DNA from: Oscillospiraceae bacterium | Lineage (GTDB): Bacteria > Bacillota > Clostridia > Oscillospirales > Oscillospiraceae | NCBI GenBank assembly: GCA_029257695.1 | Contig: JARIAU010000025.1 | Span: forward strand, 1-64,000 | Reading direction: 5' to 3' | DNA: 64,000 nt | Part shown: in pieces, positions 1-64,000 of the stretch | How positions within the stretch are numbered: position 1 is the stretch's first letter | Layout of the letters: each line of letters opens with the position of its first letter | Notes under the pieces: model-generated | What the model saw: only the letters and a program-made list of their open reading frames with translations | Told to the model about the DNA's origin: nothing | Databases searched by the model: none | Position numbers and translations under genes: made by a program

Positions 1-3000
1 CCTGCTTCACCGGATTGTCTGCCTGATAATCCGCCGGTGCCTTAAAGTAATCCGACTCCTCCGTCGTAAAGCGAGTGGCCGGGTCTTCCTTCACCAAGTT
101 CAGGCGGCAGAAGGCTCCGTTGGCCCCCGTTTCCACCGCACTCCACTGCATCGCATCGGCCGAAACGACCTCCGAGGTGCCATTGGCACGGAGAATGGTA
201 ATGGATTTCACATAATCCTTCACCCGGGGATCCATCTTCAAATAATAGGTATCAAAGTGTTCATGCGGAAGATTCACGGTCACTTCCAGCTTGGCCGCCG
301 TGTTCAGCGACTCCAGCTTGACATACGGAATCCCGCCATGCTCCTGGGAATAGGTGTCCGGAGGCAGATTGCTTCCCACATTGAGGTACTGACGGAAGTC
401 CACCATAAAGGAACCCAACGCCTTATAGCCGATTTCCAATTCCGTGTTGTCGCCCCACTGCGGAGTACAGTCATGCGCATAATAACCATCGTCATCGCCT
501 TCTCGCACATCCTCCAGAGAGGTGGTGACAGCGTCGAATTTCTTGTCCGGATTGTTGTCGTTATAACCCGCCGTGATAACGGTGTCAAAGTACATCTTAG
601 ACACATAAGCAAGCGCATCGTCATTTTTCTTCAGCTGGAACGACGCAACCTTCCGTTCCCCATCCAGATAGTGGATGCTCTCCGCCAACTGGAATTCTTC
701 ACTTCCAATGGGTGCGTCTTCATAACCGCAGAATTCCACATAGAACTGCATTCCTTCTTCGGCCGGTTCTCCGGTATAGGCGTATCCCTTACCCGTCAAA
801 GTAACTTTCTCCACCGAGGCCAGCTGGAGTGCGGCCATGTCAAACTGCACATAGCTGTCTGCCCAAGTACCAACGATTTCATCGCCAAATTTGAATTCCT
901 TGGCATCCGCATCGTAGGTCAGCACCAATTCCTTGCCATCCACATCCCGAAGGGTGACGGTTTCAAAGGCGGCATAGTTATTGATCAAATGGCGATAAAG
1001 GCGAATGGCCGTCGTGTGGAATCCGCCATCCTTGCCTTTTGCCATGGGCATGGTGAACACCGTGTCCACATCATCCAGCACATACTTGGACTGGTTCAGC
1101 AGCTCATTCCGGAACACAAAGTCTCGGTCGTACGGAATGCCCAGCGAAGCACGGTCCTGATCCGAGTTTTCGTCACGGGCCGAAAGCTCCTCTTCCACAT
1201 TATTATAGTAAATGTGGGAGTGAATGCTCTGATACGGACGCTCCACTTCAAAGTGGGCATCTCCATAGGCTCGATCTGCATCCGTATAGAATTTTTCGTT
1301 GGACATCAGCGTACCACGAGCCGTCAAGGTGTCCAGCCAATCTGCGCTGCCATGGACCTGAATTTGGAAGGAGGTATCCTCGGGATGCTCCGCTGTCGGT
1401 GCAATGGCATTTCCATAGAAGTCATCAAAGACCACACGGATGAACTTCAGGTATTCCAGGGATTCAAACACCTTCTGCGGAATCACCAGCTTACCTTCGG
1501 CATCCTGATAGGAGGCAAGTTCCTCCTTCGCAATGGTGGCCTTGGCCTCCTGCGTCTTCGGATCCTGATTCCAATCGTAGAACTCAATGCGATTGATCTC
1601 ACCGGCCTTGGTGTAGGTATTCCCGATGACAATCTGTTCTGCACGGAAGCCCTGCACTCGGACCGACTGTTCCGCATCCACATCCTGCACACTCTGCAAG
1701 TCCACGGTCACTTCACTGTTGCCAAGGGCGGTTTCCGAGCGGTTTTCGGCCACAAATTCATAGTAACCCTGATCCTTGAACAGCACATCCACCTTGTTGC
1801 CCTGCTTGTCCCCGGAGTGGGCCGTAGCCGTCACCGCAGGATCGGCCAGAACCGCATCCAGGCGGGCATCGCTGTACGAATACCGCTCTTCCTGCACCAG
1901 TTCCGGAATGCCATACAATGTGCGCCAAGTTGCATCCGCATCATATCTGCCCCGTCTGGTCAGCGTACCGTTGAAATCAATGGCTGCCTGATCGTCCAGC
2001 GCAACATTTCCGGCAAAACGCTCGAAATTAAACTCCGCATACCACAGCAGGCCGAAGGAATCCAATTCCTTCTTCCACTGCTCCTGTGGGATCCGAAGGT
2101 CGCCATTGGCTTCCTTTTGGAGTGCATCCACAGGCAGGGTAACCGTTTTTCCATTCTCGTCGGTCAGAACGATGTCTTTGAGCGTACCGGCCTTCAACAC
2201 TTCTTTGGAGATTCGGATCTCGTTACAATCGAATCCTTCCCAAAGCTGGTCCTTTTGCGAGAGCATGGGGCCGATCTGCAGGCGTGCCGGCAGCATCGGA
2301 CTCTGGCTCTGGTTGGCCAGCACATAGCGCATCCCCGCTGCATTCACATTGAACGGAACCTTCTGGTATTCCCCGGTGGGCGCCACAATCTCTGCTCCGT
2401 CTTTGCGCAGCACGCCATGTCCCTCCACCATAGGAGCGGTGTAGGGCGTACGCAGATAAGCCTTCGCCTCCATCGAAACCGTGCCTGCCTCGTTACAGGC
2501 CAGGCCGGCTCTCCACTCTGCCTGCACCGCATAATCGCCGGCTCTCATGTCGGCGCCACGCACCTCAACATAGGCCTGCTGCTCAAACGAAACCTGCTTG
2601 CCGAACTGAACAAAATTGATCTTGATCTGGTTCAGCATCCCAAAGGAAGCATCCTTCGCTTTCCACTGGGCTTCCAAAATGGTGTGGTTCTGGATCTCAT
2701 CTGCAGAGATGGTCACCTTTTTCCCCTCTTGGTCGGTGAGGACCACATCCTTGATCGTGGCATGGTGATCCCAAAGCTCCGGGGAGAAATACACTTCATT
2801 GGCGTGGAAGCCAAAGGGAGTGCTCTTCATTTCGTCTCCCACTTTGCTCTGGACCAGCAGCGGCCCGATAGCCAGCCCCGCATCGACCATAGGCGAAATG
2901 CTGTCATTTCCCAGCGTATAGCGCAGCCCAGAAACCGGCTCCGCCAGCGGAACCTCCTGATAGCCGCCCGCAGGGCCGACTACCTCGGTTTCCCCATGCA

Positions 3001-5380
3001 AGACACCATGTCCGGCAATCTGAGGATTGGAGGCGTGCGGAATCAGCGTGGCTGTATCCGGTGCAACCTTTTTCTGTTCCTCTTCATAATGGGCCGCTTC
3101 GCTCTCCGTCTTGGGCTGCCAATACTTGGTGATGTAATCCGTATCGATCGTATTGACAAGAGTGCCGCATTTGGGCGCCTTACCCGTCAGAACCACACGG
3201 CAGGGCAGCAAATCCCCATCTTCGATCTCTTCTATTAAATGTATACGGATTTTTCTGGTGAAGGTCCAATCCCGATGCTCCAAATACTTGGCCACCACAT
3301 CCTCCACTACATAGGAATAGGTTGCGATCTTGGTATTGGGATCCACCGACGAGCTGGGCGTCACACCCAACTCCTCCGTCGTGACATAGTGCTCCTTCCC
3401 CTCCTTGTCTTCAAAGACAAACTCAATGGGTTTTTCGGTGAAGCAGCTGGTCAACTCACGGGGATTGCCCTCACTGTCCGGATCGATCATCAGGTCAATC
3501 CGCTTTTCCACATAGTCCTCCGGGAGGGAATCCGTCACCACCGGACGGAAGGCCGGAACATTGCCCGTGTTCTGGAATCCACCGAGGTAGTACGCATCGG
3601 TGTCACCAATGCCGATTGGCTTTTCGTCCAACTGGGCATCATCATTTCCAAGCACATATTTATCGTGAGCAAAATTCGGTGCCCGCTTGATGAACTCACC
3701 GGTCATCTTGGTTTCTTTCGTCCACGGCACATTCCGTCCGCCAAAGTAAATCGTGGGACGATAGAAGGTCTCGGTCGTGATGCTGCCACGCAGGTTATTC
3801 GTATAAGGCACGGAAATATAGTACTCCCGATAGCTGCGCTTATCTGTTCCGTTGGCCATATGCTCCGGAACCAGCTCACCCAGTCCGTCCTGACTGTTGA
3901 CGCCGATGACTCCGGGCAACGAATAATGATACGGCAGCGTGGGCCCCAAGTTCGTGAAGTGCTCCAGGTCCAGATTCTCACGCTCTTCCTGCGTCATATC
4001 CGTCACATCATGCACCAAAACGCCGCCCTGATTGGGCACGCCGATAAAGGTCTTATCTCTGCTGTTCGGGCTGTAATCCTCATTGAAGATCGGATCGCCG
4101 TCGGGATTGTACTCCCACTGCATCATGTCCTCTTCCAGAACACCGCCTTCCGACGGAGTATTCTGCTGGCTCTGGACACGCAGGATCATGGTGAACTTAT
4201 CAATCTTACTGGTGGTGTCCTTTCCGGAGGTATTCGCCACCTTCACATGATAAGTGATGTAGTTGTATTTGTCCCAGAGAACCGACTTGCCCACCTGATG
4301 GATGCTGTACTCCCACTGCAAGTTGGAGTTGACAAGTTCAATCTGGCGAATGTCCTTCTCACTGGCACTGCCGGGAGCCACAGTAAATCCATTGGTGGAA
4401 ACATCGCCACTCTCATCATGGTAATGGGCATAGCCCGCACCCAAACGCACACTGCCTGCCACATTCTCCGGCACTTCACCGAAGAAGCGAAGATTGATTG
4501 TAAAGGAAATCGGCTTGGGCTCCAAGGGAACCGAATCGTTCGCCGCCATAATTTGCAGCACACCTCTGCGATATCCTTCTCCGTCATCCACGGCGGTCTG
4601 CACCACGGGTGCATCCAACTGGGGAACAACCGTTTCAGGGGCCACCGGGGTGGCTTCTGCCTCTCTCGGTGTCTTAAACTGCGGTTCCGACTGGGTGGCG
4701 TCCGTGCCTTGCACCTCTGCCTCCGGTGGAACAGCATCCGGCGTCGGTTCCGCTGTTTCCGGCGGTTCTGTTTCCGGAGTTTCCGCTTCCGGCTTGACTT
4801 CCTCCGGCTGCGTCACCTCCGGAGCCGCAGGCTCCGGTTCCGGCATCCGCTCCACCGGCGGGAGTTCCGGCTGTGGGAGTTCCTCCACCGGCAGTTCCGG
4901 CACCACAAGCTGTGCAACCGGAGCAGCTTCGCCCTGCTGGGTGTCAACGATCCAGTTGCCGGTTTCTCCGACCACCTTGGCCTCCACACCCATCAGCTGA
5001 TCCTCCGGAATGCCGCTGGGCTTGGTATCCGACACAACGAGTTCACCCTTGCTATCCACATAGAAATAGGGCAACTCAATGCGGACATAGCCGCCGGTCG
5101 CATAGCCCTTCGTATACCCGGGCTGCACCGTCAGCTGCAAGGACATTTCCGCCTTCGTCGAAAGCATATACACGCGATCCGACACCTGATTGGCCATACT
5201 GCCCGGCAGCTGTTCCGGCGCAAAGGTTACACCGATCTCAGGCGCTTCCACCTCCTTTCCACCCAGTGCAGCAGCGGTCAAAATCAACCCCTGTGAACTC
5301 AGGTTGAATACGGTAAGCACTGCCAGAAGCAGGCTTATCCCTCGTTTCCAACATTTTCTCTTTCTCGAATGCATATCCAT
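1..5380 (-). CDS. Very large secreted/surface protein (adhesin-like), C-terminus beyond window start; N-terminal signal-like segment, Pro/Glu-rich linker, repeated domains
   Basis: Manual reverse-strand reading is open from ATG at 5380 (MDMHSRKRKCWKRGISLLLAVLTVFNLSSQG...) to position 1; AAAGGGG RBS upstream; P/E-rich segment (VVPELPVEELPQPELPPVERMPEPEPAAPEV...); the ORF track misses it because no stop lies in the window. Confidence 0.85.
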   Translation of the reverse strand, partial: MDMHSRKRKCWKRGISLLLAVLTVFNLSSQGLILTAAALGGKEVEAPEIGVTFAPEQLPGSMANQVSDRVYMLSTKAEMSLQLTVQPGYTKGYATGGYVRIELPYFYVDSKGELVVSDTKPSGIPEDQLMGVEAKVVGETGNWIVDTQQGEAAPVAQLVVPELPVEELPQPELPPVERMPEPEPAAPEVTQPEEVKPEAETPETEPPETAEPTPDAVPPEAEVQGTDATQSEPQFKTPREAEATPVAPETVVPQLDAPVVQTAVDDGEGYRRGVLQIMAANDSVPLEPKPISFTINLRFFGEVPENVAGSVRLGAGYAHYHDESGDVSTNGFTVAPGSASEKDIRQIELVNSNLQWEYSIHQVGKSVLWDKYNYITYHVKVANTSGKDTTSKIDKFTMILRVQSQQNTPSEGGVLEEDMMQWEYNPDGDPIFNEDYSPNSRDKTFIGVPNQGGVLVHDVTDMTQEERENLDLEHFTNLGPTLPYHYSLPGVIGVNSQDGLGELVPEHMANGTDKRSYREYYISVPYTNNLRGSITTETFYRPTIYFGGRNVPWTKETKMTGEFIKRAPNFAHDKYVLGNDDAQLDEKPIGIGDTDAYYLGGFQNTGNVPAFRPVVTDSLPEDYVEKRIDLMIDPDSEGNPRELTSCFTEKPIEFVFEDKEGKEHYVTTEELGVTPSSSVDPNTKIATYSYVVEDVVAKYLEHRDWTFTRKIRIHLIEEIEDGDLLPCRVVLTGKAPKCGTLVNTIDTDYITKYWQPKTESEAAHYEEEQKKVAPDTATLIPHASNPQIAGHGVLHGETEVVGPAGGYQEVPLAEPVSGLRYTLGNDSISPMVDAGLAIGPLLVQSKVGDEMKSTPFGFHANEVYFSPELWDHHATIKDVVLTDQEGKKVTISADEIQNHTILEAQWKAKDASFGMLNQIKINFVQFGKQVSFEQQAYVEVRGADMRAGDYAVQAEWRAGLACNEAGTVSMEAKAYLRTPYTAPMVEGHGVLRKDGAEIVAPTGEYQKVPFNVNAAGMRYVLANQSQSPMLPARLQIGPMLSQKDQLWEGFDCNEIRISKEVLKAGTLKDIVLTDENGKTVTLPVDALQKEANGDLRIPQEQWKKELDSFGLLWYAEFNFERFAGNVALDDQAAIDFNGTLTRRGRYDADATWRTLYGIPELVQEERYSYSDARLDAVLADPAVTATAHSGDKQGNKVDVLFKDQGYYEFVAENRSETALGNSEVTVDLQSVQDVDAEQSVRVQGFRAEQIVIGNTYTKAGEINRIEFYDWNQDPKTQEAKATIAKEELASYQDAEGKLVIPQKVFESLEYLKFIRVVFDDFYGNAIAPTAEHPEDTSFQIQVHGSADWLDTLTARGTLMSNEKFYTDADRAYGDAHFEVERPYQSIHSHIYYNNVEEELSARDENSDQDRASLGIPYDRDFVFRNELLNQSKYVLDDVDTVFTMPMAKGKDGGFHTTAIRLYRHLINNYAAFETVTLRDVDGKELVLTYDADAKEFKFGDEIVGTWADSYVQFDMAALQLASVEKVTLTGKGYAYTGEPAEEGMQFYVEFCGYEDAPIGSEEFQLAESIHYLDGERKVASFQLKKNDDALAYVSKMYFDTVITAGYNDNNPDKKFDAVTTSLEDVREGDDDGYYAHDCTPQWGDNTELEIGYKALGSFMVDFRQYLNVGSNLPPDTYSQEHGGIPYVKLESLNTAAKLEVTVNLPHEHFDTYYLKMDPRVKDYVKSITILRANGTSEVVSADAMQWSAVETGANGAFCRLNLVKEDPATRFTTEESDYFKAPADYQADNPVKQ

Positions 5381-5672
5381 TCAACTACCCCTTTCCTGAA
5401 AAAGAAACAGTCTGTCGAAATCTATGTGTTTCCTATTGTATCTCTCTCTTAAAAAAGGACACACTTCCACATATATAGTGATACATTTTCAGTATACATT
5501 ATCACTTGGTTTGTTGCAATCTTTTTCAGTCGTTTTTTGGCAAATTATGTCACAATTTATGATTACTTTTTCTCTTGGGCCGTAGTAGATTGGTCATTCT
5601 ATTCTTCCGTCGTGTCTCTTCCTCTTTTGTTGCTGCAAAACCGTCCTTTTCTGTATGAATATACAAAAAACA

Positions 5673-5704
5673 AATCCCCCATCCGCAAGTGCGGATGGGG
5701 GATT
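5673..5704 (-). terminator. Intrinsic terminator (perfect 14-bp stem)
   Basis: AATCCCCCATCCGC-AAGT-GCGGATGGGGGATT, followed on the minus strand by a T-rich run; lies just after the stop of the 5734..7785 gene. Confidence 0.85.
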
Positions 5705-5733
5705 TTCTGTCGGTATAAGTGACCTTATATTTG

Positions 5734-7785
5734 TTACTTCACCCAAACACCGGAGCCATTCACATAATAGCCATCGACCCAGGTATCAGCAGCCATCCAG
5801 CCGCCGGGATAGAAGTAGTAGCAGGAACCATCGATCCACTGCCAACCAGTCTGCATATCGCCGCTGGCGCCCAGATAGTACCAGTAGCCGTTGATCTGCT
5901 GCCAGCCGGTCTGCATATCGCCGCTGGTGCCCAGATAATACCAGTAGCCGTTGATCTGCTGCCAACCGGTCTGCATATCGCCGCTGGTGCCCAGATAGTA
6001 CCAGTAGCCATTGATCTGCTGCCAGCCGGTCTGCATATCGCCGCTGAAGCCCAGATAGTACCAGTAGCCGTTGATCTGCTGCCAGCCGGTCTGCATGTAG
6101 CCGTCTTCAGCGAAGTAATACCAGTAACCATCAATCTGCTGCCAACCGGTGACATAGGTCTCGTTGAAATCGTTGTACCACCAGCCGTAGTCATTGTGCT
6201 GCCAGCCGGTCTTGTCCTCGGTGACATGGTCAAAGCTGTAAACAGGCATGACCTTGTTCGTCATAGCGGTGGGCACAAAGGGCTCGGCCTGATCACCCTT
6301 CAAATAGGCCTTCAGTTCCGTCACCACGCTGTTGCTCATCTTCAGAATCTGCTTGGCCAGATCCATGCCCAGTTCGGTGGCCTTTTGGGCGGCCTGTGCA
6401 GGATCCTTGGCATACAGCTTGGCCATTTCAACATCAATGGCCTTCTGCTGCTCGATCAGGCTCTTCTGATACTCCTCAAAGTAAGCCTTCACGCTCTTTG
6501 CGCAGGTCTCACGGTTTGCATAGCACAGGTTGTTGATGACCTGGAAGTTCCAGTTGATGGAGTTGTCCACCGGATTCTTGCTGGGATTGCGATAGTTCTC
6601 CAGCGTATCCGTAATCATTGCGGTATAGAAAGGAACATAAACAGAGAACTCAGCATCAGCCATGGCCTGCCACTGCAGAGTGGCCAGCTTCTCGGGCATA
6701 TTCTGTCTGATTTCAAACACATGGCACTCGGCCTGTCTGTTGTTGCCGATGGCATAGATGCTCTCATCCTTGTTGGAGTCCATCTTGGAGCCCTGGCCAC
6801 GGTAAGCCAGCCACTGCAGCACATCCAGAGTGGACATCTGCTTGGTGGGGTCAATGAACAGAGGCAGGGGATTCACGCCGTTGTTCACATTGGTGACATC
6901 CAGCTTATTGGCCTCTTCCTCGTTCACATAGAACATACCCTGATAGTATCTGCTGTACTGACCCTTACCAGAGTCTCTCACAGCATAGGTCTTGGCCACA
7001 TCAATGTTGCCCTTCTCGTCGGTCTTCAGGAATCCATTGTCCTGTGCCAGCTTCACGAGATTCTCGGAAACGATCACATTCTCGGTGTCCTTCACATCGA
7101 TGACACCCAGCAGCATGATGTTGGGCTGCACGGAAACCTTATCGGTGGGCAGCTTAACGGCAGCGTACTGGTGACCGGAAACGATCTCCATGTACCAGCT
7201 CTCGTGAATATCGCTGATCATCAGGGAGTTGCACTCGCCGGCGCCATAGGTGTCGATGACATTGGCCAGCAGCTTCACAGCTTCTTTTGCAGTGGCAGCG
7301 CCACCCAGCAGGACGCTGGGAATGGAGATCTCACAGATGCCGGCACCCTCCACCAGCGGATCCGCCTTCTTGGCTTCTTCGTTATACTTGGTGGAAACGG
7401 TGGAAGTGACACTGAGGCCCTTTTCGTTCTGACCGGCAGCACCATAGGCAATGGAAAGGCATTCGCCGTTGGGGCCCATCACAGTTTCCTCCTGCTCAGG
7501 GGTGTCCTTCACATATGTATAGGCATAGGTGTGCTTGGGATAGGGCATCTTAAACCCGTATGCATCCTCATACATGGCGCCCTCTGCCCAATCCTTAGCG
7601 GGCTCGACGCCAAACATCTTGTCGTACATATCGCCAATGTCTTCGGATCTGCCCACATAGGTGCTGCCATTCTGGCTTTTGTCTTTGCCGACATAGATGC
7701 CGGTGCAGGCAAACGCAGACGGAATGCTGGACAGTGCCAGAAGCAGTACCAAACTGAGGGATACTACTTTCTTCGTAATTTTCAT
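5734..7785 (-). CDS. Secreted C69-family peptidase (dipeptidase-like) with C-terminal choline-binding/cell-wall-binding repeats
   Basis: Signal peptide followed by ACTGIYVGKD (N-terminal Cys nucleophile of C69) and C-terminal GWQQINGYWYYLGTSGDMQT repeats. Confidence 0.9.
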   Translation of the reverse strand: MKITKKVVSLSLVLLLALSSIPSAFACTGIYVGKDKSQNGSTYVGRSEDIGDMYDKMFGVEPAKDWAEGAMYEDAYGFKMPYPKHTYAYTYVKDTPEQEETVMGPNGECLSIAYGAAGQNEKGLSVTSTVSTKYNEEAKKADPLVEGAGICEISIPSVLLGGAATAKEAVKLLANVIDTYGAGECNSLMISDIHESWYMEIVSGHQYAAVKLPTDKVSVQPNIMLLGVIDVKDTENVIVSENLVKLAQDNGFLKTDEKGNIDVAKTYAVRDSGKGQYSRYYQGMFYVNEEEANKLDVTNVNNGVNPLPLFIDPTKQMSTLDVLQWLAYRGQGSKMDSNKDESIYAIGNNRQAECHVFEIRQNMPEKLATLQWQAMADAEFSVYVPFYTAMITDTLENYRNPSKNPVDNSINWNFQVINNLCYANRETCAKSVKAYFEEYQKSLIEQQKAIDVEMAKLYAKDPAQAAQKATELGMDLAKQILKMSNSVVTELKAYLKGDQAEPFVPTAMTNKVMPVYSFDHVTEDKTGWQHNDYGWWYNDFNETYVTGWQQIDGYWYYFAEDGYMQTGWQQINGYWYYLGFSGDMQTGWQQINGYWYYLGTSGDMQTGWQQINGYWYYLGTSGDMQTGWQQINGYWYYLGASGDMQTGWQWIDGSCYYFYPGGWMAADTWVDGYYVNGSGVWVK
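5821..6180 (-). repeat. In-frame 60-bp tandem repeat array encoding 20-aa cell-wall-binding repeats
   Basis: Exact 60-bp periodicity, with each 60-nt line of the listing from 5821 to 6121 a diverging copy; central copies nearly identical. Confidence 0.9.
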
Positions 7786-8168
7786 GGAACTATTCCACTC
7801 CTTTCTATGATAGTTTCATTATAGCACTTGTGCACAATTTGTAAACTGCACCACTTTTTGTTTCCGTCATTTTCACTTATTTGTTCATCGATTTTCAAAA
7901 GTTCAGTTTTGAACTGTTTTTGCCGTCATTTTAACTAGATTTGTTTCGTTTTCTCCATTTAATTTAAATGCCTTACCCAATCCGTTCCATATTTTTGTGT
8001 AATTTTCCGTTCTATATAGCGATTGATACGCCCTTCTTCTGTCCCAAACTCCATAGAATCGGAGTTCACCGCTTCCTTCTCCCTGACATTGAACGGCTTG
8101 TTGCATTCACAAAACACCTTTTCCAAGTGCGAGAAATGGTCTAATTTCGCTTTCCGCTCGATATAACA

Positions 8169-8208
8169 CAAAAACCAGACGAGCTTCGCCGGAAGTTCGT
8201 CTGGTTTT
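8169..8208 (-). terminator. Intrinsic terminator downstream of the 8272..11588 operon
   Basis: AAAACCAGACGAGCTTC-GCCG-GAAGTTCGTCTGGTTTT stem (one G-T pair), T-rich flank. Confidence 0.75.
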
Positions 8209-8271
8209 GCGTCACGAATGGATGTTTACGGAGGGCGGTGGGGCGCAGCCATCGCCAAATCCCACCGGAAG

Positions 8272-9354
8272 CTATACTTGCATCGAGGCGAAGGAGCTGC
8301 CCCCTGTTCTTCCCCACCGTCTGCGAACGGCAGCAATCAGGACTGCGCCCATCAAGACCCCGCCCGACAAGACCATGGTGAAATAGCTTCCGAGCCCACG
8401 GCTTAAAACCATGGAGCTTTGGAGCAGCGCAGGCGGAAACACTCGCTTGAAATAGTGCAAGAAATGGTTCTCCGCAATCCCGATACCGCCCGGAAAGGGC
8501 AGTGCCGCACAGCTGATATACAGCGCCGATTGCAGCGCAACGATCTGGAACAGCGAAACATCGTTCAATCCCAGTGCCTTATAGACCCAAAACGGTGCCG
8601 AGTGCATGGCGAGGATACGGAGCAAGGTGGCAAGGCAATTCACCAGACAAATCCTTTTATGGCGGCGAAACAGTGCTGCACTGGTCTGATATTGTGCAAT
8701 CGCCGCTTCGGCACCGGCACGCACGGAAGCCGCTCGTTCCTTGGAGCAAACGGACACCATCCAAACCACTCCGGCGGTCAGCCGATGGATCAGCCGTTTT
8801 GTAAACATGGCACAAAGCAGCAGCACCAAAAGTGCCGTATTCAGACCCAGTCCCAGCCACAGCAGCCAAAGGTAGGGGCCCAGCAACCGATGAATCAGCG
8901 GTCCAAAAGAAAGATAGCCCACCACTCCCAACAGGGTGACTGCAAACTGATAGCACGCCAGCTCCATGGCCAAAGCCAATGTTCCGTGCACCACAGACAC
9001 TCCTTTTTTATGCATGAGGTACAGCTGCATAGGCTGTCCGCCGGTGGCTGCCGGTGTGATTGCACTGAAAAAATTCCCTGCAAAGGTATACAGCAGACAT
9101 TGGCGGAAGGACTGCACTTCCCCCAGCAGCCCAAGGTTCCGCCGCAGCGTCCAGGTTTCCACCGCCAGCATCAGAACCACCGCAGCAAGGCCGCACAGCA
9201 AATATTCTGTCCGACTGTGCAGCGCTGTATGAAGTACGGAACGAAAGTCCGCCTGCGAAAACACCGCACGATAGGTAATCACACCAATCAGGACGAACAA
9301 CCCACCGTTAATCAGTATGTTCTTCAAGGAATTCAGAAATCGTTTCAAAAACAT
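8272..9354 (-). CDS. Lysylphosphatidylglycerol synthase TM-region / flippase-like integral membrane protein
   Basis: Multi-TM protein with FFSAITPAATGGQPMQLYLMHKKGV motif typical of the LPG_synthase_TM family. Confidence 0.85.
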   Translation of the reverse strand: MFLKRFLNSLKNILINGGLFVLIGVITYRAVFSQADFRSVLHTALHSRTEYLLCGLAAVVLMLAVETWTLRRNLGLLGEVQSFRQCLLYTFAGNFFSAITPAATGGQPMQLYLMHKKGVSVVHGTLALAMELACYQFAVTLLGVVGYLSFGPLIHRLLGPYLWLLWLGLGLNTALLVLLLCAMFTKRLIHRLTAGVVWMVSVCSKERAASVRAGAEAAIAQYQTSAALFRRHKRICLVNCLATLLRILAMHSAPFWVYKALGLNDVSLFQIVALQSALYISCAALPFPGGIGIAENHFLHYFKRVFPPALLQSSMVLSRGLGSYFTMVLSGGVLMGAVLIAAVRRRWGRTGGSSFASMQV

Positions 9355-10012
9355 ACCCCTCTTCCTTCCAGTAAGGAATCATTCGTTCCAAGGCCCCGAT
9401 GGTTTTCAGCGGTGCCTCCCCTGTTCCCCGTCCGTCATGAAGACAGATGACCGCCGTTCCATGGACCTGTGATCGCAGCTTCCGGCACAACCCGTCCACG
9501 CTGGCATCCTTGGCCCAATCTCCCACGATCACTGTCCACAGCACCTGTTTCAGCCGATACCGTCTGCACAGCCATAGCCCAAGCAAGGTTGCATGACCCC
9601 AAGGCGGACGGTAATAGGCCGGTTTGGCCTCCAAATCCGTGAGAATCTGCATACTTTTTCGAAAATCCATCCACAGGCTGTGGGGCAGCTGAAGAATCTG
9701 GTTCTGATGATTCAGCGAATGCAGTCCGATGGTATGCCCCTCCTTCTGAATCCGCCGAAGCAGCTCCGGGTGCTGTGCCGCCGTCGAAGCCAACAGAAAG
9801 AAACTGGCATGGATTTCCTGTTCCGCCAGAAGATCCAACAGCTTCGGCGTATACCGTGGATCCATCCCGTCATCAAAGGTCAAGCACAGGGTCTTTCCGC
9901 TCCTGCACCGCTTACGGAGTGGATTGGTGCAGCGGAGCACCACCGTAGTGAGCCCTCCGACCAACCGCATTCCGAGCCAAAGCGCCCCTGCGATAAGCAG
10001 CACCTTAAGCAT
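9308..10012 (-). CDS. Polysaccharide deacetylase (NodB domain)
   Basis: TLCLTFDDGMDPRYTPKLLDLLAEQ, HSLNHQ, YRPPWGH motifs; start chosen at MLKVLL (ATG 10012), overlapping the upstream stop. Confidence 0.9.
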   Translation of the reverse strand: MLKVLLIAGALWLGMRLVGGLTTVVLRCTNPLRKRCRSGKTLCLTFDDGMDPRYTPKLLDLLAEQEIHASFFLLASTAAQHPELLRRIQKEGHTIGLHSLNHQNQILQLPHSLWMDFRKSMQILTDLEAKPAYYRPPWGHATLLGLWLCRRYRLKQVLWTVIVGDWAKDASVDGLCRKLRSQVHGTAVICLHDGRGTGEAPLKTIGALERMIPYWKEEGYVFETISEFLEEHTD

Positions 10013-11039
10013 AACACCCCTCCAGCTCCTGCCACTGCCGACGCCCATCCTCCATATTCCGTTTCATCTGCGCCATATGCGTTTGATAACTGCGGTATCT
10101 GGATTCATCCGCCAACAGCTGCAAAATCTGGCCACAGGCATCTGTACGCCGCCGGATGACCATTCCGATCTGATTTTCCTCAATAAATCCAGCGTTTTCC
10201 ATCTCATGTTGGTAGACCGGATGCATAGCAACATACGGTGTGGTGGCATAAATGCTCTCAAACAAAGAAACTCCGCCGGGCTTGGAAATCACCACATCCG
10301 CTGCTGCCAGATAATCTTGAATCCGATCCACAAATCCGGTGGCTTGCACCCAGGGATACTCTGCCCGGATTTTTTCAAGCAGCGGCTGATTTTTTCCGGT
10401 GATGACCGTGATCCGCAGCTCTGGATGCAGTGCGAACCCTCGCAGCAGCTCTTCCAGCCACGGGATCAGCCCCAGGCCACCCCCCATGATGAGCAGATGC
10501 TTTTCCTTCTGCATCCCCCTTTTTTCCGCAAGGCCTCGCACTTCCTCCCGAATCGGAATCCCTCGGATCCGGATCCGCTCCGGTGAAATTCCCAGTTTCA
10601 TCAGTTGATCGGCCGTCTCGGTTCCCGCCACCAAATAACACTCCGCATGGGGATAGAGCCAACCGGCATGAACCCCCACATCTGTGATGCAAATGTGAAC
10701 CGGGATCTCCAGCCGCCCCAGCTTCCTGCCGCAGCCGGACCAAGTGGTCACCACCCGATCCGGCCGGATGCGTTCCAGTTCCCGCTGCACTGCCGCCGCC
10801 GATTTCCGTCCCTCATATGTTCCTCTGCCAATGCGGTTGATCGCATTATACAGCCGGCCATGCCGACAAATCACACGGCGAAACACCTCATAGATCCGCT
10901 CTGCCTGATTGGGATACAGCAGCTGCACCACATCACTGATCTCGACCGTATGCCCCATGCAGCGATACTCTTCCGCCAAGGCATCGGCGGCACACCGGTG
11001 CCCGCTCCCAAACCCAGAGGTCAAAATCCAAACCTTCAT
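10005..11039 (-). CDS. MGDG synthase / processive diacylglycerol glycosyltransferase-like protein (GT28/MurG-like)
   Basis: MKVWILTSGFGSGHRCAADALAEEY N-terminus; VVISKPGGVSLFE motif in the C-terminal half. Confidence 0.85.
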   Translation of the reverse strand: MKVWILTSGFGSGHRCAADALAEEYRCMGHTVEISDVVQLLYPNQAERIYEVFRRVICRHGRLYNAINRIGRGTYEGRKSAAAVQRELERIRPDRVVTTWSGCGRKLGRLEIPVHICITDVGVHAGWLYPHAECYLVAGTETADQLMKLGISPERIRIRGIPIREEVRGLAEKRGMQKEKHLLIMGGGLGLIPWLEELLRGFALHPELRITVITGKNQPLLEKIRAEYPWVQATGFVDRIQDYLAAADVVISKPGGVSLFESIYATTPYVAMHPVYQHEMENAGFIEENQIGMVIRRRTDACGQILQLLADESRYRSYQTHMAQMKRNMEDGRRQWQELEGCYA

Positions 11040-11048
11040 TTTTTCTCC

Positions 11049-11588
11049 TCACACAGGCTGATACTGCCCGATCGCTCCGGTGTACACAAATTCCGCCGAG
11101 GAAACGCTCAAAAAATCATGCGGCCGCACCAGCGACGACGGCTTATCCAGCACATGGATTTCCGCCCGCTGCAAGGCCTCCGCCACAAACTGCGAGCAAA
11201 ACATCCGGTTTTCCCGCTCCGCCGGGATGCCCCGGTAGCAGTAGATCAACCCCAAAAGATTGTACTTGCAGCCGGCCTGTTCATACTCCGCAATCACCTG
11301 CCGCAGCGTTTCTTTTTCTGCTCGGCTGACTGCCAGTCGCAGCAGCACTATATCCGAGCGGTGATGCGCTGCAAAAAAGCCGTGATTGCGGCCCTCCACC
11401 ACAAATCCGGCTGCAAACATATTCCACAGTTCCTTCCGTCCCATGGAATAAACCTCTTCCAAGCTGTCGTCCAAGGCAATGGAGCAGTGGTTATAACTCA
11501 CGCCCAACAACCGCTGGATCACTATCCCCAAAAGGGTATTTGTTTTCGACACCATGATATAGATATAGTCTTGTTCTCTGGGTTCCAT
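11049..11588 (-). CDS. Putative permuted papain-fold / YiiX-like (NlpC/P60 superfamily) protein
   Basis: His motif YNHCSIALDD followed by FCSQFVAEAL Cys motif (permuted order); ATG 11588 preceded by GGAGGA. Confidence 0.6.
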   Translation of the reverse strand: MEPREQDYIYIMVSKTNTLLGIVIQRLLGVSYNHCSIALDDSLEEVYSMGRKELWNMFAAGFVVEGRNHGFFAAHHRSDIVLLRLAVSRAEKETLRQVIAEYEQAGCKYNLLGLIYCYRGIPAERENRMFCSQFVAEALQRAEIHVLDKPSSLVRPHDFLSVSSAEFVYTGAIGQYQPV

Positions 11589-11603
11589 ATGAATTTCCTC
11601 CAA

Positions 11604-11644
11604 AAAACAAAGGCGTGCATTGCTCGTCTGCACGCCTTTGTTTT
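11604..11644 (-). terminator. Terminator/attenuator-like hairpin directly upstream of the RBS of 11049..11588
   Basis: AAAACAAAGGCGTGCA-9 nt-TGCACGCCTTTGTTTT perfect 16-bp stem, with a T-run on the minus strand running into TTGGAGGA. Confidence 0.75.
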
Positions 11645-11767
11645 GCGATTGATTTGGAACGAAGCTCGCTCCCGGGGCCGTTTCTGGTCCGAATGCTGAA
11701 ACAACAGACCTGACGGTCCGGATGGCTGCATGGAGGGGATATGCCTTGCATCACCGCCCTCTTCCGC

Positions 11768-12109
11768 TCATTGCATAAAAAGGAACATTCCCAATGCACT
11801 GGACACGAGGGAGATCGTCACCAAAACATTGGACACAAGGTATCTCTTGTGCGTTTTGCCTGCATAGCGGATCAACAGAGCCACCGCCGCCAAAAAACCA
11901 AAGATCCAGGCCAGCATCTGCTGTCCCACATAAACCATCGGGATGCTGATGGCATTCACATAAGAAATGACAAATGCCCATCCCCCCAGTACAACAAAAA
12001 TGGCATTCTGCATTTTCTGGTTGTGTACAAAAAACAGAAGAATTGCTCCCAAGATCGACACAACGACGCAAGCAACAAACAAAAGAATCAAATGAAACAG
12101 TAATGTCAT
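11768..12109 (-). CDS. Small integral membrane protein, unknown function
   Basis: About 4 predicted TM helices; ATG 12109 chosen (MTLLFHLILLFVACVV). Confidence 0.6.
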   Translation of the reverse strand: MTLLFHLILLFVACVVVSILGAILLFFVHNQKMQNAIFVVLGGWAFVISYVNAISIPMVYVGQQMLAWIFGFLAAVALLIRYAGKTHKRYLVSNVLVTISLVSSALGMFLFMQ

Positions 12110-12188
12110 GGTATTTCCCCGCACTATTGAATTGATCACAGTATAACAGCCATCTCTAAAGAAAGAGGGAAGGAAATTCTAAAGAATT

Positions 12189-13217
12189 CTAAACATTCAC
12201 CGGAATACTCAGCGTAATGAGGAACCGATCCTCCTCGCAGCGCCATGCCACCGTGCCTCCATGCTGCGACACGATATGTTCCATGGTTTGCAGTCCCAAT
12301 CGGTGGCTTTCGCTTTCCCGTTCTTCCGGACAGATCGCATTGGACTGCTCCAGCGTCAGCCAATTCTCCTGTACCGACAGTCGGAGCCGCACCGGTTTCG
12401 TCTCATCCGCATACTTTTGGATATTGGAAAGCAAGTTATCAAATACTCGAAATATCTCTTGAATGTCAAAGTAACCGGAGAACGGGGTGCATTCCGACCA
12501 ATCCGTTTCCACGGTAAAGGTGTCCGACAGAACACTTTCCCAGTCAGCTACCACCTGCTGCAGCAGCAGCTGTCCGTTTTCAAAATACTCCGCATGACGG
12601 ACATCCTGCTCCAGAAGCCGCTCCATCAGCTCCTTCATTTGCTGCCCCTTGCGAAGGGTAAGATCAATGTAAGCATCCACCTCTTCCTCCGTCCGATTCT
12701 TTTTTGCGGCCAGAAGCTCCGAATAAGACAGCACAGAGGTGAGGGGGGTGCGGATGTCATGGGCAATCGAACGGATGAACCGTTCCCGCTCTTCTGCCAT
12801 CGCCGCCTCCTTGCGGCTCAGGTTCCGTTCCGTATCCGAAAGATAGTTGATGCTCCGAGCCAATTCGGTCAGCTCATTCTCCCCTTCCTCCGGAATTCGG
12901 TAATCTGCACGCATGTGATGGGTGCGGAGGGCCTCGATCCCGTCAATGATTTCCTCCAGATACACCAGCTTTTTCCCCAACAGAAAAAGGAAGATCACCA
13001 CAAAAAACAGTGCGGATGCCAGCAGACAGATTCCCTGCACCCAAATACTCACCACATCCAGCAGATACTCATGGTTCACTTTCCCCACTTGCTCCAGATA
13101 CCGGTAGCAAATGGAGGAAACTGTATGATCCAGAAAGCCAAACAGAAACACCGAAATCAGCATCGACACCGCCAACAGCACCAAAATCTCTTTGGAAAGT
13201 TTCTTTTTAGTCCACAT
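12189..13217 (-). CDS. Sensor histidine kinase
   Basis: Two N-terminal TMs, FIRSIAHDIRTPLTSVLSYSELL H-box, C-terminal HATPase region; overlaps the upstream response regulator. Confidence 0.9.
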   Translation of the reverse strand: MWTKKKLSKEILVLLAVSMLISVFLFGFLDHTVSSICYRYLEQVGKVNHEYLLDVVSIWVQGICLLASALFFVVIFLFLLGKKLVYLEEIIDGIEALRTHHMRADYRIPEEGENELTELARSINYLSDTERNLSRKEAAMAEERERFIRSIAHDIRTPLTSVLSYSELLAAKKNRTEEEVDAYIDLTLRKGQQMKELMERLLEQDVRHAEYFENGQLLLQQVVADWESVLSDTFTVETDWSECTPFSGYFDIQEIFRVFDNLLSNIQKYADETKPVRLRLSVQENWLTLEQSNAICPEERESESHRLGLQTMEHIVSQHGGTVAWRCEEDRFLITLSIPVNV

Positions 13218-13899
13218 AGTACCCTCTTCCCCAAGCGGTTTTGATATACTTCGGTTCTCTGGAATTGTCTCCCAGCTTTTTTCTCAGGTTCTTGATATGC
13301 ATCATGACCGCACTGTCACTGATTGCATTTTCCTCCCATACGGACTGATAAATATGCTCCAGCGAAAAGATTTTCTTTCTGTTTTGAACCAAAAGGGCCA
13401 GAATCTTGTATTCCGTATAGGTCAGATTGATCGGTTCCCCACTGCGGGTCACCGACTGGCCATTCAGATCAACGGTCAGATCCCCCAGCAAACAAATTTC
13501 ACTGCACTCCGGCAGGGTCTCCGTTTTGATGCGGCCCCTGCGGAGAATCGCTTTCACCCGCATCAGCAGCTCAATATTGGAAAACGGCTTGACCAGATAG
13601 TCATCCGCTCCCACCGAAAAGCCCATCACCTTGTCTGACTCTCCGGAATATGCCGTCAGGAAGAACAGCGGTGCATCGTACCTTCTGCGGATCTCCGCTC
13701 CCGCCATAAATCCGTTCTGTTCCGGCATATTGATATCCAAAATGTATAAATCAATGTCCGCAGCCGCCCGCTCCACAGCTTCTCTCCCATTGCAGGCTGT
13801 CACGACCTCATAGCCCTCGCTTCGCAGAAGCAGGCAGAGAACTTCACGGATCTCATTTTCGTCATCTGCCACCAAAATACAGGTTTGATTGTTTCGCAT
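13207..13899 (-). CDS. OmpR/PhoB-family response regulator
   Basis: ILVADDENEIREVLCLLLRSEGYEV receiver; winged-helix C-terminus ...LRKKLGDNSREPKYIKTAWGRGYYVD; ATG 13899 with GGAGGAAAG RBS. Confidence 0.93.
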   Translation of the reverse strand: MRNNQTCILVADDENEIREVLCLLLRSEGYEVVTACNGREAVERAAADIDLYILDINMPEQNGFMAGAEIRRRYDAPLFFLTAYSGESDKVMGFSVGADDYLVKPFSNIELLMRVKAILRRGRIKTETLPECSEICLLGDLTVDLNGQSVTRSGEPINLTYTEYKILALLVQNRKKIFSLEHIYQSVWEENAISDSAVMMHIKNLRKKLGDNSREPKYIKTAWGRGYYVD

Positions 13900-14189
13900 G
13901 GTTGCTTTCCTCCCTCGCTTACACACAAGCTCCCTCTCCACCCCGTTCATAGGGCTGCTCATGCCGGACACACTCGTTTTACACTTGCGATTGAACCTTC
14001 GTGGAGGTATTTCCATCCGCATCATGCACATCTGCAAAATACGCCGGCCTCGTATCCGTCACAAATACAAGTGGTGTTTCCACGATCCATCCCTCACAAG
14101 ATTTCTTCTTTTTTCATTTTACACCGATATTCGAAAAAATCCACTACTACCCTGAACAAACTCGTTTTTGTTGTTTCGCTTTTCTCGGA

Positions 14190-14840
14190 AGAGGGTGCTG
14201 CCTGTGGCAAAGCTTCCCTTGCCTGCAATAAGGCCAGCCGCCGGAACTACCTGTTGAGCGGCCTGATTGAATGCGAAACCTGTGGTGCCACCTATGTGGG
14301 CCACACCAGCACCAATAAAAAAGGCTACCAGACCAGCTATTACTGCTGCGGCAACAAATACCGCACCCATGAGTGCAAGGCAAAAAATATAAACGCCAAT
14401 CAGCTGGAGACCTTTGTGGTCGCTCAGTTGAAGGCGTTCCTCGGCGCACAAGATTATTCGAACGCAGCCCGAGAGATTGCGGAGCAGGTGAACGGCGCCA
14501 GCGTGGATCTCTCTGCTGAAAAAAAAGAATTATCCACAATCAAAGATAAAATTGCAAATGGTGTGCGTGCGATCCTCTCCGGCGTGGACATTCCGGAGTT
14601 GCAGACTGAATTGGACCGGCTGCGTGTCCGGCAGTCCGAACTGGAGGACATCATTCAACGGGCCAGCACTACTCGGCCCCATGTTGACCCGGCCGCCATC
14701 GAAACAATGCTGCGAGAAGATGCCCAGCGTATCGACACCAACCTCACCCCCGAGGAGCTCACCGCTCTGATCCGTCAGTATATAAAAATATACGCCCACA
14801 TCGACGGATCATGTTCCGTAAATGTAGGCGCACATATTTC

Positions 14841-14862
<22 letters not shown>
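14190..14862 (+). pseudogene. N-terminally truncated large serine recombinase (zinc beta-ribbon and coiled-coil C-terminus only)
   Basis: RRNYLLSGLIECETCGATYVGHTSTNKKGYQTSYYCCGNKYRTHECKAKNINANQLE...; no resolvase catalytic domain upstream. Confidence 0.8.
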
Positions 14863-14917
<55 letters not shown>

Positions 14918-15091
14918 ATATGAAGTTGAACCGAGGTGTTATCCTCAAGTGCCTGTTTAGTATAGCACCGTTTTGAGTCAATGTCAACCCTCTTTTTCAA
15001 AAATAACCCGTTTACAAAAAAGAGTGGTTCTGACTTACGCAATCCCTTCCCACATCGGACTCAAACTACACAGTTGAATCCGATGCAGGAC

Positions 15092-15178
15092 TGGTGCCGG
15101 AGACCGGGATCGAACCGGCACGTGATCACTCACACGGGATTTTAAGTCCCGGGCGTCTACCAATTCCGCCACTCCGGC
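15092..15178 (-). tRNA. tRNA-Leu (TAA)
   Basis: GCCGGAGTGGCGGAATTGGTAGACGC...CTTAAAA...CTCCGGCACCA, long variable arm. Confidence 0.95.
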
Positions 15179-15321
15179 ATACCTTTGCATTTTACCACGC
15201 TCCTGCCATGCCGTCAATCTGTTTTGTCCGATCTTCCCTCCACACTTTTTTCAATTCGGTTGTCATATTTCTCCTTCCGCCTGCATATCTTATCTTCAGA
15301 CTATTTTGGAGGTACTCAATT

Positions 15322-15435
15322 ATGAACCAGTTTGACCGTATGTTCGCTCATGCTTTCCCCGCAGATCCCCCCGAGGGCGATTTGGATGATTTCATCTTTT
15401 CCGCCAGTGAGGACTGTCTCATTAGCGACCGATAA
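15322..15435 (+). CDS. Candidate 37-aa small acidic protein
   Basis: GGAGG RBS, ATG, MNQFDRMFAHAFPADPPEGDLDDFIFSASEDCLISDR, followed by an intrinsic terminator. Confidence 0.4.
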   Translation: MNQFDRMFAHAFPADPPEGDLDDFIFSASEDCLISDR

Positions 15436-15441
15436 GGCAAA

Positions 15442-15477
15442 AAGCACGGATTTCCCAGAGAAAACCGTGCTTTTCTC
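15442..15477 (+). terminator. Intrinsic terminator after the small ORF
   Basis: AAAGCACGG...CCGTGCTTTTCTCTTT. Confidence 0.7.
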
Positions 15478-15506
15478 TTTACAGGTCTGGTTTTTTTGGC
15501 TATAAT
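15478..15506 (+). promoter_or_regulatory. Sigma-A-type promoter for prfB
   Basis: TTTACA-17 nt-TATAAT. Confidence 0.65.
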
Positions 15507-15546
15507 ATCAAATTGAAGTAATATGTATCGAAGAAAGGATAATACT

Positions 15547-16674
15547 ATGGCAATCCTTCAGTTTGATGAATACATCAGTAAGCTCCAGGCTATGAAGCCG
15601 GTCCTCACCGATCTGGCCGGCGCCCTCGGCATGGACGCCCTTGAGCAGGAGCTGGATCTGCTGCAGGCAGAGAGCGGTGCAGACGGGTTCTGGAACAACA
15701 TGGAAAACGCCCAGAAGGTTACCACCCGCATCAAGAACCTGCAGGACAAGATTGAAAGCCAGCACAAGCGTGAGGCCACGCTGGAAGATCTGCTGGTGCT
15801 GTGCGAGATGGGCCGGGAGATGGAGGACGAATCCATCGTTCCCGAGGTCATCGAGGGCTACAATCAGCTGGCACAGGATCTGGAAAAGGCACGCCTTGCC
15901 ACCCTGTTCACCGGCGAGTATGACAACCTGCCCTGTATGCTCTCCATCCATGCCGGTGCCGGCGGCACCGAGGCACAGGACTGGGCCAGTATGCTCTTCC
16001 GTATGTACACCCGCTGGGCCGACCGACAGGGCTTCAAGTGGGAAACGCTGGACTATGAGGACGGTGAAGAAGCCGGCATCAAGACCGCAACCATTATGGT
16101 GACCGGCGAGAACGCCTATGGCTATCTCCGTGGCGAACACGGTGTCCATCGTCTGGTCCGTGTGTCCCCCTTCGACTCCAACGCCCGCCGTCAGACCTCT
16201 TTTGCCGCTGTGGAAGTCATGCCCGACCTGCCCGACGATGTGGAAGTGGACATCCGTCCCGAGGATGTGGAGATGCAGGTCTTCCGTTCCTCCGGTGCAG
16301 GCGGTCAGCACATCAACAAGACCTCCTCTGCCGTGCGTCTGATCCACAAGCCCACCGGCATCGTGGTGGCCAGCCAGCAGCAGCGTTCTCAGTTCCAGAA
16401 CAAGGACACCTGCTATCGTATGCTGCGTGACAAGCTGGTCCAGCTGCAGATGCAGGCCCATGCGGAGAAGATCTCCGACTTGAAGGGCGTGCAGATGAAG
16501 ATCGAATGGGGCAGCCAGATCCGCTCCTATGTGTTCATGCCCTATCAGATGGTCAAGGACACCCGTACCGGATTTGAAACCAGCAACATCAGCAATGTGA
16601 TGGACGGTGATCTGGACGGCTTTATCAACGCTTACCTCACCTGTGAAGCCACCGGAACCTGGGTCACCAAGTAA
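15547..16674 (+). CDS. prfB: Peptide chain release factor 2
   Basis: SSGAGGQHINKTSSAVRLIH (GGQ), RVSPFDSNARRQTSF (SPF); start at MAILQF. Confidence 0.96.
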   Translation: MAILQFDEYISKLQAMKPVLTDLAGALGMDALEQELDLLQAESGADGFWNNMENAQKVTTRIKNLQDKIESQHKREATLEDLLVLCEMGREMEDESIVPEVIEGYNQLAQDLEKARLATLFTGEYDNLPCMLSIHAGAGGTEAQDWASMLFRMYTRWADRQGFKWETLDYEDGEEAGIKTATIMVTGENAYGYLRGEHGVHRLVRVSPFDSNARRQTSFAAVEVMPDLPDDVEVDIRPEDVEMQVFRSSGAGGQHINKTSSAVRLIHKPTGIVVASQQQRSQFQNKDTCYRMLRDKLVQLQMQAHAEKISDLKGVQMKIEWGSQIRSYVFMPYQMVKDTRTGFETSNISNVMDGDLDGFINAYLTCEATGTWVTK

Positions 16675-16697
16675 CCTACAACAACCGATGCTATTTC

Positions 16698-16731
16698 AAA
16701 CGATCCGTGCTCTTTAGGGCACGGATCGTTT
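16698..16731 (+). terminator. Intrinsic terminator after prfB
   Basis: AAACGATCCGTGC-8 nt-GCACGGATCGTTT. Confidence 0.85.
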
Positions 16732-16853
16732 CGTTCATAAAATGTTCGTAGTATTTTCAAATTCAATTAAGGTTATGCTTATAGAATGAACACAACGAAT
16801 CCGGAGCGGGTTCTTTTCTATCATATCAATTCCCAGAAAGGAGTTCTTTCATA

Positions 16854-18245
16854 ATGTATCCCAACAACGATGAGTTCCAGTCCCATGAGAGCGGCTATAC
16901 CGACTACACCTCCGGCCCCCAGCCGGAACCCAACCCCGAGTGGCAGTCGCCTCCGCCTTACAGCGATCCGACACCTCCGAAAAAGGAAAAGAAGCCCAAA
17001 AAGCCGATTCCGTTCGGGACAGCCATTGCCCTGTGTCTGGTCTGCGCTTTGGTAGGCAGTCTGGTCAGCGTCGGTGCTTATGCGGTGATTTCCCGCAGCA
17101 GCCGCCGCACCACCATTCACCAGAGCAGCCGGCCCACCACCACGGTGGACACCTCCCAAGTCAATCCCGGCGATCCCATGTCCGTATCGGAAATCTATGC
17201 CGCCTATGCCAACAGCGTGGTGGGCATTGAAGTGTCCACTCCCAACGGCTCCGGCGCCGGCACCGGCTTTGTCATTACAGAGGATGGCTATATTGTCACT
17301 TGCCACCATGTCATTGACGGTGCCAAAGACATTTCCGTCACCTTCCCCGATAACACCAGCCTGTCTGCCCAGTTGGTGGGCAGTGATGCGGACAACGATC
17401 TGGCCGTGCTGAAAATTGATGCCACCGGCTTGACTCCTGTGGTGCTGGGTGATTCCAGCAAGCTGAATGTGGGCGACACGGTCACCACCATTGGCAATGC
17501 GCTGGGCACCTTGTCCAACACCACCACTACCGGCATCGTATCCGCTCTGGATCGTGCCATCAGCACTTCCGACGGCACGGTTATGAATGTGCTGCAGACC
17601 AACACTACCGTGAACAGCGGCAACTCCGGCGGCCCCCTCTTCAACCAGTACGGCGAGGTGATCGGCATTGTGAACGCCAAGTATTCCAACTCCGGCACTT
17701 CCACCGCCGCCAGCATCGAGGGCATCGGCTTTGCCATCCCTTATAACGATGTGCAGAAGAAAGTCACCGACCTGATTGAATACGGTTATATCACCGGCAA
17801 GCCTTCCCTTGGCATCACTGTTTCCACGATCTCTCCGCTGGATGAGCAGCGCTTCAATATGCCCGTCGGCGCCTATGTCAATAATGTGGTTTCCGGTTCC
17901 TGTGCCGAGCAGGCCGGACTGAAGCAGGGTGACATCATCACCGGCGTAGACGACAAGGAAATTACCACCTTCGAGGAACTGGTCAACGCCAAGAATCGCC
18001 ACTCCGCCGGCGATGAAATGAAACTCACGGTCTGGCGTGGCGGAGAGACCATGGAAATCACGGTCGTTTTGGACGAACTTTCTCCCCAGCAGCAGACTCC
18101 GGCTCCCACTCCTGCTCCCGAGGAAAACCAGCCGCAGCAGCAGGTTCCTCCCCAGCAGGCCCCGCAGCAGGACCGCCCCTCCAGCCAGCCCTCCATGGAG
18201 GACTTCTTCAACTACTGGTTCGGCCACAACGGCGGCAGCTGGTAA
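16854..18245 (+). CDS. HtrA/DegP-type membrane-anchored serine protease with PDZ domain
   Basis: N-terminal TM, TGFVITEDGYIVTCHHVIDGA, DNDLAVLKI, NSGNSGGPLFN motifs. Confidence 0.94.
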   Translation: MYPNNDEFQSHESGYTDYTSGPQPEPNPEWQSPPPYSDPTPPKKEKKPKKPIPFGTAIALCLVCALVGSLVSVGAYAVISRSSRRTTIHQSSRPTTTVDTSQVNPGDPMSVSEIYAAYANSVVGIEVSTPNGSGAGTGFVITEDGYIVTCHHVIDGAKDISVTFPDNTSLSAQLVGSDADNDLAVLKIDATGLTPVVLGDSSKLNVGDTVTTIGNALGTLSNTTTTGIVSALDRAISTSDGTVMNVLQTNTTVNSGNSGGPLFNQYGEVIGIVNAKYSNSGTSTAASIEGIGFAIPYNDVQKKVTDLIEYGYITGKPSLGITVSTISPLDEQRFNMPVGAYVNNVVSGSCAEQAGLKQGDIITGVDDKEITTFEELVNAKNRHSAGDEMKLTVWRGGETMEITVVLDELSPQQQTPAPTPAPEENQPQQQVPPQQAPQQDRPSSQPSMEDFFNYWFGHNGGSW

Positions 18246-18285
18246 CTCCAACAAGCAACTTCATCTTTTTCTCTCCTCTTTGACG

Positions 18286-18319
18286 AACCGGACTGAACGC
18301 ATCTGCGTTCAGTCCGGTT
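18286..18319 (+). terminator. Intrinsic terminator
   Basis: AACCGGACTGAACGCA-TC-TGCGTTCAGTCCGGTT. Confidence 0.8.
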
Positions 18320-18327
18320 TGCTTTCT

Positions 18328-18582
18328 TTATGCCGTCACCTGCTGTAACAGAAGCAGCAGTGCAAATCCAGGGATACCCAGAACCCCCAGCACGGCCGCA
18401 TTGACCAAATTGACCCCCAAGTTGATTCCGGTCCAGCCGGAGCACTGGGCAAGCACGGCCAAACATGCACCGCCTACGGCGGTGCGTGCCAACACTTTTG
18501 TCCCCTTCCAGATCCATTTCCGGAACAAAATCACGCCAATTACGGCCGCCGACAGCAAGCTCACCAACAATTGCAGATTCAT
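18328..18582 (-). CDS. bofA: BofA-like pro-sigma-K processing inhibitor family protein
   Basis: GINLGVNLVNAAVLGVLGIPGFALLLLLQ motif. Confidence 0.8.
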   Translation of the reverse strand: MNLQLLVSLLSAAVIGVILFRKWIWKGTKVLARTAVGGACLAVLAQCSGWTGINLGVNLVNAAVLGVLGIPGFALLLLLQQVTA

Positions 18583-18812
18583 GGTCGTCCTCCTTCTTCT
18601 CTTTCCAGTCCCTTACGCATCTTCAGCAGATAGGAATACTGCGACTGTCGGGCATTGATCTCGTAGATCCATGCGTCCACCAGGTCCGGATCACTCACCC
18701 GATTGAATCCGGCATACGCTTGGCGAAGCATCCGGCCGGATTCCTCCAACTCCTGTTCCACCCGTCTGCGCCGCTCCTCTGAGGTAGTTTCCCGTTTCCC
18801 TCGTTTCTTCAT
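18579..18812 (-). CDS. YaaL-like (DUF2508) protein
   Basis: Small charged protein directly upstream of bofA; DLVDAWIYEINARQSQYSYLLK; AAAGGAG RBS before ATG 18812. Confidence 0.7.
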   Translation of the reverse strand: MKKRGKRETTSEERRRRVEQELEESGRMLRQAYAGFNRVSDPDLVDAWIYEINARQSQYSYLLKMRKGLEREEGGRP

Positions 18813-18964
18813 CCTGTCCGCTCCTTTCATTGGATTGTACTGCTCATTGTGGACAAATATGCTTGGAATCAGGCATAGTTTTCCCCAATTCGGACACAAT
18901 ATCAGCACAGTGGCAGCCGCCGCTGTGGAATAAAGCCGCCCGAGATGTCCCCTCGGCACGGCGT

Positions 18965-19009
18965 ACAGGGAGAAACTCGGTTGAGTTTCTCCCTGTGTTG
19001 TATTATAAT
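18965..19009 (+). promoter_or_regulatory. folC promoter overlapped by a 14-bp perfect palindrome
   Basis: ACAGGGAGAAACTC-GGTT-GAGTTTCTCCCTGT (18965-18996); TTGAGT (18981)-17-TATAAT (19004). Confidence 0.6.
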
Positions 19010-19041
19010 ATGTGTGTTTTTATATGAGAGGTGGATCTTTC

Positions 19042-20310
19042 ATGAGTTATCAAAGTACCCTAGACTACATACATAAAGTACAGTGGCGTGGGCAAAAGCC
19101 CGGTCTGGACCGCATTCTTCCCCTGCTGGAACAGTTGGGCAACCCTCACAAACGGCTCAAGTTTGTCCACATCGGCGGCACCAACGGCAAGGGCAGCACT
19201 TCCGCTATGGTGGAATCTGTCCTCCGCAAGGCCGGCTATCACACCGGACTGTACACCTCCCCTTTTATCAACCGCTTCAACGAACGGATCCGGGTCAATG
19301 GCTCCGAGATCCGGGATGAGGAGTTGGAGGAACTGGTGGATACCATCCGGCCCTTTGCCGATGCGATGGAGGACCCTCCCACAGAATTTGAGCTGATCAC
19401 CGCCATTGCCATGGCCTATTTCGCACAGCGCAACTGCGACATCGTGGTTCTGGAAGTGGGACTCGGCGGAGAATTTGACGCCACCAATGTGATCCCCTGT
19501 CCGGAAGTGGCCGTTCTGACCGCCATCGGACTGGACCATACCGCTGTGCTTGGCCCCACCATTGCCGATATTGCCCGTACCAAGTGCGGCATCATCAAAC
19601 CCGGCTGTGATGTGGTCAGCTACGGCCACGAACCGGAGGCCGACGCAGTGATCGAGGAAGTGTGCACCAAGCAGGAGGCCAAGCTGTGGCCGGTAGATTT
19701 TACCCGTTTGCACAGCAAATCCCTCTCGCTGGAGTATCGCATCTTTGATTATGGCCCCTTCACCGACCTGAAACTGCCGCTGCTGGCCAAATACCAGCCG
19801 AACAATGCCGCCGTTGCCATTACCACGCTGACTGCGCTTGCTCATAGAGGATGGCACATTACTCCCGAACATATCCGAGCCGGTTTGGAGTCCGTCGAAT
19901 GGCCCGGCCGATTCGAACTTTTGGGCCAGCATCCCACCTTCCTGTTGGATGGCAGTCACAATCCGCAGGGCATGGCCGCCACGGTGGAGAGTCTGAAGGA
20001 GCTGTTTCCCGGAGAAACATTCGTGTTTTTACTCTCCATGATGGCGGATAAAGATGTAGATGCCATGCTGCAGCTGCTGCTGCCTCTCGGAGAGCAGTTT
20101 TTCACCGTCACCGCCAATATCGCCCGGGCTATGCCGGCACAGGAGCTGGCGGACAAGCTGAAGGCATTGGGCGCACAGGCGGAGTGCTGTGCGTCCATTC
20201 AGGAAGGCGTGCGGGCCGCCGAAGGTGCCGCCGGCTTCAACGGTCGAGTCTGCGCACTGGGCACCCTCTACTTCTCCGGTGATGTCCGAACCGCCTTTCA
20301 ATCCACCTGA
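19042..20310 (+). CDS. folC: Bifunctional folylpolyglutamate/dihydrofolate synthase
   Basis: HIGGTNGKGSTSAMVESVLRKAGYHTGLYTSPFINRFNERI. Confidence 0.95.
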   Translation: MSYQSTLDYIHKVQWRGQKPGLDRILPLLEQLGNPHKRLKFVHIGGTNGKGSTSAMVESVLRKAGYHTGLYTSPFINRFNERIRVNGSEIRDEELEELVDTIRPFADAMEDPPTEFELITAIAMAYFAQRNCDIVVLEVGLGGEFDATNVIPCPEVAVLTAIGLDHTAVLGPTIADIARTKCGIIKPGCDVVSYGHEPEADAVIEEVCTKQEAKLWPVDFTRLHSKSLSLEYRIFDYGPFTDLKLPLLAKYQPNNAAVAITTLTALAHRGWHITPEHIRAGLESVEWPGRFELLGQHPTFLLDGSHNPQGMAATVESLKELFPGETFVFLLSMMADKDVDAMLQLLLPLGEQFFTVTANIARAMPAQELADKLKALGAQAECCASIQEGVRAAEGAAGFNGRVCALGTLYFSGDVRTAFQST

Positions 20311-20403
20311 TTCAATAAATTAGCAATCCAAGCGGCAGTCTTGCTAAAGACTGCCGCTATTTTGCACTCTATCTTCTTCATAAACTATTTACATCTCGGT
20401 CTA

Positions 20404-20432
20404 TTGACATATGATAGGGGGAGTGCTATATT
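20404..20432 (+). promoter_or_regulatory. Sigma-A promoter of the hrcA operon
   Basis: TTGACA-17 nt-TATATT. Confidence 0.8.
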
Positions 20433-20436
20433 ATCT

Positions 20437-20463
20437 TTAGCACTTGAGGATATAGAGTGCTAA
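20437..20463 (+). promoter_or_regulatory. CIRCE element (HrcA operator)
   Basis: TTAGCACTT-N9-GAGTGCTAA, one mismatch to the TTAGCACTC-N9-GAGTGCTAA consensus. Confidence 0.93.
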
Positions 20464-20487
20464 ACACCTTACAAAGGAGGAACAACT

Positions 20488-21576
20488 ATGGAACTGACCG
20501 AACGCCGGCGAAAAATCCTGCGCACCATCGTGGAAAGTTACATCTCCACGGCGGAGCCTATCGGTTCCAAAGCCATTGCAGAGCGTGCCGGGCTGACCTG
20601 TTCCTCTGCCACCATCCGAAACGAGATGGCCGAGCTGGAACGGCTGGGACTTTTGGTCCAGCCTCACACCTCCTCCGGCCGCATCCCCACCCCTGCCGGG
20701 TATCGCTTCTATGTCAACGAATTGATGGAGGAGCACACCCTCAGTATGCAGGAAACCCAGAGCATCAACAATCAGATGCACATGAAAATGGCAGAACTGG
20801 ATCGGGTGATCGATCAGGCCGGACGCATGGTGAGTCAACTCACCAACTATCCCGCCTTTGCTATGGCAGATCGGCGTCAGCAGGCCACCATCACCCGCTA
20901 TGATCTGCTGATGGTGGATCAAAACAGTTTCATCATTGTGGTTATGACCAACCTGAATGTGGTCAAGAATAAATTGGTGAAGCTGCCAACAGATGTCAAC
21001 GAACCGCAGCTCCAGCTGCTCAACACCCTGCTGAACACCTCTTTCGTCGGCAAAACAGCCGATGAGCTTAGTCCGGAACTGATGCACATGGCAGAAAAAG
21101 CCGTGGGCAGTGCCTATGGACTGATTTCACTGGTCGTTTCTTTCGCCATCGAAGTGTTGGAAGATGCAGGGCGAGCGGTGCACACCTCCGGTGCCAATCG
21201 GATTTTGGAGCACAGCGAATATCAGGATGTGGACAAAGCCCACGACCTGCTCAGTTATCTGGAAAATCCCGAGCTGACCCAGCTGCCCCGTGCCATGGGT
21301 GACAGCGACACCACCATCCTCATCGGCCCGGAAAATGTCTCCGAGGCTCTGAAGGACACCAGTGTGGTGATGGCCAGCTACGATATTGGCGAAGGGATGC
21401 GTGGCGTGATCGGCGTGGTGGGTCCCACCCGCATGGATTATGCCAAGGTCACCGCTCGCCTGAACTATTTTGCCGAAAGTCTGAGCAAGATGTTCGGCAA
21501 GGGAGAAGCAGAGCTGCCCGAGCGAAAGACAGCCCCTGCATTGCAGGCTCCCAAAGAAAAATCTGATGATACCTAA
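20488..21576 (+). CDS. hrcA: Heat-inducible transcription repressor HrcA
   Basis: ELTERRRKILRTIVESYISTAEPIGSKAIAE; first gene of the CIRCE operon. Confidence 0.96.
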   Translation: MELTERRRKILRTIVESYISTAEPIGSKAIAERAGLTCSSATIRNEMAELERLGLLVQPHTSSGRIPTPAGYRFYVNELMEEHTLSMQETQSINNQMHMKMAELDRVIDQAGRMVSQLTNYPAFAMADRRQQATITRYDLLMVDQNSFIIVVMTNLNVVKNKLVKLPTDVNEPQLQLLNTLLNTSFVGKTADELSPELMHMAEKAVGSAYGLISLVVSFAIEVLEDAGRAVHTSGANRILEHSEYQDVDKAHDLLSYLENPELTQLPRAMGDSDTTILIGPENVSEALKDTSVVMASYDIGEGMRGVIGVVGPTRMDYAKVTARLNYFAESLSKMFGKGEAELPERKTAPALQAPKEKSDDT

Positions 21577-21594
21577 CATGAAGGAGGTTCCCCC

Positions 21595-22158
21595 ATGAAT
21601 CAGAATCCGGAAACGGTCAACGAGGAAGTACAGGAGCCGGTTTGCGAAGAAACTTCTGTGGAAGAAACCACCGCAGCCTCTGCCGCAGAAACGACCGCAG
21701 AAGATACTTCCGATCTGCAGGCTGAACTGGACAAAGTCAAAGAGGCTCTTGCCCAGCAGGAAACGCAGTATCAGTATCTGGCCGCAGAATACGATAACTT
21801 CCGCCGCCGCAGTGCCAAGGAAAAGACCGATGCCTATTCCAAGGCAAAGGGCGACGCCGCACTGGCCTTCCTGCCTGTGTTTGACAATCTGCAGCGTGCT
21901 CTTGCGGCTCCCTGTGCGGACGCCGCCTATGCCAAGGGTGTGGAGATGACCATGACGCAGCTCCGTCAGGTGCTGGAAAGTCTGGACATTACTGAAATCC
22001 CCGCCTTGGGCGAAGCGTTTGACCCCAATATGCACAACGCTGTAATGCATGTGGACGATGAGTCCGTGGGCGAAAACACCATCGTGGATGTATTTCAGTC
22101 CGGCTTCCGCATGGGCGAGAAAGTCATCCGCTTCTCTATGGTCAAAGTGGCCAACTAA
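21595..22158 (+). CDS. grpE: Nucleotide exchange factor GrpE
   Basis: AAEYDNFRRRSAKEKTDAYSKAKGDAALAFLPVFDNLQRAL; position between hrcA and dnaK. Confidence 0.95.
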   Translation: MNQNPETVNEEVQEPVCEETSVEETTAASAAETTAEDTSDLQAELDKVKEALAQQETQYQYLAAEYDNFRRRSAKEKTDAYSKAKGDAALAFLPVFDNLQRALAAPCADAAYAKGVEMTMTQLRQVLESLDITEIPALGEAFDPNMHNAVMHVDDESVGENTIVDVFQSGFRMGEKVIRFSMVKVAN

Positions 22159-22199
22159 ATTTGTAAACAATCATCTATCTAATATAGGAGGAAATTATT

Positions 22200-24049
22200 A
22201 TGTCTAAGATTATCGGTATCGACCTGGGTACTACGAACTCTTGTGTCGCTGTTATGGAGGGCGGCGAGTCCGTCGTCATCACCAACGCAGAAGGTAACCG
22301 CACCACTCCCTCTGTTGTCGCTTTCTCCAAGGATGGCGAGCGCATGGTGGGTCAGGTCGCAAAGCGCCAGGCCATCACCAACCCCGACCGCACCATCAGC
22401 TCCATCAAGCGTGAGATGGGCACCGACTACAAGGTGGACATCGACGGCAAGAAGTACACGCCTCAGGAGATCTCTGCCATGGTGCTGCAGAAGCTGAAGT
22501 CCGACGCAGAGGCCTATCTGGGTCAGCCTGTCACCGAGGCTGTCATCACCGTTCCCGCTTACTTCACCGACGCTCAGCGTCAGGCCACCAAGGACGCCGG
22601 TAAGATTGCCGGTCTGGAAGTCAAGCGTATCATCAACGAGCCCACCGCTGCCGCTCTGGCTTACGGTGTGGATAAGGAAACTGCTCAGAAGGTCATGGTC
22701 TATGACCTGGGCGGCGGCACCTTCGATGTGTCCATTCTGGAAATCGATGATGGTGTCATCGAGGTTTTGGCCACGGCCGGTAACAACCGTCTGGGCGGCG
22801 ACGACTTTGACCAGTGCGTGATGGAGTATCTGGCCGCTGAATTCCGTCGTGAAACCGGTATCGACCTGTCCAGCGACAAGGTTGCTATGCAGCGCCTGAA
22901 GGAAGCTGCCGAGAAGGCCAAGATCGAGTTGAGCGGTGTCACCACCTCCAACATCAACCTGCCTTATATCACGGCAGATGCCACCGGCCCCAAGCATCTG
23001 GAAATGACTCTGACCCGTGCCAAGTTCAACGAGCTGACCAACCATCTGGTGCAGGCCACCATGGGTCCCGTGCGTCAGGCTCTGAGCGACGCCGGTCTGG
23101 ACGCCAGCGAGCTGTCCAAGGTTCTGCTGGTCGGCGGTTCCAGCCGTATCCCCGCAGTTCAGGACGCCGTGAAGAGCATCACCGGCAAGGACGGCTTCAA
23201 GGGCATCAACCCCGACGAGTGCGTGGCCATGGGTGCTGCTCTCAGGGCGGCGTTCTGAAGGGCGATGTAAAGGGTCTGCTGCTGCTGGATGTCACTCCTC
23301 TGTCTCTGGGTATTGAAACCATGGGCGGTGTGTTCACCAAGCTGATCGAGCGCAACACCACCATCCCCGTGAAGAAGAGCCAGATCTTCTCCACCGCTGC
23401 TGACAATCAGACCTCTGTTGAGGTTCATGTCCTGCAGGGTGAGCGTGAAATGGCTGCTTACAACAAGACTCTGGGCCGTTTCCATCTGGACGGCATTGCT
23501 CCCGCACGCCGCGGCGTGCCTCAGATCGAGGTCACCTTCAACATTGACGCTAACGGCATTGTGACGGTTTCCGCTAAGGATCTGGGCACCGGTAAGGAGC
23601 AGAACATCACCATCACTTCCTCCTCCAACCTGAGCAAGGAAGACATTGACAAGGCCGTTGAGGAAGCCGCTCAGTATGCTTCCGAGGACGCCAAGCGCAA
23701 GGAAGAGGTCGATGTCCGCAATCAGGCCGATCAGATGGTCTATCAGTGCGATCAGACCGTCTCCGAGCTGGGCGACAAGATCTCCGCAGATGAGAAGGGC
23801 CAGATCGAGGCTGCAAAGTCCAAACTGCAGGAGACGCTGAAGGGCACCGATGTGGAGGCCATCAAGTCCGCTACCGAGGAGCTGACCAAGGTCTTCTATG
23901 ACATCTCTTCCAAGCTCTATCAGCAGGCCGGCGCTCAGGGCGCTCCCACCGGCGATCCCACTGGTGCCACCGGTGCAACCGGTTCCGCCGGCGGTCAGGA
24001 CTACTATGACGCCGACTACGAGGTCGTGGACGACGACAACAATCAGTAA
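22200..24049 (+). pseudogene. dnaK: Molecular chaperone DnaK, interrupted by a 1-nt deletion near 23241
   Basis: ORF 22200..23258 ([18 protein letters not shown]...[12 protein letters not shown]) continues in another frame 23219..24049 ([29 protein letters not shown]...). Confidence 0.93.
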
Positions 24050-24064
24050 TCATAGGAAACTGCG

Positions 24065-24086
24065 GGCGGGGTGCTCTCACCCCGCC
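24065..24086 (+). terminator. Hairpin between dnaK and dnaJ (partial terminator/attenuator)
   Basis: GGCGGGGTG-CTCT-CACCCCGCC followed by GTTTCCTT. Confidence 0.5.
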
Positions 24087-24136
24087 GTTTCCTTCCGTCT
24101 TCCCAAAATCTTTCTCACAAGAAGGTGAGTTGTTAC

Positions 24137-25303
24137 ATGGCTGAAACGAAACGAGACTATTATGAAGTGCTGGGCGTCGATCGCTCGGCATCCAATGACG
24201 AAATTAAAAAGGCCTATCGTAAGCTGGCCAAGAAGTATCACCCCGATCTGAACCCCGGCGACAAGGAAGCCGAGGCAAAGTTCAAGGAGATCAACGAAGC
24301 TTATGAGGTGCTGTCTGACAGCGACAAGCGCGGCCGTTACGATCAGTATGGTCATGCCGGCGTGGATCCCAACTTTGGTGCCGGTGGCTTTGGCGGCGGC
24401 GCCGCCGGATTTGACGATTTTGATCTGGGCGACATCTTCTCCTCCTTCTTCGGCGGCGGCTTTGGCGGCGGCGGTCGTCAGCGCAATCCCAACGCCCCCA
24501 TTCCCGGCGATGATCTGCGTGCCCGTCTGGTTCTGAGCTTTGAAGAGGCCTGCTTTGGCTGCGAAAAGGAGATCAGCATCAACCGGGTGGAAACCTGCTC
24601 CGATTGCAAGGGCACCGGCTGTGAGCCCGGCACCACCGCTGAGGTCTGTCCGGATTGCCACGGCACCGGTTATGTGCAGGTGCAGCGCCGCACGATGCTG
24701 GGCGTGATGAGCACCTCTCAGCCCTGCGACCGCTGCAAGGGCAAGGGCAAGATCATCCATCAGCCCTGCAAGACCTGCCACGGTGCAGGGGCCACTCGTA
24801 GAGCCCGTAAAATCAATGTGAAGATTCCTGCCGGTGCCGATACCGGAAACGCCTTCTCCCTGCGTGGCCAGGGTCATGCCGGTGCGAATGGCGGTCCTGC
24901 CGGCGATCTGATCGTGATGGTAGAAGTGCGTCCGCATCCCTTCTTCCGCAGAGATGGCAGCAATGTCCTTATGGAAAAGGAAATTTCCTTCGTGGATGCC
25001 GCTCTGGGTGCGGATCTGGAAATTCCCACCATCGACGGCAAGGTGCGTTACAAACTGCCGGCCGGAACACAGACCAACACTACCGTCCGCCTGCGGGGAC
25101 AGGGTATTCCCAACCTCAACGGGCGTGGCAGAGGTGATCAGTATGTCACCTTCCAGGTCAAGGTACCTACCAGCCTCACAGATGTTCAGAAGGAAGCCCT
25201 GCACCGCTTTGACAAGGCGATGCGCGGCGAGCCGCTGGATACCAGCGAACCCCCGTTCGGCAAGGGCAGAGGTCTGTTCGACAAGGGCAAAAAGAAAAAA
25301 TAA
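24137..25303 (+). CDS. dnaJ: Molecular chaperone DnaJ
   Basis: J domain HPDLNPGD, Gly-rich region, four CxxCxGxG zinc motifs. Confidence 0.96.
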
Positions 25304-25322
25304 GCCGGACTACCGGCCAATT

Positions 25323-25353
25323 CAGGGCAGTACCATAGGTACTGCCCTTTTTT
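25323..25353 (+). terminator. Intrinsic terminator after dnaJ
   Basis: AGGGCAGTACC-ATA-GGTACTGCCCTTTTTT. Confidence 0.9.
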
Positions 25354-25481
25354 AGTCTTTTTTCTGTAATTTTCAAACAAACCAAAGGTTTTTCTTTGGA
25401 AGTAGTGGCAAACGGACAAAAGTGTGGTATACTTATGCTGATTTTGATTTCGTTGTAATTTGCAGTAATTGAGGTGTCTTT

Positions 25482-26297
25482 ATGTACTATGCAGACAGCC
25501 ACACTCACTCCATCATCTCCCGGGACAGCGACGCTCCTCGGGCCGACATGGCAAAGGGCGCAATCGACGCCGGTATTTCTGAAATTTGCTTCACCGATCA
25601 CTACGATATTCTGGACATCGATGGGAGCTACAACCCTTATTTTGACTGGGCCCCGGTTCGTCAGGAGCAGAAGAAGGCACTGGACGCCTGGGGGGATCGA
25701 ATTCGGATTCGCAGCGGCATTGAAATCGGCAATGTCCCCACGGATTTTACCTGCGGCGATCGGGTGCAGCAGGAGCCGGATTTGGATTTTGTCATCTGCT
25801 CGGTTCATAATCTGCCCCAATCTGCCGGCGGGCTTGACTTTTATGATTTTCATTACGAAGATCCCGACACCTGCTACCGCCATCTGGATCATTACTTTCA
25901 GACCATGATGGAAAGTGTCCAGTGGGGTCACTTTGACACCTTCGGTCATATTCCCTATCCTCTGCGCTATATGCGGGATCGGGATGGGCAGGAAGTGAAT
26001 TTAGGCCGCTATCAGGAACAGATCCGTGCCATTTTGCAGGTTCTGATCTCCAAAGGAAAAGGCGTAGAAGTCAACACCAAAAATTGGTCCCCCCGTATCG
26101 AGCAGGACTACCTGGCCCTGATGACCACCTATTATGAACTGGGCGGCGACATCGTCACCGTGGGCAGCGACGCCCATTCTCCGGAGGCGGTCGGCGCTCA
26201 GATTCCCCGTGTCTATGACATGCTTCGGAGCATCGGGTTCCGTTTTGTGGCGGCTTACACCCTGCGCACGCCTCACTTCATTTCTTTGGAGGGTTAA
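25482..26297 (+). CDS. PHP-domain histidinol-phosphatase-like protein
   Basis: YYADSHTHSIISRDSDA, CFTDHYD, VTVGSDAHSPEAVG. Confidence 0.85.
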   Translation: MYYADSHTHSIISRDSDAPRADMAKGAIDAGISEICFTDHYDILDIDGSYNPYFDWAPVRQEQKKALDAWGDRIRIRSGIEIGNVPTDFTCGDRVQQEPDLDFVICSVHNLPQSAGGLDFYDFHYEDPDTCYRHLDHYFQTMMESVQWGHFDTFGHIPYPLRYMRDRDGQEVNLGRYQEQIRAILQVLISKGKGVEVNTKNWSPRIEQDYLALMTTYYELGGDIVTVGSDAHSPEAVGAQIPRVYDMLRSIGFRFVAAYTLRTPHFISLEG

Positions 26298-26404
26298 TCC
26301 AGCTTTCCCTCAAACAAAAAATTTTGACACAGCCCCTTTGATTTCTGTCCGAGGGGTCTGTTTTGCTGTTTTCTGTTTTCAGTTTGAACAAAAGGAACTT
26401 TTCT

Positions 26405-27541
26405 ATGGATATCACAACAAAATTGCAGCAGATCTGTCAAGGATTCCGCATCCAGGGCGAATTCATTGGCTACTCTCATATTAAGGTCGGCAATGTGAAC
26501 CAGACCTATCAGGTGCGCTTCCGCAAGGAGGACGGTATGGAAAAGGACTATATTGTCCAAGAGGTCAACACCTACGCCTTCCGCCGTCCGAAAGAGGTGA
26601 TGCACAACATCGACCTGGTGACCGAGCACATCCGTGCCAAAAAGCCCGGTCAGGTGGCGCTGCACTTCCACCATACCGAAGACCGGCTCACTTATATTTT
26701 TGACCGGGATGGGTTCTGGCGGCTGTGCAACTACATCCCCTCCAACACCTTCAGCGTCTGTGCCGACGATTCCGTTCTCCGTGGCACCGCCGAGGCGTTT
26801 GGCGAGTTCCAGCAGCTGCTGTCCGATTTTGACGCCACCCAGCTCTATGAAACCATTTATCATTTCCACGACACCCCCCATCGGCTGGCTGATCTGTTCC
26901 AGAGCGCCCACACCGATCCGCTGGGGCGGAGTGATGAGATTCAGCCGGAGTTGGAGTATATCCATTCCGTGGCGGAGCAGGCCTGTACTTTGTCCTATCT
27001 GCGGCAGGACGGAAAGCTGCCCATCCGGGTCACCCATAATGATACCAAGATCAACAATGTTCTCTTTGACCCCCAGACCCACCAGCCGGTGGCGGTAATT
27101 GATTTGGACACGGTGATGCCCGGCCTGATTGCCCACGATTTCGGCGACGCCATCCGCTCCGCCGCCAACTGCGCCGGCGAGGACTGCACGGACCTCACAA
27201 AGGTGGACTGCAACCTGAATGTGTTTCGCACCTTCACCTTGGGCTTTCTGAAGAAAACAGCTCCCATTCTCACCCACCATGAACTGCACACGCTGGCCCT
27301 CAGCCCCTTCGTACTGGCTGTGGAGTTGGGCAGCCGCTTTTTGGATGACTATTTGCAGGGCGACCACTATTTCCACATTGACTACCCCACCCACAACTTG
27401 GTGCGTGGACGCTGTCAGCTGGAGCTATCCAAGCGTATGTGGGAAAAACTGCCCCAAATGGAGTCCATTGTGGCGGACTGTTATCAGCAGGTCATGCAGC
27501 AGCCCATGAGTTCCCCCTCCCCGCTTCAATTTACCATTTGA
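26405..27541 (+). CDS. Phosphotransferase-family sugar kinase, N-acetylhexosamine 1-kinase-like
   Basis: VTHNDTKINNVLFD catalytic loop, VIDLDTVMPGLIAHDFGDAIR. Confidence 0.8.
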   Translation: MDITTKLQQICQGFRIQGEFIGYSHIKVGNVNQTYQVRFRKEDGMEKDYIVQEVNTYAFRRPKEVMHNIDLVTEHIRAKKPGQVALHFHHTEDRLTYIFDRDGFWRLCNYIPSNTFSVCADDSVLRGTAEAFGEFQQLLSDFDATQLYETIYHFHDTPHRLADLFQSAHTDPLGRSDEIQPELEYIHSVAEQACTLSYLRQDGKLPIRVTHNDTKINNVLFDPQTHQPVAVIDLDTVMPGLIAHDFGDAIRSAANCAGEDCTDLTKVDCNLNVFRTFTLGFLKKTAPILTHHELHTLALSPFVLAVELGSRFLDDYLQGDHYFHIDYPTHNLVRGRCQLELSKRMWEKLPQMESIVADCYQQVMQQPMSSPSPLQFTI

Positions 27542-27549
27542 CACACAAC

Positions 27550-27573
27550 ACACCCGCTCTTTGGAGCGGGTGT
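27550..27573 (+). terminator. Intrinsic terminator
   Basis: ACACCCGCTC-TTTG-GAGCGGGTGT. Confidence 0.75.
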
Positions 27574-27706
27574 TTCTTGCCTGCCGCTCCGACATCCGTC
27601 GTTTTCATGGTCCCGTGCCTTTCCCATCATGCCCCTTCTTCTCTCTCGCTTCTTTTGACTGGGTGTGGTTGGTTCGGAACCCCGAGTGTTCTGCCGTTGA
27701 CTTAGA

Positions 27707-27735
27707 TTGACGGCATTTTACAGAGCGACTATAAT
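27707..27735 (+). promoter_or_regulatory. Sigma-A promoter for the chromate transporter pair
   Basis: TTGACG-17 nt-TATAAT. Confidence 0.75.
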
Positions 27736-27828
27736 AACTAAATGTTCCGTTGCACGCAAAGACTTTCGCTTGCAGCGAAATGCAATCCCCTGCTGCCCCT
27801 AGGCGGCGGCTCAAAAGGAATGAGGTCT

Positions 27829-28392
27829 ATGAGTCAACCCCGTACCAAGCTGCTCTGGCAGCTGTTTTTCACCTTTTTTACCATTGGTCTGTTCACCTTT
27901 GGCGGAGGCTATGCCATGCTGCCCCTTATTATGCGGGAAGTCGTACATCACCACCATTGGATGAAAGAGGATGAAATTCTGGAAATGACCGCCATTGCAG
28001 AATCCACCCCCGGTCCTATTGCAGTCAACTCCGCCACCTTTGTGGGCCAGCGCATGGCCGGCTTTTCCGGCGCTCTGGCCGCCACCACCGGCGTGGTCCT
28101 CCCCAGTTTTCTCATCATTTTGCTGTTGTCCCAAGTGCTGGACGCATTTTCTCATCTTCCCGCGGTCACTTACGCCTTTCTCGGTGTGCGCGCCGGCGTA
28201 CTTGCTTTGATTTTCCACACCCTTTGGAAGATGGCGAAGAAATTGGAGCGCAGCACCGTTCCGATTCTGATTGCCTCCCTCGCCTTTCTGGGGGCCGGAA
28301 TTTTGGGGCTGAATGCCATTTTGGTACTGCTGTGCTGTGCTGTGTTCGGACTGGTTGTATTTCAAACCACCCACAAGGAGGAAACACCGTGA
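27829..28392 (+). CDS. Chromate transporter, half-size subunit 1
   Basis: FFTIGLFTFGGGYAMLPLI...ESTPGPIAVNSATFVGQ. Confidence 0.92.
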   Translation: MSQPRTKLLWQLFFTFFTIGLFTFGGGYAMLPLIMREVVHHHHWMKEDEILEMTAIAESTPGPIAVNSATFVGQRMAGFSGALAATTGVVLPSFLIILLLSQVLDAFSHLPAVTYAFLGVRAGVLALIFHTLWKMAKKLERSTVPILIASLAFLGAGILGLNAILVLLCCAVFGLVVFQTTHKEETP

Positions 28393-28961
28393 TTTTTCTG
28401 GATCTGTTCTGGACCTTCTTCAAGATTGGTCTGTTCACCTTCGGCGGCGGCTATGCCATGCTGCCTTTGATTCAAACCGCAGTACTGGAGCACGGCTGGA
28501 TGGAGCAAGAAATGCTGGTCAACTTTGTCGCCGTCAGCGAAAGTACTCCCGGCCCCTTTGCCATTAACATGGCGACCTTTGTCGGCTCCACCATGGGTGG
28601 GTTCTGGGGCGCACTCTGTGCCACACTGGGCGTGGTTCTGCCCAGTTTTCTTATCATCCTTCTGATTGCCCGCTGCTTTTCCAAATTCCGCTCCAGCCGC
28701 CCTGTGCGAGGGATTCTGTTTGGCCTGAAACCGGCCGTAGTTGGTATGATCGGTGCCGCCCTGCTTTCTGTGGCGGCCACGGTCTTCTTTCCGGACGGAC
28801 TCTCTTGGGCGGTCTTTACCTCCCCTCGCTTTTATGTGTGTCTCGGGATCTGCGCACTTATGGTCGTGCTTGCTGTTCGCAAGATCCACCCCATTGCGAT
28901 CATTGTGCTGTCCGCCCTTCTTGGCATTGCCGCAGGCTATACCCTCCACCTACCGATGTGA
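28389..28961 (+). CDS. Chromate transporter, half-size subunit 2 (GTG start overlapping the stop of subunit 1)
   Basis: FFKIGLFTFGGGYAMLPLI...ESTPGPFAINMATFVG; AAGGAGG RBS before GTG 28389. Confidence 0.9.
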   Translation: MIFLDLFWTFFKIGLFTFGGGYAMLPLIQTAVLEHGWMEQEMLVNFVAVSESTPGPFAINMATFVGSTMGGFWGALCATLGVVLPSFLIILLIARCFSKFRSSRPVRGILFGLKPAVVGMIGAALLSVAATVFFPDGLSWAVFTSPRFYVCLGICALMVVLAVRKIHPIAIIVLSALLGIAAGYTLHLPM

Positions 28962-29093
28962 CCCATGCACCCTTTGGGAACAACATCCATAATTTGACAA
29001 TAAGCACTGGGAATGATATGATTTTCCAGCCCCATCGATCCGGTCACAGACCGGACCTATGAGTCCCTTTTTTGAAAGAAAGTAGGATGCACT

Positions 29094-30280
29094 ATGAACG
29101 ACCTGTTTTCCCGGGCCAAGGCAGATCTCCCCTCGCTGATTGAGCTGCGCCGTGGCTTCCATCGCTGCCCGGAGCTTTCCATGCAGGAATTTCACACCGC
29201 CCAACGGATTGAGTCTATGCTGGACCGCATGGGCATCTCCCACACCCGCATCGGTTCCACCGGTGTGCTGGGTGTGCTGCAGGGCAGTCTCCCCGGCTCC
29301 CGGGTCATCGCCCTGCGTGCCGACACAGATGCGCTGCCCATTCAGGAGACCGCCGAGGTCTCCTATCGTTCCCAAATCGACGGTATCATGCATGCCTGCG
29401 GTCACGACGCTCACACCGCCTGCCTGCTGGGTGCTGCCAAACTGTTGGCGGAAGACCGAAACAAATTCGGCGGCGAAGTGCGGCTGTTGTTTCAGCCCGG
29501 TGAAGAAATCGGGCAAGAGCAGAGGACTTCCTTGCTGCCGGAGCATTGGAAGGCGTGGAGCGGGTGTTTGGTCTGCACACGGCTCATGAAATCCCTTCCG
29601 GCACCGTCAGCCTGACCCCCGGCATCAACAATGCGGCGGTGGATCATTTCCGCATCACCATTCGAGGCAAAGCCGCTCATGTATCCACTCCGCAGCTGGG
29701 TGCTGATGCCCTGTATATCGGCAGTCTGATCGTGACTGCCGCTCAGGCTCTGGTCACCCGGCGGTCTTCTCCGGTGGAGCCGGTCCTGGTAGGTATTGGC
29801 TCCTTCCATGCCGGAACCACCTACAACGCACTGGCCGAAACAGCAACGCTGGAGGGTACCACCCGAACCATCACCAAAGAAACGCGCCAACAGCTCCGCC
29901 GGGACCTCGACACCCTGTGTCAGCAAACAGCCCAGCTGTACGGCGGCTCGGCAGAAGTGGAATGGACGGGGTACTGTTCTGCCCTCTGGAACGACCGACA
30001 GGTCTGCGACGAGGCCATGCAGGCTCTGTCGGAGGTAATGCCGGAGGTCACGCTGATACAGGATCGCCCCCTCTCTCTGGCCGGCGACAATTTTGCCGAT
30101 CTCAACCAGACAATTCCCGGCGCCTATGCCTATCTGGGCACCGGCAACCCCCAAAAACCGAACACCCTTCATCCCGCCCATAACGGCAGATTTGATTTGG
30201 ATGAAGACACCCTTGCCATCGGCGCCGCCGCCTATGCCGGCTATGCCCGTTACTGGCTCCATTCGGAGGTAGAGGAATGA
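29094..30280 (+). pseudogene. M20-family amidohydrolase (N-acyl-amino-acid amidohydrolase-like), frameshifted
   Basis: 29094..29615 (ALRADTDALPIQE, MHACGHDAHTACLLG) continues in another frame 29546..30280 (ALEGVERVFGLHTAHEIPSGTV); shift near 29511. Confidence 0.9.
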
Positions 30281-30891
30281 AAGTACCCCTGCGTTACCAA
30301 ATTTCGGAATTTGACTGCGGCCCCACTTCCCTGCTCAATGCCGTCAGCTATCTCTTTGAGCAGGATGAAATTCCTCCGGATGTGGTCCGGCGCATTATGC
30401 TCTACTGTCTGGATGGCTACGGCACCGACGGGTATGACGGCCGCTCCGGCACCACCTCTCACTGCATGATGTTTCTAAGCAACTGGTTCAACAACTACGG
30501 CCGCACCGGACATTTGCCCATCCGCAGTGAATTTCTGATGGGCGAAGATGTCTCCTTCTCCGCAGAGCATCCCATCTGTCAGGCACTGCGCCAAGGCGGC
30601 GTGGTGGTCACCCGTGTGTTTCTGGATGTGCCCCACTATGTGCTGCTGACCAAGGTGGAGGGGGATCGCATCTATCTCTTTGACCCCTACTACTGGGAAG
30701 AGCCGTTTCAGGACCCCGAAGTGCAGATGGTGGAAACGCATCCCTTTTCCCACAACCGGATCGTCCCCTTTCGGGTGCTCAACGACCATTCGGAACAGGA
30801 TTACTGCATGGGCCCTTACGCCTGTCGTGAGGCTCTCCTGCTCTTTAACACCGATCCGGCCAATGCCCGTAAATATACCCCGATGACTTAA
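30277..30891 (+). CDS. C39-peptidase-like (papain-fold) protein
   Basis: YQISEFDCGPTSLLNAVSYLF ... VPHYVLLTKVEGDRIYLFDPYY; ATGA overlap with the preceding gene. Confidence 0.65.
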   Translation: MKVPLRYQISEFDCGPTSLLNAVSYLFEQDEIPPDVVRRIMLYCLDGYGTDGYDGRSGTTSHCMMFLSNWFNNYGRTGHLPIRSEFLMGEDVSFSAEHPICQALRQGGVVVTRVFLDVPHYVLLTKVEGDRIYLFDPYYWEEPFQDPEVQMVETHPFSHNRIVPFRVLNDHSEQDYCMGPYACREALLLFNTDPANARKYTPMT

Positions 30892-30902
30892 GTCATCGGG
30901 GT
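30877..30902 (+). terminator. Intrinsic terminator overlapping the stop of the C39-like gene
   Basis: ACCCCGATGACTTAAGTCATCGGGGT then GTTTCCGTTTT. Confidence 0.75.
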
Positions 30903-31000
30903 GTTTCCGTTTTGTTGCATCCTGTCCTTGAGTTTTGAGCAGGAATGGTATATACTTTCACTATCTATAAGCACAACCTGTCTTTCACGAGGTGATTCTA

Positions 31001-31897
31001 ATGAGCAAAATGTTCCAACTTTCCTGTGAGTCCACTGTGGATCTGCCTTATTCTTACATCTCCGGACGAGGAATCCATGTCCTCTTTTACACCTACTCCA
31101 TCGGGGAGCAGGTCTATGAGGATGACATGTTCCGTGATCCCAAGGCACTTGAGCAGTTTTATCGTTTTATTTCCGAGGGCAACCTTCCCTCTACCTCCCA
31201 GATCAACACCTTCCGCTACACCGAATACTTCCGAGAGCTGCTCGCTCAGGGGGATGTGCTGCATCTGGCCTTCGGTTCCGGCATGACCCCTTCGATCAAC
31301 AATGCCCGAGAGGCCGCTGCGGAAGTACAGAAGGAGTTCCCCGACCGCAAGATCCTTGTGGTGGACAGCTATGCCAGCTGCGGCGGCTACGGCCTGTTCG
31401 TGGATGATGCCGCCGACCGTTGGGAGGCCGGCCAGTCCTTGGAAGAGGTGGCTTCCTGGGCCGAAGAAAACTGCAAAAAGATTTATCATCAGTTCTATGC
31501 CACCGACCTGAAGCACTTCCGCCGTGGCGGCCGTGTGTCCGGTCCCACCGCTGCAATCGGTACTGTGCTGGGCATCTGCCCCACCATGTGTCTGGATGAC
31601 ATGGGTAAGATTTACGCCTATGGCAAGGCCCGTGGCAAGAAGGCTGCTGTCAAGGAGCTGATGCGGGTGCTGGAGGCCAATGTACGGGACGGAAAGGATT
31701 ACACCGGAAAGTGCTTCATCAATCATTCCCATTGTCCGGAAGATGCACAGGTCGTTTTGGAGCAGTTCCGCTCCTTTATGCCTCATGCCACCTTCCGCGT
31801 GGAGGAAATCGGCACCATCATCGCCTCTCACACCGGTCCCGGCACCGTAGCCGTGTTCTTCTGGAGCGACCACGAGCGCCCCGGCCGGGATGCCTGA
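31001..31897 (+). CDS. DegV-family protein
   Basis: LSCESTVDLPYSY..., GSGMTPSINNAREAA, VDSYASCGGYGLFVDDAADRWEAGQS. Confidence 0.9.
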   Translation: MSKMFQLSCESTVDLPYSYISGRGIHVLFYTYSIGEQVYEDDMFRDPKALEQFYRFISEGNLPSTSQINTFRYTEYFRELLAQGDVLHLAFGSGMTPSINNAREAAAEVQKEFPDRKILVVDSYASCGGYGLFVDDAADRWEAGQSLEEVASWAEENCKKIYHQFYATDLKHFRRGGRVSGPTAAIGTVLGICPTMCLDDMGKIYAYGKARGKKAAVKELMRVLEANVRDGKDYTGKCFINHSHCPEDAQVVLEQFRSFMPHATFRVEEIGTIIASHTGPGTVAVFFWSDHERPGRDA

Positions 31898-31914
31898 TCC
31901 AACCAAACAAAATA

Positions 31915-31932
31915 AAAAAACGAGGGAACTTC
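31915..31932 (+). repeat. Left arm of a split 18-bp terminator stem
   Basis: AAAAAACGAGGGAACTTC, perfect complement of 32660-32677. Confidence 0.85.
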
Positions 31933-31982
31933 GCAAGAGGTACGCCCTATAAGGAAGTTTTCCTGAAATACTCAAAAAACAA

Positions 31983-32018
31983 AAGTGGGGTGTGTCAAAT
32001 CTGACACACCCCACTTTC
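31983..32018 (-). terminator. Strong bidirectional terminator downstream of the NUDIX gene
   Basis: AAGTGGGGTGTGTCAaatcTGACACACCCCACTT. Confidence 0.85.
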
Positions 32019-32044
32019 TTTATAATCCATTAGAAACATCCAAA

Positions 32045-32497
32045 TTATTTTAACTCGTAAGTCCACTCACCGTTTTTGAGATAATAATAAAACTCACTAA
32101 GATTATCATCCAAAAACACTTTCAGCATATCTCTCATATCAAGAGAAAGATCCGAAGTTAACAATTTGTCCCATGGAACCCAAAAAACCTCTCCTTCATC
32201 AGAAGATTTCAATTCACCCTTAAATTTATCAGTCTTATAAAAGAAAACCATGTATCTGGAGCCATCAGCTTCTGTCCAATTCTTGATACCACACAACTGC
32301 GGTGAATGGATAGTAAGTCCGGTTTCTTCGTATACCTCACGAATGACAGCATCAGCAAAAGATTCATTCTTTTCAACATGACCACCAGGAAATGTAATAC
32401 CATTCCAGTCGCTATTAACCTTATTTTGCACCAAAACTTGGTTGTCTTGATAAATCATACACATATTTGTGAGGGTTACAATTTCTGTTCTGTCCAT
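32045..32497 (-). CDS. NUDIX hydrolase
   Basis: Nudix box GGHVEKNESFADAVIREVYEETGL. Confidence 0.93.
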   Translation of the reverse strand: MDRTEIVTLTNMCMIYQDNQVLVQNKVNSDWNGITFPGGHVEKNESFADAVIREVYEETGLTIHSPQLCGIKNWTEADGSRYMVFFYKTDKFKGELKSSDEGEVFWVPWDKLLTSDLSLDMRDMLKVFLDDNLSEFYYYLKNGEWTYELK

Positions 32498-32659
32498 TCA
32501 AAACCTCTTAAAATTTAACATATAACTGTTGGCTTAGCATATCTGCATCATCTTAACGAGCATACCTTTTTTACTCCTTTGGAAGCAAAATGGTACAATC
32601 GTTAGGAGCGCACTCCTAAGACCTTTTTCGGAAATACATCCTTATCTGGTGTGTGCAAG

Positions 32660-32677
32660 GAAGTTCCCTCGTTTTTT
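32660..32677 (-). repeat. Right arm of the split terminator stem (overlaps the fliB stop)
   Basis: GAAGTTCCCTCGTTTTTT. Confidence 0.85.
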
Positions 32678-33611
32678 ATCCGTCCAACGCCTCGGCAATG
32701 GCCTCTAAATTATCTTCGCTGTATTCCAGCTCCGCCGACCACCGGCGCAGATGCTCTGCCCGATCGTCCAGCGAGAGTCCTCCGGTTCGCTGTAGGGTCA
32801 GGTGATACAACGCCCCCAGTAAGCGCAGAGAAAACACACCGAACCGAAGGGCAAACTCCTCTTCCCATCGGCTCAGCCCCCAGGAGAGATAGTAGCGATA
32901 CAGTATGGACCAGAGCAGATGTTCTCCGTCTCGATCCCATTCCGGACACCAGTCGGTGTTCGGCAGCGCATTCAGCGCCATGAGATCCGCTTTCCAGCTT
33001 TTTTCCAGTCCTTCCAGCCCCAGAAGCAGCGCTACATCCTCCGAGAGGGTGCGTTCTGTCGGCTCCATTCCGCAAAGGGAATAAGCTTCACAGATGCGCT
33101 CTTGCAGCGGTTTGCTTCGCTCTTGAAGTACGGTCCACAGGGCAGACCGCTGCTGCAACAGCACAAGATAGCTGTCCTCCGGTTCCAGTTCCTCGCCATC
33201 CACTTCTGATTCCAACAGAGAAAGCGGCTCCTCCTGCATCAGCAGCAATCGAGCCGCCTCTTCACAGCAAAGCCCTAATCCTTCCTCCACACGATCGGCA
33301 AACCAGCTGCGATACCGAGGATGATCGGCACAGATTTGACACAGCGCCCCCTCTCCCTGGGCCAAAATCAAATCACAGAGGTTTTCCTCATTGAGAAAGG
33401 GGCAACGCTCATCCCCATCCAACTGAAAGTGAGGCGAATCTTCCCACGCAATGTGGCTGCGAAGCCGCTCTCCCAAAGCTCCTTCCTCCCGGCGGTAGCG
33501 CTCGGCTGATGCAGCATCAATATCCACTTCCCAGCCTGCACAGCAGCTGTGCTGACACGCAGAGGCAATGCAGTGAAATGACGGGTAATAGTTGGGTACA
33601 TATCGTTTCAT
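32676..33611 (-). CDS. fliB: Flagellin lysine-N-methylase (FliB family)
   Basis: YYPSFHCIASACQHSCCAGWEVDID, CPFLNEENLCDLILAQGEGALCQICADHPRY Cys pattern. Confidence 0.85.
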   Translation of the reverse strand: MKRYVPNYYPSFHCIASACQHSCCAGWEVDIDAASAERYRREEGALGERLRSHIAWEDSPHFQLDGDERCPFLNEENLCDLILAQGEGALCQICADHPRYRSWFADRVEEGLGLCCEEAARLLLMQEEPLSLLESEVDGEELEPEDSYLVLLQQRSALWTVLQERSKPLQERICEAYSLCGMEPTERTLSEDVALLLGLEGLEKSWKADLMALNALPNTDWCPEWDRDGEHLLWSILYRYYLSWGLSRWEEEFALRFGVFSLRLLGALYHLTLQRTGGLSLDDRAEHLRRWSAELEYSEDNLEAIAEALDG

Positions 33612-34480
33612 AGTTCCTGCTCTCTCCTATCCTTCCGGACGCAGTCTGCCACACTCCGAGGCACTTCCAGTTCTCCCAAATGAATATGAGGCTTGTTTTC
33701 TCCATGAAAATCACTGCCCCCAGTGATCCACAGGCCGTATTTCTGGGCCATCGCAAACAACTCTGCCCGTGTTTCACGATCATAACCTGTATAGTAAATT
33801 TCCATGCCACCCGTTGCAACCCCAGCAAATTCTGCCACAAATTCCCGCAGCTCCTCCGGCGAGAATCCATATTGCATCGGATGGGCCAGCACCGGAAGTC
33901 CGCCACTGGCGGCGATGGCCTCCACCGCCCGAGCGAGCGTCACCTTCGTTCTGGGCAGATAGTAGGGCCGCCCTGGATTCAGCCAGCACCGAAAGGCCTC
34001 CCCTATGGAATCCGCCTTTCCCTGCTCCATCAGCACTCGTGCCAGGTGCGGGCGTCCGAGTACCGCATCCGGAAATCGCTGCCGCAGCTGCTCCATAGAC
34101 ACATCCACCCCATCGTCTGCCATGCGTTTCACCATGCGCAGATTTCGCTCTGTCCGTTCCTGCCGGACCCAGTCCAACAGCACCCGCAGCGGCTCCGCAT
34201 CCGGCTCCATGCCATATCCCAGCACATGGACATCGGTTCCTCGCCAGTCCGCAGAGAGTTCAATGCCGGAAATCACTTCCACACCAAGCCGACGCCCGGT
34301 CACCTGTGCCTGTGCCACTCCGGCAAGCGTATCATGATCGGTCAGGGCCATCCTTCGGATTCCCGCCGCGGCCGCCCATGCCACCAATTCTTCCGGTGTG
34401 CAGGTGCCGTCCGAGGCGGTACTGTGGGTGTGCAGGTCAACGCTCCTGCATCGCTCCTGTTCCAGTTCAAAAAATGTCAT
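33608..34480 (-). CDS. PHP-domain phosphoesterase (nucleoside bisphosphate phosphatase-like)
   Basis: VDLHTHSTASDGTCTPEELV, LTDHDTLAGV, GGSDFHG. Confidence 0.9.
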   Translation of the reverse strand: MTFFELEQERCRSVDLHTHSTASDGTCTPEELVAWAAAAGIRRMALTDHDTLAGVAQAQVTGRRLGVEVISGIELSADWRGTDVHVLGYGMEPDAEPLRVLLDWVRQERTERNLRMVKRMADDGVDVSMEQLRQRFPDAVLGRPHLARVLMEQGKADSIGEAFRCWLNPGRPYYLPRTKVTLARAVEAIAASGGLPVLAHPMQYGFSPEELREFVAEFAGVATGGMEIYYTGYDRETRAELFAMAQKYGLWITGGSDFHGENKPHIHLGELEVPRSVADCVRKDRREQEL

Positions 34481-34507
34481 GGCCGTCCGATTCCTTTCTC
34501 CTTGGTG

Positions 34508-34981
34508 TTATCCGCACTCCGCCGAAGCCGTCATACGGACAAACACTCCGTCCCCTAACATGGTTTTCTGCCGAAATGGGTCCCCATCCATGCAAAATCC
34601 AGCCTTTTGGTAACAGGCAATGGCTCGCTTGTTCCATGCCCGCACCTCCAGATAAAGAGGCTTGCAGGGATACTTCCGGTGCGCCAGCTCCTGCGCAATC
34701 CGCAGAATTTGCTGTCCATAGCCCTGTCCACAGGCATCCGGTGTGACTCCGATCCCGACAAACACCTCCGCCGTCTCTTCGATCAAGTTTGTGAAGCCAA
34801 CCAAGCGCTCCCCATCATAATAGGCCAGAAAATTCGTGTCACACGCCGGATCGCCAAAGGCAATTCCTTGGGCCAGCTGTTCCGAATAGGAGGGCATATT
34901 GTAAATGGCATAGTCTCCCGTATAGTTCCAAGCAGAAACGGTCTGCTTTTCCTCTGCGGTCATTTCATGGTATCGCAGCAC
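34508..34981 (-). CDS. GNAT-family N-acetyltransferase
   Basis: FVGIGVTPDACGQGYGQQILRIA, EVRAWNKRAIACYQKAGF. Confidence 0.9.
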   Translation of the reverse strand: MLRYHEMTAEEKQTVSAWNYTGDYAIYNMPSYSEQLAQGIAFGDPACDTNFLAYYDGERLVGFTNLIEETAEVFVGIGVTPDACGQGYGQQILRIAQELAHRKYPCKPLYLEVRAWNKRAIACYQKAGFCMDGDPFRQKTMLGDGVFVRMTASAECG

Positions 34982-35008
34982 CGTGCATTCCTCCTTCGTT
35001 TCTTTCCG

Positions 35009-36052
35009 TCAGGCCCGAACGGCCCAGCGCAGTTTTGTGGAGCGGGCTCTTGGGTTGCGGAAGCATTCCTCTTGGGACGGACGAATCACATCTTTGGACA
35101 CTTCCCGGTAGGTGCCGTCCCGCAGCCCCTGTCGGAAGGCTTGCTTCACCAGTCGGTCCTCACCGGAATGGAAGGTCAGAATGGCAATGCGTCCGCCGGA
35201 CTTCATGACTTTGGGCAGCTTGTCCAAGAAGGAATACAGCACCTCATATTCGCTGTTGATGTCAATGCGAAGGGCCTGAAAGCAACGCTGACAGGATTTT
35301 TTCACGCCCTCTTTGCGCTCGGACGCCGGAAGAAAGGACAATGCCTCTTCAATGACCGCCGCCAGCTGCCGGGTGGTGTCAATCGCCCCCACCGTTCGGC
35401 GGTGCTTCAAAATCGCTTTGGCAATTTCGTCCGCATAAGGCTCATCGGAGTTTTCCACCAGCATACCGACCAGTTCCGCATAGTCCAGTTCCCGCAACCG
35501 CTGGGCCGCAGTAACTCCGCTGGTGGGGTCCAGTCGCAGATCCAGAGGCCCATCCTGCTTAAAGGTAAATCCTCGCTCCGGATTGTCGATCTGCATGGAG
35601 GACACCCCCAAATCTGCCAGAAGGAAGTCAAAGGGGACTTCCGGCGCCACTTCATCCAGCCGGGCAAAATTCATCCGGCGGATGGTGAGCAGCTCCGGCC
35701 CATAGCCCAACCCTTCCAGACGAGCTCGGGTCTTTTCCGATTCAATGGGGTCCACATCGGTGGCATACATATGCCCCTTCCCCTGTAATTGCTCCAGCAT
35801 CTTCTGTGTATGACCTCCGTAACCCAAGGTGGCATCCATGCCCACCTCTCCGGGCTGAATCCGAAGGACATCCAAAATCTCCTGCACCATAATGGAAATA
35901 TGCATTCCGGCCGGAGTTTTCCCGCTCCGGATGATTTTTTCCACATCGTCCTGATACTTTTCCGGCTGCAATTCCTTGTACTTTTCACTGAATTTCTTTG
36001 GATGGGTTCCCTTATAGCGCACACGGCGCTTATGCTCCTGCGGTTGATCCAT
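35009..36052 (-). CDS. rsmH: 16S rRNA (cytosine(1402)-N(4))-methyltransferase RsmH
   Basis: GMDATLGYGGHTQKML, DFLLADLGVSSMQIDNPERGFTF; start at ATG 36052 (MDQPQEHKRRVRYKG). Confidence 0.95.
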   Translation of the reverse strand: MDQPQEHKRRVRYKGTHPKKFSEKYKELQPEKYQDDVEKIIRSGKTPAGMHISIMVQEILDVLRIQPGEVGMDATLGYGGHTQKMLEQLQGKGHMYATDVDPIESEKTRARLEGLGYGPELLTIRRMNFARLDEVAPEVPFDFLLADLGVSSMQIDNPERGFTFKQDGPLDLRLDPTSGVTAAQRLRELDYAELVGMLVENSDEPYADEIAKAILKHRRTVGAIDTTRQLAAVIEEALSFLPASERKEGVKKSCQRCFQALRIDINSEYEVLYSFLDKLPKVMKSGGRIAILTFHSGEDRLVKQAFRQGLRDGTYREVSKDVIRPSQEECFRNPRARSTKLRWAVRA

Positions 36053-36277
36053 GGTATTCGTTCCTTTCTCTATGCCGACTTTTCCACAAAAAGCCTTGTG
36101 CGTGGTGCAATTTCCCGCTGTTTTTGCGTTCTTTGGCCTAGTATACCACACTTTTTCCCATTTGTCCCTTTTCCCAGACACCCTCGCTTCCCTTGTCAAT
36201 CTTAGACTGATATGGTAGAATACAGCGAAGAACACGGGAAAAAATGAGCGATTTCCCGGTGAAAGGATGTTGGTTCC

Positions 36278-37261
36278 ATGGCAATTTTGGTTCTGGGTGG
36301 TGCCGGATACATCGGCTCCCATACCGTAAACGAGCTGATCCATACCGGACAAGAGGTCGTTGTGGCAGACAATCTGCTGACCGGCTTCCGAGAGGCAGTC
36401 CACCCCAAGGCCCGTTTTTATCAAGTGGATATTCGCAACAAAGCAGAGCTGGACCGGCTGTTTGAACAGGAATCCATTGACGGCGTGATTCACTTTGCCG
36501 CCTCTTCGCAGGTGGGCGAATCCATGAGCGACCCACTGAAATACTATGACAACAACCTCTGCGGCACCACGGTGCTGCTGCGCTCCATGGTGGAGCACGG
36601 AGTGGACAAAATCGTATTCTCCTCCACCGCTGCCACCTATGGCGAGCCGGAGCAGGTCCCCATCTCCGAAGGAGATGCCACTGTACCCACCAACTGCTAC
36701 GGAGAGACCAAGCTGGCCATGGAACGGCTGATGCACTGGACCAGTCAGGCGCACGGCCTGCGGTATGTGGCCCTGCGCTACTTCAATGCCTGCGGCGCAC
36801 ATCCGGACGGACACATCGGTGAGGCTCACGATCCGGAAACCCACCTCATTCCCTTAATCCTGCAAGTTCCCAACGGTCAGCGTGAAAAAATCTCCATCTT
36901 CGGCGACGATTATCCCACGAAAGATGGCACCTGTGTCCGGGATTATATTCATGTCAACGATCTTGCGCAGGCCCATATCCTGGCGTTGGACTATCTGATG
37001 CAGGGTGGAGAAAACAATGTATTCAATCTGGGCAACGGGGTTGGCTTCACGGTGCAGGAAGTGATTGATGTGGCACGCAAGGTGACCGGTCACCCCATTC
37101 CGGCGCAGCTCTGTCCTCGCCGGGCCGGCGACCCTGCACAGTTGGTGGCCTCTTCGGAAAAGGCCCGCACCGTGTTGGGCTGGACCCCCCAGTATGCCGA
37201 CCTGGAAACCATCGTTTCCACTGCATGGAATTGGCACAAGCATCATCCCAACGGTTTTTGA
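36278..37261 (+). CDS. galE: UDP-glucose 4-epimerase
   Basis: MAILVLGGAGYIGSHTVNELI ... YGETKLAMERL. Confidence 0.95.
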   Translation: MAILVLGGAGYIGSHTVNELIHTGQEVVVADNLLTGFREAVHPKARFYQVDIRNKAELDRLFEQESIDGVIHFAASSQVGESMSDPLKYYDNNLCGTTVLLRSMVEHGVDKIVFSSTAATYGEPEQVPISEGDATVPTNCYGETKLAMERLMHWTSQAHGLRYVALRYFNACGAHPDGHIGEAHDPETHLIPLILQVPNGQREKISIFGDDYPTKDGTCVRDYIHVNDLAQAHILALDYLMQGGENNVFNLGNGVGFTVQEVIDVARKVTGHPIPAQLCPRRAGDPAQLVASSEKARTVLGWTPQYADLETIVSTAWNWHKHHPNGF

Positions 37262-37270
37262 CACAGTTTT

Positions 37271-37302
37271 GTTCCCGATTCCGATGAATCGGGAACTTTT
37301 TT
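37271..37302 (+). terminator. Intrinsic terminator after galE
   Basis: GTTCCCGATT-CCGATG-AATCGGGAACTTTTTT. Confidence 0.9.
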
Positions 37303-37518
37303 CGCCTACCTCACCGTAAGGCCCGAACCAAACAGCTGCTTCGGCCGGCACGCTCATGAAATCCCACCTTCACAGCGATTCCATTCCGCACGCAGCCTGC
37401 ATCCGTTCGTTTCTTAAGAATTGCAAAGGTCCGCATCGCCCCCGCTCCGGTGCTTGTGCATTTGTTTCCTTTGCGTTATAATTGGTTTGTCTCATTTTGT
37501 CACAAGAGGTGCATTTGA

Positions 37519-38631
37519 ATGTATGATTATTTAGTGGTCGGCGCTGGTTTGTACGGAGCCGTCTTTGCTCACGAAGCAAAAAAAGCCGGCAAGTCGGTCT
37601 TGGTCGTGGACCGCAGACCCAACATCGCCGGCAATGTGTATACCGAACAAACCGAGGGGATTCATGTCCATAAGTATGGTGCCCACATCTTCCACACCAA
37701 CAACACGGCGGTCTGGAATTTTGTGAATCAGTTTGCCACCTTCAACCGGTTCACCAACGCCCCCGTGGCCAACTACAAAGGGGAGCTTTACTCCATGCCC
37801 TTCAATATGTACACCTTCAACCAAATGTGGGGGGTTGTCACGCCGGAGGAAGCAGCCGCCAAGCTAGAGGAGCAGCGCAAGGAAATCTCCGGAGCGCCTC
37901 AAAATCTCGAAGAACAGGCCATCAAGCTGGTCGGCCGGGATATATATGAAAAGCTGGTAAAGGGCTACACAGAGAAGCAGTGGGGCCGTGACTGCAAAGA
38001 TCTGCCGGCCTTTATCATCAAGCGCCTTCCGGTCCGCCTGACCTTTGACAACAACTACTTCAATGCCCTCTATCAGGGCATTCCGGTGGGCGGTTACACC
38101 AAACTGGTCGCCAATATGTTGGATGGCATCGAAGTGCGGCTCAACGAGGACTATCTGGAGCATAAGGAAGAATTTGACGCCATGGCTCACAAGGTCATCT
38201 ATACCGGCGCCATCGACGCTTATTTCCACTACTCCCTCGGCCCGCTGGAGTACCGCTCCGTCCGCTTTGAACATGAGATTCTGGATAAGCCGAATTTCCA
38301 AGGCAATGCCGCCGTCAACTACACCGACCGGGACACTCCTTGGACCCGCATCATCGAGCATAAGTGGTTCCAGTTCGGCAAGGACGACGAAGGCAACGAT
38401 CTGCCCAAAACCATCATCAGCCGAGAGTACAGTTCCGAATGGCAGCTTGGCGACGAGCCCTATTATCCCGTCAATGACGAGAAAAACGGCGCACGCTATG
38501 CCGCCTACAAGGCTCTGGCGGACAAAGAAGACCGCATTCTGTTCGGCGGCCGACTGGGCGAGTACAAGTATTATGACATGGATGCCGTCATCGCCTCCGC
38601 CTTGGATTTGTGCGACCGGGAACTGCATTGA
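37519..38631 (+). CDS. glf: UDP-galactopyranose mutase
   Basis: DYLVVGAGLYGAVFAHEAKKAGKSVLVVDRRPNIAGN...KYGAHIFHT. Confidence 0.96.
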   Translation: MYDYLVVGAGLYGAVFAHEAKKAGKSVLVVDRRPNIAGNVYTEQTEGIHVHKYGAHIFHTNNTAVWNFVNQFATFNRFTNAPVANYKGELYSMPFNMYTFNQMWGVVTPEEAAAKLEEQRKEISGAPQNLEEQAIKLVGRDIYEKLVKGYTEKQWGRDCKDLPAFIIKRLPVRLTFDNNYFNALYQGIPVGGYTKLVANMLDGIEVRLNEDYLEHKEEFDAMAHKVIYTGAIDAYFHYSLGPLEYRSVRFEHEILDKPNFQGNAAVNYTDRDTPWTRIIEHKWFQFGKDDEGNDLPKTIISREYSSEWQLGDEPYYPVNDEKNGARYAAYKALADKEDRILFGGRLGEYKYYDMDAVIASALDLCDRELH

Positions 38632-38637
38632 TCCTTT

Positions 38638-38674
38638 CATCGGATGTGTCACACGCTGTGTGACACATCCGATG
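38638..38674 (+). terminator. Intrinsic terminator after glf
   Basis: CATCGGATGTGTCACAC-GCT-GTGTGACACATCCGATG then TTCTTTTT. Confidence 0.9.
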
Positions 38675-38816
38675 TTCTTTTTCCCTTCGCTTTCTACTTG
38701 GATAAACCAATTTCGCCAAATGTTCCGTTTGAATTCTCTCATCAAATCCATTTACCGGAATAAAAATCCTCTTTTCTCAAATAATAGCACAAAGTTTTGT
38801 AGGAGGAATTGGATTC

Positions 38817-39359
38817 ATGAAAGCAACCGGTATTGTGCGCAGAATTGATGACTTAGGCCGTGTCGTGATTCCCAAGGAGATCCGCCGTACCATGCGGATT
38901 CGGGAAGGGGACCCTCTGGAAATTTACACAGACCGAGACGGAGAAGTGATCTTCCGCAAATACTCCCTTATGAGCAGCATCAGTGAATTTGCCGAAGAAA
39001 TCTGCTACGCAGTCCATGCCACCACCGGACTGCCTACCCTGATCACCGACCGGGACACCGTGCTGGCGGTGGCCGGCTCTCCTAAGCGGGAATTTGGGGA
39101 CAAGCCGGTATCGCCTCAACTGGAGCAGATCATGGGGCAGCGCAGCATGTATCGACCCAAGCCCCAAGAGCTGCCCACCCCCGTCATCTCCGGCAGCGAC
39201 CGCCTCGCCATCGGGGTTGCCGCTCCCATCTTGTCCCAAGGGGATGTGCTTGGCTGCATCATCATCGGCACAACCGGCGCAGACACCCTCATCAGCGAGA
39301 AGGAATGCACACTGGCGCAGACGCTGGCCGGTCTTTTGGGGCGCCATATGGAAGGCTGA
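38817..39359 (+). CDS. spoVT: Stage V sporulation protein T (AbrB-type N-terminus, GAF-like C-terminus)
   Basis: MKATGIVRRIDDLGRVVIPKEIRRTMRIREGDPLEIYTDRDGEVIFRKYS. Confidence 0.95.
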   Translation: MKATGIVRRIDDLGRVVIPKEIRRTMRIREGDPLEIYTDRDGEVIFRKYSLMSSISEFAEEICYAVHATTGLPTLITDRDTVLAVAGSPKREFGDKPVSPQLEQIMGQRSMYRPKPQELPTPVISGSDRLAIGVAAPILSQGDVLGCIIIGTTGADTLISEKECTLAQTLAGLLGRHMEG

Positions 39360-39363
39360 ACAA

Positions 39364-39393
39364 ACAAGGCAGAACACGGTGGTGTTCTGCCTT
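39364..39393 (+). terminator. Intrinsic terminator after spoVT
   Basis: CAAGGCAGAACAC-GGTG-GTGTTCTGCCTTG. Confidence 0.75.
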
Positions 39394-39502
39394 GCGACTT
39401 TGGAAAAGAATTGCTCTTTTTCTCCAATTATGGTATCCTTTGAGTATCACAATTCAATTTTAGGGGCCCGTTTTCCCCTCAATAGAAGGTCGAGGATTTC
39501 AT

Positions 39503-40513
39503 ATGGAAGAAAACACTACTGCAAAAAAAGTGATGCTCTCCGGCATTCAGCCCAGCGGCGATCTGCATCTGGGCAACTATCTGGGCGCCATCAAGACTTG
39601 GTCCAATCGCTCCGAGCTGTATGACTGCTACTACTTCATGGCCGATATGCACACCATCACCGTGCGTCAGACGCCGGCGGATCTGCGCCGCCGCACGCTG
39701 GAGCAGCTGGCCATTTACATCGCCTGCGGTCTGGACCCGGAAAAAAACACCCTTTTTGTCCAGAGCCATGTGCCCGCCCACGCACAGCTTGGCTGGGTGC
39801 TGGACTGCTACACCATGTTTGGTGAGCTGAGCCGCATGACCCAGTTTAAGGATAAGTCCGCAAAAAATGCCGACAACATCAATGCCGGCTTGTTCACCTA
39901 TCCTTCCCTGATGGCGGCCGACATTCTGCTGTATCAGCCTGACCTGATCCCCGTGGGGCAGGATCAGAAGCAGCATTGTGAGCTGACCCGTGACATCGCC
40001 CGCCGGTTCAACAACATTTACGGCGATGTGTTCAAAATCCCCGAACCCTTTATTCCCAAGGAGGGTGCCCGCATCATGAGCCTGAATGCACCGGACAGCA
40101 AGATGAGCAAGTCCATGCCCGAAGGCTGTGTCTTCCTGATGGAAAAGCCCGAAGACATCATGCGCAAGTTCAAGCGTGCCGTCACGGACAGCGATACGGA
40201 GAACTGCATCCGCTTTGATGCCGAAGCAAAGCCCGGTGTGGCGAACCTGATGAATATTTATGCTGCCTGTACCGGAAAGACCATCGACGAGATCACTGCC
40301 GAGTTCGAGGGCAAGGGCTACGGTGCCTTCAAGCCCGTGGTGGGCGAGGCCGTAGTGGAAACGCTGCGTCCCATTCGAGAGGAAGCACAGCGCCTCATCA
40401 CTGACAAGGCTTATCTCTCCGATGTCTGCAAGAAGGGTGCCGAGAAGGCCAACTATGTGGCCAACAAGACCCTGCGGAAGGTCTACAAAAAGGTTGGCTT
40501 CCTGCAGCTTTAA
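39503..40513 (+). CDS. trpS: Tryptophan--tRNA ligase
   Basis: LSGIQPSGDLHLGNYLGAIK, SLNAPDSKMSKS. Confidence 0.96.
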   Translation: MEENTTAKKVMLSGIQPSGDLHLGNYLGAIKTWSNRSELYDCYYFMADMHTITVRQTPADLRRRTLEQLAIYIACGLDPEKNTLFVQSHVPAHAQLGWVLDCYTMFGELSRMTQFKDKSAKNADNINAGLFTYPSLMAADILLYQPDLIPVGQDQKQHCELTRDIARRFNNIYGDVFKIPEPFIPKEGARIMSLNAPDSKMSKSMPEGCVFLMEKPEDIMRKFKRAVTDSDTENCIRFDAEAKPGVANLMNIYAACTGKTIDEITAEFEGKGYGAFKPVVGEAVVETLRPIREEAQRLITDKAYLSDVCKKGAEKANYVANKTLRKVYKKVGFLQL

Positions 40514-40515
40514 CT

Positions 40516-40809
40516 TCACAAACCCATCAGTACGACGAGGGCCAGCACAATCAGCCAGTCCTCGTCGTCGCTTTCCAGAAAGAGATAGACCAAAATCAGG
40601 AGGAGCAGCAGGTCCCCATGGTCAAAGCGGTCCAAATGCAGCAGTTGCAGCAGCCGCTCCGGCTTCGGGATTCCGCCCTCCAGCAGATGCCGGAGCATGC
40701 CGCCCAGTCCGCCTGTGCCGGTCTGCCGATTTGGACCGCTCTGCCTGCCCGTGTTCGAAGGGGCCGCCCCCGGCTCCTCTGCCGGAATATACTGGTTATA
40801 CATTCCCAT
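40516..40809 (-). CDS. Conserved-looking hypothetical protein with hydrophobic C-terminus
   Basis: Overlaps the upstream gene; FDHGDLLLLLILVYLFLESDDEDWLIVLALVVLMGL. Confidence 0.7.
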   Translation of the reverse strand: MGMYNQYIPAEEPGAAPSNTGRQSGPNRQTGTGGLGGMLRHLLEGGIPKPERLLQLLHLDRFDHGDLLLLLILVYLFLESDDEDWLIVLALVVLMGL

Positions 40810-41200
40810 CCTCCCGAAACAGCTTCATGGAACTGCGGATCACACGGGACAGACGGGTGATCCGAATGGCTTTCTCCACCTTTTCCTGACTTTCCTGCTT
40901 CAAAAACGGCTTGAGTGCCAGCAGCAGCGCCTGCTTTTCGTCCGCTCCAGCCGTATATTCCTGCACCAACGGCAGCAGCTTTTGCAGCAGGGTGGGATCA
41001 AATCCCCCCAACAGGCTGCCCAGTCCTCCCAACGGATCTGTCCCAGGCATTGGCGGTGTCTGCTCGGACGCCGCCGGAGCCGCTTCGCTCGCTCCGCCGC
41101 TCTCCCCGCCGCCGGACAGGCGGTTGGCCAGAGACAGGATTTGCTCCATGGTCTCCGGAGAGGAGAGGATCGCATTCAATTTGTCTTCCCATTCATTCAC
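40796..41200 (-). CDS. Hypothetical helical protein
   Basis: Overlaps the downstream ORF; SSPETMEQILSLANRLSGGGESGG..., ends IRSSMKLFREDGNV. Confidence 0.75.
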   Translation of the reverse strand: MNEWEDKLNAILSSPETMEQILSLANRLSGGGESGGASEAAPAASEQTPPMPGTDPLGGLGSLLGGFDPTLLQKLLPLVQEYTAGADEKQALLLALKPFLKQESQEKVEKAIRITRLSRVIRSSMKLFREDGNV

Positions 41201-41225
41201 GGTGCGGCCCCTCCTCTCTCTGGCT

Positions 41226-41483
41226 TCAGCGGTTCAGTTTGTTCTGAATCTGAGAAATCAGCTTCGCCCCCTCCTGGGTTGCGGACAGGGCTTCGATCAT
41301 TTTTTGCAGTGCCGTATGGTCGCCCTGCTTGGCGTGTTCCGCCGCAGACTGAAGGGTTCCGCCGCTTTGGCGGTTCAGCAGTTGGGCCAGCTGCCGGACC
41401 TCCGGCGCATTCATCAGTGCACGCAGCTGCTCCGGATGCTTGAGGATCTCTTGTGGATCCATCGGACGGTTTTGTTCTGCCAT
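41226..41483 (-). CDS. Hypothetical helical protein (85 aa)
   Basis: MAEQNRPMDPQEILKHPEQLRALMNAPEVRQLAQLLNRQSGG...; purine-rich RBS. Confidence 0.75.
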   Translation of the reverse strand: MAEQNRPMDPQEILKHPEQLRALMNAPEVRQLAQLLNRQSGGTLQSAAEHAKQGDHTALQKMIEALSATQEGAKLISQIQNKLNR

Positions 41484-41541
41484 TAAAACTCCCACCTTTC
41501 CTGTTTTCATTATATGCTTTGACTGAGAGGATGTGACGCAA

Positions 41542-42006
41542 ATGAAGATCATGGTGGTGTCTGACTCCCACGGACGGATTGAGGATACGATTTTGGAAGT
41601 CGCATCGGTGCATCCCGATGCCATCTTTCACTTAGGAGATCACTGGCGGGACGGTGAAGAGCTGGCCTTTGCCTATCCGGAGATCCCTCTCTATCAGGTC
41701 CCCGGAAACTGTGACTTTTCCGTGGTTGGACAACCGTCAGAGCGGCTGGTAACACTGGGCGGAGTGAAATTTTTGCTCTGCCATGGCCACACCTACGCCG
41801 TGAAAAACGGCTATGGCTCCGCCGTTCACCACGCCCGCAGCGAAGGAGCTGATGTACTGCTCTGCGGCCATACGCACCAGCCCCACTACGAGGAATTCGG
41901 CCGCTTGCAGCTGTTCAATCCAGGCAGCGTGGGCTATGAACACACCTATGGCCTGATTACCGTGCAAAACGGTATCGCCGCCTGTCGTCTGTGCCGCATG
42001 GAATGA
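41542..42006 (+). CDS. YfcE/MJ0936-family metallophosphoesterase
   Basis: MKIMVVSDSHGRIEDTILE, FHLGDHWRDG, CGHTHQPHYEEF. Confidence 0.92.
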   Translation: MKIMVVSDSHGRIEDTILEVASVHPDAIFHLGDHWRDGEELAFAYPEIPLYQVPGNCDFSVVGQPSERLVTLGGVKFLLCHGHTYAVKNGYGSAVHHARSEGADVLLCGHTHQPHYEEFGRLQLFNPGSVGYEHTYGLITVQNGIAACRLCRME

Positions 42007-42008
42007 AA

Positions 42009-42040
42009 AAACACCCCCGACCTCGGTCGGGGGTGTTCTT
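42009..42040. terminator. Bidirectional intrinsic terminator between convergent genes
   Basis: AACACCCCCGACC-TC-GGTCGGGGGTGTT. Confidence 0.85.
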
Positions 42041-42044
42041 CGAT

Positions 42045-42473
42045 TTAATACAGCGGCAGACCACCGGTCAGCGCATCCGCCCGCTCGGCCTCCAGCGGCT
42101 CAAAGGCCAGTGCGGTATAAGTCCACTCGCCATGGAACTCCGTGAGGCCTGCATCCTGAATCAGTGCAGTCACCACACCGGCTTCCCGGGCCTTCCGGTC
42201 CAATTCCAGCAGGGCCTCCTCCGAATCCACATAGACGCAGATTTTCGCCATGCCATACCGGAACCAATCCGTCAGCGGGCTTTCCTGTCCCTCCGCTGCG
42301 TCAAGAAAGGCATTCCCTTCCGAATCCACCTTCAGCTGTTCCATGCGGTGTTCCTTGACAATGGCTCGCAGCACCGCCTCCACCGAGGCATGGGATGCCT
42401 GTGCGGCAATCTTTCCCTTCCGCATTTTCAGGTCCCTGCGGACCACCAACATTTGTTTACTGCGATAAGCCAT
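42045..42473 (-). CDS. Archaeal/eukaryotic-type peptidyl-tRNA hydrolase (PTH2 family)
   Basis: QMLVVRRDLKMRKGKIAAQASHASVEAV ... ALIQDAGLTEF. Confidence 0.85.
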   Translation of the reverse strand: MAYRSKQMLVVRRDLKMRKGKIAAQASHASVEAVLRAIVKEHRMEQLKVDSEGNAFLDAAEGQESPLTDWFRYGMAKICVYVDSEEALLELDRKAREAGVVTALIQDAGLTEFHGEWTYTALAFEPLEAERADALTGGLPLY

Positions 42474-42474
42474 A

Positions 42475-43113
42475 TCAACGCACCAACTTTGGAATCAGAA
42501 TTTGTTCCGGCATCTCCGGTTCAATGGTAACACAATTACTCTCTGCACGGATCACCGGCATCTCCGTCTCCAAAAACGGTTCCAGTGTAGACAGTACCCG
42601 ATAACCCACAACCCCTTCCCGATAGTGCATAGGAACCGTCACGCGAGGCCGCAGCAGCCGCATCATGTCATGGGCTTCTCGGGCATCAATGGTGTAATGC
42701 CCGCCCACAGGAAGAAGGAGCAAATCCGGCCGACCGATTTCCTCCGCCTGTTCCGGCGTGAGCGCACAGCCCTGATCCCCCATATGGACCAACCGCAGCC
42801 CCTCTGCCTCGAAAATATGGATAAGATTTTCACCCCGATGGGCCCCGCCGTGGTGGTCGTGAGCTCCGGACACGGTGCGTACCGAACAGCACAATGGCCG
42901 TCCGGTTAGAATCACCCGTTCCACTCCGTTGTGGTCGGAATGGTCATGACTGGACAGCGCCGCATCCGCCGTAAGCTGGGGCAGATGCAGTCCAGGTACA
43001 TACCCGGCAGAATAAGGATCAATCACAAGACTGCTTCCGGCCAGTTCGATCCGGAAGCAGGAATGACCATACCAAGTGACAATCGCCTGACTCAATGTGA
43101 TGCCTCCATACAT
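42475..43113 (-). CDS. MBL-fold metal-dependent hydrolase (UPF0173/UlaG-like)
   Basis: WYGHSCFRIELAGSSLVIDPY, SSHDHSDHNG, PVGGHYTIDAREA. Confidence 0.9.
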   Translation of the reverse strand: MYGGITLSQAIVTWYGHSCFRIELAGSSLVIDPYSAGYVPGLHLPQLTADAALSSHDHSDHNGVERVILTGRPLCCSVRTVSGAHDHHGGAHRGENLIHIFEAEGLRLVHMGDQGCALTPEQAEEIGRPDLLLLPVGGHYTIDAREAHDMMRLLRPRVTVPMHYREGVVGYRVLSTLEPFLETEMPVIRAESNCVTIEPEMPEQILIPKLVR

Positions 43114-43423
43114 GTTCTATCTTCGTGCATTTTTTGCACATTCTTTCCTTCAATGCTCTAATATTACCATAATTCCTTGTCCAATCAAGGACATTTTTGT
43201 CGTTTTCCTTTTTTCTATGTTGGGCTGTAAATGGATGGCTTTATTCTTTGTCGATTTGGTGATTTTTTCCCGCACCGGTTTTGATTGGGATATTGACAGC
43301 CTGTTCTGCCCCCGTTCCCATCGTTTTTCGTATGGTTGCATACGCCCTCTCCCATAAGGCAGTCTCCATGGAATCCCGCAGTATCTATGTTCCTTTGGTG
43401 TGGTTTTCCTGCAATCTTACAAA

Positions 43424-43452
43424 CATCGGCGCAGGGTCCCTGCGCCGATGTT
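43424..43452 (-). terminator. Intrinsic terminator after the HD-domain gene
   Basis: ACATCGGCGCAGGG...CCCTGCGCCGATGT. Confidence 0.7.
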
Positions 43453-43453
43453 C

Positions 43454-44041
43454 TTATTCTTCTTTCAGTTCTTTTCCTATATGCGGATCGATCATGGTGG
43501 CCTTGGCATAAGCCCAAAGGGCCTGAGACCCTTCAGCGGTCCTGGCATTTCTGCCCATCACCTGACTAACCTTCACCCCATGCTCCTTCCACGATTGCCC
43601 GTCGGTGGCATGGTTCAACATCAGAGGCTGTATGCAGTCCATCGTACGGGCAAATTTGGCTTCCGGCGTCTCTCGAGCCTCAAATTCGTCCCACAATGCC
43701 CGCAGCTTCTTCCCCTGGTCTTCCGGCAGCAAACCAAAGATACGGTCTGCAGCGGCCACTTCACGCTGTCTCTGGGTCGTTTTTCCTTGCTCATCATAGG
43801 CATAAGTATCCCCGGCATCAATTTCCACTAAATCGTGAATCAACACCATGGACATGGTTTTCAGCACATCAATTTTTTCGTTGGCATATTCACTGAGCAG
43901 CAGCGTCATCACAGCGAGATGCCATGCGTGCTCTGCATCCCCCTCTTTTCGCTTGCCGGAGGCCAAATAAGTCTGCCGCACAATTTCTTTTTCCTTGTCA
44001 ATTTCCTTCAAAAATGCCAGCTGGGCTTCCATGCGCTCCAT
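43454..44041 (-). CDS. HD-domain (YfbR-like) phosphohydrolase
   Basis: EGDAEHAWHLAVMTLLL ... VLIHDLVEIDAGDTYAYDE. Confidence 0.88.
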   Translation of the reverse strand: MERMEAQLAFLKEIDKEKEIVRQTYLASGKRKEGDAEHAWHLAVMTLLLSEYANEKIDVLKTMSMVLIHDLVEIDAGDTYAYDEQGKTTQRQREVAAADRIFGLLPEDQGKKLRALWDEFEARETPEAKFARTMDCIQPLMLNHATDGQSWKEHGVKVSQVMGRNARTAEGSQALWAYAKATMIDPHIGKELKEE

Positions 44042-44172
44042 GTTCTGCGCCTCCTCTTGTTCGTTTTCTCTATCCTACCCCACTGCCGATCGGATTGCAA
44101 CCGTAGTTGACTTTCTTTTCCTGCGTGGTACAATTTTTGTAAAATCCATTCACTTTTCCACAGGAGGTGCCT

Positions 44173-45450
44173 ATGAACCACGATTCAACTGCAAAATCGA
44201 CGCAAAATCGTGTCATTTTTCATGTAGATGGCAACAACTTTTACGCTTCCTGTGAATGTTTGCTCCGTCCGGAGCTGAAGGATGTGCCCATGGCTGTGGC
44301 CGGTGATCCAGACAGCCGGCACGGCATCATCTTGGCCAAAAATCAACGAGCCAAGCAATACGGGGTGAAAACAGCCGAACTAATCTGGCAGGCAGAGCGC
44401 AAATGCCCCGATTTGGTGTTGGTGCCCCCTCATCGAGAAGTGTACAGCCGGATCTCCAAACAGATGAACGAACTCTTTCTGCGCTATACTGACCTAGTCG
44501 AACCAGCCAGCATTGATGAAAGCTATCTGGATGTAACCGGTTCTCTCCATCTGTTTGGGGGAGAACCACTGGCACTGGCGGACCGCATCCGCAAGGAGGT
44601 TCGGGAGGAGCTGGGCATTACGGTATCGGTCGGAGTTTCCTTCTGCAAGGTGTTTGCAAAGCTGGGTAGTGACTACAAAAAGCCGGATGCCACCACTTAC
44701 TTTCCTCGCAGCCAAGTCTCCTCTCTGATTTGGCCCATGCCGGTGGGCAATTTGCTTTATGTAGGCGGCCGATTTCAAGCGGAACTGGCCCGATTTCACA
44801 TCCACACCATCGGAGATCTGGCTCGGGCCGATTTGGACTGGATCCGAACTCAATTTGGCATCCGAGGGGAATCTGCATGGCGGTGTGCCCGTGGCGAAGA
44901 CCACGAGCCGGTTCGCTCCTTTTATGAACCACGAGAGGCCAAAAGCATCGGCAATTCCATCACCTTCCGCCGCAATTTGACCGATGAACGAGAAATTCGA
45001 CTCGGCTTTACGACCCTCGCCGAATCGGTGGCACTGCGAATGCGGCGTCAGGAGGTCCACTGTCGCCGGGTGCAGATCCAGATTCGAGATGCCAATTTCC
45101 ACACCCTTTCTCGTCAGATCACATTGGAACGCAGCGTCTGTCTCGCTAAGGAGTTGACAGACCTTGCCATGGAACTGGCCGGAGAAATCTGGGACTTTCA
45201 GCATCCGGTACGGCTGCTGTCTCTGACCGCCGAATCCCTCGTTCCGGCGTCACAGGACATGGAGCAGCTCACTTTCTTTCCCGATACCCATCAGGCAGAG
45301 CGTCAAAAACAAGGCCGACTGGAGGACGCTATGTGCGACATTCGAGATCGATTTGGCTCCGGTTCCATTCGTCTGGGCGGTTTTCTCAAAAACGACTTGA
45401 ATCTGGGTCAAAACCGGATGCCTCCTTCGGAAGATGCAGATACACTCTAA
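44173..45450 (+). CDS. dinB: DNA polymerase IV
   Basis: IFHVDGNNFYASCECLLRPELKDVPMAVAG, PASIDESYLDVTG. Confidence 0.93.
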   Translation: MNHDSTAKSTQNRVIFHVDGNNFYASCECLLRPELKDVPMAVAGDPDSRHGIILAKNQRAKQYGVKTAELIWQAERKCPDLVLVPPHREVYSRISKQMNELFLRYTDLVEPASIDESYLDVTGSLHLFGGEPLALADRIRKEVREELGITVSVGVSFCKVFAKLGSDYKKPDATTYFPRSQVSSLIWPMPVGNLLYVGGRFQAELARFHIHTIGDLARADLDWIRTQFGIRGESAWRCARGEDHEPVRSFYEPREAKSIGNSITFRRNLTDEREIRLGFTTLAESVALRMRRQEVHCRRVQIQIRDANFHTLSRQITLERSVCLAKELTDLAMELAGEIWDFQHPVRLLSLTAESLVPASQDMEQLTFFPDTHQAERQKQGRLEDAMCDIRDRFGSGSIRLGGFLKNDLNLGQNRMPPSEDADTL

Positions 45451-45486
45451 CCTGGTCTGCTCTGCGGTCGGCTATGATCCGACCAT

Positions 45487-45526
45487 GCAAAAACGCCCCG
45501 TACTGCGCTCGCAGTACGGGGCGTTT
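45487..45526. terminator. Bidirectional terminator between dinB and the opp operon
   Basis: AAAACGCCCCGTACTGCG-CT-CGCAGTACGGGGCGTTTT. Confidence 0.9.
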
Positions 45527-45548
45527 TCCTGTTTTTGCGATTTTGGAA

Positions 45549-45821
45549 TCACCAGAGGGAAACCATCAGCAGAATCAGCAGACCCAGACCCACCACATAG
45601 GCAAGCCCGATCAACAGAGAGGCCTTCATCGCCCCAAAGATATACCAACGGCGTTCCTCCCGGGTCATCTCATCCTCCGCATATGGGTTATGAGACGCAC
45701 CGGACGGCGATTTCTTTCGCTCCCGCCGTTCGGACAAATGACCGAACAGCGAGGGGCGTTCTAACTGACTCATGTCCGCAAAGGAGCGGCCATCGTCATC
45801 ATCGTAAGTTTTTTTCGCCAT
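45549..45821 (-). CDS. Small protein with one C-terminal TM, fused to the end of the opp operon
   Basis: Overlaps the oppF stop; GAMKASLLIGLAYVVGLGLLILLMVSLW. Confidence 0.65.
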   Translation of the reverse strand: MAKKTYDDDDGRSFADMSQLERPSLFGHLSERRERKKSPSGASHNPYAEDEMTREERRWYIFGAMKASLLIGLAYVVGLGLLILLMVSLW

Positions 45822-46870
45822 TACTTCTCATCATACAGGTGGCAGACCACATAGTGACCCGGCTCTACCTCGATCTGATGGGGAACCTCCTGCTTGCAGC
45901 GCTCGCAAGCCATGGGGCAGCGAGTATGGAACTTGCAGCCCGCAGGAGGATTGGCAGGAGAAGGAATGGAACCTTCCAGCACAATGCGGTTCATCTTGGC
46001 ATTGGGATCCGGCACCGGAATGGCAGAGAACAGAGCCTTCGTGTAGGGATGCAGAGGATTCTTAAAGATGTCCTCCGTCTCACCATACTCCACCAGATTG
46101 CCCAGATACATGACGCCGACGGTATCGGAAATATGCTCAACCACGGACAGGTCATGGGAAATGAACAGGTAGGTCAGATTACGCTTCTTCTGCAGATCCT
46201 TCAACAGGTTGATGATCTGTGCCTGAATGGACACATCCAATGCGGAGACCGGCTCGTCACACACCACAAACTCGGGGTTCAGAGCCAGCGCACGGGCAAT
46301 GCAGATACGCTGACGCTGACCACCGGAAAACTCGTGGGGATAACGATCCTTGTGGAAGGGCTGCAGTCCGCAGTCATCCATGACTTGGTCAATATAGTCA
46401 TCAAATTCAGCCTTACTCACCAGACCATGCTCACGCACGGCCTCGCCGATGATTTCGCCGACAGGCATACGGGGAGACAGACTGGAGAAGGGATCCTGGA
46501 AGATGATCTGCATCTTGGTGCGCAGCTTCCGCATCTCTTTGTTGTTCAGGTCATAGACTTCCTGACCGTTGAACAGCACTTCGCCGTCGGTCTTTTCTCC
46601 GGCCAGACGCAGAATGGTTCGGCCGGTGGTGGTCTTGCCGCAGCCGGACTCGCCAACCAGGCCCATGGTGGTGCCACGCTTCAGATTGAAGGTAACACCA
46701 TCCACCGCCTTGACCTGACCCACCGTATGGGCCACCATACCGCCCTTAATGGGGAAGTATTTCTTCAGATCTTTGACCTGAAGGATATAATCCTCGGAGG
46801 GAGCGCCGGTCGTTTCAACCGCCATGGGCTCCTGCTCCACAGCCTTATGCTGATCTGCGTGCTTATCCAT
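45821..46870 (-). CDS. oppF: Oligopeptide ABC transporter ATP-binding protein (OppF-like)
   Basis: Walker [18 protein letters not shown]-type [17 protein letters not shown]-terminal Oligo_HPY-type region. Confidence 0.92.
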
Positions 46871-48024
46871 TACGCTTCCCCTCCTTCTTTCTGATCATAG
46901 TAACGATAGCAGCTCACCGAATGGGTGGGGCTGAGCTGGATCTCACAGGGATATGCACCACTGCAGCCTTCAACACACATTTCACAGCGGTCCTTAAAGT
47001 AGCAGTAGTTGGGCATATTGATGGGGTTGGGGACCTTGCCGGGGATGGAGTACAACTTATCCACCTGCTTGCCCACCACAGGCTTGGACGCCATCAGACC
47101 AATGGTGTAGGGGTGTGCCGGATGGAAGAAGATGTCTTCCGCCGTACCCTTTTCCACCACACGGCCGGCATACATGACAACCACATAGTCTGCCATCTCG
47201 GCAATAACACCCAGATCGTGGGTAATCAGCATAATGGAGGAGTTGATTTTATCCTTCAGCTGGCGGAGCAGGTCCAAAATCTGTGCCTGAATGGTCACAT
47301 CCAGAGCTGTAGTAGGCTCATCTGCCACGATTACACGGGGGCTGCAAGCCAGAGCCATAGCAATCATGACACGCTGGCGCATACCGCCGGACAGCTCATG
47401 AGGGAACATCTTGTAAACACCCTCGGCATTTGCAATACCGACCATCTCCAGCAGTTCAACCGAACGAGCCTTGATGTCTTCCTTGCTTTTGCCGGCGCCA
47501 TCGTGCAGGGCGATGACCTCATCCACCTGATCGCCGATGCGGAACACCGGATTCAGAGAGGTCATGGGCTCCTGGAAGATCATGGAGACCGTGTTGCCAC
47601 GGATGTGCTGCATGGCCTCCTGAGGCACCTTGGAAATCTCATAGGCTTTGTCGCCCAGATTCAGGCGGATCTCACCGTCCACAATCTGTCCGTGGGGACG
47701 CTGCACCAACTGCATCAGAGACAGACTGGTGACGCTCTTGCCGCAGCCGGATTCGCCCACGATGCCCACCGTCTTGCCGATGGGCACATTGAAGCTGACG
47801 CCGTCCACACTCTTCACCACACCGGCATCGGTGTAGAAATAGGTGTGGAGGTTATCAAACTCGACTGCGTTATTGGGATCGTGCATCTGAGTCAGATATT
47901 CAGACTCGGGCACATTCTTGCGCTTACGCTTCTTCTCGAGGGCATTGGTAATGCGGCGGTTCTCCTTAGAGATCCGGCGCGCCTCTTTTGCGGAGAGGTA
48001 GCCCTCTGCATGTTTCTTTGCCAT
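46870..48024 (-). CDS. oppD: Oligopeptide ABC transporter ATP-binding protein (OppD-like)
   Basis: [39 protein letters not shown]. Confidence 0.92.
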
Positions 48025-48036
48025 TGCGCTTCCTCC

Positions 48037-49587
48037 TTACCGTTTCATCTTGGGGTCGAAAGCATCTCGCAGACCGTCGCCCACCAAGTTGAAGGCCAGA
48101 ACGGTCAGCAGCAGGCACATGCCGGCAGGGATCCAAACGAACCAATAGTTGGTCAGAACATAAATATCATTGACATCGTTGATGATGTTGCCCCAGGACG
48201 CAAAGGGGAACTTCACGCCCAAGCCCAAGAAGGACAGAGTTGCTTCCATAATGATGGTGGAACCCAGGCTCATGGTGCAGTTGACGATGAGCTGAGGGAT
48301 CACATTGGGGACCAGATGGCGGAAAATACGGCGTCTCACACAGATGCCGCAAGCCTCCGTAGCCGTCATGAACTCCTGCTCACGCAGGGTCAGGATCTGA
48401 CCGCGAACCAGACGGGCAATACCGGGCCAACCCAGAATACCCAGAATCAGCATCAGATAAATCATACGGATCTGGGGATCCAGACGCATATTATCCATGG
48501 CCGCACCCAAAATAATGATGATAGGCATGGAGGGAATGCAATAGAAAATGTCGACAATACGCATGATGAGCATATCCACCCAGCCGCCGAAGTAGCCGGA
48601 CAGGCCGCCCATAATGACGCCCAGCACAGCGCTCATCAAAACGACGATGAAACCGATATACAGGGAGACACGGCCGCCATACATCAGGCGGGTCAGCATA
48701 TCCATGCCGTTGCGGTCGGTCCCCAGCCAGTGCTGTGCATTGGGGAAGGAATAGCTGTCAAACTTACGGGTAGCCACTTCCTGATTGACGGACCAGCTCT
48801 TATCTGCGGCGGAGTAGCTCATAGTGTACTCTGCGGTCAGGCCCTCGCTATCCGTAAAGGTGAACTCCTTCTCGCCCTTTTCAATGGACTCGATCAGGTT
48901 CTCCTTAAACTCACGGGTCAGGAAGACATCGCTCATCAGGGGACGCACAATGAAGCGGCTTGCATAAGCAACTTCCTCGCCGTTCTGCATGACTGCGCCG
49001 GCCTCGTCCAGCTCATAGGTCTGACCGTTGAACTCGAAAGTGCTCAGGTCGGCAGCCGCAGCCTTCAGGATGCTGTACTGCAGGTCGAAGGGCAGCTCTT
49101 CGTTGCCCTTGCTGTTGCTGACGATGTCATACGCAGCATAAGCAATCAACTTCTTGCCCTGATAAATGCTGTAAAAATGGTCATCTTCCTGGACCCAGGA
49201 GTAGTTGACATCCTTCACGGAGAACTTCTCCTGGCCCTGAATGGTGGCCAGCAGGAACTGTGCCTGCGAAACGGGGTCAAACTGTTCGCCTTCCTTCACC
49301 ACATAGCGATACTCGGTATTCTCAGCGACACCGGCAAACTGCTTGCTCTGCAGATCGTCACGGTAGAACAGCTGATTCTGCTCATAGGGAGAAATCAAGC
49401 CGCCGACAAAGGAGAAGATAAACATGAATGCCAGAATAACGAGGCCGGTCACAGCCACACGGTTGCGGAAGAAACGCTTCGCAACCATAGCGCCGGGAGA
49501 GAGGACCTTGACACGACGGTCGTCGTTCAGGGACAGCTGCTCTTCCTGCTCGGGAGTTGCCTTCAGATCGTCCTTATGTTCGCTCAT
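48037..49587 (-). CDS. oppC: Oligopeptide ABC transporter permease (OppC-like) with large extracytoplasmic insertion
   Basis: C-terminal permease domain (HWLGTDRNGMDMLTRLMYGGRVSL...), 516 aa instead of ~300. Confidence 0.9.
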   Translation of the reverse strand: MSEHKDDLKATPEQEEQLSLNDDRRVKVLSPGAMVAKRFFRNRVAVTGLVILAFMFIFSFVGGLISPYEQNQLFYRDDLQSKQFAGVAENTEYRYVVKEGEQFDPVSQAQFLLATIQGQEKFSVKDVNYSWVQEDDHFYSIYQGKKLIAYAAYDIVSNSKGNEELPFDLQYSILKAAAADLSTFEFNGQTYELDEAGAVMQNGEEVAYASRFIVRPLMSDVFLTREFKENLIESIEKGEKEFTFTDSEGLTAEYTMSYSAADKSWSVNQEVATRKFDSYSFPNAQHWLGTDRNGMDMLTRLMYGGRVSLYIGFIVVLMSAVLGVIMGGLSGYFGGWVDMLIMRIVDIFYCIPSMPIIIILGAAMDNMRLDPQIRMIYLMLILGILGWPGIARLVRGQILTLREQEFMTATEACGICVRRRIFRHLVPNVIPQLIVNCTMSLGSTIIMEATLSFLGLGVKFPFASWGNIINDVNDIYVLTNYWFVWIPAGMCLLLTVLAFNLVGDGLRDAFDPKMKR

Positions 49588-49605
49588 AGTATGTCTCCTC
49601 CTTTC

Positions 49606-50592
49606 TTAAGAGATACGGACACGGGGATCAACCACCGCATACAAAACATCGGAAATCAAGTTGCCCACCAAGGTCAGCACAGCCATAAAGCTGAGGTAGA
49701 ACATGGAGAACGGAATATCACCGGAGGTCATGGACTGATAGGAGACAAAGCCAATGCCGGGGATGGAGAACAAGGTCTCGGTAATCAGTGCGCCGGAGAA
49801 CAGGCCGGGCAGAGAGCCGCCCACGATGGTGACCAGCGGGATGAGGGTGTTACGGAAGGCATGGCGATAGATGACCGTCTTCTCGCTCAGGCCCTTTGCA
49901 CGGGCCGTACGGATAAAGTCTGCATTCAGCACTTCCAGCATATTGGTACGGGTATAACGCATCAGGCCGCCGATGCTGATGACAATCAGCGTCACCAGAG
50001 GCAGGAACAAATGGCCTGCCTTATCGAAGAACTGACCCATGGGGGACAGGAATTCGTAATTACGGCCAATCAGACCGCCCAGATCAAACCAACCCAACTT
50101 GACAGAGAACACCCACTTCAGCAAAGATGCAAAGAAGAAGGTGGGCAGGGAGATGCCGGCAAGGGCAACCACAGTAATGGTATAGTCCGTCTTGGAGTAC
50201 TGCTTGGTGGCGGCAATCACACCCAGCGGAATGGCGATAATCAGCTCAAAGAACAGCGTGATAGCGCCCATAACGAAGGACAGGCCAACAGTGCTCTTGA
50301 ACTTATCCAGAACGGGAACCGTCCACTTCCAGCTGTCACCGAACTGGCCACGGACAGCCTTGCCCAGCCAGCTGAAGAAACCGGGGATAATTCCCTTATC
50401 CATACCATACATAACTTCCAACTGCTGCATCCACTCTTCATAGCTCTTGGAGCCGGGCTGCATCGACTTCTCACGAGCCATCTGCTCAATGTAAGAAGTG
50501 GGCAGGCTGCGCAAGAGGCTGTAAATGATCAGCATCACGAAGAACAGAATGAAGATGGAAATAATTAATCTTTTTACGATGTACTTTCGCAC
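49606..50592 (-). CDS. oppB: Oligopeptide ABC transporter permease (OppB-like)
   Basis: RYIVKR N-terminus, LRYTRTNMLEVLNADFIRTARAKGLSEKTVIYRHAFRNTLIPLVT-type EAA loop. Confidence 0.93.
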   Translation of the reverse strand: MRKYIVKRLIISIFILFFVMLIIYSLLRSLPTSYIEQMAREKSMQPGSKSYEEWMQQLEVMYGMDKGIIPGFFSWLGKAVRGQFGDSWKWTVPVLDKFKSTVGLSFVMGAITLFFELIIAIPLGVIAATKQYSKTDYTITVVALAGISLPTFFFASLLKWVFSVKLGWFDLGGLIGRNYEFLSPMGQFFDKAGHLFLPLVTLIVISIGGLMRYTRTNMLEVLNADFIRTARAKGLSEKTVIYRHAFRNTLIPLVTIVGGSLPGLFSGALITETLFSIPGIGFVSYQSMTSGDIPFSMFYLSFMAVLTLVGNLISDVLYAVVDPRVRIS

Positions 50593-50674
50593 GAATGCTA
50601 CCTCCGTTCTTTTTCTTTCTTAGGTATTCCTCTTATTATATGTATTAAAACGGGATTTTGTCCCAAATTTAAAC

Positions 50675-50788
50675 TGCATATCAAGGCGCCGTTCTCCTGC
50701 CGCCCACAGCAAAGCGGTCCCTTGATATGCAATTAAAAACGCACGGGAGGCCACCCCCACGGTTGGGAGTCCAACCGCAGAGGCGGCC
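50675..50788 (-). promoter_or_regulatory. Structured oppA-oppB intercistronic region (two hairpins)
   Basis: TGCATATCAAGG (50675-50686) / CCTTGATATGCA (50720-50731); GGCCACC/CGGTTGG-GAGT-CCAACCG/GGCGGCC (50749-50788). Confidence 0.65.
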
Positions 50789-50869
50789 CTCGGCCCATAC
50801 TTTTTTATAAAGTACGGAAATCAGTTCGGTTGTTCCGAGTGCAACACTCGAAACCCGTTCGAAACCGGA

Positions 50870-53140
50870 TTACTTGAGCTTGATGTTCTCGATCTCAGCA
50901 TTCCACTTGTAGAAGGGGGTGATGTCCTTCGTCACGGAATCCAGATCCACACGGCTGGTGCTGTAGACAACAACATCCTGACGCTGATAGACAGGAACCT
51001 CGCAGCCCCAGTCGATGATGGTATCAAGGCAAGCCTTATACATTGCCTTACGATAGTTCTGATCGGTAGACTTACGAGCGGTCATGATCATGTTATCCAG
51101 CTCAGCATCTGCGATGCAGTACTTGTTGTTGTCGCCGCCGGCATTGGCACCGCCGTTGGCCACATCAGCGAAATAGATCTGATACATGTCGGGATCGACG
51201 GTTGCGCCCCAAGCGGCGACCCACATCTCGACCGTACCTGCATCCAGACCATTCCACAGCTGGTTGCCATCCTTCACATCGGTGACGATCAGGTTGATGC
51301 CCAGCTCAGCCAGAGCTTCCTTCGCCAGAGTCAGAACCATGAAGGTGGGGTGATCGCCGGAACCGTCGGCAGGAATCAGAACTTCATATTCCATCTTGGC
51401 GCCCGCAGGAGCAGCAGTGACCTTACCACCGGAAACGGTGTAGCCAGCAGCCTCAAAGAAGGTCAGAGCAGCGGCCTTAGCGGCAGCATAGCGGGCATCG
51501 GCATCCATACCGGAGGTGTAGATCTCATTGCCCTGCGCATCCTGGGAGAAGGCCACACGGTAGCCCTCGTCGGTGGGACGGGGAGCCGCCCAAGAGGTGT
51601 TGGAGATGGGATAGTTGATGACGGAGGCACGCTCGCCATAGTAGGAGTCGATGGACACATCACGATAGACGGAGAAGATGGTGCCGAAGGCCTTACGCAG
51701 AGCCTTGGACGCATCGGAACCGGGATCGCCCGCCACGCTGACATTCTTGGCATTCATGCCGATGTAGCCATAGCCCAGGAAGTCGGAGGTCTCAGAGGTG
51801 ACCACCTTGCCGGTCAACTCACCGCCGTTGGCCTCCTCAATGGCCTTGACCGTATCCTGAGAGAAGGTGGGATCGGAGATGTCCAGGGTATTAGTCAGGA
51901 TGCCGTTCAGCTTATCCTTTTCCTGCATTTCCTGGAAATTGACATACTTGGTGGCAGGAGCGCCTCTGTAGTAGCTGTCGTTTGCCTCGAAGTTGACAAC
52001 ACCGTTCTCAAACTTCAGGAACTTGTAGGGGCCGGCACCCATAGGCTGAGAGATCTTCTCACGAGCAATGCTCAGGTCGCCCTTGGGGAAGCCGAAGGAG
52101 TTGTTCTCATAATCGTAGAGATCTGCATTACCGTAGTAGTGCATGGGAGAGATGTTGATGGCCAGCTGGTAGATCATGGTTGCATCGACCTCGGTGGCCA
52201 CAATGCGCAGGCTGTAATCGCCGGTCTTCTGGATGCCGGAGATGTTGGGAGCGGAGTTGCCGGTCTGGACACCGATGGCATAGGAATCATAGTCCTTCAT
52301 CAGGTCGAACAAAGCGGAGCCGCCGGGAGCAGCCTCGGTTGCGGAAACGGTAGCCAGATCCCACTTATAATTCTCCGCCAGAGCATTGAACATGTCAGCG
52401 GTGGTGGCACCGGCAGCCAGGCCGTCCACACCCCAAGCAGCAGCAGCGCCGGCGACATCAGAAGCGTCGGTCACCTTGCCAGCCTCAACGACATAATCCA
52501 CGATCTCCTGGCAGAAAGCAGCACCGGCCTGATCCAGGTCAGCCCAGAAAGCAGTCTGCTGCTCTTCGGTCCAGTTGGTGAAATCCTTGTTGTCACGGCC
52601 GGCCTTGACCAGCAGGTTGAACAGGGTTTCCATACCGCTGCGGTAAGCATCCAGGCCCTCGATGGGCATGGAGTACAGAGTCATGCTGCCATCATAGGTG
52701 GGGTCCAGAATGGTGTAGTAGCTGAAGATCAGGTCATCGATGGTGACGGGAGTGCCATCCGAGAACTTCAGATCCTCACGGAGGGTGAAGTCATAATAGA
52801 CGGTGCCGTCGGAATTCTCGGTGACCACCAGGTTGGCAGGGCCATAATAGGTGTAGTCCGTGCCGTTGTACTCATGGGTCTCGCCCTCGATACCATTATA
52901 AATGATGGCACCGGTACGATCATTGTTCAGAATACCCAGCTGGGTCATCTGAGCAACATCCTTATCGTAGGAAGTGCTGGAGAAGAAGGGGGAGAACTTG
53001 CTGGAGAAAGGCAGATAGCCCACCACCAGAGGGGTCTCACTACCCTTGGAGCCGGAACCGGAACCGCCGCCGCAGGAAGCCAGGGCAAACACCATGGCCA
53101 GTGCGAGGACCAGAGCCAGCAGCTTTTTGAGTCTTTTCAT
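50870..53140 (-). CDS. oppA: Oligopeptide ABC transporter substrate-binding lipoprotein (OppA-like)
   Basis: Lipobox ALASCGGG; FTLREDLKFSDGTPVTIDDLIFSYYTILDP. Confidence 0.93.
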   Translation of the reverse strand: MKRLKKLLALVLALAMVFALASCGGGSGSGSKGSETPLVVGYLPFSSKFSPFFSSTSYDKDVAQMTQLGILNNDRTGAIIYNGIEGETHEYNGTDYTYYGPANLVVTENSDGTVYYDFTLREDLKFSDGTPVTIDDLIFSYYTILDPTYDGSMTLYSMPIEGLDAYRSGMETLFNLLVKAGRDNKDFTNWTEEQQTAFWADLDQAGAAFCQEIVDYVVEAGKVTDASDVAGAAAAWGVDGLAAGATTADMFNALAENYKWDLATVSATEAAPGGSALFDLMKDYDSYAIGVQTGNSAPNISGIQKTGDYSLRIVATEVDATMIYQLAINISPMHYYGNADLYDYENNSFGFPKGDLSIAREKISQPMGAGPYKFLKFENGVVNFEANDSYYRGAPATKYVNFQEMQEKDKLNGILTNTLDISDPTFSQDTVKAIEEANGGELTGKVVTSETSDFLGYGYIGMNAKNVSVAGDPGSDASKALRKAFGTIFSVYRDVSIDSYYGERASVINYPISNTSWAAPRPTDEGYRVAFSQDAQGNEIYTSGMDADARYAAAKAAALTFFEAAGYTVSGGKVTAAPAGAKMEYEVLIPADGSGDHPTFMVLTLAKEALAELGINLIVTDVKDGNQLWNGLDAGTVEMWVAAWGATVDPDMYQIYFADVANGGANAGGDNNKYCIADAELDNMIMTARKSTDQNYRKAMYKACLDTIIDWGCEVPVYQRQDVVVYSTSRVDLDSVTKDITPFYKWNAEIENIKLK

Positions 53141-53365
53141 TTTGCTTTTTCCTCCTCTAAATAAGAATTAGAATCATGTGAAGAGCGGTTGCTGCGATCT
53201 CATGCCTGTTCACGAAATATAACAGAAAACTCCCTTTTCCTTGCAAACAACCGTGGAACCCCACCCATACTTGATGGCGATTCTAGTTCTTCACATTGTA
53301 GCACATTAAAGCGTCACTGTCAATTCATGCAAGTTGTTTTTATGAATTTCAACGGGCAAAAACAT

Positions 53366-53917
53366 TCATTCTTGCCATTCCAGCCGAAGAATCGTTCGGT
53401 GAATCCCGATTGCCGTTGCAAACATTATGATTTCTAGAAAGATCAGCAGAAGAGCCGCCGCCATTTTTCCGTCAAACGGCAGCACAAACACATTCACAAT
53501 TTCTCCCAAAATTGCAACTCCGGAGCAAAGAGCCGTCAAAAAGCTGCGGCCCGGAAGCTGTTTTGCCGTCGCCTGAAAGACATATTCCCGGATTTGTTCT
53601 CCTGCCATGGACAGTCTGCAAATCGCCCAGATTTCTGACGCACAAGCCACCAAAGCAAGCACATATGGAAGCACCGCCCACACGGTCCCTTCCATGCCGG
53701 TTTGCGGAACACATCCGGCAAGCACACCGGCGAGCGCACCCGCTCCGGACAGTATCCACAATTTGACCAATGTCGGCTTGCGAGGGGCGCTCCAACCGAT
53801 TTTTTTCCCGGTGTAGATGTATTCTCCCGCTACATTCGGCTTAAAATCATTCAGATAGGACCGGCGCCCGCCGGTTTTTTTCTTTTTTTCCTTTGGTTCC
53901 TGGCCCATATCAAGCAA
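53366..53917 (-). CDS. Hypothetical membrane protein
   Basis: 4 hydrophobic helices; start overlaps the stop of the M3 peptidase gene. Confidence 0.7.
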   Translation of the reverse strand: MLDMGQEPKEKKKKTGGRRSYLNDFKPNVAGEYIYTGKKIGWSAPRKPTLVKLWILSGAGALAGVLAGCVPQTGMEGTVWAVLPYVLALVACASEIWAICRLSMAGEQIREYVFQATAKQLPGRSFLTALCSGVAILGEIVNVFVLPFDGKMAAALLLIFLEIIMFATAIGIHRTILRLEWQE

Positions 53918-55622
53918 TCCCGGTCAGGTCGAAGTGCTCCAACCATTCCTTAGCCGCTGCACACACGCTCTGGAGGCAGTGCTCATCGAAGGGGCTCTCC
54001 AGACCGGCATTTTTCAACAGATCCGTAAAGGTTTCGCTGCCGCCCTGCAAGGTGTAGGCCATGTAGCGCTCCCAAGCCTGCTTCGGGTCCTTCTGGAGCA
54101 GTGCCCAAATCTGGAGTGCCACCGTCTGCGCCAGACAGTAGTCGATGTAGTAGAAGGGGCTGGAATAGATATGGTGCTGACGCTGCCAGCCCTCCCCCTC
54201 GGAGTAGAAGGGAATCTCTCCATCCAGACGCATCCAAGGCATATAAACTTCCAGCAGCTCCTTCCACACCTGATGGCGCTGCTTGGGGGTCATCTCGGGA
54301 TGGGCATAGACCTCATGCTGGAAATGATCCACCATGGTGCCATAGGGGATGAAGGTCAGCGCACCGGACAGGTGGCTGTAATAGAACTTGCGGGTCTGCT
54401 CCCCGAAGAACCCCTCTTCCCAAGGCCATGCCAGGAATTCCATGGACATGGAGTGGACTTCACAGCTTTCCATACTGGGCCAAACCGTGCTCAACGGGAT
54501 GCGATCTCGGTTCATGTAGCACTCAAAAGCGTGGCCTGCCTCGTGGGTGACCACCTCCACATCGCCCTGCGTACCGTTGAAGTTGGCGAAGATGAAAGGC
54601 ACGCCGTAATCCGGAATGCCGGTGCAGTAGCCGCCACTGGCCTTGCCCTCGGTGGACAGCACATCCAGCAGCTCACCGTCCAGCATTGTGTGCCAGAACT
54701 GGCTGGTTTCCGGGGACAGCTCGTCATAGAATTTGGTGGCATGGGCCAAAATATCCTCCGCAGAACCCTGCGGACGGGGATTGCCGGAACGGAACTCCAA
54801 GGCATTATCGGCAAAGCTCATGGGATAGGTCTTGCCCAGCCGCTTGGCCTGCTCCCGATAGATGCTGTCTGCCACAGGTACCAAATACTTCCGGACAGCG
54901 GCACGGAACCGCTCCACATCTTCCTTGGTATAGCAGTTGCGGCCCATACGGTAGTAACCCAGCTCCGTATAGCCGTCATAGCCCAGCTTCCGACCCATGG
55001 CATCCCGGAGATGGACCAGCTGATCGTACAAATCATCCAGCTGCGCCTGATTCTCCTTGTACCAACGGCCCTCTGCCTGCCATGCAGCCAGACGGCGCCG
55101 GTCATCCGCATCGGACTTAAACGGGGTCAGCTGACTCAGGGTGTAGATACCGCCTTCAAAAGGGATCTGCGCCGAAGCCAACAGCTTCTCATATTCCTGC
55201 GTCAGGTCGTTTTCCTTCTGCAGTTCAGGAATGATCTCCGGGGAAAATGTTTTCAGCTCCAGCTCTGCATTGGTAAACATCACCTGACAGAATTCCTCTG
55301 CAAACTCCGCACGGAAGGGGCTCTTCAGCAGCGCCATGGTCCACGCTTGCTCATACTCCTGCACCTCCGGCACCGCTGCATTCCAGAACTTCATTTCCTC
55401 ATTATAAAAGGCATCCCGGGTATCAATGCTGTGGCGGGTGTGGGCCAGCGTCTGCATGGTTTCCACATGCTTTCCCAGCGTCTCCTTTTCCAGGAAGACG
55501 GCACGGGCCTCCTCATAGCTCTCCGCCTGCTCCAAACGGGCGGTCAGATCCGTCAGCTGTGCCTTGACCTGCTCCATATCCGGACGCTCATAGGGCATTT
55601 CTTTGAACTTCACGAAAATCAC
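53910..55622 (-). CDS. M3-family oligoendopeptidase
   Basis: VVTHEAGHAFECYMNRD (HExGH), PSMESCEVHSMSMEF. Confidence 0.93.
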   Translation of the reverse strand: MIFVKFKEMPYERPDMEQVKAQLTDLTARLEQAESYEEARAVFLEKETLGKHVETMQTLAHTRHSIDTRDAFYNEEMKFWNAAVPEVQEYEQAWTMALLKSPFRAEFAEEFCQVMFTNAELELKTFSPEIIPELQKENDLTQEYEKLLASAQIPFEGGIYTLSQLTPFKSDADDRRRLAAWQAEGRWYKENQAQLDDLYDQLVHLRDAMGRKLGYDGYTELGYYRMGRNCYTKEDVERFRAAVRKYLVPVADSIYREQAKRLGKTYPMSFADNALEFRSGNPRPQGSAEDILAHATKFYDELSPETSQFWHTMLDGELLDVLSTEGKASGGYCTGIPDYGVPFIFANFNGTQGDVEVVTHEAGHAFECYMNRDRIPLSTVWPSMESCEVHSMSMEFLAWPWEEGFFGEQTRKFYYSHLSGALTFIPYGTMVDHFQHEVYAHPEMTPKQRHQVWKELLEVYMPWMRLDGEIPFYSEGEGWQRQHHIYSSPFYYIDYCLAQTVALQIWALLQKDPKQAWERYMAYTLQGGSETFTDLLKNAGLESPFDEHCLQSVCAAAKEWLEHFDLTGIA

Positions 55623-55739
55623 TCCTCACTTATCTATATTTAATATGTATGGCTTGTCTTTTATGCTTGTACTGCATTTTATATATTAGTCCAGCATTTT
55701 AACAGTTTATACTATATTTTCCCCAGTGTCAAACTCATT

Positions 55740-57950
55740 TTACTTCGTTTTACGAACTTCTACAAGATTTGTATGCTGTCCGTTCCCCTTGGCGTACGGG
55801 GTTGCTTTCAACGAAGTCAGTACATTCACGCAGCCTCGCTGATCCACCCCATCTTTATCCGGTGTGTACCATGCCCCTTGTCCAACCGCCACAACCCCCG
55901 GCATAATGTCCTCCGTGATATGAATCGGCACTTCCATGGCACCCCGATCGTTCCAGACACGCACCCGGTCTTTGTCGCAGAGACCACGCCGAGCCGCATC
56001 CGCAGGATGGATCCACAGCCGCTGTGGGTCGATCCGCTCCATAGCCGGATTGTTGTCATGGATCGAGTGGCAACGCCGACGGGTGTGCCAACTGATCAGC
56101 TGCAAGGGATACTCCCCTTCTCTGGCCTGCTCCACCCCTTCCGGCACGGGAACATAGCACGGAATGGCCGGAAATGGTTCCTGATAGGTGGTTTCGTATA
56201 CCTTTCGCGAGAACAGCTCCACCTTACCGCTCGGTGTAGGAAATTGGCGGTCTGCAAAGGCAATGCGAGGCGGTTTTGGCGGATAACGATGCACTCCGGC
56301 GGCACAAAAATCAGCAAAATCCGGCAGGGTCGGTTCCTCCCGGCGAAGATCCTCGTAAATCCACTCCAACCACTGCCGAGTGTCCCGTCCGCAGGTGAAC
56401 GCCTCCTCCAATCCCAGCCGCTGCGCCACCTCACGCAGCCAGTCGTATTCAAACCGCCCCTCGTAGAGCGGTTCTACCACCTGATTGTTATAGCCTAAAA
56501 AGTCCCCCCACACCCACGGGAAGGTAATGTTTTCGCACTCCAAGAAGGACACACCGGGCAGCAAAATATCCGCAAATTTGGCGCTTGCTGTCATAAACAG
56601 GTCACTGCACAAAATGAATTCGCATTTGGAGGTGTCCTTCAACAGCTCCGCTGTGCGATTGATGTCTCCGTGCTGATTGATGAGGCAATTCCCCGCCAAA
56701 TTGACAATCATTTTAATATCGGAAGTCAGTCTTTCTCCGCCCTTCACCCCGTCCAGCTCCGTCATTCGACTTCCGTGATCCACCGCATCCGTCCAGCAAT
56801 AGGAAGGAATTTCCATGCCATAGGGGTTCGGAACCGGAGGAAGTCCCGGCTCTCGGTGGGTGGCACAATAGCCACTTCCGGCCGCCCAACCGCCTCGCAC
56901 CCCCACATTTCCGGTCATGCAGGCCAACAGGATGCACCCACGCACCCCCTGTTCTCCATAGGCATGGCGCTGAGGTCCCCAGCCTTGAATGAGCGCCGCA
57001 GGCTTGGCCGTGGCATAGCGGCGAGCCAGTGAAACTATGGTTTGTGCCGGTATCCCGGTAATCGCTTCGGCCCATTCCGGCGTTTTGGGCACCCCATCCC
57101 GTTGTCCCAGCAGATAGGACAGCACACTTTCTCCGGCAGGAATCCCTTCCGGCAGATGTGCTTCGTCAAAGCCCACCGTGCATTCCTCTAAAAAGTCCCG
57201 GTCTGCCAGCCCCTCGGTCCAGATGATATAGGCCATGGCATCCGCCAGAGCCGCATCTGTCGCCGGACGAATGGGGATCCACTCTGCCCCCAGTGCCCGC
57301 ACCGTATCATTTTTCCGTGGGTCCATGACCACAATGGGAATCCCTTTCTCCTTCGCTTTACGAAGATAGTGCATGGTGATGCTGTCAAATTTTGTTTCCG
57401 CCGGATTATGTCCCCAAAGCAAAATAAAATGACTGTCCAGCCAAGTTTCCGGGGAATTTCCACTGTCTGCGGTCCCGTACATCAGCTCCGTCGCCGGTGT
57501 GATACAGGCCGTAGAATAGGAATTATAATAATCCAAAAAGCCCCCATCCAGACTCAGCAGTCGCTTGGCCAGTTCCCTCGGCGTAAAGGCCGCACTGACC
57601 CCAGTGGCATAAGTCACATAGCGGGAGCCCGGACCATAGGTATCTCGAATCCGAATCCACTCCCGGCTGATCCGATCCACTGCTTCTTCCCAGGAAATCG
57701 GCTGAAATTTGCCTTCTCCCCGTTCTCCAACACGCAGCAGCGGAGTCCGGAGCCGCTGCTCATTCAAATATGTTTTATGATAGTTCATGCCCCGCTGACA
57801 CGCCGACAACGGCACACCGCAGCCCGCCTGCTCTTTGGAATCTGTCGTCAATTTTAAAATGCGTCCCTGCTGCACATGGGCATAAATCAAACATCGCCCG
57901 CCGCAGTTATTGCGCCCGGTGGTGGGAATCACACGCACTTCCCCGTTCAT
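55740..57950 (-). CDS. Molybdopterin-dependent oxidoreductase, DMSO reductase-family catalytic subunit
   Basis: CGGRCLIYAHVQQGRI...CGVPLSACQRG FeS motif, molybdopterin-binding regions (LWGHNPAETKFDS, GWGPQRHAYGEQ, ADILLPGVSFLE); ATG 57950 preceded by AAGGAGG. Confidence 0.88.
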   Translation of the reverse strand: MNGEVRVIPTTGRNNCGGRCLIYAHVQQGRILKLTTDSKEQAGCGVPLSACQRGMNYHKTYLNEQRLRTPLLRVGERGEGKFQPISWEEAVDRISREWIRIRDTYGPGSRYVTYATGVSAAFTPRELAKRLLSLDGGFLDYYNSYSTACITPATELMYGTADSGNSPETWLDSHFILLWGHNPAETKFDSITMHYLRKAKEKGIPIVVMDPRKNDTVRALGAEWIPIRPATDAALADAMAYIIWTEGLADRDFLEECTVGFDEAHLPEGIPAGESVLSYLLGQRDGVPKTPEWAEAITGIPAQTIVSLARRYATAKPAALIQGWGPQRHAYGEQGVRGCILLACMTGNVGVRGGWAAGSGYCATHREPGLPPVPNPYGMEIPSYCWTDAVDHGSRMTELDGVKGGERLTSDIKMIVNLAGNCLINQHGDINRTAELLKDTSKCEFILCSDLFMTASAKFADILLPGVSFLECENITFPWVWGDFLGYNNQVVEPLYEGRFEYDWLREVAQRLGLEEAFTCGRDTRQWLEWIYEDLRREEPTLPDFADFCAAGVHRYPPKPPRIAFADRQFPTPSGKVELFSRKVYETTYQEPFPAIPCYVPVPEGVEQAREGEYPLQLISWHTRRRCHSIHDNNPAMERIDPQRLWIHPADAARRGLCDKDRVRVWNDRGAMEVPIHITEDIMPGVVAVGQGAWYTPDKDGVDQRGCVNVLTSLKATPYAKGNGQHTNLVEVRKTK

Positions 57951-58182
57951 ATGTTGTCCCTCCTTGCGGAATCCTATGATTGTTCTAACAATATCCGCAA
58001 CCCTTTCACTTGTCAAGGAATCCGTCTTCTTCGTTCTCATTTCCACCAGCGGCACGCATTTGATCTCGCTTGAAAAAACTGGCAAACAAAAAAATACATA
58101 CTTCTCGCTGCTATGTCCAAACTACTCTCGAACCTTTCCTCTGGTGGAACGGTTTCAATGTATAAGAGAGGAGATATTCAAC

Positions 58183-58392
58183 ATGTATAATTCCAATGCT
58201 CAGTCTGGTAAGCAGAAAATCAGTCCCGAGGGCCGTGAGGCTCTGAATAAGTTCAAGATGGAGTCCGCCTCCGAGGTTGGTGTTGAGCTCAAGCAGGGCT
58301 ACAACGGCCACCTGACTTCCCGTGAGGCTGGCAGCGTGGGCGGTCAGATGGTCAAGAAGATGGTGGAAGCCTACGAAAAGGATCTGAAGTAA
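58183..58392 (+). CDS. Small acid-soluble spore protein, alpha/beta type
   Basis: SASEVGVELKQGYNGHLTSREAGSVGGQMVKKMVEAYEKDL. Confidence 0.95.
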   Translation: MYNSNAQSGKQKISPEGREALNKFKMESASEVGVELKQGYNGHLTSREAGSVGGQMVKKMVEAYEKDLK

Positions 58393-58427
58393 GCTCCTTT
58401 CCCCTCTGGCTTGCCTTAGCAACGGCA

Positions 58428-58463
58428 AAAAATCGGTCAGACCCCATGGTCTGACCGATTTTT
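58428..58463. terminator. Bidirectional intrinsic terminator
   Basis: AAAAATCGGTCAGACC-CCAT-GGTCTGACCGATTTTT. Confidence 0.88.
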
Positions 58464-58487
58464 GCGCAAGGATACTTCAATTTGTTG

Positions 58488-58886
58488 TCATTCCGCCAAG
58501 TGCATAATCCGGGCAACCGTTTCCACCGACTCATACACCAGCTGGTCGCAGTGCGCCTGCCGAGAGCCGCCGCACTCTGCATTGACCCGGAGCAAATCTT
58601 TGCAATCCGTCAGATTACAATGCATTTGCCGCATGGCGGTCAAATACGCCTTGGACGCCTCTTGTCCGCCGCCCAACAGCCCGATCACCATCAATCCACC
58701 CACCATGGCCCCACAGGTGGCCCCCAGATTCATGCCATGCCCAAAATGAGCACCCAGCTGAAACACTTTGCCCTCGCTGAGACCACAGTCGGCCGCAAAC
58801 GCTGCCAGCACTGCCTGTGCACAGTTATAGTGAACATCGGGATTCTGCCGAAAATCTCTCGCTCGGCGTACATACTTGTTTTCCAT
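58488..58886 (-). CDS. C_GCAxxG_C_C-family putative redox protein
   Basis: NCAQAVLAAF, GATCGAMVGGLMVIGLLGG, C-terminal CNLTDC. Confidence 0.85.
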   Translation of the reverse strand: MENKYVRRARDFRQNPDVHYNCAQAVLAAFAADCGLSEGKVFQLGAHFGHGMNLGATCGAMVGGLMVIGLLGGGQEASKAYLTAMRQMHCNLTDCKDLLRVNAECGGSRQAHCDQLVYESVETVARIMHLAE

Positions 58887-58913
58887 CTTGTTTTCCTCTG
58901 CTTTCTCTCGATT

Positions 58914-60968
58914 TTAGTTGAATATATCGGGATTTTCCTCAAACAGCCGTCTGGTCCGCTCCAGCACGACCCGATGCTCCGGCCGTACCAGTGCCGGGTC
59001 CTCTCCCAACAACCGTTTGGCCGCCTCTCGGGCCTGAACCAAAATTCGGGTGTCACAGGCCAGATCCGCCATTTGCAGCTGAGGCAATCCGTGCTGCCGT
59101 GCGCCAAAAAAGTCGCCCGGCCCACGCAATTCCAGATCTTTTTCCGCAATTCGGAAGCCATCGTTGGTCTGACACAGCGCTTTCAGCCGCTGACGGGTAT
59201 CCTCATTTTTCGATGAGGACACCAGCACGCAGAATGACTGTGCTGTGCCGCGCCCCACGCGTCCCCGCAGCTGGTGGAGCTGGGACAGGCCAAACCGATC
59301 GGCATCTTCAATCACCATCAGCGTGGCATTGGGTGCATCCACTCCCACCTCGATCACAGTGGTCGATACCAAAATCTCCACCGTTCCCTGTAAGAAAGCC
59401 TCCATCACCACTTCTTTTTCCTTCGGTTTCATCCGGCCGTGGATCAGGCCCACCCGCAGATCCGGGAAGGCCTGTTGGAGTACCATGGCATGATCGGTGG
59501 CGTTTTTCACCTTACCGGAAGTTTCCTCTGTCTCCTCCACCGCCGGACAAACCACATACACCTGATGTCCTTCCTGCACCTGCTTACGGATAAAGCCCAT
59601 CATCCGCCGGCGCTTATCCTCTCCGATCAGGAAGGTTTCCACATCCTGCCGTCCCGGTGGCCGCTCCCCGATGACGGACACATCCAAATCTCCGTAAATG
59701 ATCAGCGCCAGTGTGCGGGGAATGGGGGTGGCGGACATCACCAGCACATGGGGTTTTTGTGCTCCGGCCTTTGCCGACAGAGCAGAGCGCTGCTCCACGC
59801 CAAATCGGTGCTGTTCATCGGTGATGACCAGTCCTAACCGGGCAAAAGTTACCCCTTCGCTAAGCAGCGCATGGGTTCCCACCACCAAATCCAGCGTCCC
59901 ATCCGCTATCTGCTGTCGGACCCTGCGTTTTTCAGCCGCCTTGCTGCTGCCGGTCAACAGCCCCACTCGGATCCCATCCGGTGCCAGCAATGTGGTCAGG
60001 GTGTGGTAGTGCTGCATCGCAAGCAGCTCCGTAGGCGCCATCAGGGCGCACTGCCCACCGGAGCGAACGCATTGCCACACCGCCCCGGCCGCCACCGCCG
60101 TCTTGCCGCTGCCCACATCGCCCTGCACCAAGCGGTTCATGATTTTCCCGGAGGCCTGATCCACAAAAATCTGTTGCAGGGTCTTCCGCTGCGCCTCGGT
60201 GAGTGTAAAGGGCAGAAGCCGTTCAAAGTCCGCCACCGGCAGCACGGTGCATCGGAAGCCCGCTCCCGCCACACGCCGGGTATGCAGCAGCTCCAAGCCC
60301 GTCGTGAGATAGAACAGTTCCTCGAAGACCAGCCGCTCCCTCGCCCGGGTCAGATCTTCAAAAGAATCCGGTCGATGGACGGTGCGGATGGCCCAATTTC
60401 GTTCCGCCAGTCCATTTTCACTGCGCACCTCCGCCGGCAAATCCTCCGGCAGCAGCGCACACTCCTCCACAGCCAAATCGATCCACTCTGCCAGCTGTCG
60501 GGCCGACACCCCCGCCGTCAGCGGATAGATCGGCACAATACGACCTGTCAGTTCCCCTCGGCCTTCCGGCTCATAGATGGGATTGGTCATACTGAGCCGC
60601 TGCCCCATGCGCTCGATTTTTCCGCAAAAGAGATAACTTTCCCCCACTTTCAACTTTCCGGCGGTGTAGGCCTGATTAAAAAAGGTCAGATACAGCAATC
60701 CGGAGCGATCAAACACCTGCAGCCGGGTGGTGGAAAGCCCTTTTCGGGGGTATGCGGTCAAGGGTCTCTGTGCCACGACGCCGCAGATGCAGACCTCCTC
60801 CCCTTCCGGTGCGTGCCGAATGGGCCAGACCTTCCGGCGGTCCACATAGCGCCTCGGAAACCAATGCTGCAAATCCTCCAGTGTGCGAATCCCCAATTTC
60901 CCCAGCAACTGGGCTTTCTTCTCCCCGATTCCGGGCAGCACCGTCACCGGATCCTGCAATGCATACAT
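58914..60968 (-). CDS. recG: ATP-dependent DNA helicase RecG
   Basis: RLVQGDVGSGKTAVAAGAV, DEQHRFGVEQR, MSATPIPRTLALIIYGDLDVSVI. Confidence 0.96.
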   Translation of the reverse strand: MYALQDPVTVLPGIGEKKAQLLGKLGIRTLEDLQHWFPRRYVDRRKVWPIRHAPEGEEVCICGVVAQRPLTAYPRKGLSTTRLQVFDRSGLLYLTFFNQAYTAGKLKVGESYLFCGKIERMGQRLSMTNPIYEPEGRGELTGRIVPIYPLTAGVSARQLAEWIDLAVEECALLPEDLPAEVRSENGLAERNWAIRTVHRPDSFEDLTRARERLVFEELFYLTTGLELLHTRRVAGAGFRCTVLPVADFERLLPFTLTEAQRKTLQQIFVDQASGKIMNRLVQGDVGSGKTAVAAGAVWQCVRSGGQCALMAPTELLAMQHYHTLTTLLAPDGIRVGLLTGSSKAAEKRRVRQQIADGTLDLVVGTHALLSEGVTFARLGLVITDEQHRFGVEQRSALSAKAGAQKPHVLVMSATPIPRTLALIIYGDLDVSVIGERPPGRQDVETFLIGEDKRRRMMGFIRKQVQEGHQVYVVCPAVEETEETSGKVKNATDHAMVLQQAFPDLRVGLIHGRMKPKEKEVVMEAFLQGTVEILVSTTVIEVGVDAPNATLMVIEDADRFGLSQLHQLRGRVGRGTAQSFCVLVSSSKNEDTRQRLKALCQTNDGFRIAEKDLELRGPGDFFGARQHGLPQLQMADLACDTRILVQAREAAKRLLGEDPALVRPEHRVVLERTRRLFEENPDIFN

Positions 60969-61305
60969 ATCTTCACCCCGCTCCTTTTGCCGTGTCGTGC
61001 CATTTTGTCAGTTGCTGCATATTATAGCATAGATCCTACCAAAATGGTATCCGCTTTCACCGTCGCCTCCCGGCATCGCACACCGGTTCGCTGTTTTCCG
61101 GTTATGCATCAGGTCAGGCGCTCATCCGCCTAATCCCGTTCTATTTTCCCGTTTTTCCACGGTTTTTCCTTTTTTGTACGGCTCATACAGTTGCAATTCA
61201 TAAAAAGTATGGTAAAATGTAATCTGATATTGAATGCGTTTTCAAAAAGACTTTATGGAATCGCCTTGCCATTTTGAAATGGCCGGAACGAGGAGTGAAT
61301 GTTTC

Positions 61306-62430
61306 ATGGTTTCCTATAATACCGCTGAGTTAAGAAAGCAGAATCGCAACCGTGTCTTCCGCTATATTTATAGCTCGGAGACCCCTGTGTCCAAGCAGGA
61401 TGTGGCCCGCAGCCTCTCCCTCAGCCTGCCGACGGTAGGACAGAACCTGCGGGAGCTGCTGGATTCCGGTCTGCTGGAACTGCAGGGCACCTTTGATTCC
61501 ACCGGCGGCAGAAAACCCAAAGCGATCGGCATTACCGCCAACTATCGCTACTCTGTGGGCATTATGATTTCCAGCCGTCACATCCACATCACCTGTATCG
61601 ACCTGCGTGCCCACCAGATTTGCAGTAAAGCCATCGTAAAGCCCTTTATCACCGGCGGCGAGTACTGCAAAGAGCTGGGGCAGATTCTGGAAAACTTCTT
61701 GGATGAAAACAACATTGACCGCAGCCGTCTGTTGGGTGTGGGCGTGGCATTGCCCGGTATTCCCAACGAGGAAGAAGGCTGTGTCCATCTGTCTCACGCC
61801 GTCATTCCCCGCACCATCGAAATCGATGAAATCAAGAAGTATATCCCTTACCCCTGCTTTATCGAAAACGATGCCAATGCCGGCGGTGTCGCAGAGTGGT
61901 GGAACAACAGCGAGAATGCCACCATGGTTTACCTCTGCGTGCAGAAAGGCGTGGGCGGTGCAGTGCTGCTGAATGACGCAAATTATATGTACACCCATCC
62001 TCATTCCGGCGAATTTGGTCATATGTGCATCGTCCCCGGCGGCCGCCCCTGCGGCTGTGGAAAAAAGGGCTGTCTGGAAGCCTACTGCTCCACTGCTCGC
62101 TTCAGCGATGACATCGGCATCACCCGGGAGGATTTCTTTGCCAAACTGGAGGAAGGCAATGCGGACTATGCCGCCCTGTGGGACGATTATCTGAACCACT
62201 TGGCCCTTGGTATCTATAACATCCACACGGTTCTGGACTGCGACATCGTGCTGGGCGGTGTGCTGGCCCAGTACATCGACCCCTACATGGACGATCTGCG
62301 CCACCGCATCAGCGAAGTGTCCGCTTTCCCCACCGACGCCTCCTACCTGCGCTTCTCCAAGTATCGCAAGTGGACCAGCTGCGTGGGTGTGGCGCTCCAT
62401 TTCATCTCTGATTTTATTGATACCATCTAA
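61306..62430 (+). CDS. ROK-family transcriptional regulator
   Basis: N-terminal winged helix (VSKQDVARSLSLSLPTVGQNLREL), ROK CGCGKKGCLEAYCS motif. Confidence 0.9.
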   Translation: MVSYNTAELRKQNRNRVFRYIYSSETPVSKQDVARSLSLSLPTVGQNLRELLDSGLLELQGTFDSTGGRKPKAIGITANYRYSVGIMISSRHIHITCIDLRAHQICSKAIVKPFITGGEYCKELGQILENFLDENNIDRSRLLGVGVALPGIPNEEEGCVHLSHAVIPRTIEIDEIKKYIPYPCFIENDANAGGVAEWWNNSENATMVYLCVQKGVGGAVLLNDANYMYTHPHSGEFGHMCIVPGGRPCGCGKKGCLEAYCSTARFSDDIGITREDFFAKLEEGNADYAALWDDYLNHLALGIYNIHTVLDCDIVLGGVLAQYIDPYMDDLRHRISEVSAFPTDASYLRFSKYRKWTSCVGVALHFISDFIDTI

Positions 62431-62560
62431 CCTGCAAGCGATCCCCTGTTCCAGTACACCACCGCCGGCCGCATCCCCGCAGCCGGCGGTTTTTCAAAGC
62501 AACGGCCTGAACGATTTCCTCGTGCGGCCCACGGACGAAGAGAGTGAGAGAAAAAACACC

Positions 62561-63472
62561 ATGAATGCAAGAAAATTGTCCGGTGCACCCATGCTGCTGC
62601 TCACCGCCATGATTTGGGGCGGTGCGTTCGTAGCGCAGAGCATGAGCACCGATTTTGTCGGCCCCTTCACCTTCAACACTGCCCGCTATACCATTGGTGC
62701 CGTGGTATTGCTGCCCATCATTTTCCTGACGGATCGCCGCAACCCCGGCCGCCCGGAGGAACTGGGCTGGCGCAACCCCAAGCTGTGGATTGCCGGTGTG
62801 CTCTGCGGTTTTCTGATTGCTATTGCCGCCGCCTTCCAACAGGCCGGAATTCAATACACCACAGTGGGCAAGGCCGGCTTCATCACCACGCTGTATGTGA
62901 TCCTCGTCCCCATTTTCAGTATTTTTCTGAAGAAAAAACCCTCCCCGCTGATCTGGCTGTGTGTTCTGCTGGCCGTCTGCGGCCTGTATCTGCTTTGTAT
63001 GTCTGAAACCGCTTCCATCAACTTCGGCGACCTTTTGGTGCTTTGCAGCGGCTTGGGCTTTGCCATTCAGATCCTCGTGGTGGACCACTATGTGCTGCAC
63101 ATGGACGGCGTCAAGCTTAGCTTCCTGCAATTCTTCTTCAGCGCTGTGTTCTCTCTGCTGCCCGCACTGTTCTTTGAATCTCCCACGACCGCCGGACTGC
63201 TGGGTGCATGGAAGCCTCTGTTCTACACCGGTGTCCTTTCCTGCGGCATAGGCTATACCTTCCAGATTCTGGGGCAGCAGCGCACCGATCCCACCGTTGC
63301 CTCCATCCTGATGTGTATGGAATCCGTGTTCAGCGTTCTGTTTGGCTGGCTGATTTTGCATCAGGCCCTCTCCCCTCGGGAGCTGTTCGGCTGCGCTCTG
63401 ATGTTTGTGGCGGTCCTTCTGGCGCAACTGCCCTCCCCCAAGCAAAAAGCAGCCGCCGCAAATTGTGACTGA
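62561..63472 (+). CDS. EamA/DMT-superfamily transporter
   Basis: About 10 TM, AMIWGGAFVAQSMSTDFVGPFTFNTARY. Confidence 0.9.
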   Translation: MNARKLSGAPMLLLTAMIWGGAFVAQSMSTDFVGPFTFNTARYTIGAVVLLPIIFLTDRRNPGRPEELGWRNPKLWIAGVLCGFLIAIAAAFQQAGIQYTTVGKAGFITTLYVILVPIFSIFLKKKPSPLIWLCVLLAVCGLYLLCMSETASINFGDLLVLCSGLGFAIQILVVDHYVLHMDGVKLSFLQFFFSAVFSLLPALFFESPTTAGLLGAWKPLFYTGVLSCGIGYTFQILGQQRTDPTVASILMCMESVFSVLFGWLILHQALSPRELFGCALMFVAVLLAQLPSPKQKAAAANCD

Positions 63473-63476
63473 ATGT

Positions 63477-63520
63477 AAAAAACTTGCAAGACACAGAACT
63501 TGTGTCTTGCAAGTTTTTCC
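63477..63520 (+). terminator. Intrinsic terminator
   Basis: AAAAACTTGCAAGACACA-GAAC-TTGTGTCTTGCAAGTTTTT. Confidence 0.88.
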
Positions 63521-63582
63521 TTTTTTTACTATAATGAAGAAACCGAATTTCGGCACAATTTTACTGTAAAGGAGCAATTCCC

Positions 63583-64000
63583 ATGAGCAACAACTGGCAT
63601 CCTGAAACAAACTGCATCCAGGCAGGCTACACCCCCAAGAACGGTGAACCGCGCATGATGCCGATCGTCCAAAGCACCACCTTCAAGTACGACACCTCTG
63701 CTGGCATGGGCGCTCTGTTTGATCTGGAGGCCGACGGCTACTTTTATACCCGTCTGGCAAACCCCACCTCTGACGCTGTGGCTGCAAAAATTGCCGCTTT
63801 GGAAGGTGGCACGGCCGCCCTGCTGACCTCTTCCGGTCAGGCCGCCAACTTCTTTGCCGTGTTCAACCTCTGTTCGGCCGGCGATCATCTGGTCTGTTCT
63901 TCCACGGTCTATGGCGGCACCTTCAACCTGTTTGCTGTGACCCTCAAGCGGATGGGCATTGAATGCACCTTTATTGACCCTGACTGCACCGACAAGGAAC
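63583..64000 (+). CDS. O-acetylhomoserine aminocarboxypropyltransferase/Cys-Met PLP enzyme (partial, runs off window)
   Basis: NWHPETNCIQAGYTPKNGEPRMMPIVQSTTFKYDT...YTRLANPTSDAVAAKIAALEGG; AAAGGAG RBS. Confidence 0.9.
   Translation, partial: MSNNWHPETNCIQAGYTPKNGEPRMMPIVQSTTFKYDTSAGMGALFDLEADGYFYTRLANPTSDAVAAKIAALEGGTAALLTSSGQAANFFAVFNLCSAGDHLVCSSTVYGGTFNLFAVTLKRMGIECTFIDPDCTDKE

Follow-up and report, generated by a model that had tools for sequence, protein, structure and literature searches.

A probable HexSDF-type aminoglycolipid operon opened by a permuted papain-like protein gene

Three of the four genes analysed here, which encode a GT28 glycosyltransferase, a deacetylase and an LPG_TM flippase in the order S-D-F, probably make up a HexSDF pathway of the C. 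difficile type, a reading to which we assign a probability of roughly seven in ten from sequence comparison. They lie in the window, by which we mean the whole 64,000-nucleotide stretch of DNA under analysis, whose source we take to be a gut bacterium. C. difficile requires three genes, hexS for an MGDG-synthase-type enzyme, hexD for a polysaccharide deacetylase and hexF for an MprF-like flippase, to make aminohexosyl-hexosyldiradylglycerol (HNHDRG), which accounts for ~16% of its lipids; the three genes are controlled by the adjoining HexRK (PMC10128005, 2023). In B. subtilis, HexSDF is sufficient to yield HNHDRG from the monohexosyl-diradylglycerol supplied by UgtA (PMC11898633). The first-pass annotation had proposed a pathway that synthesises, trims and translocates a membrane glycolipid, which was right in kind and agrees with HexSDF/HexRK, but for three of the four genes this pathway is a known one. 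What is new is the linked C92-like enzyme, the altered HexK with its four-TM partner, the terminator at the first ribosome-binding site and a prediction of HexD topology.

Operon anatomy and the three-gene core

All four minus-strand ORFs at 8272-11588 are intact, tightly coupled and located where they had initially been placed, and the reading frames, their overlaps, Pfam domains in three of the genes and a hairpin beyond hexF bear out the description of a compact operon closed by a terminator (Table 1). The C92-like gene and the glycosyltransferase gene are 9 nt apart, the deacetylase gene overlaps the latter by 8 nt, and the LPG_TM gene overlaps the deacetylase gene by 47 nt. Pfam assigns the glycosyltransferase to MGDG_synth (2e-10) and Glyco_tran_28_C (1e-8), the deacetylase to Polysacc_deac_1 (3e-24) and the flippase-like protein to LPG_synthase_TM (6e-28); a sequence search of solved structures with the last of these found no relative. 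The catalytic motifs of the glycosyltransferase are intact, as are TFDDG, HSLNH, RPPWG and LHD in the HexD homologue. The two-component system reported upstream on the same strand is likewise present, as a response regulator and a kinase together with a small four-TM protein. On its downstream side the operon is directly followed by a gene (5734-7785, minus strand) for a peptidase C69 with choline-binding repeats.

Table 1. Genes and terminators of the putative hex operon and its upstream flank, in window coordinates
Feature	Coordinates	Strand	Remarks
Intrinsic terminator 3' of hexF	8169..8206	-	-25.5 kcal/mol (hairpin region)
HexF homologue, LPG_synthase_TM flippase-like protein	8272..9354	-	360 aa; GGQP and PFPGG motifs
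HexD homologue, NodB-type deacetylase	9308..10012	-	234 aa; one N-terminal anchor
HexS homologue, GT28/MGDG-synthase-type glycosyltransferase	10005..11039	-	344 aa
C92/YiiX-type permuted papain-like protein gene	11049..11588	-	ATG start, 179 aa; first in operon
Intrinsic terminator hairpin, possible attenuator	11602..11644	-	16-bp stem and T run; abuts RBS of C92-like gene
Small membrane protein, ~four TM helices	11768..12109	-	113 aa; conserved in G478
HexK-like histidine kinase	12189..13217	-	342 aa; two TM helices, almost no extracytoplasmic domain
HexR-like response regulator, OmpR type	13207..13899	-	Pfam domain; C. difficile best match

The link to C. difficile rests on a sampled locus (L123) that carries a glyA-like gene, recognised by sequence, followed by glycosyltransferase, deacetylase, flippase, response regulator and histidine kinase genes; we equate it with the published hex locus because the glyA-like gene lies upstream and the regulator and kinase lie downstream as described (PMC10128005). 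For each of the three window proteins the best C. difficile match falls at this locus, the bit scores of the best and next-best matches being 197.6 and 106.9 for the glycosyltransferase, 162 and 96 for the deacetylase and 137.5 and 102 for the flippase, and the reverse search, run for HexS only, returned the window glycosyltransferase as the best match in its genome. Among protein models, this glycosyltransferase matches HexS and diglucosyl-DAG synthase best. The window response regulator shares 53% identity with the one encoded directly after hexF in C. difficile, the next best match reaching 38%. Identity to the C. difficile proteins is ~30-31% for HexS and ~30% for HexF.

These scores also bear on whether the operon might instead modify undecaprenyl-linked or wall polymers through a MurG-like glycosyltransferase and a peptidoglycan-type deacetylase. 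The glycosyltransferase is weakly similar to murG (46 bits) and the deacetylase matches the sporulation models PdaB and PdaA below their cut-offs, but the match to HexS, HexD and HexF, the makers of a diradylglycerol lipid, is far stronger (PMC10128005; PMC11898633), and a HexD that is cytosolic, as predicted below, could not reach an outside wall. We consider this reading highly improbable.

Under the HexSDF reading, HexS at the inner leaflet would add N-acetyl-hexosamine to hexosyl-diradylglycerol, for which a second MGDG_synth-type (UgtP-like) glycosyltransferase elsewhere in the genome (G000 contig 31, 78 bits, truncated where the contig ends) is a candidate supplier. HexD would then remove the acetyl group to leave a free amine, and HexF would move the aminoglycolipid to the outer leaflet. 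The genes, their order, orthology, motifs, conservation and charge bias are observations made here, and the chemistry is that of the C. difficile literature; for the window genome, chemistry and regulation, as well as the location of HexD and everything about the C92 reaction, are what we infer.

Deacetylase topology and the distribution of hex modules

The anchor of HexD suggests on which side of the membrane the acetyl group would be removed. All 48 HexD homologues whose N-terminal anchor is clear carry more Lys/Arg after the anchor than before it (means 3.75 and 0.44). This is a strong trend, even though start codons were assigned by a rule and the set includes close or identical copies, so that it does not amount to 48 independent cases. 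The window HexD has its positive charges on the C-terminal side of its anchor. Control deacetylases from C. difficile and the window genome mostly show reverse or equal charges, the one exception having an uncertain start. By the positive-inside rule, HexD should thus face the cytosol, and we predict that it is a cytosolic deacetylase acting before flipping. The favoured order would be synthesis, deacetylation in the cytosol and then flipping, which refines the synthesise, trim and translocate sequence proposed earlier. The 2023 HexSDF model prefers deacetylation outside and lists the cytosolic option, since HexSD without HexF still yields product (PMC10128005). The charge pattern of the anchor therefore bears on a point left open in that paper, and it fits lipid production by HexSD in the absence of HexF. 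Some Lachnospiraceae HexDs seem to have no anchor and start at the catalytic motif (seen directly at L121, L129 and L179); shorter ORFs suggest that L156, L170 and L172 may be similar.

Searching species genomes with the glycosyltransferase alignment gave 80 loci, with both deacetylase and flippase genes adjoining at 46, the flippase only at 23, the deacetylase only at 3 and neither at 8, some of them at contig edges. Among their sources are Clostridium, Terrisporobacter, Anaerofustis, Flavonifractor, Intestinimonas, Erysipelotrichaceae and bins labelled Mycoplasmatota. Orthologous S-D-F or S-F modules are widespread in Clostridia and Erysipelotrichia. A close HexR-type regulator (E < 1e-60) is nearby at 11 of the 80 loci and another response regulator at 18. 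In the literature HNHDRG has been presented as a lipid known to date from C. difficile alone; given S-D-F modules in dozens of Clostridia and Erysipelotrichia, gut commensals included, amino-sugar glycolipids are probably common there. One locus (L113:6912-9044) encodes a natural HexF-HexS fusion of 710 aa, with an LPG_TM flippase-like domain joined to an MGDG-type glycosyltransferase and a deacetylase gene before it.

The full C92-GT-PDA-LPG order recurs in three further genomes (G478, G751 and G799), which belong to a single second family within the same taxonomic order, so the arrangement is not due to chance and the neighbourhood is conserved beyond the window genome. G478 shares the entire RR-HK-TM-C92-S-D-F block. 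In the glycosyltransferase tree the four C92-linked sequences form one clade (support 100/100) on a stem of 1.38, separate from the other HexS clades, including the hex glycosyltransferases of the window's own family, and they lack a short insertion present in most of the remaining HexS sequences. Neither C92 nor glycosyltransferase gene was found in the sole sampled genome of the window's genus, which is 79% complete. Because the clade stands apart from own-family hex sequences and the congener lacks both genes, horizontal transfer of the C92-hex block is plausible. Directly 3' of hexF, G751 (L254:3929-4846) and G799 (L255:11187-12203) carry a gene for an Acyl_transf_3-type membrane protein, the former copy resembling the VanT membrane domain.

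The long stem, together with ~30% identity to C. difficile HexS, counts against the HexSDF reading in that the donor or acceptor of the window HexS may differ. The same gene logic could serve another acceptor, with the HexS-like enzyme glycosylating phosphatidylglycerol or some other lipid, as in glucosaminyl-phosphatidylglycerol formation by GpgSDF of Pseudomonas aeruginosa, where glycosyltransferase, deacetylase and flippase likewise make an amino-sugar lipid (PMC12713373). The missing insertion is in keeping with such a difference, as is G751, one of the four C92-hex genomes, which shows a single MGDG_synth glycosyltransferase. However, GpgS belongs to GT4, GpgD to COG3233 and their acceptor is phosphatidylglycerol, whereas the window enzyme is of the GT28/MGDG type, closest to the HexS and diglucosyl-DAG synthase models, and its genome holds the second UgtP-like enzyme noted above. 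We therefore think a different acceptor unlikely.

The permuted papain-like protein

The protein that opens the operon has no signal peptide and no TM segment, and it scores below the 27-bit gathering cut-off of Pfam C92 (PF05708; E 0.009, 16.5 bits). When 19 of its relatives were scanned individually, only one reached PF05708. Across an alignment of 63 sequences, Cys131 is present in all, His34 and Glu65 in 62 and Tyr109 in 58; these four correspond, in permuted order, to the Cys, His, polar and Tyr residues characteristic of permuted NlpC/P60 enzymes (PMC3142127). Ser48 is also conserved. The single protein found no significant match in a sequence search of solved structures; the family profile was needed, and it reached 3kw0, the solved permuted enzyme BcPPNE, at E 6e-4. 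A structure model built from a three-sequence alignment (pLDDT 74.5, pTM 0.77) gave the same entry as its top PDB match in Foldseek (probability 0.93, TM 0.53, E 0.046), with several viral C92 proteins also matching, so that 3kw0 is the best solved-structure relative by both profile and fold. The assignment in the first-pass annotation of a YiiX-like permuted papain-like member holds by fold and by its conserved His/Cys site, though not by the Pfam threshold. Like YaeF/YiiX and BcPPNE (PMC3142127), the protein has its His before its Cys and a conserved Tyr and acidic residue; unlike them, it falls short of the C92 cut-off, has no signal sequence and is set among glycolipid genes.

Other members of the fold hint at what this protein may act on. 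In permuted NlpC/P60 enzymes the S1 pocket is hydrophobic, and YiiX was found with a fatty acid bound (PMC3142127); LnsA, of the same fold, is part of the S. aureus LnsAB N-acyltransferase (PMC7387801). Since acyl chains are bound or transferred by YiiX, LRAT and LnsA, it is reasonable to suppose a lipid substrate. We put the chances of a lipid role at about even. The C92-like protein would then be a cytosolic thiol enzyme, most likely acting on acyl groups of the lipid or its precursors by hydrolysis or acyl transfer. LnsA, too, is a permuted papain-like protein from a bacterium, and N-acylation of a lipidated amine depends on it (PMC7387801), a likeness drawn by description rather than by sequence; LnsA works with LnsB on a lipoprotein substrate, and the window operon contains no LnsB-type partner gene.

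The earlier placement of this protein in lipid chemistry goes no further than inference, since its relatives elsewhere mostly have no link to hex genes. It could be a bystander or housekeeping protein that is transcribed along with hexSDF, such as an amidase acting on proteins, peptides or the cell wall, which would concern the fourth gene only and leave the HexSDF core intact. Homologues turned up in 39 genomes of a sample of 301 and in 79 of a sample of 199, just 3 of 45 loci whose flanks were inspected, not counting the window, adjoin hex genes (G478, G751 and G799), and no C92-like gene lies within 5 kb of the 80 hex loci found by the glycosyltransferase scan. As such genes are common in genomes where they are not linked to hex, the substrate may be unrelated to the hex lipid. 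Against this, the four hex-linked C92 proteins form one clade (support 98), their genes open the operon in each of the four genomes, which span two families, with gene ends nearly touching, and three unlinked relatives (L081, L082 and L092) also sit beside a two-component system and a VTT-type (DedA-like) membrane protein, Pfam-confirmed in two. We hold the bystander role to be a real possibility, if a somewhat doubtful one. The setting of those three relatives may echo a set of enzyme, lipid mover and sensor. The hex-linked protein offers a concrete, testable context for a family of bacterial enzymes whose function is poorly understood.

No C92 homologue was found among INPHARED phages, and a plasmid search gave scattered matches only. 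Two phage contigs nevertheless carry the domain: on one it forms the last part of a protein of 710 aa (L266:3426-5558), and on the other it is a separate 285-aa protein (L267:4845-5702) whose gene follows one that resembles the N-terminal portion of its L266 counterpart. Longer proteins with a C92-like domain showed no informative partner domain in Pfam.

The upstream two-component system and terminator

The window locus shares with hexSDF/hexRK of C. difficile the three enzyme types and their order, an adjoining orthologous response regulator and a UgtP-like acceptor synthase in the genome (PMC10128005, PMC11898633), but it differs in the C92-like gene that opens the operon, a glycosyltransferase identity of ~31%, a terminator before the operon and two-component genes that lie upstream rather than downstream. 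C. difficile HexK is ~439 aa long, with about 110-120 extracytoplasmic residues between two TM helices, whereas the window kinase has a short loop. By its predicted topology, the window HexK has lost the ~110-residue sensor domain, and it gains an extra four-TM neighbour. The kinase of G478 likewise has almost no outside domain and is followed by the conserved four-TM protein gene. We suggest that the operon belongs to the regulon of this HexRK-like system, and that a HexK without an outside sensor domain may read the membrane itself, possibly together with the four-TM protein.

Between the two-component genes and the operon stands a strong terminator hairpin that the first-pass annotation had missed, its T run touching the ribosome-binding site of the C92-like gene; we count it against the reading of the locus as a HexSDF-type operon in the HexRK regulon. 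The hairpin leaves no room for a promoter before the start codon, so the operon would have to be read through from an upstream promoter or gene, either by attenuation or by leaky termination, and on its anatomy the hairpin is a possible attenuator. A hairpin terminator occupies the same place in G478 and is absent in G751 and G799. Of the two leaders that have the hairpin, that of G478 allows a possible antiterminator pairing, which is not clear in that of the window. An Rfam scan returned no family at threshold, and a Thr_leader match over the terminator was taken as chance (27.6 against 55 bits).

A more speculative scheme would make the C92-like protein an inner-leaflet acyltransferase that N-acylates the amine freed by HexD to give a three-chain N-acyl aminoglycolipid, under a membrane-sensing, attenuation-controlled switch made up of the short-loop HexK, the four-TM protein beside it and the terminator that precedes the first gene; we regard this combination as very unlikely. 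Upstream of the response regulator, an ORF on the plus strand (13885-14862) resembles, by eye, the C-terminal part of a serine recombinase and may be a trace of mobility.
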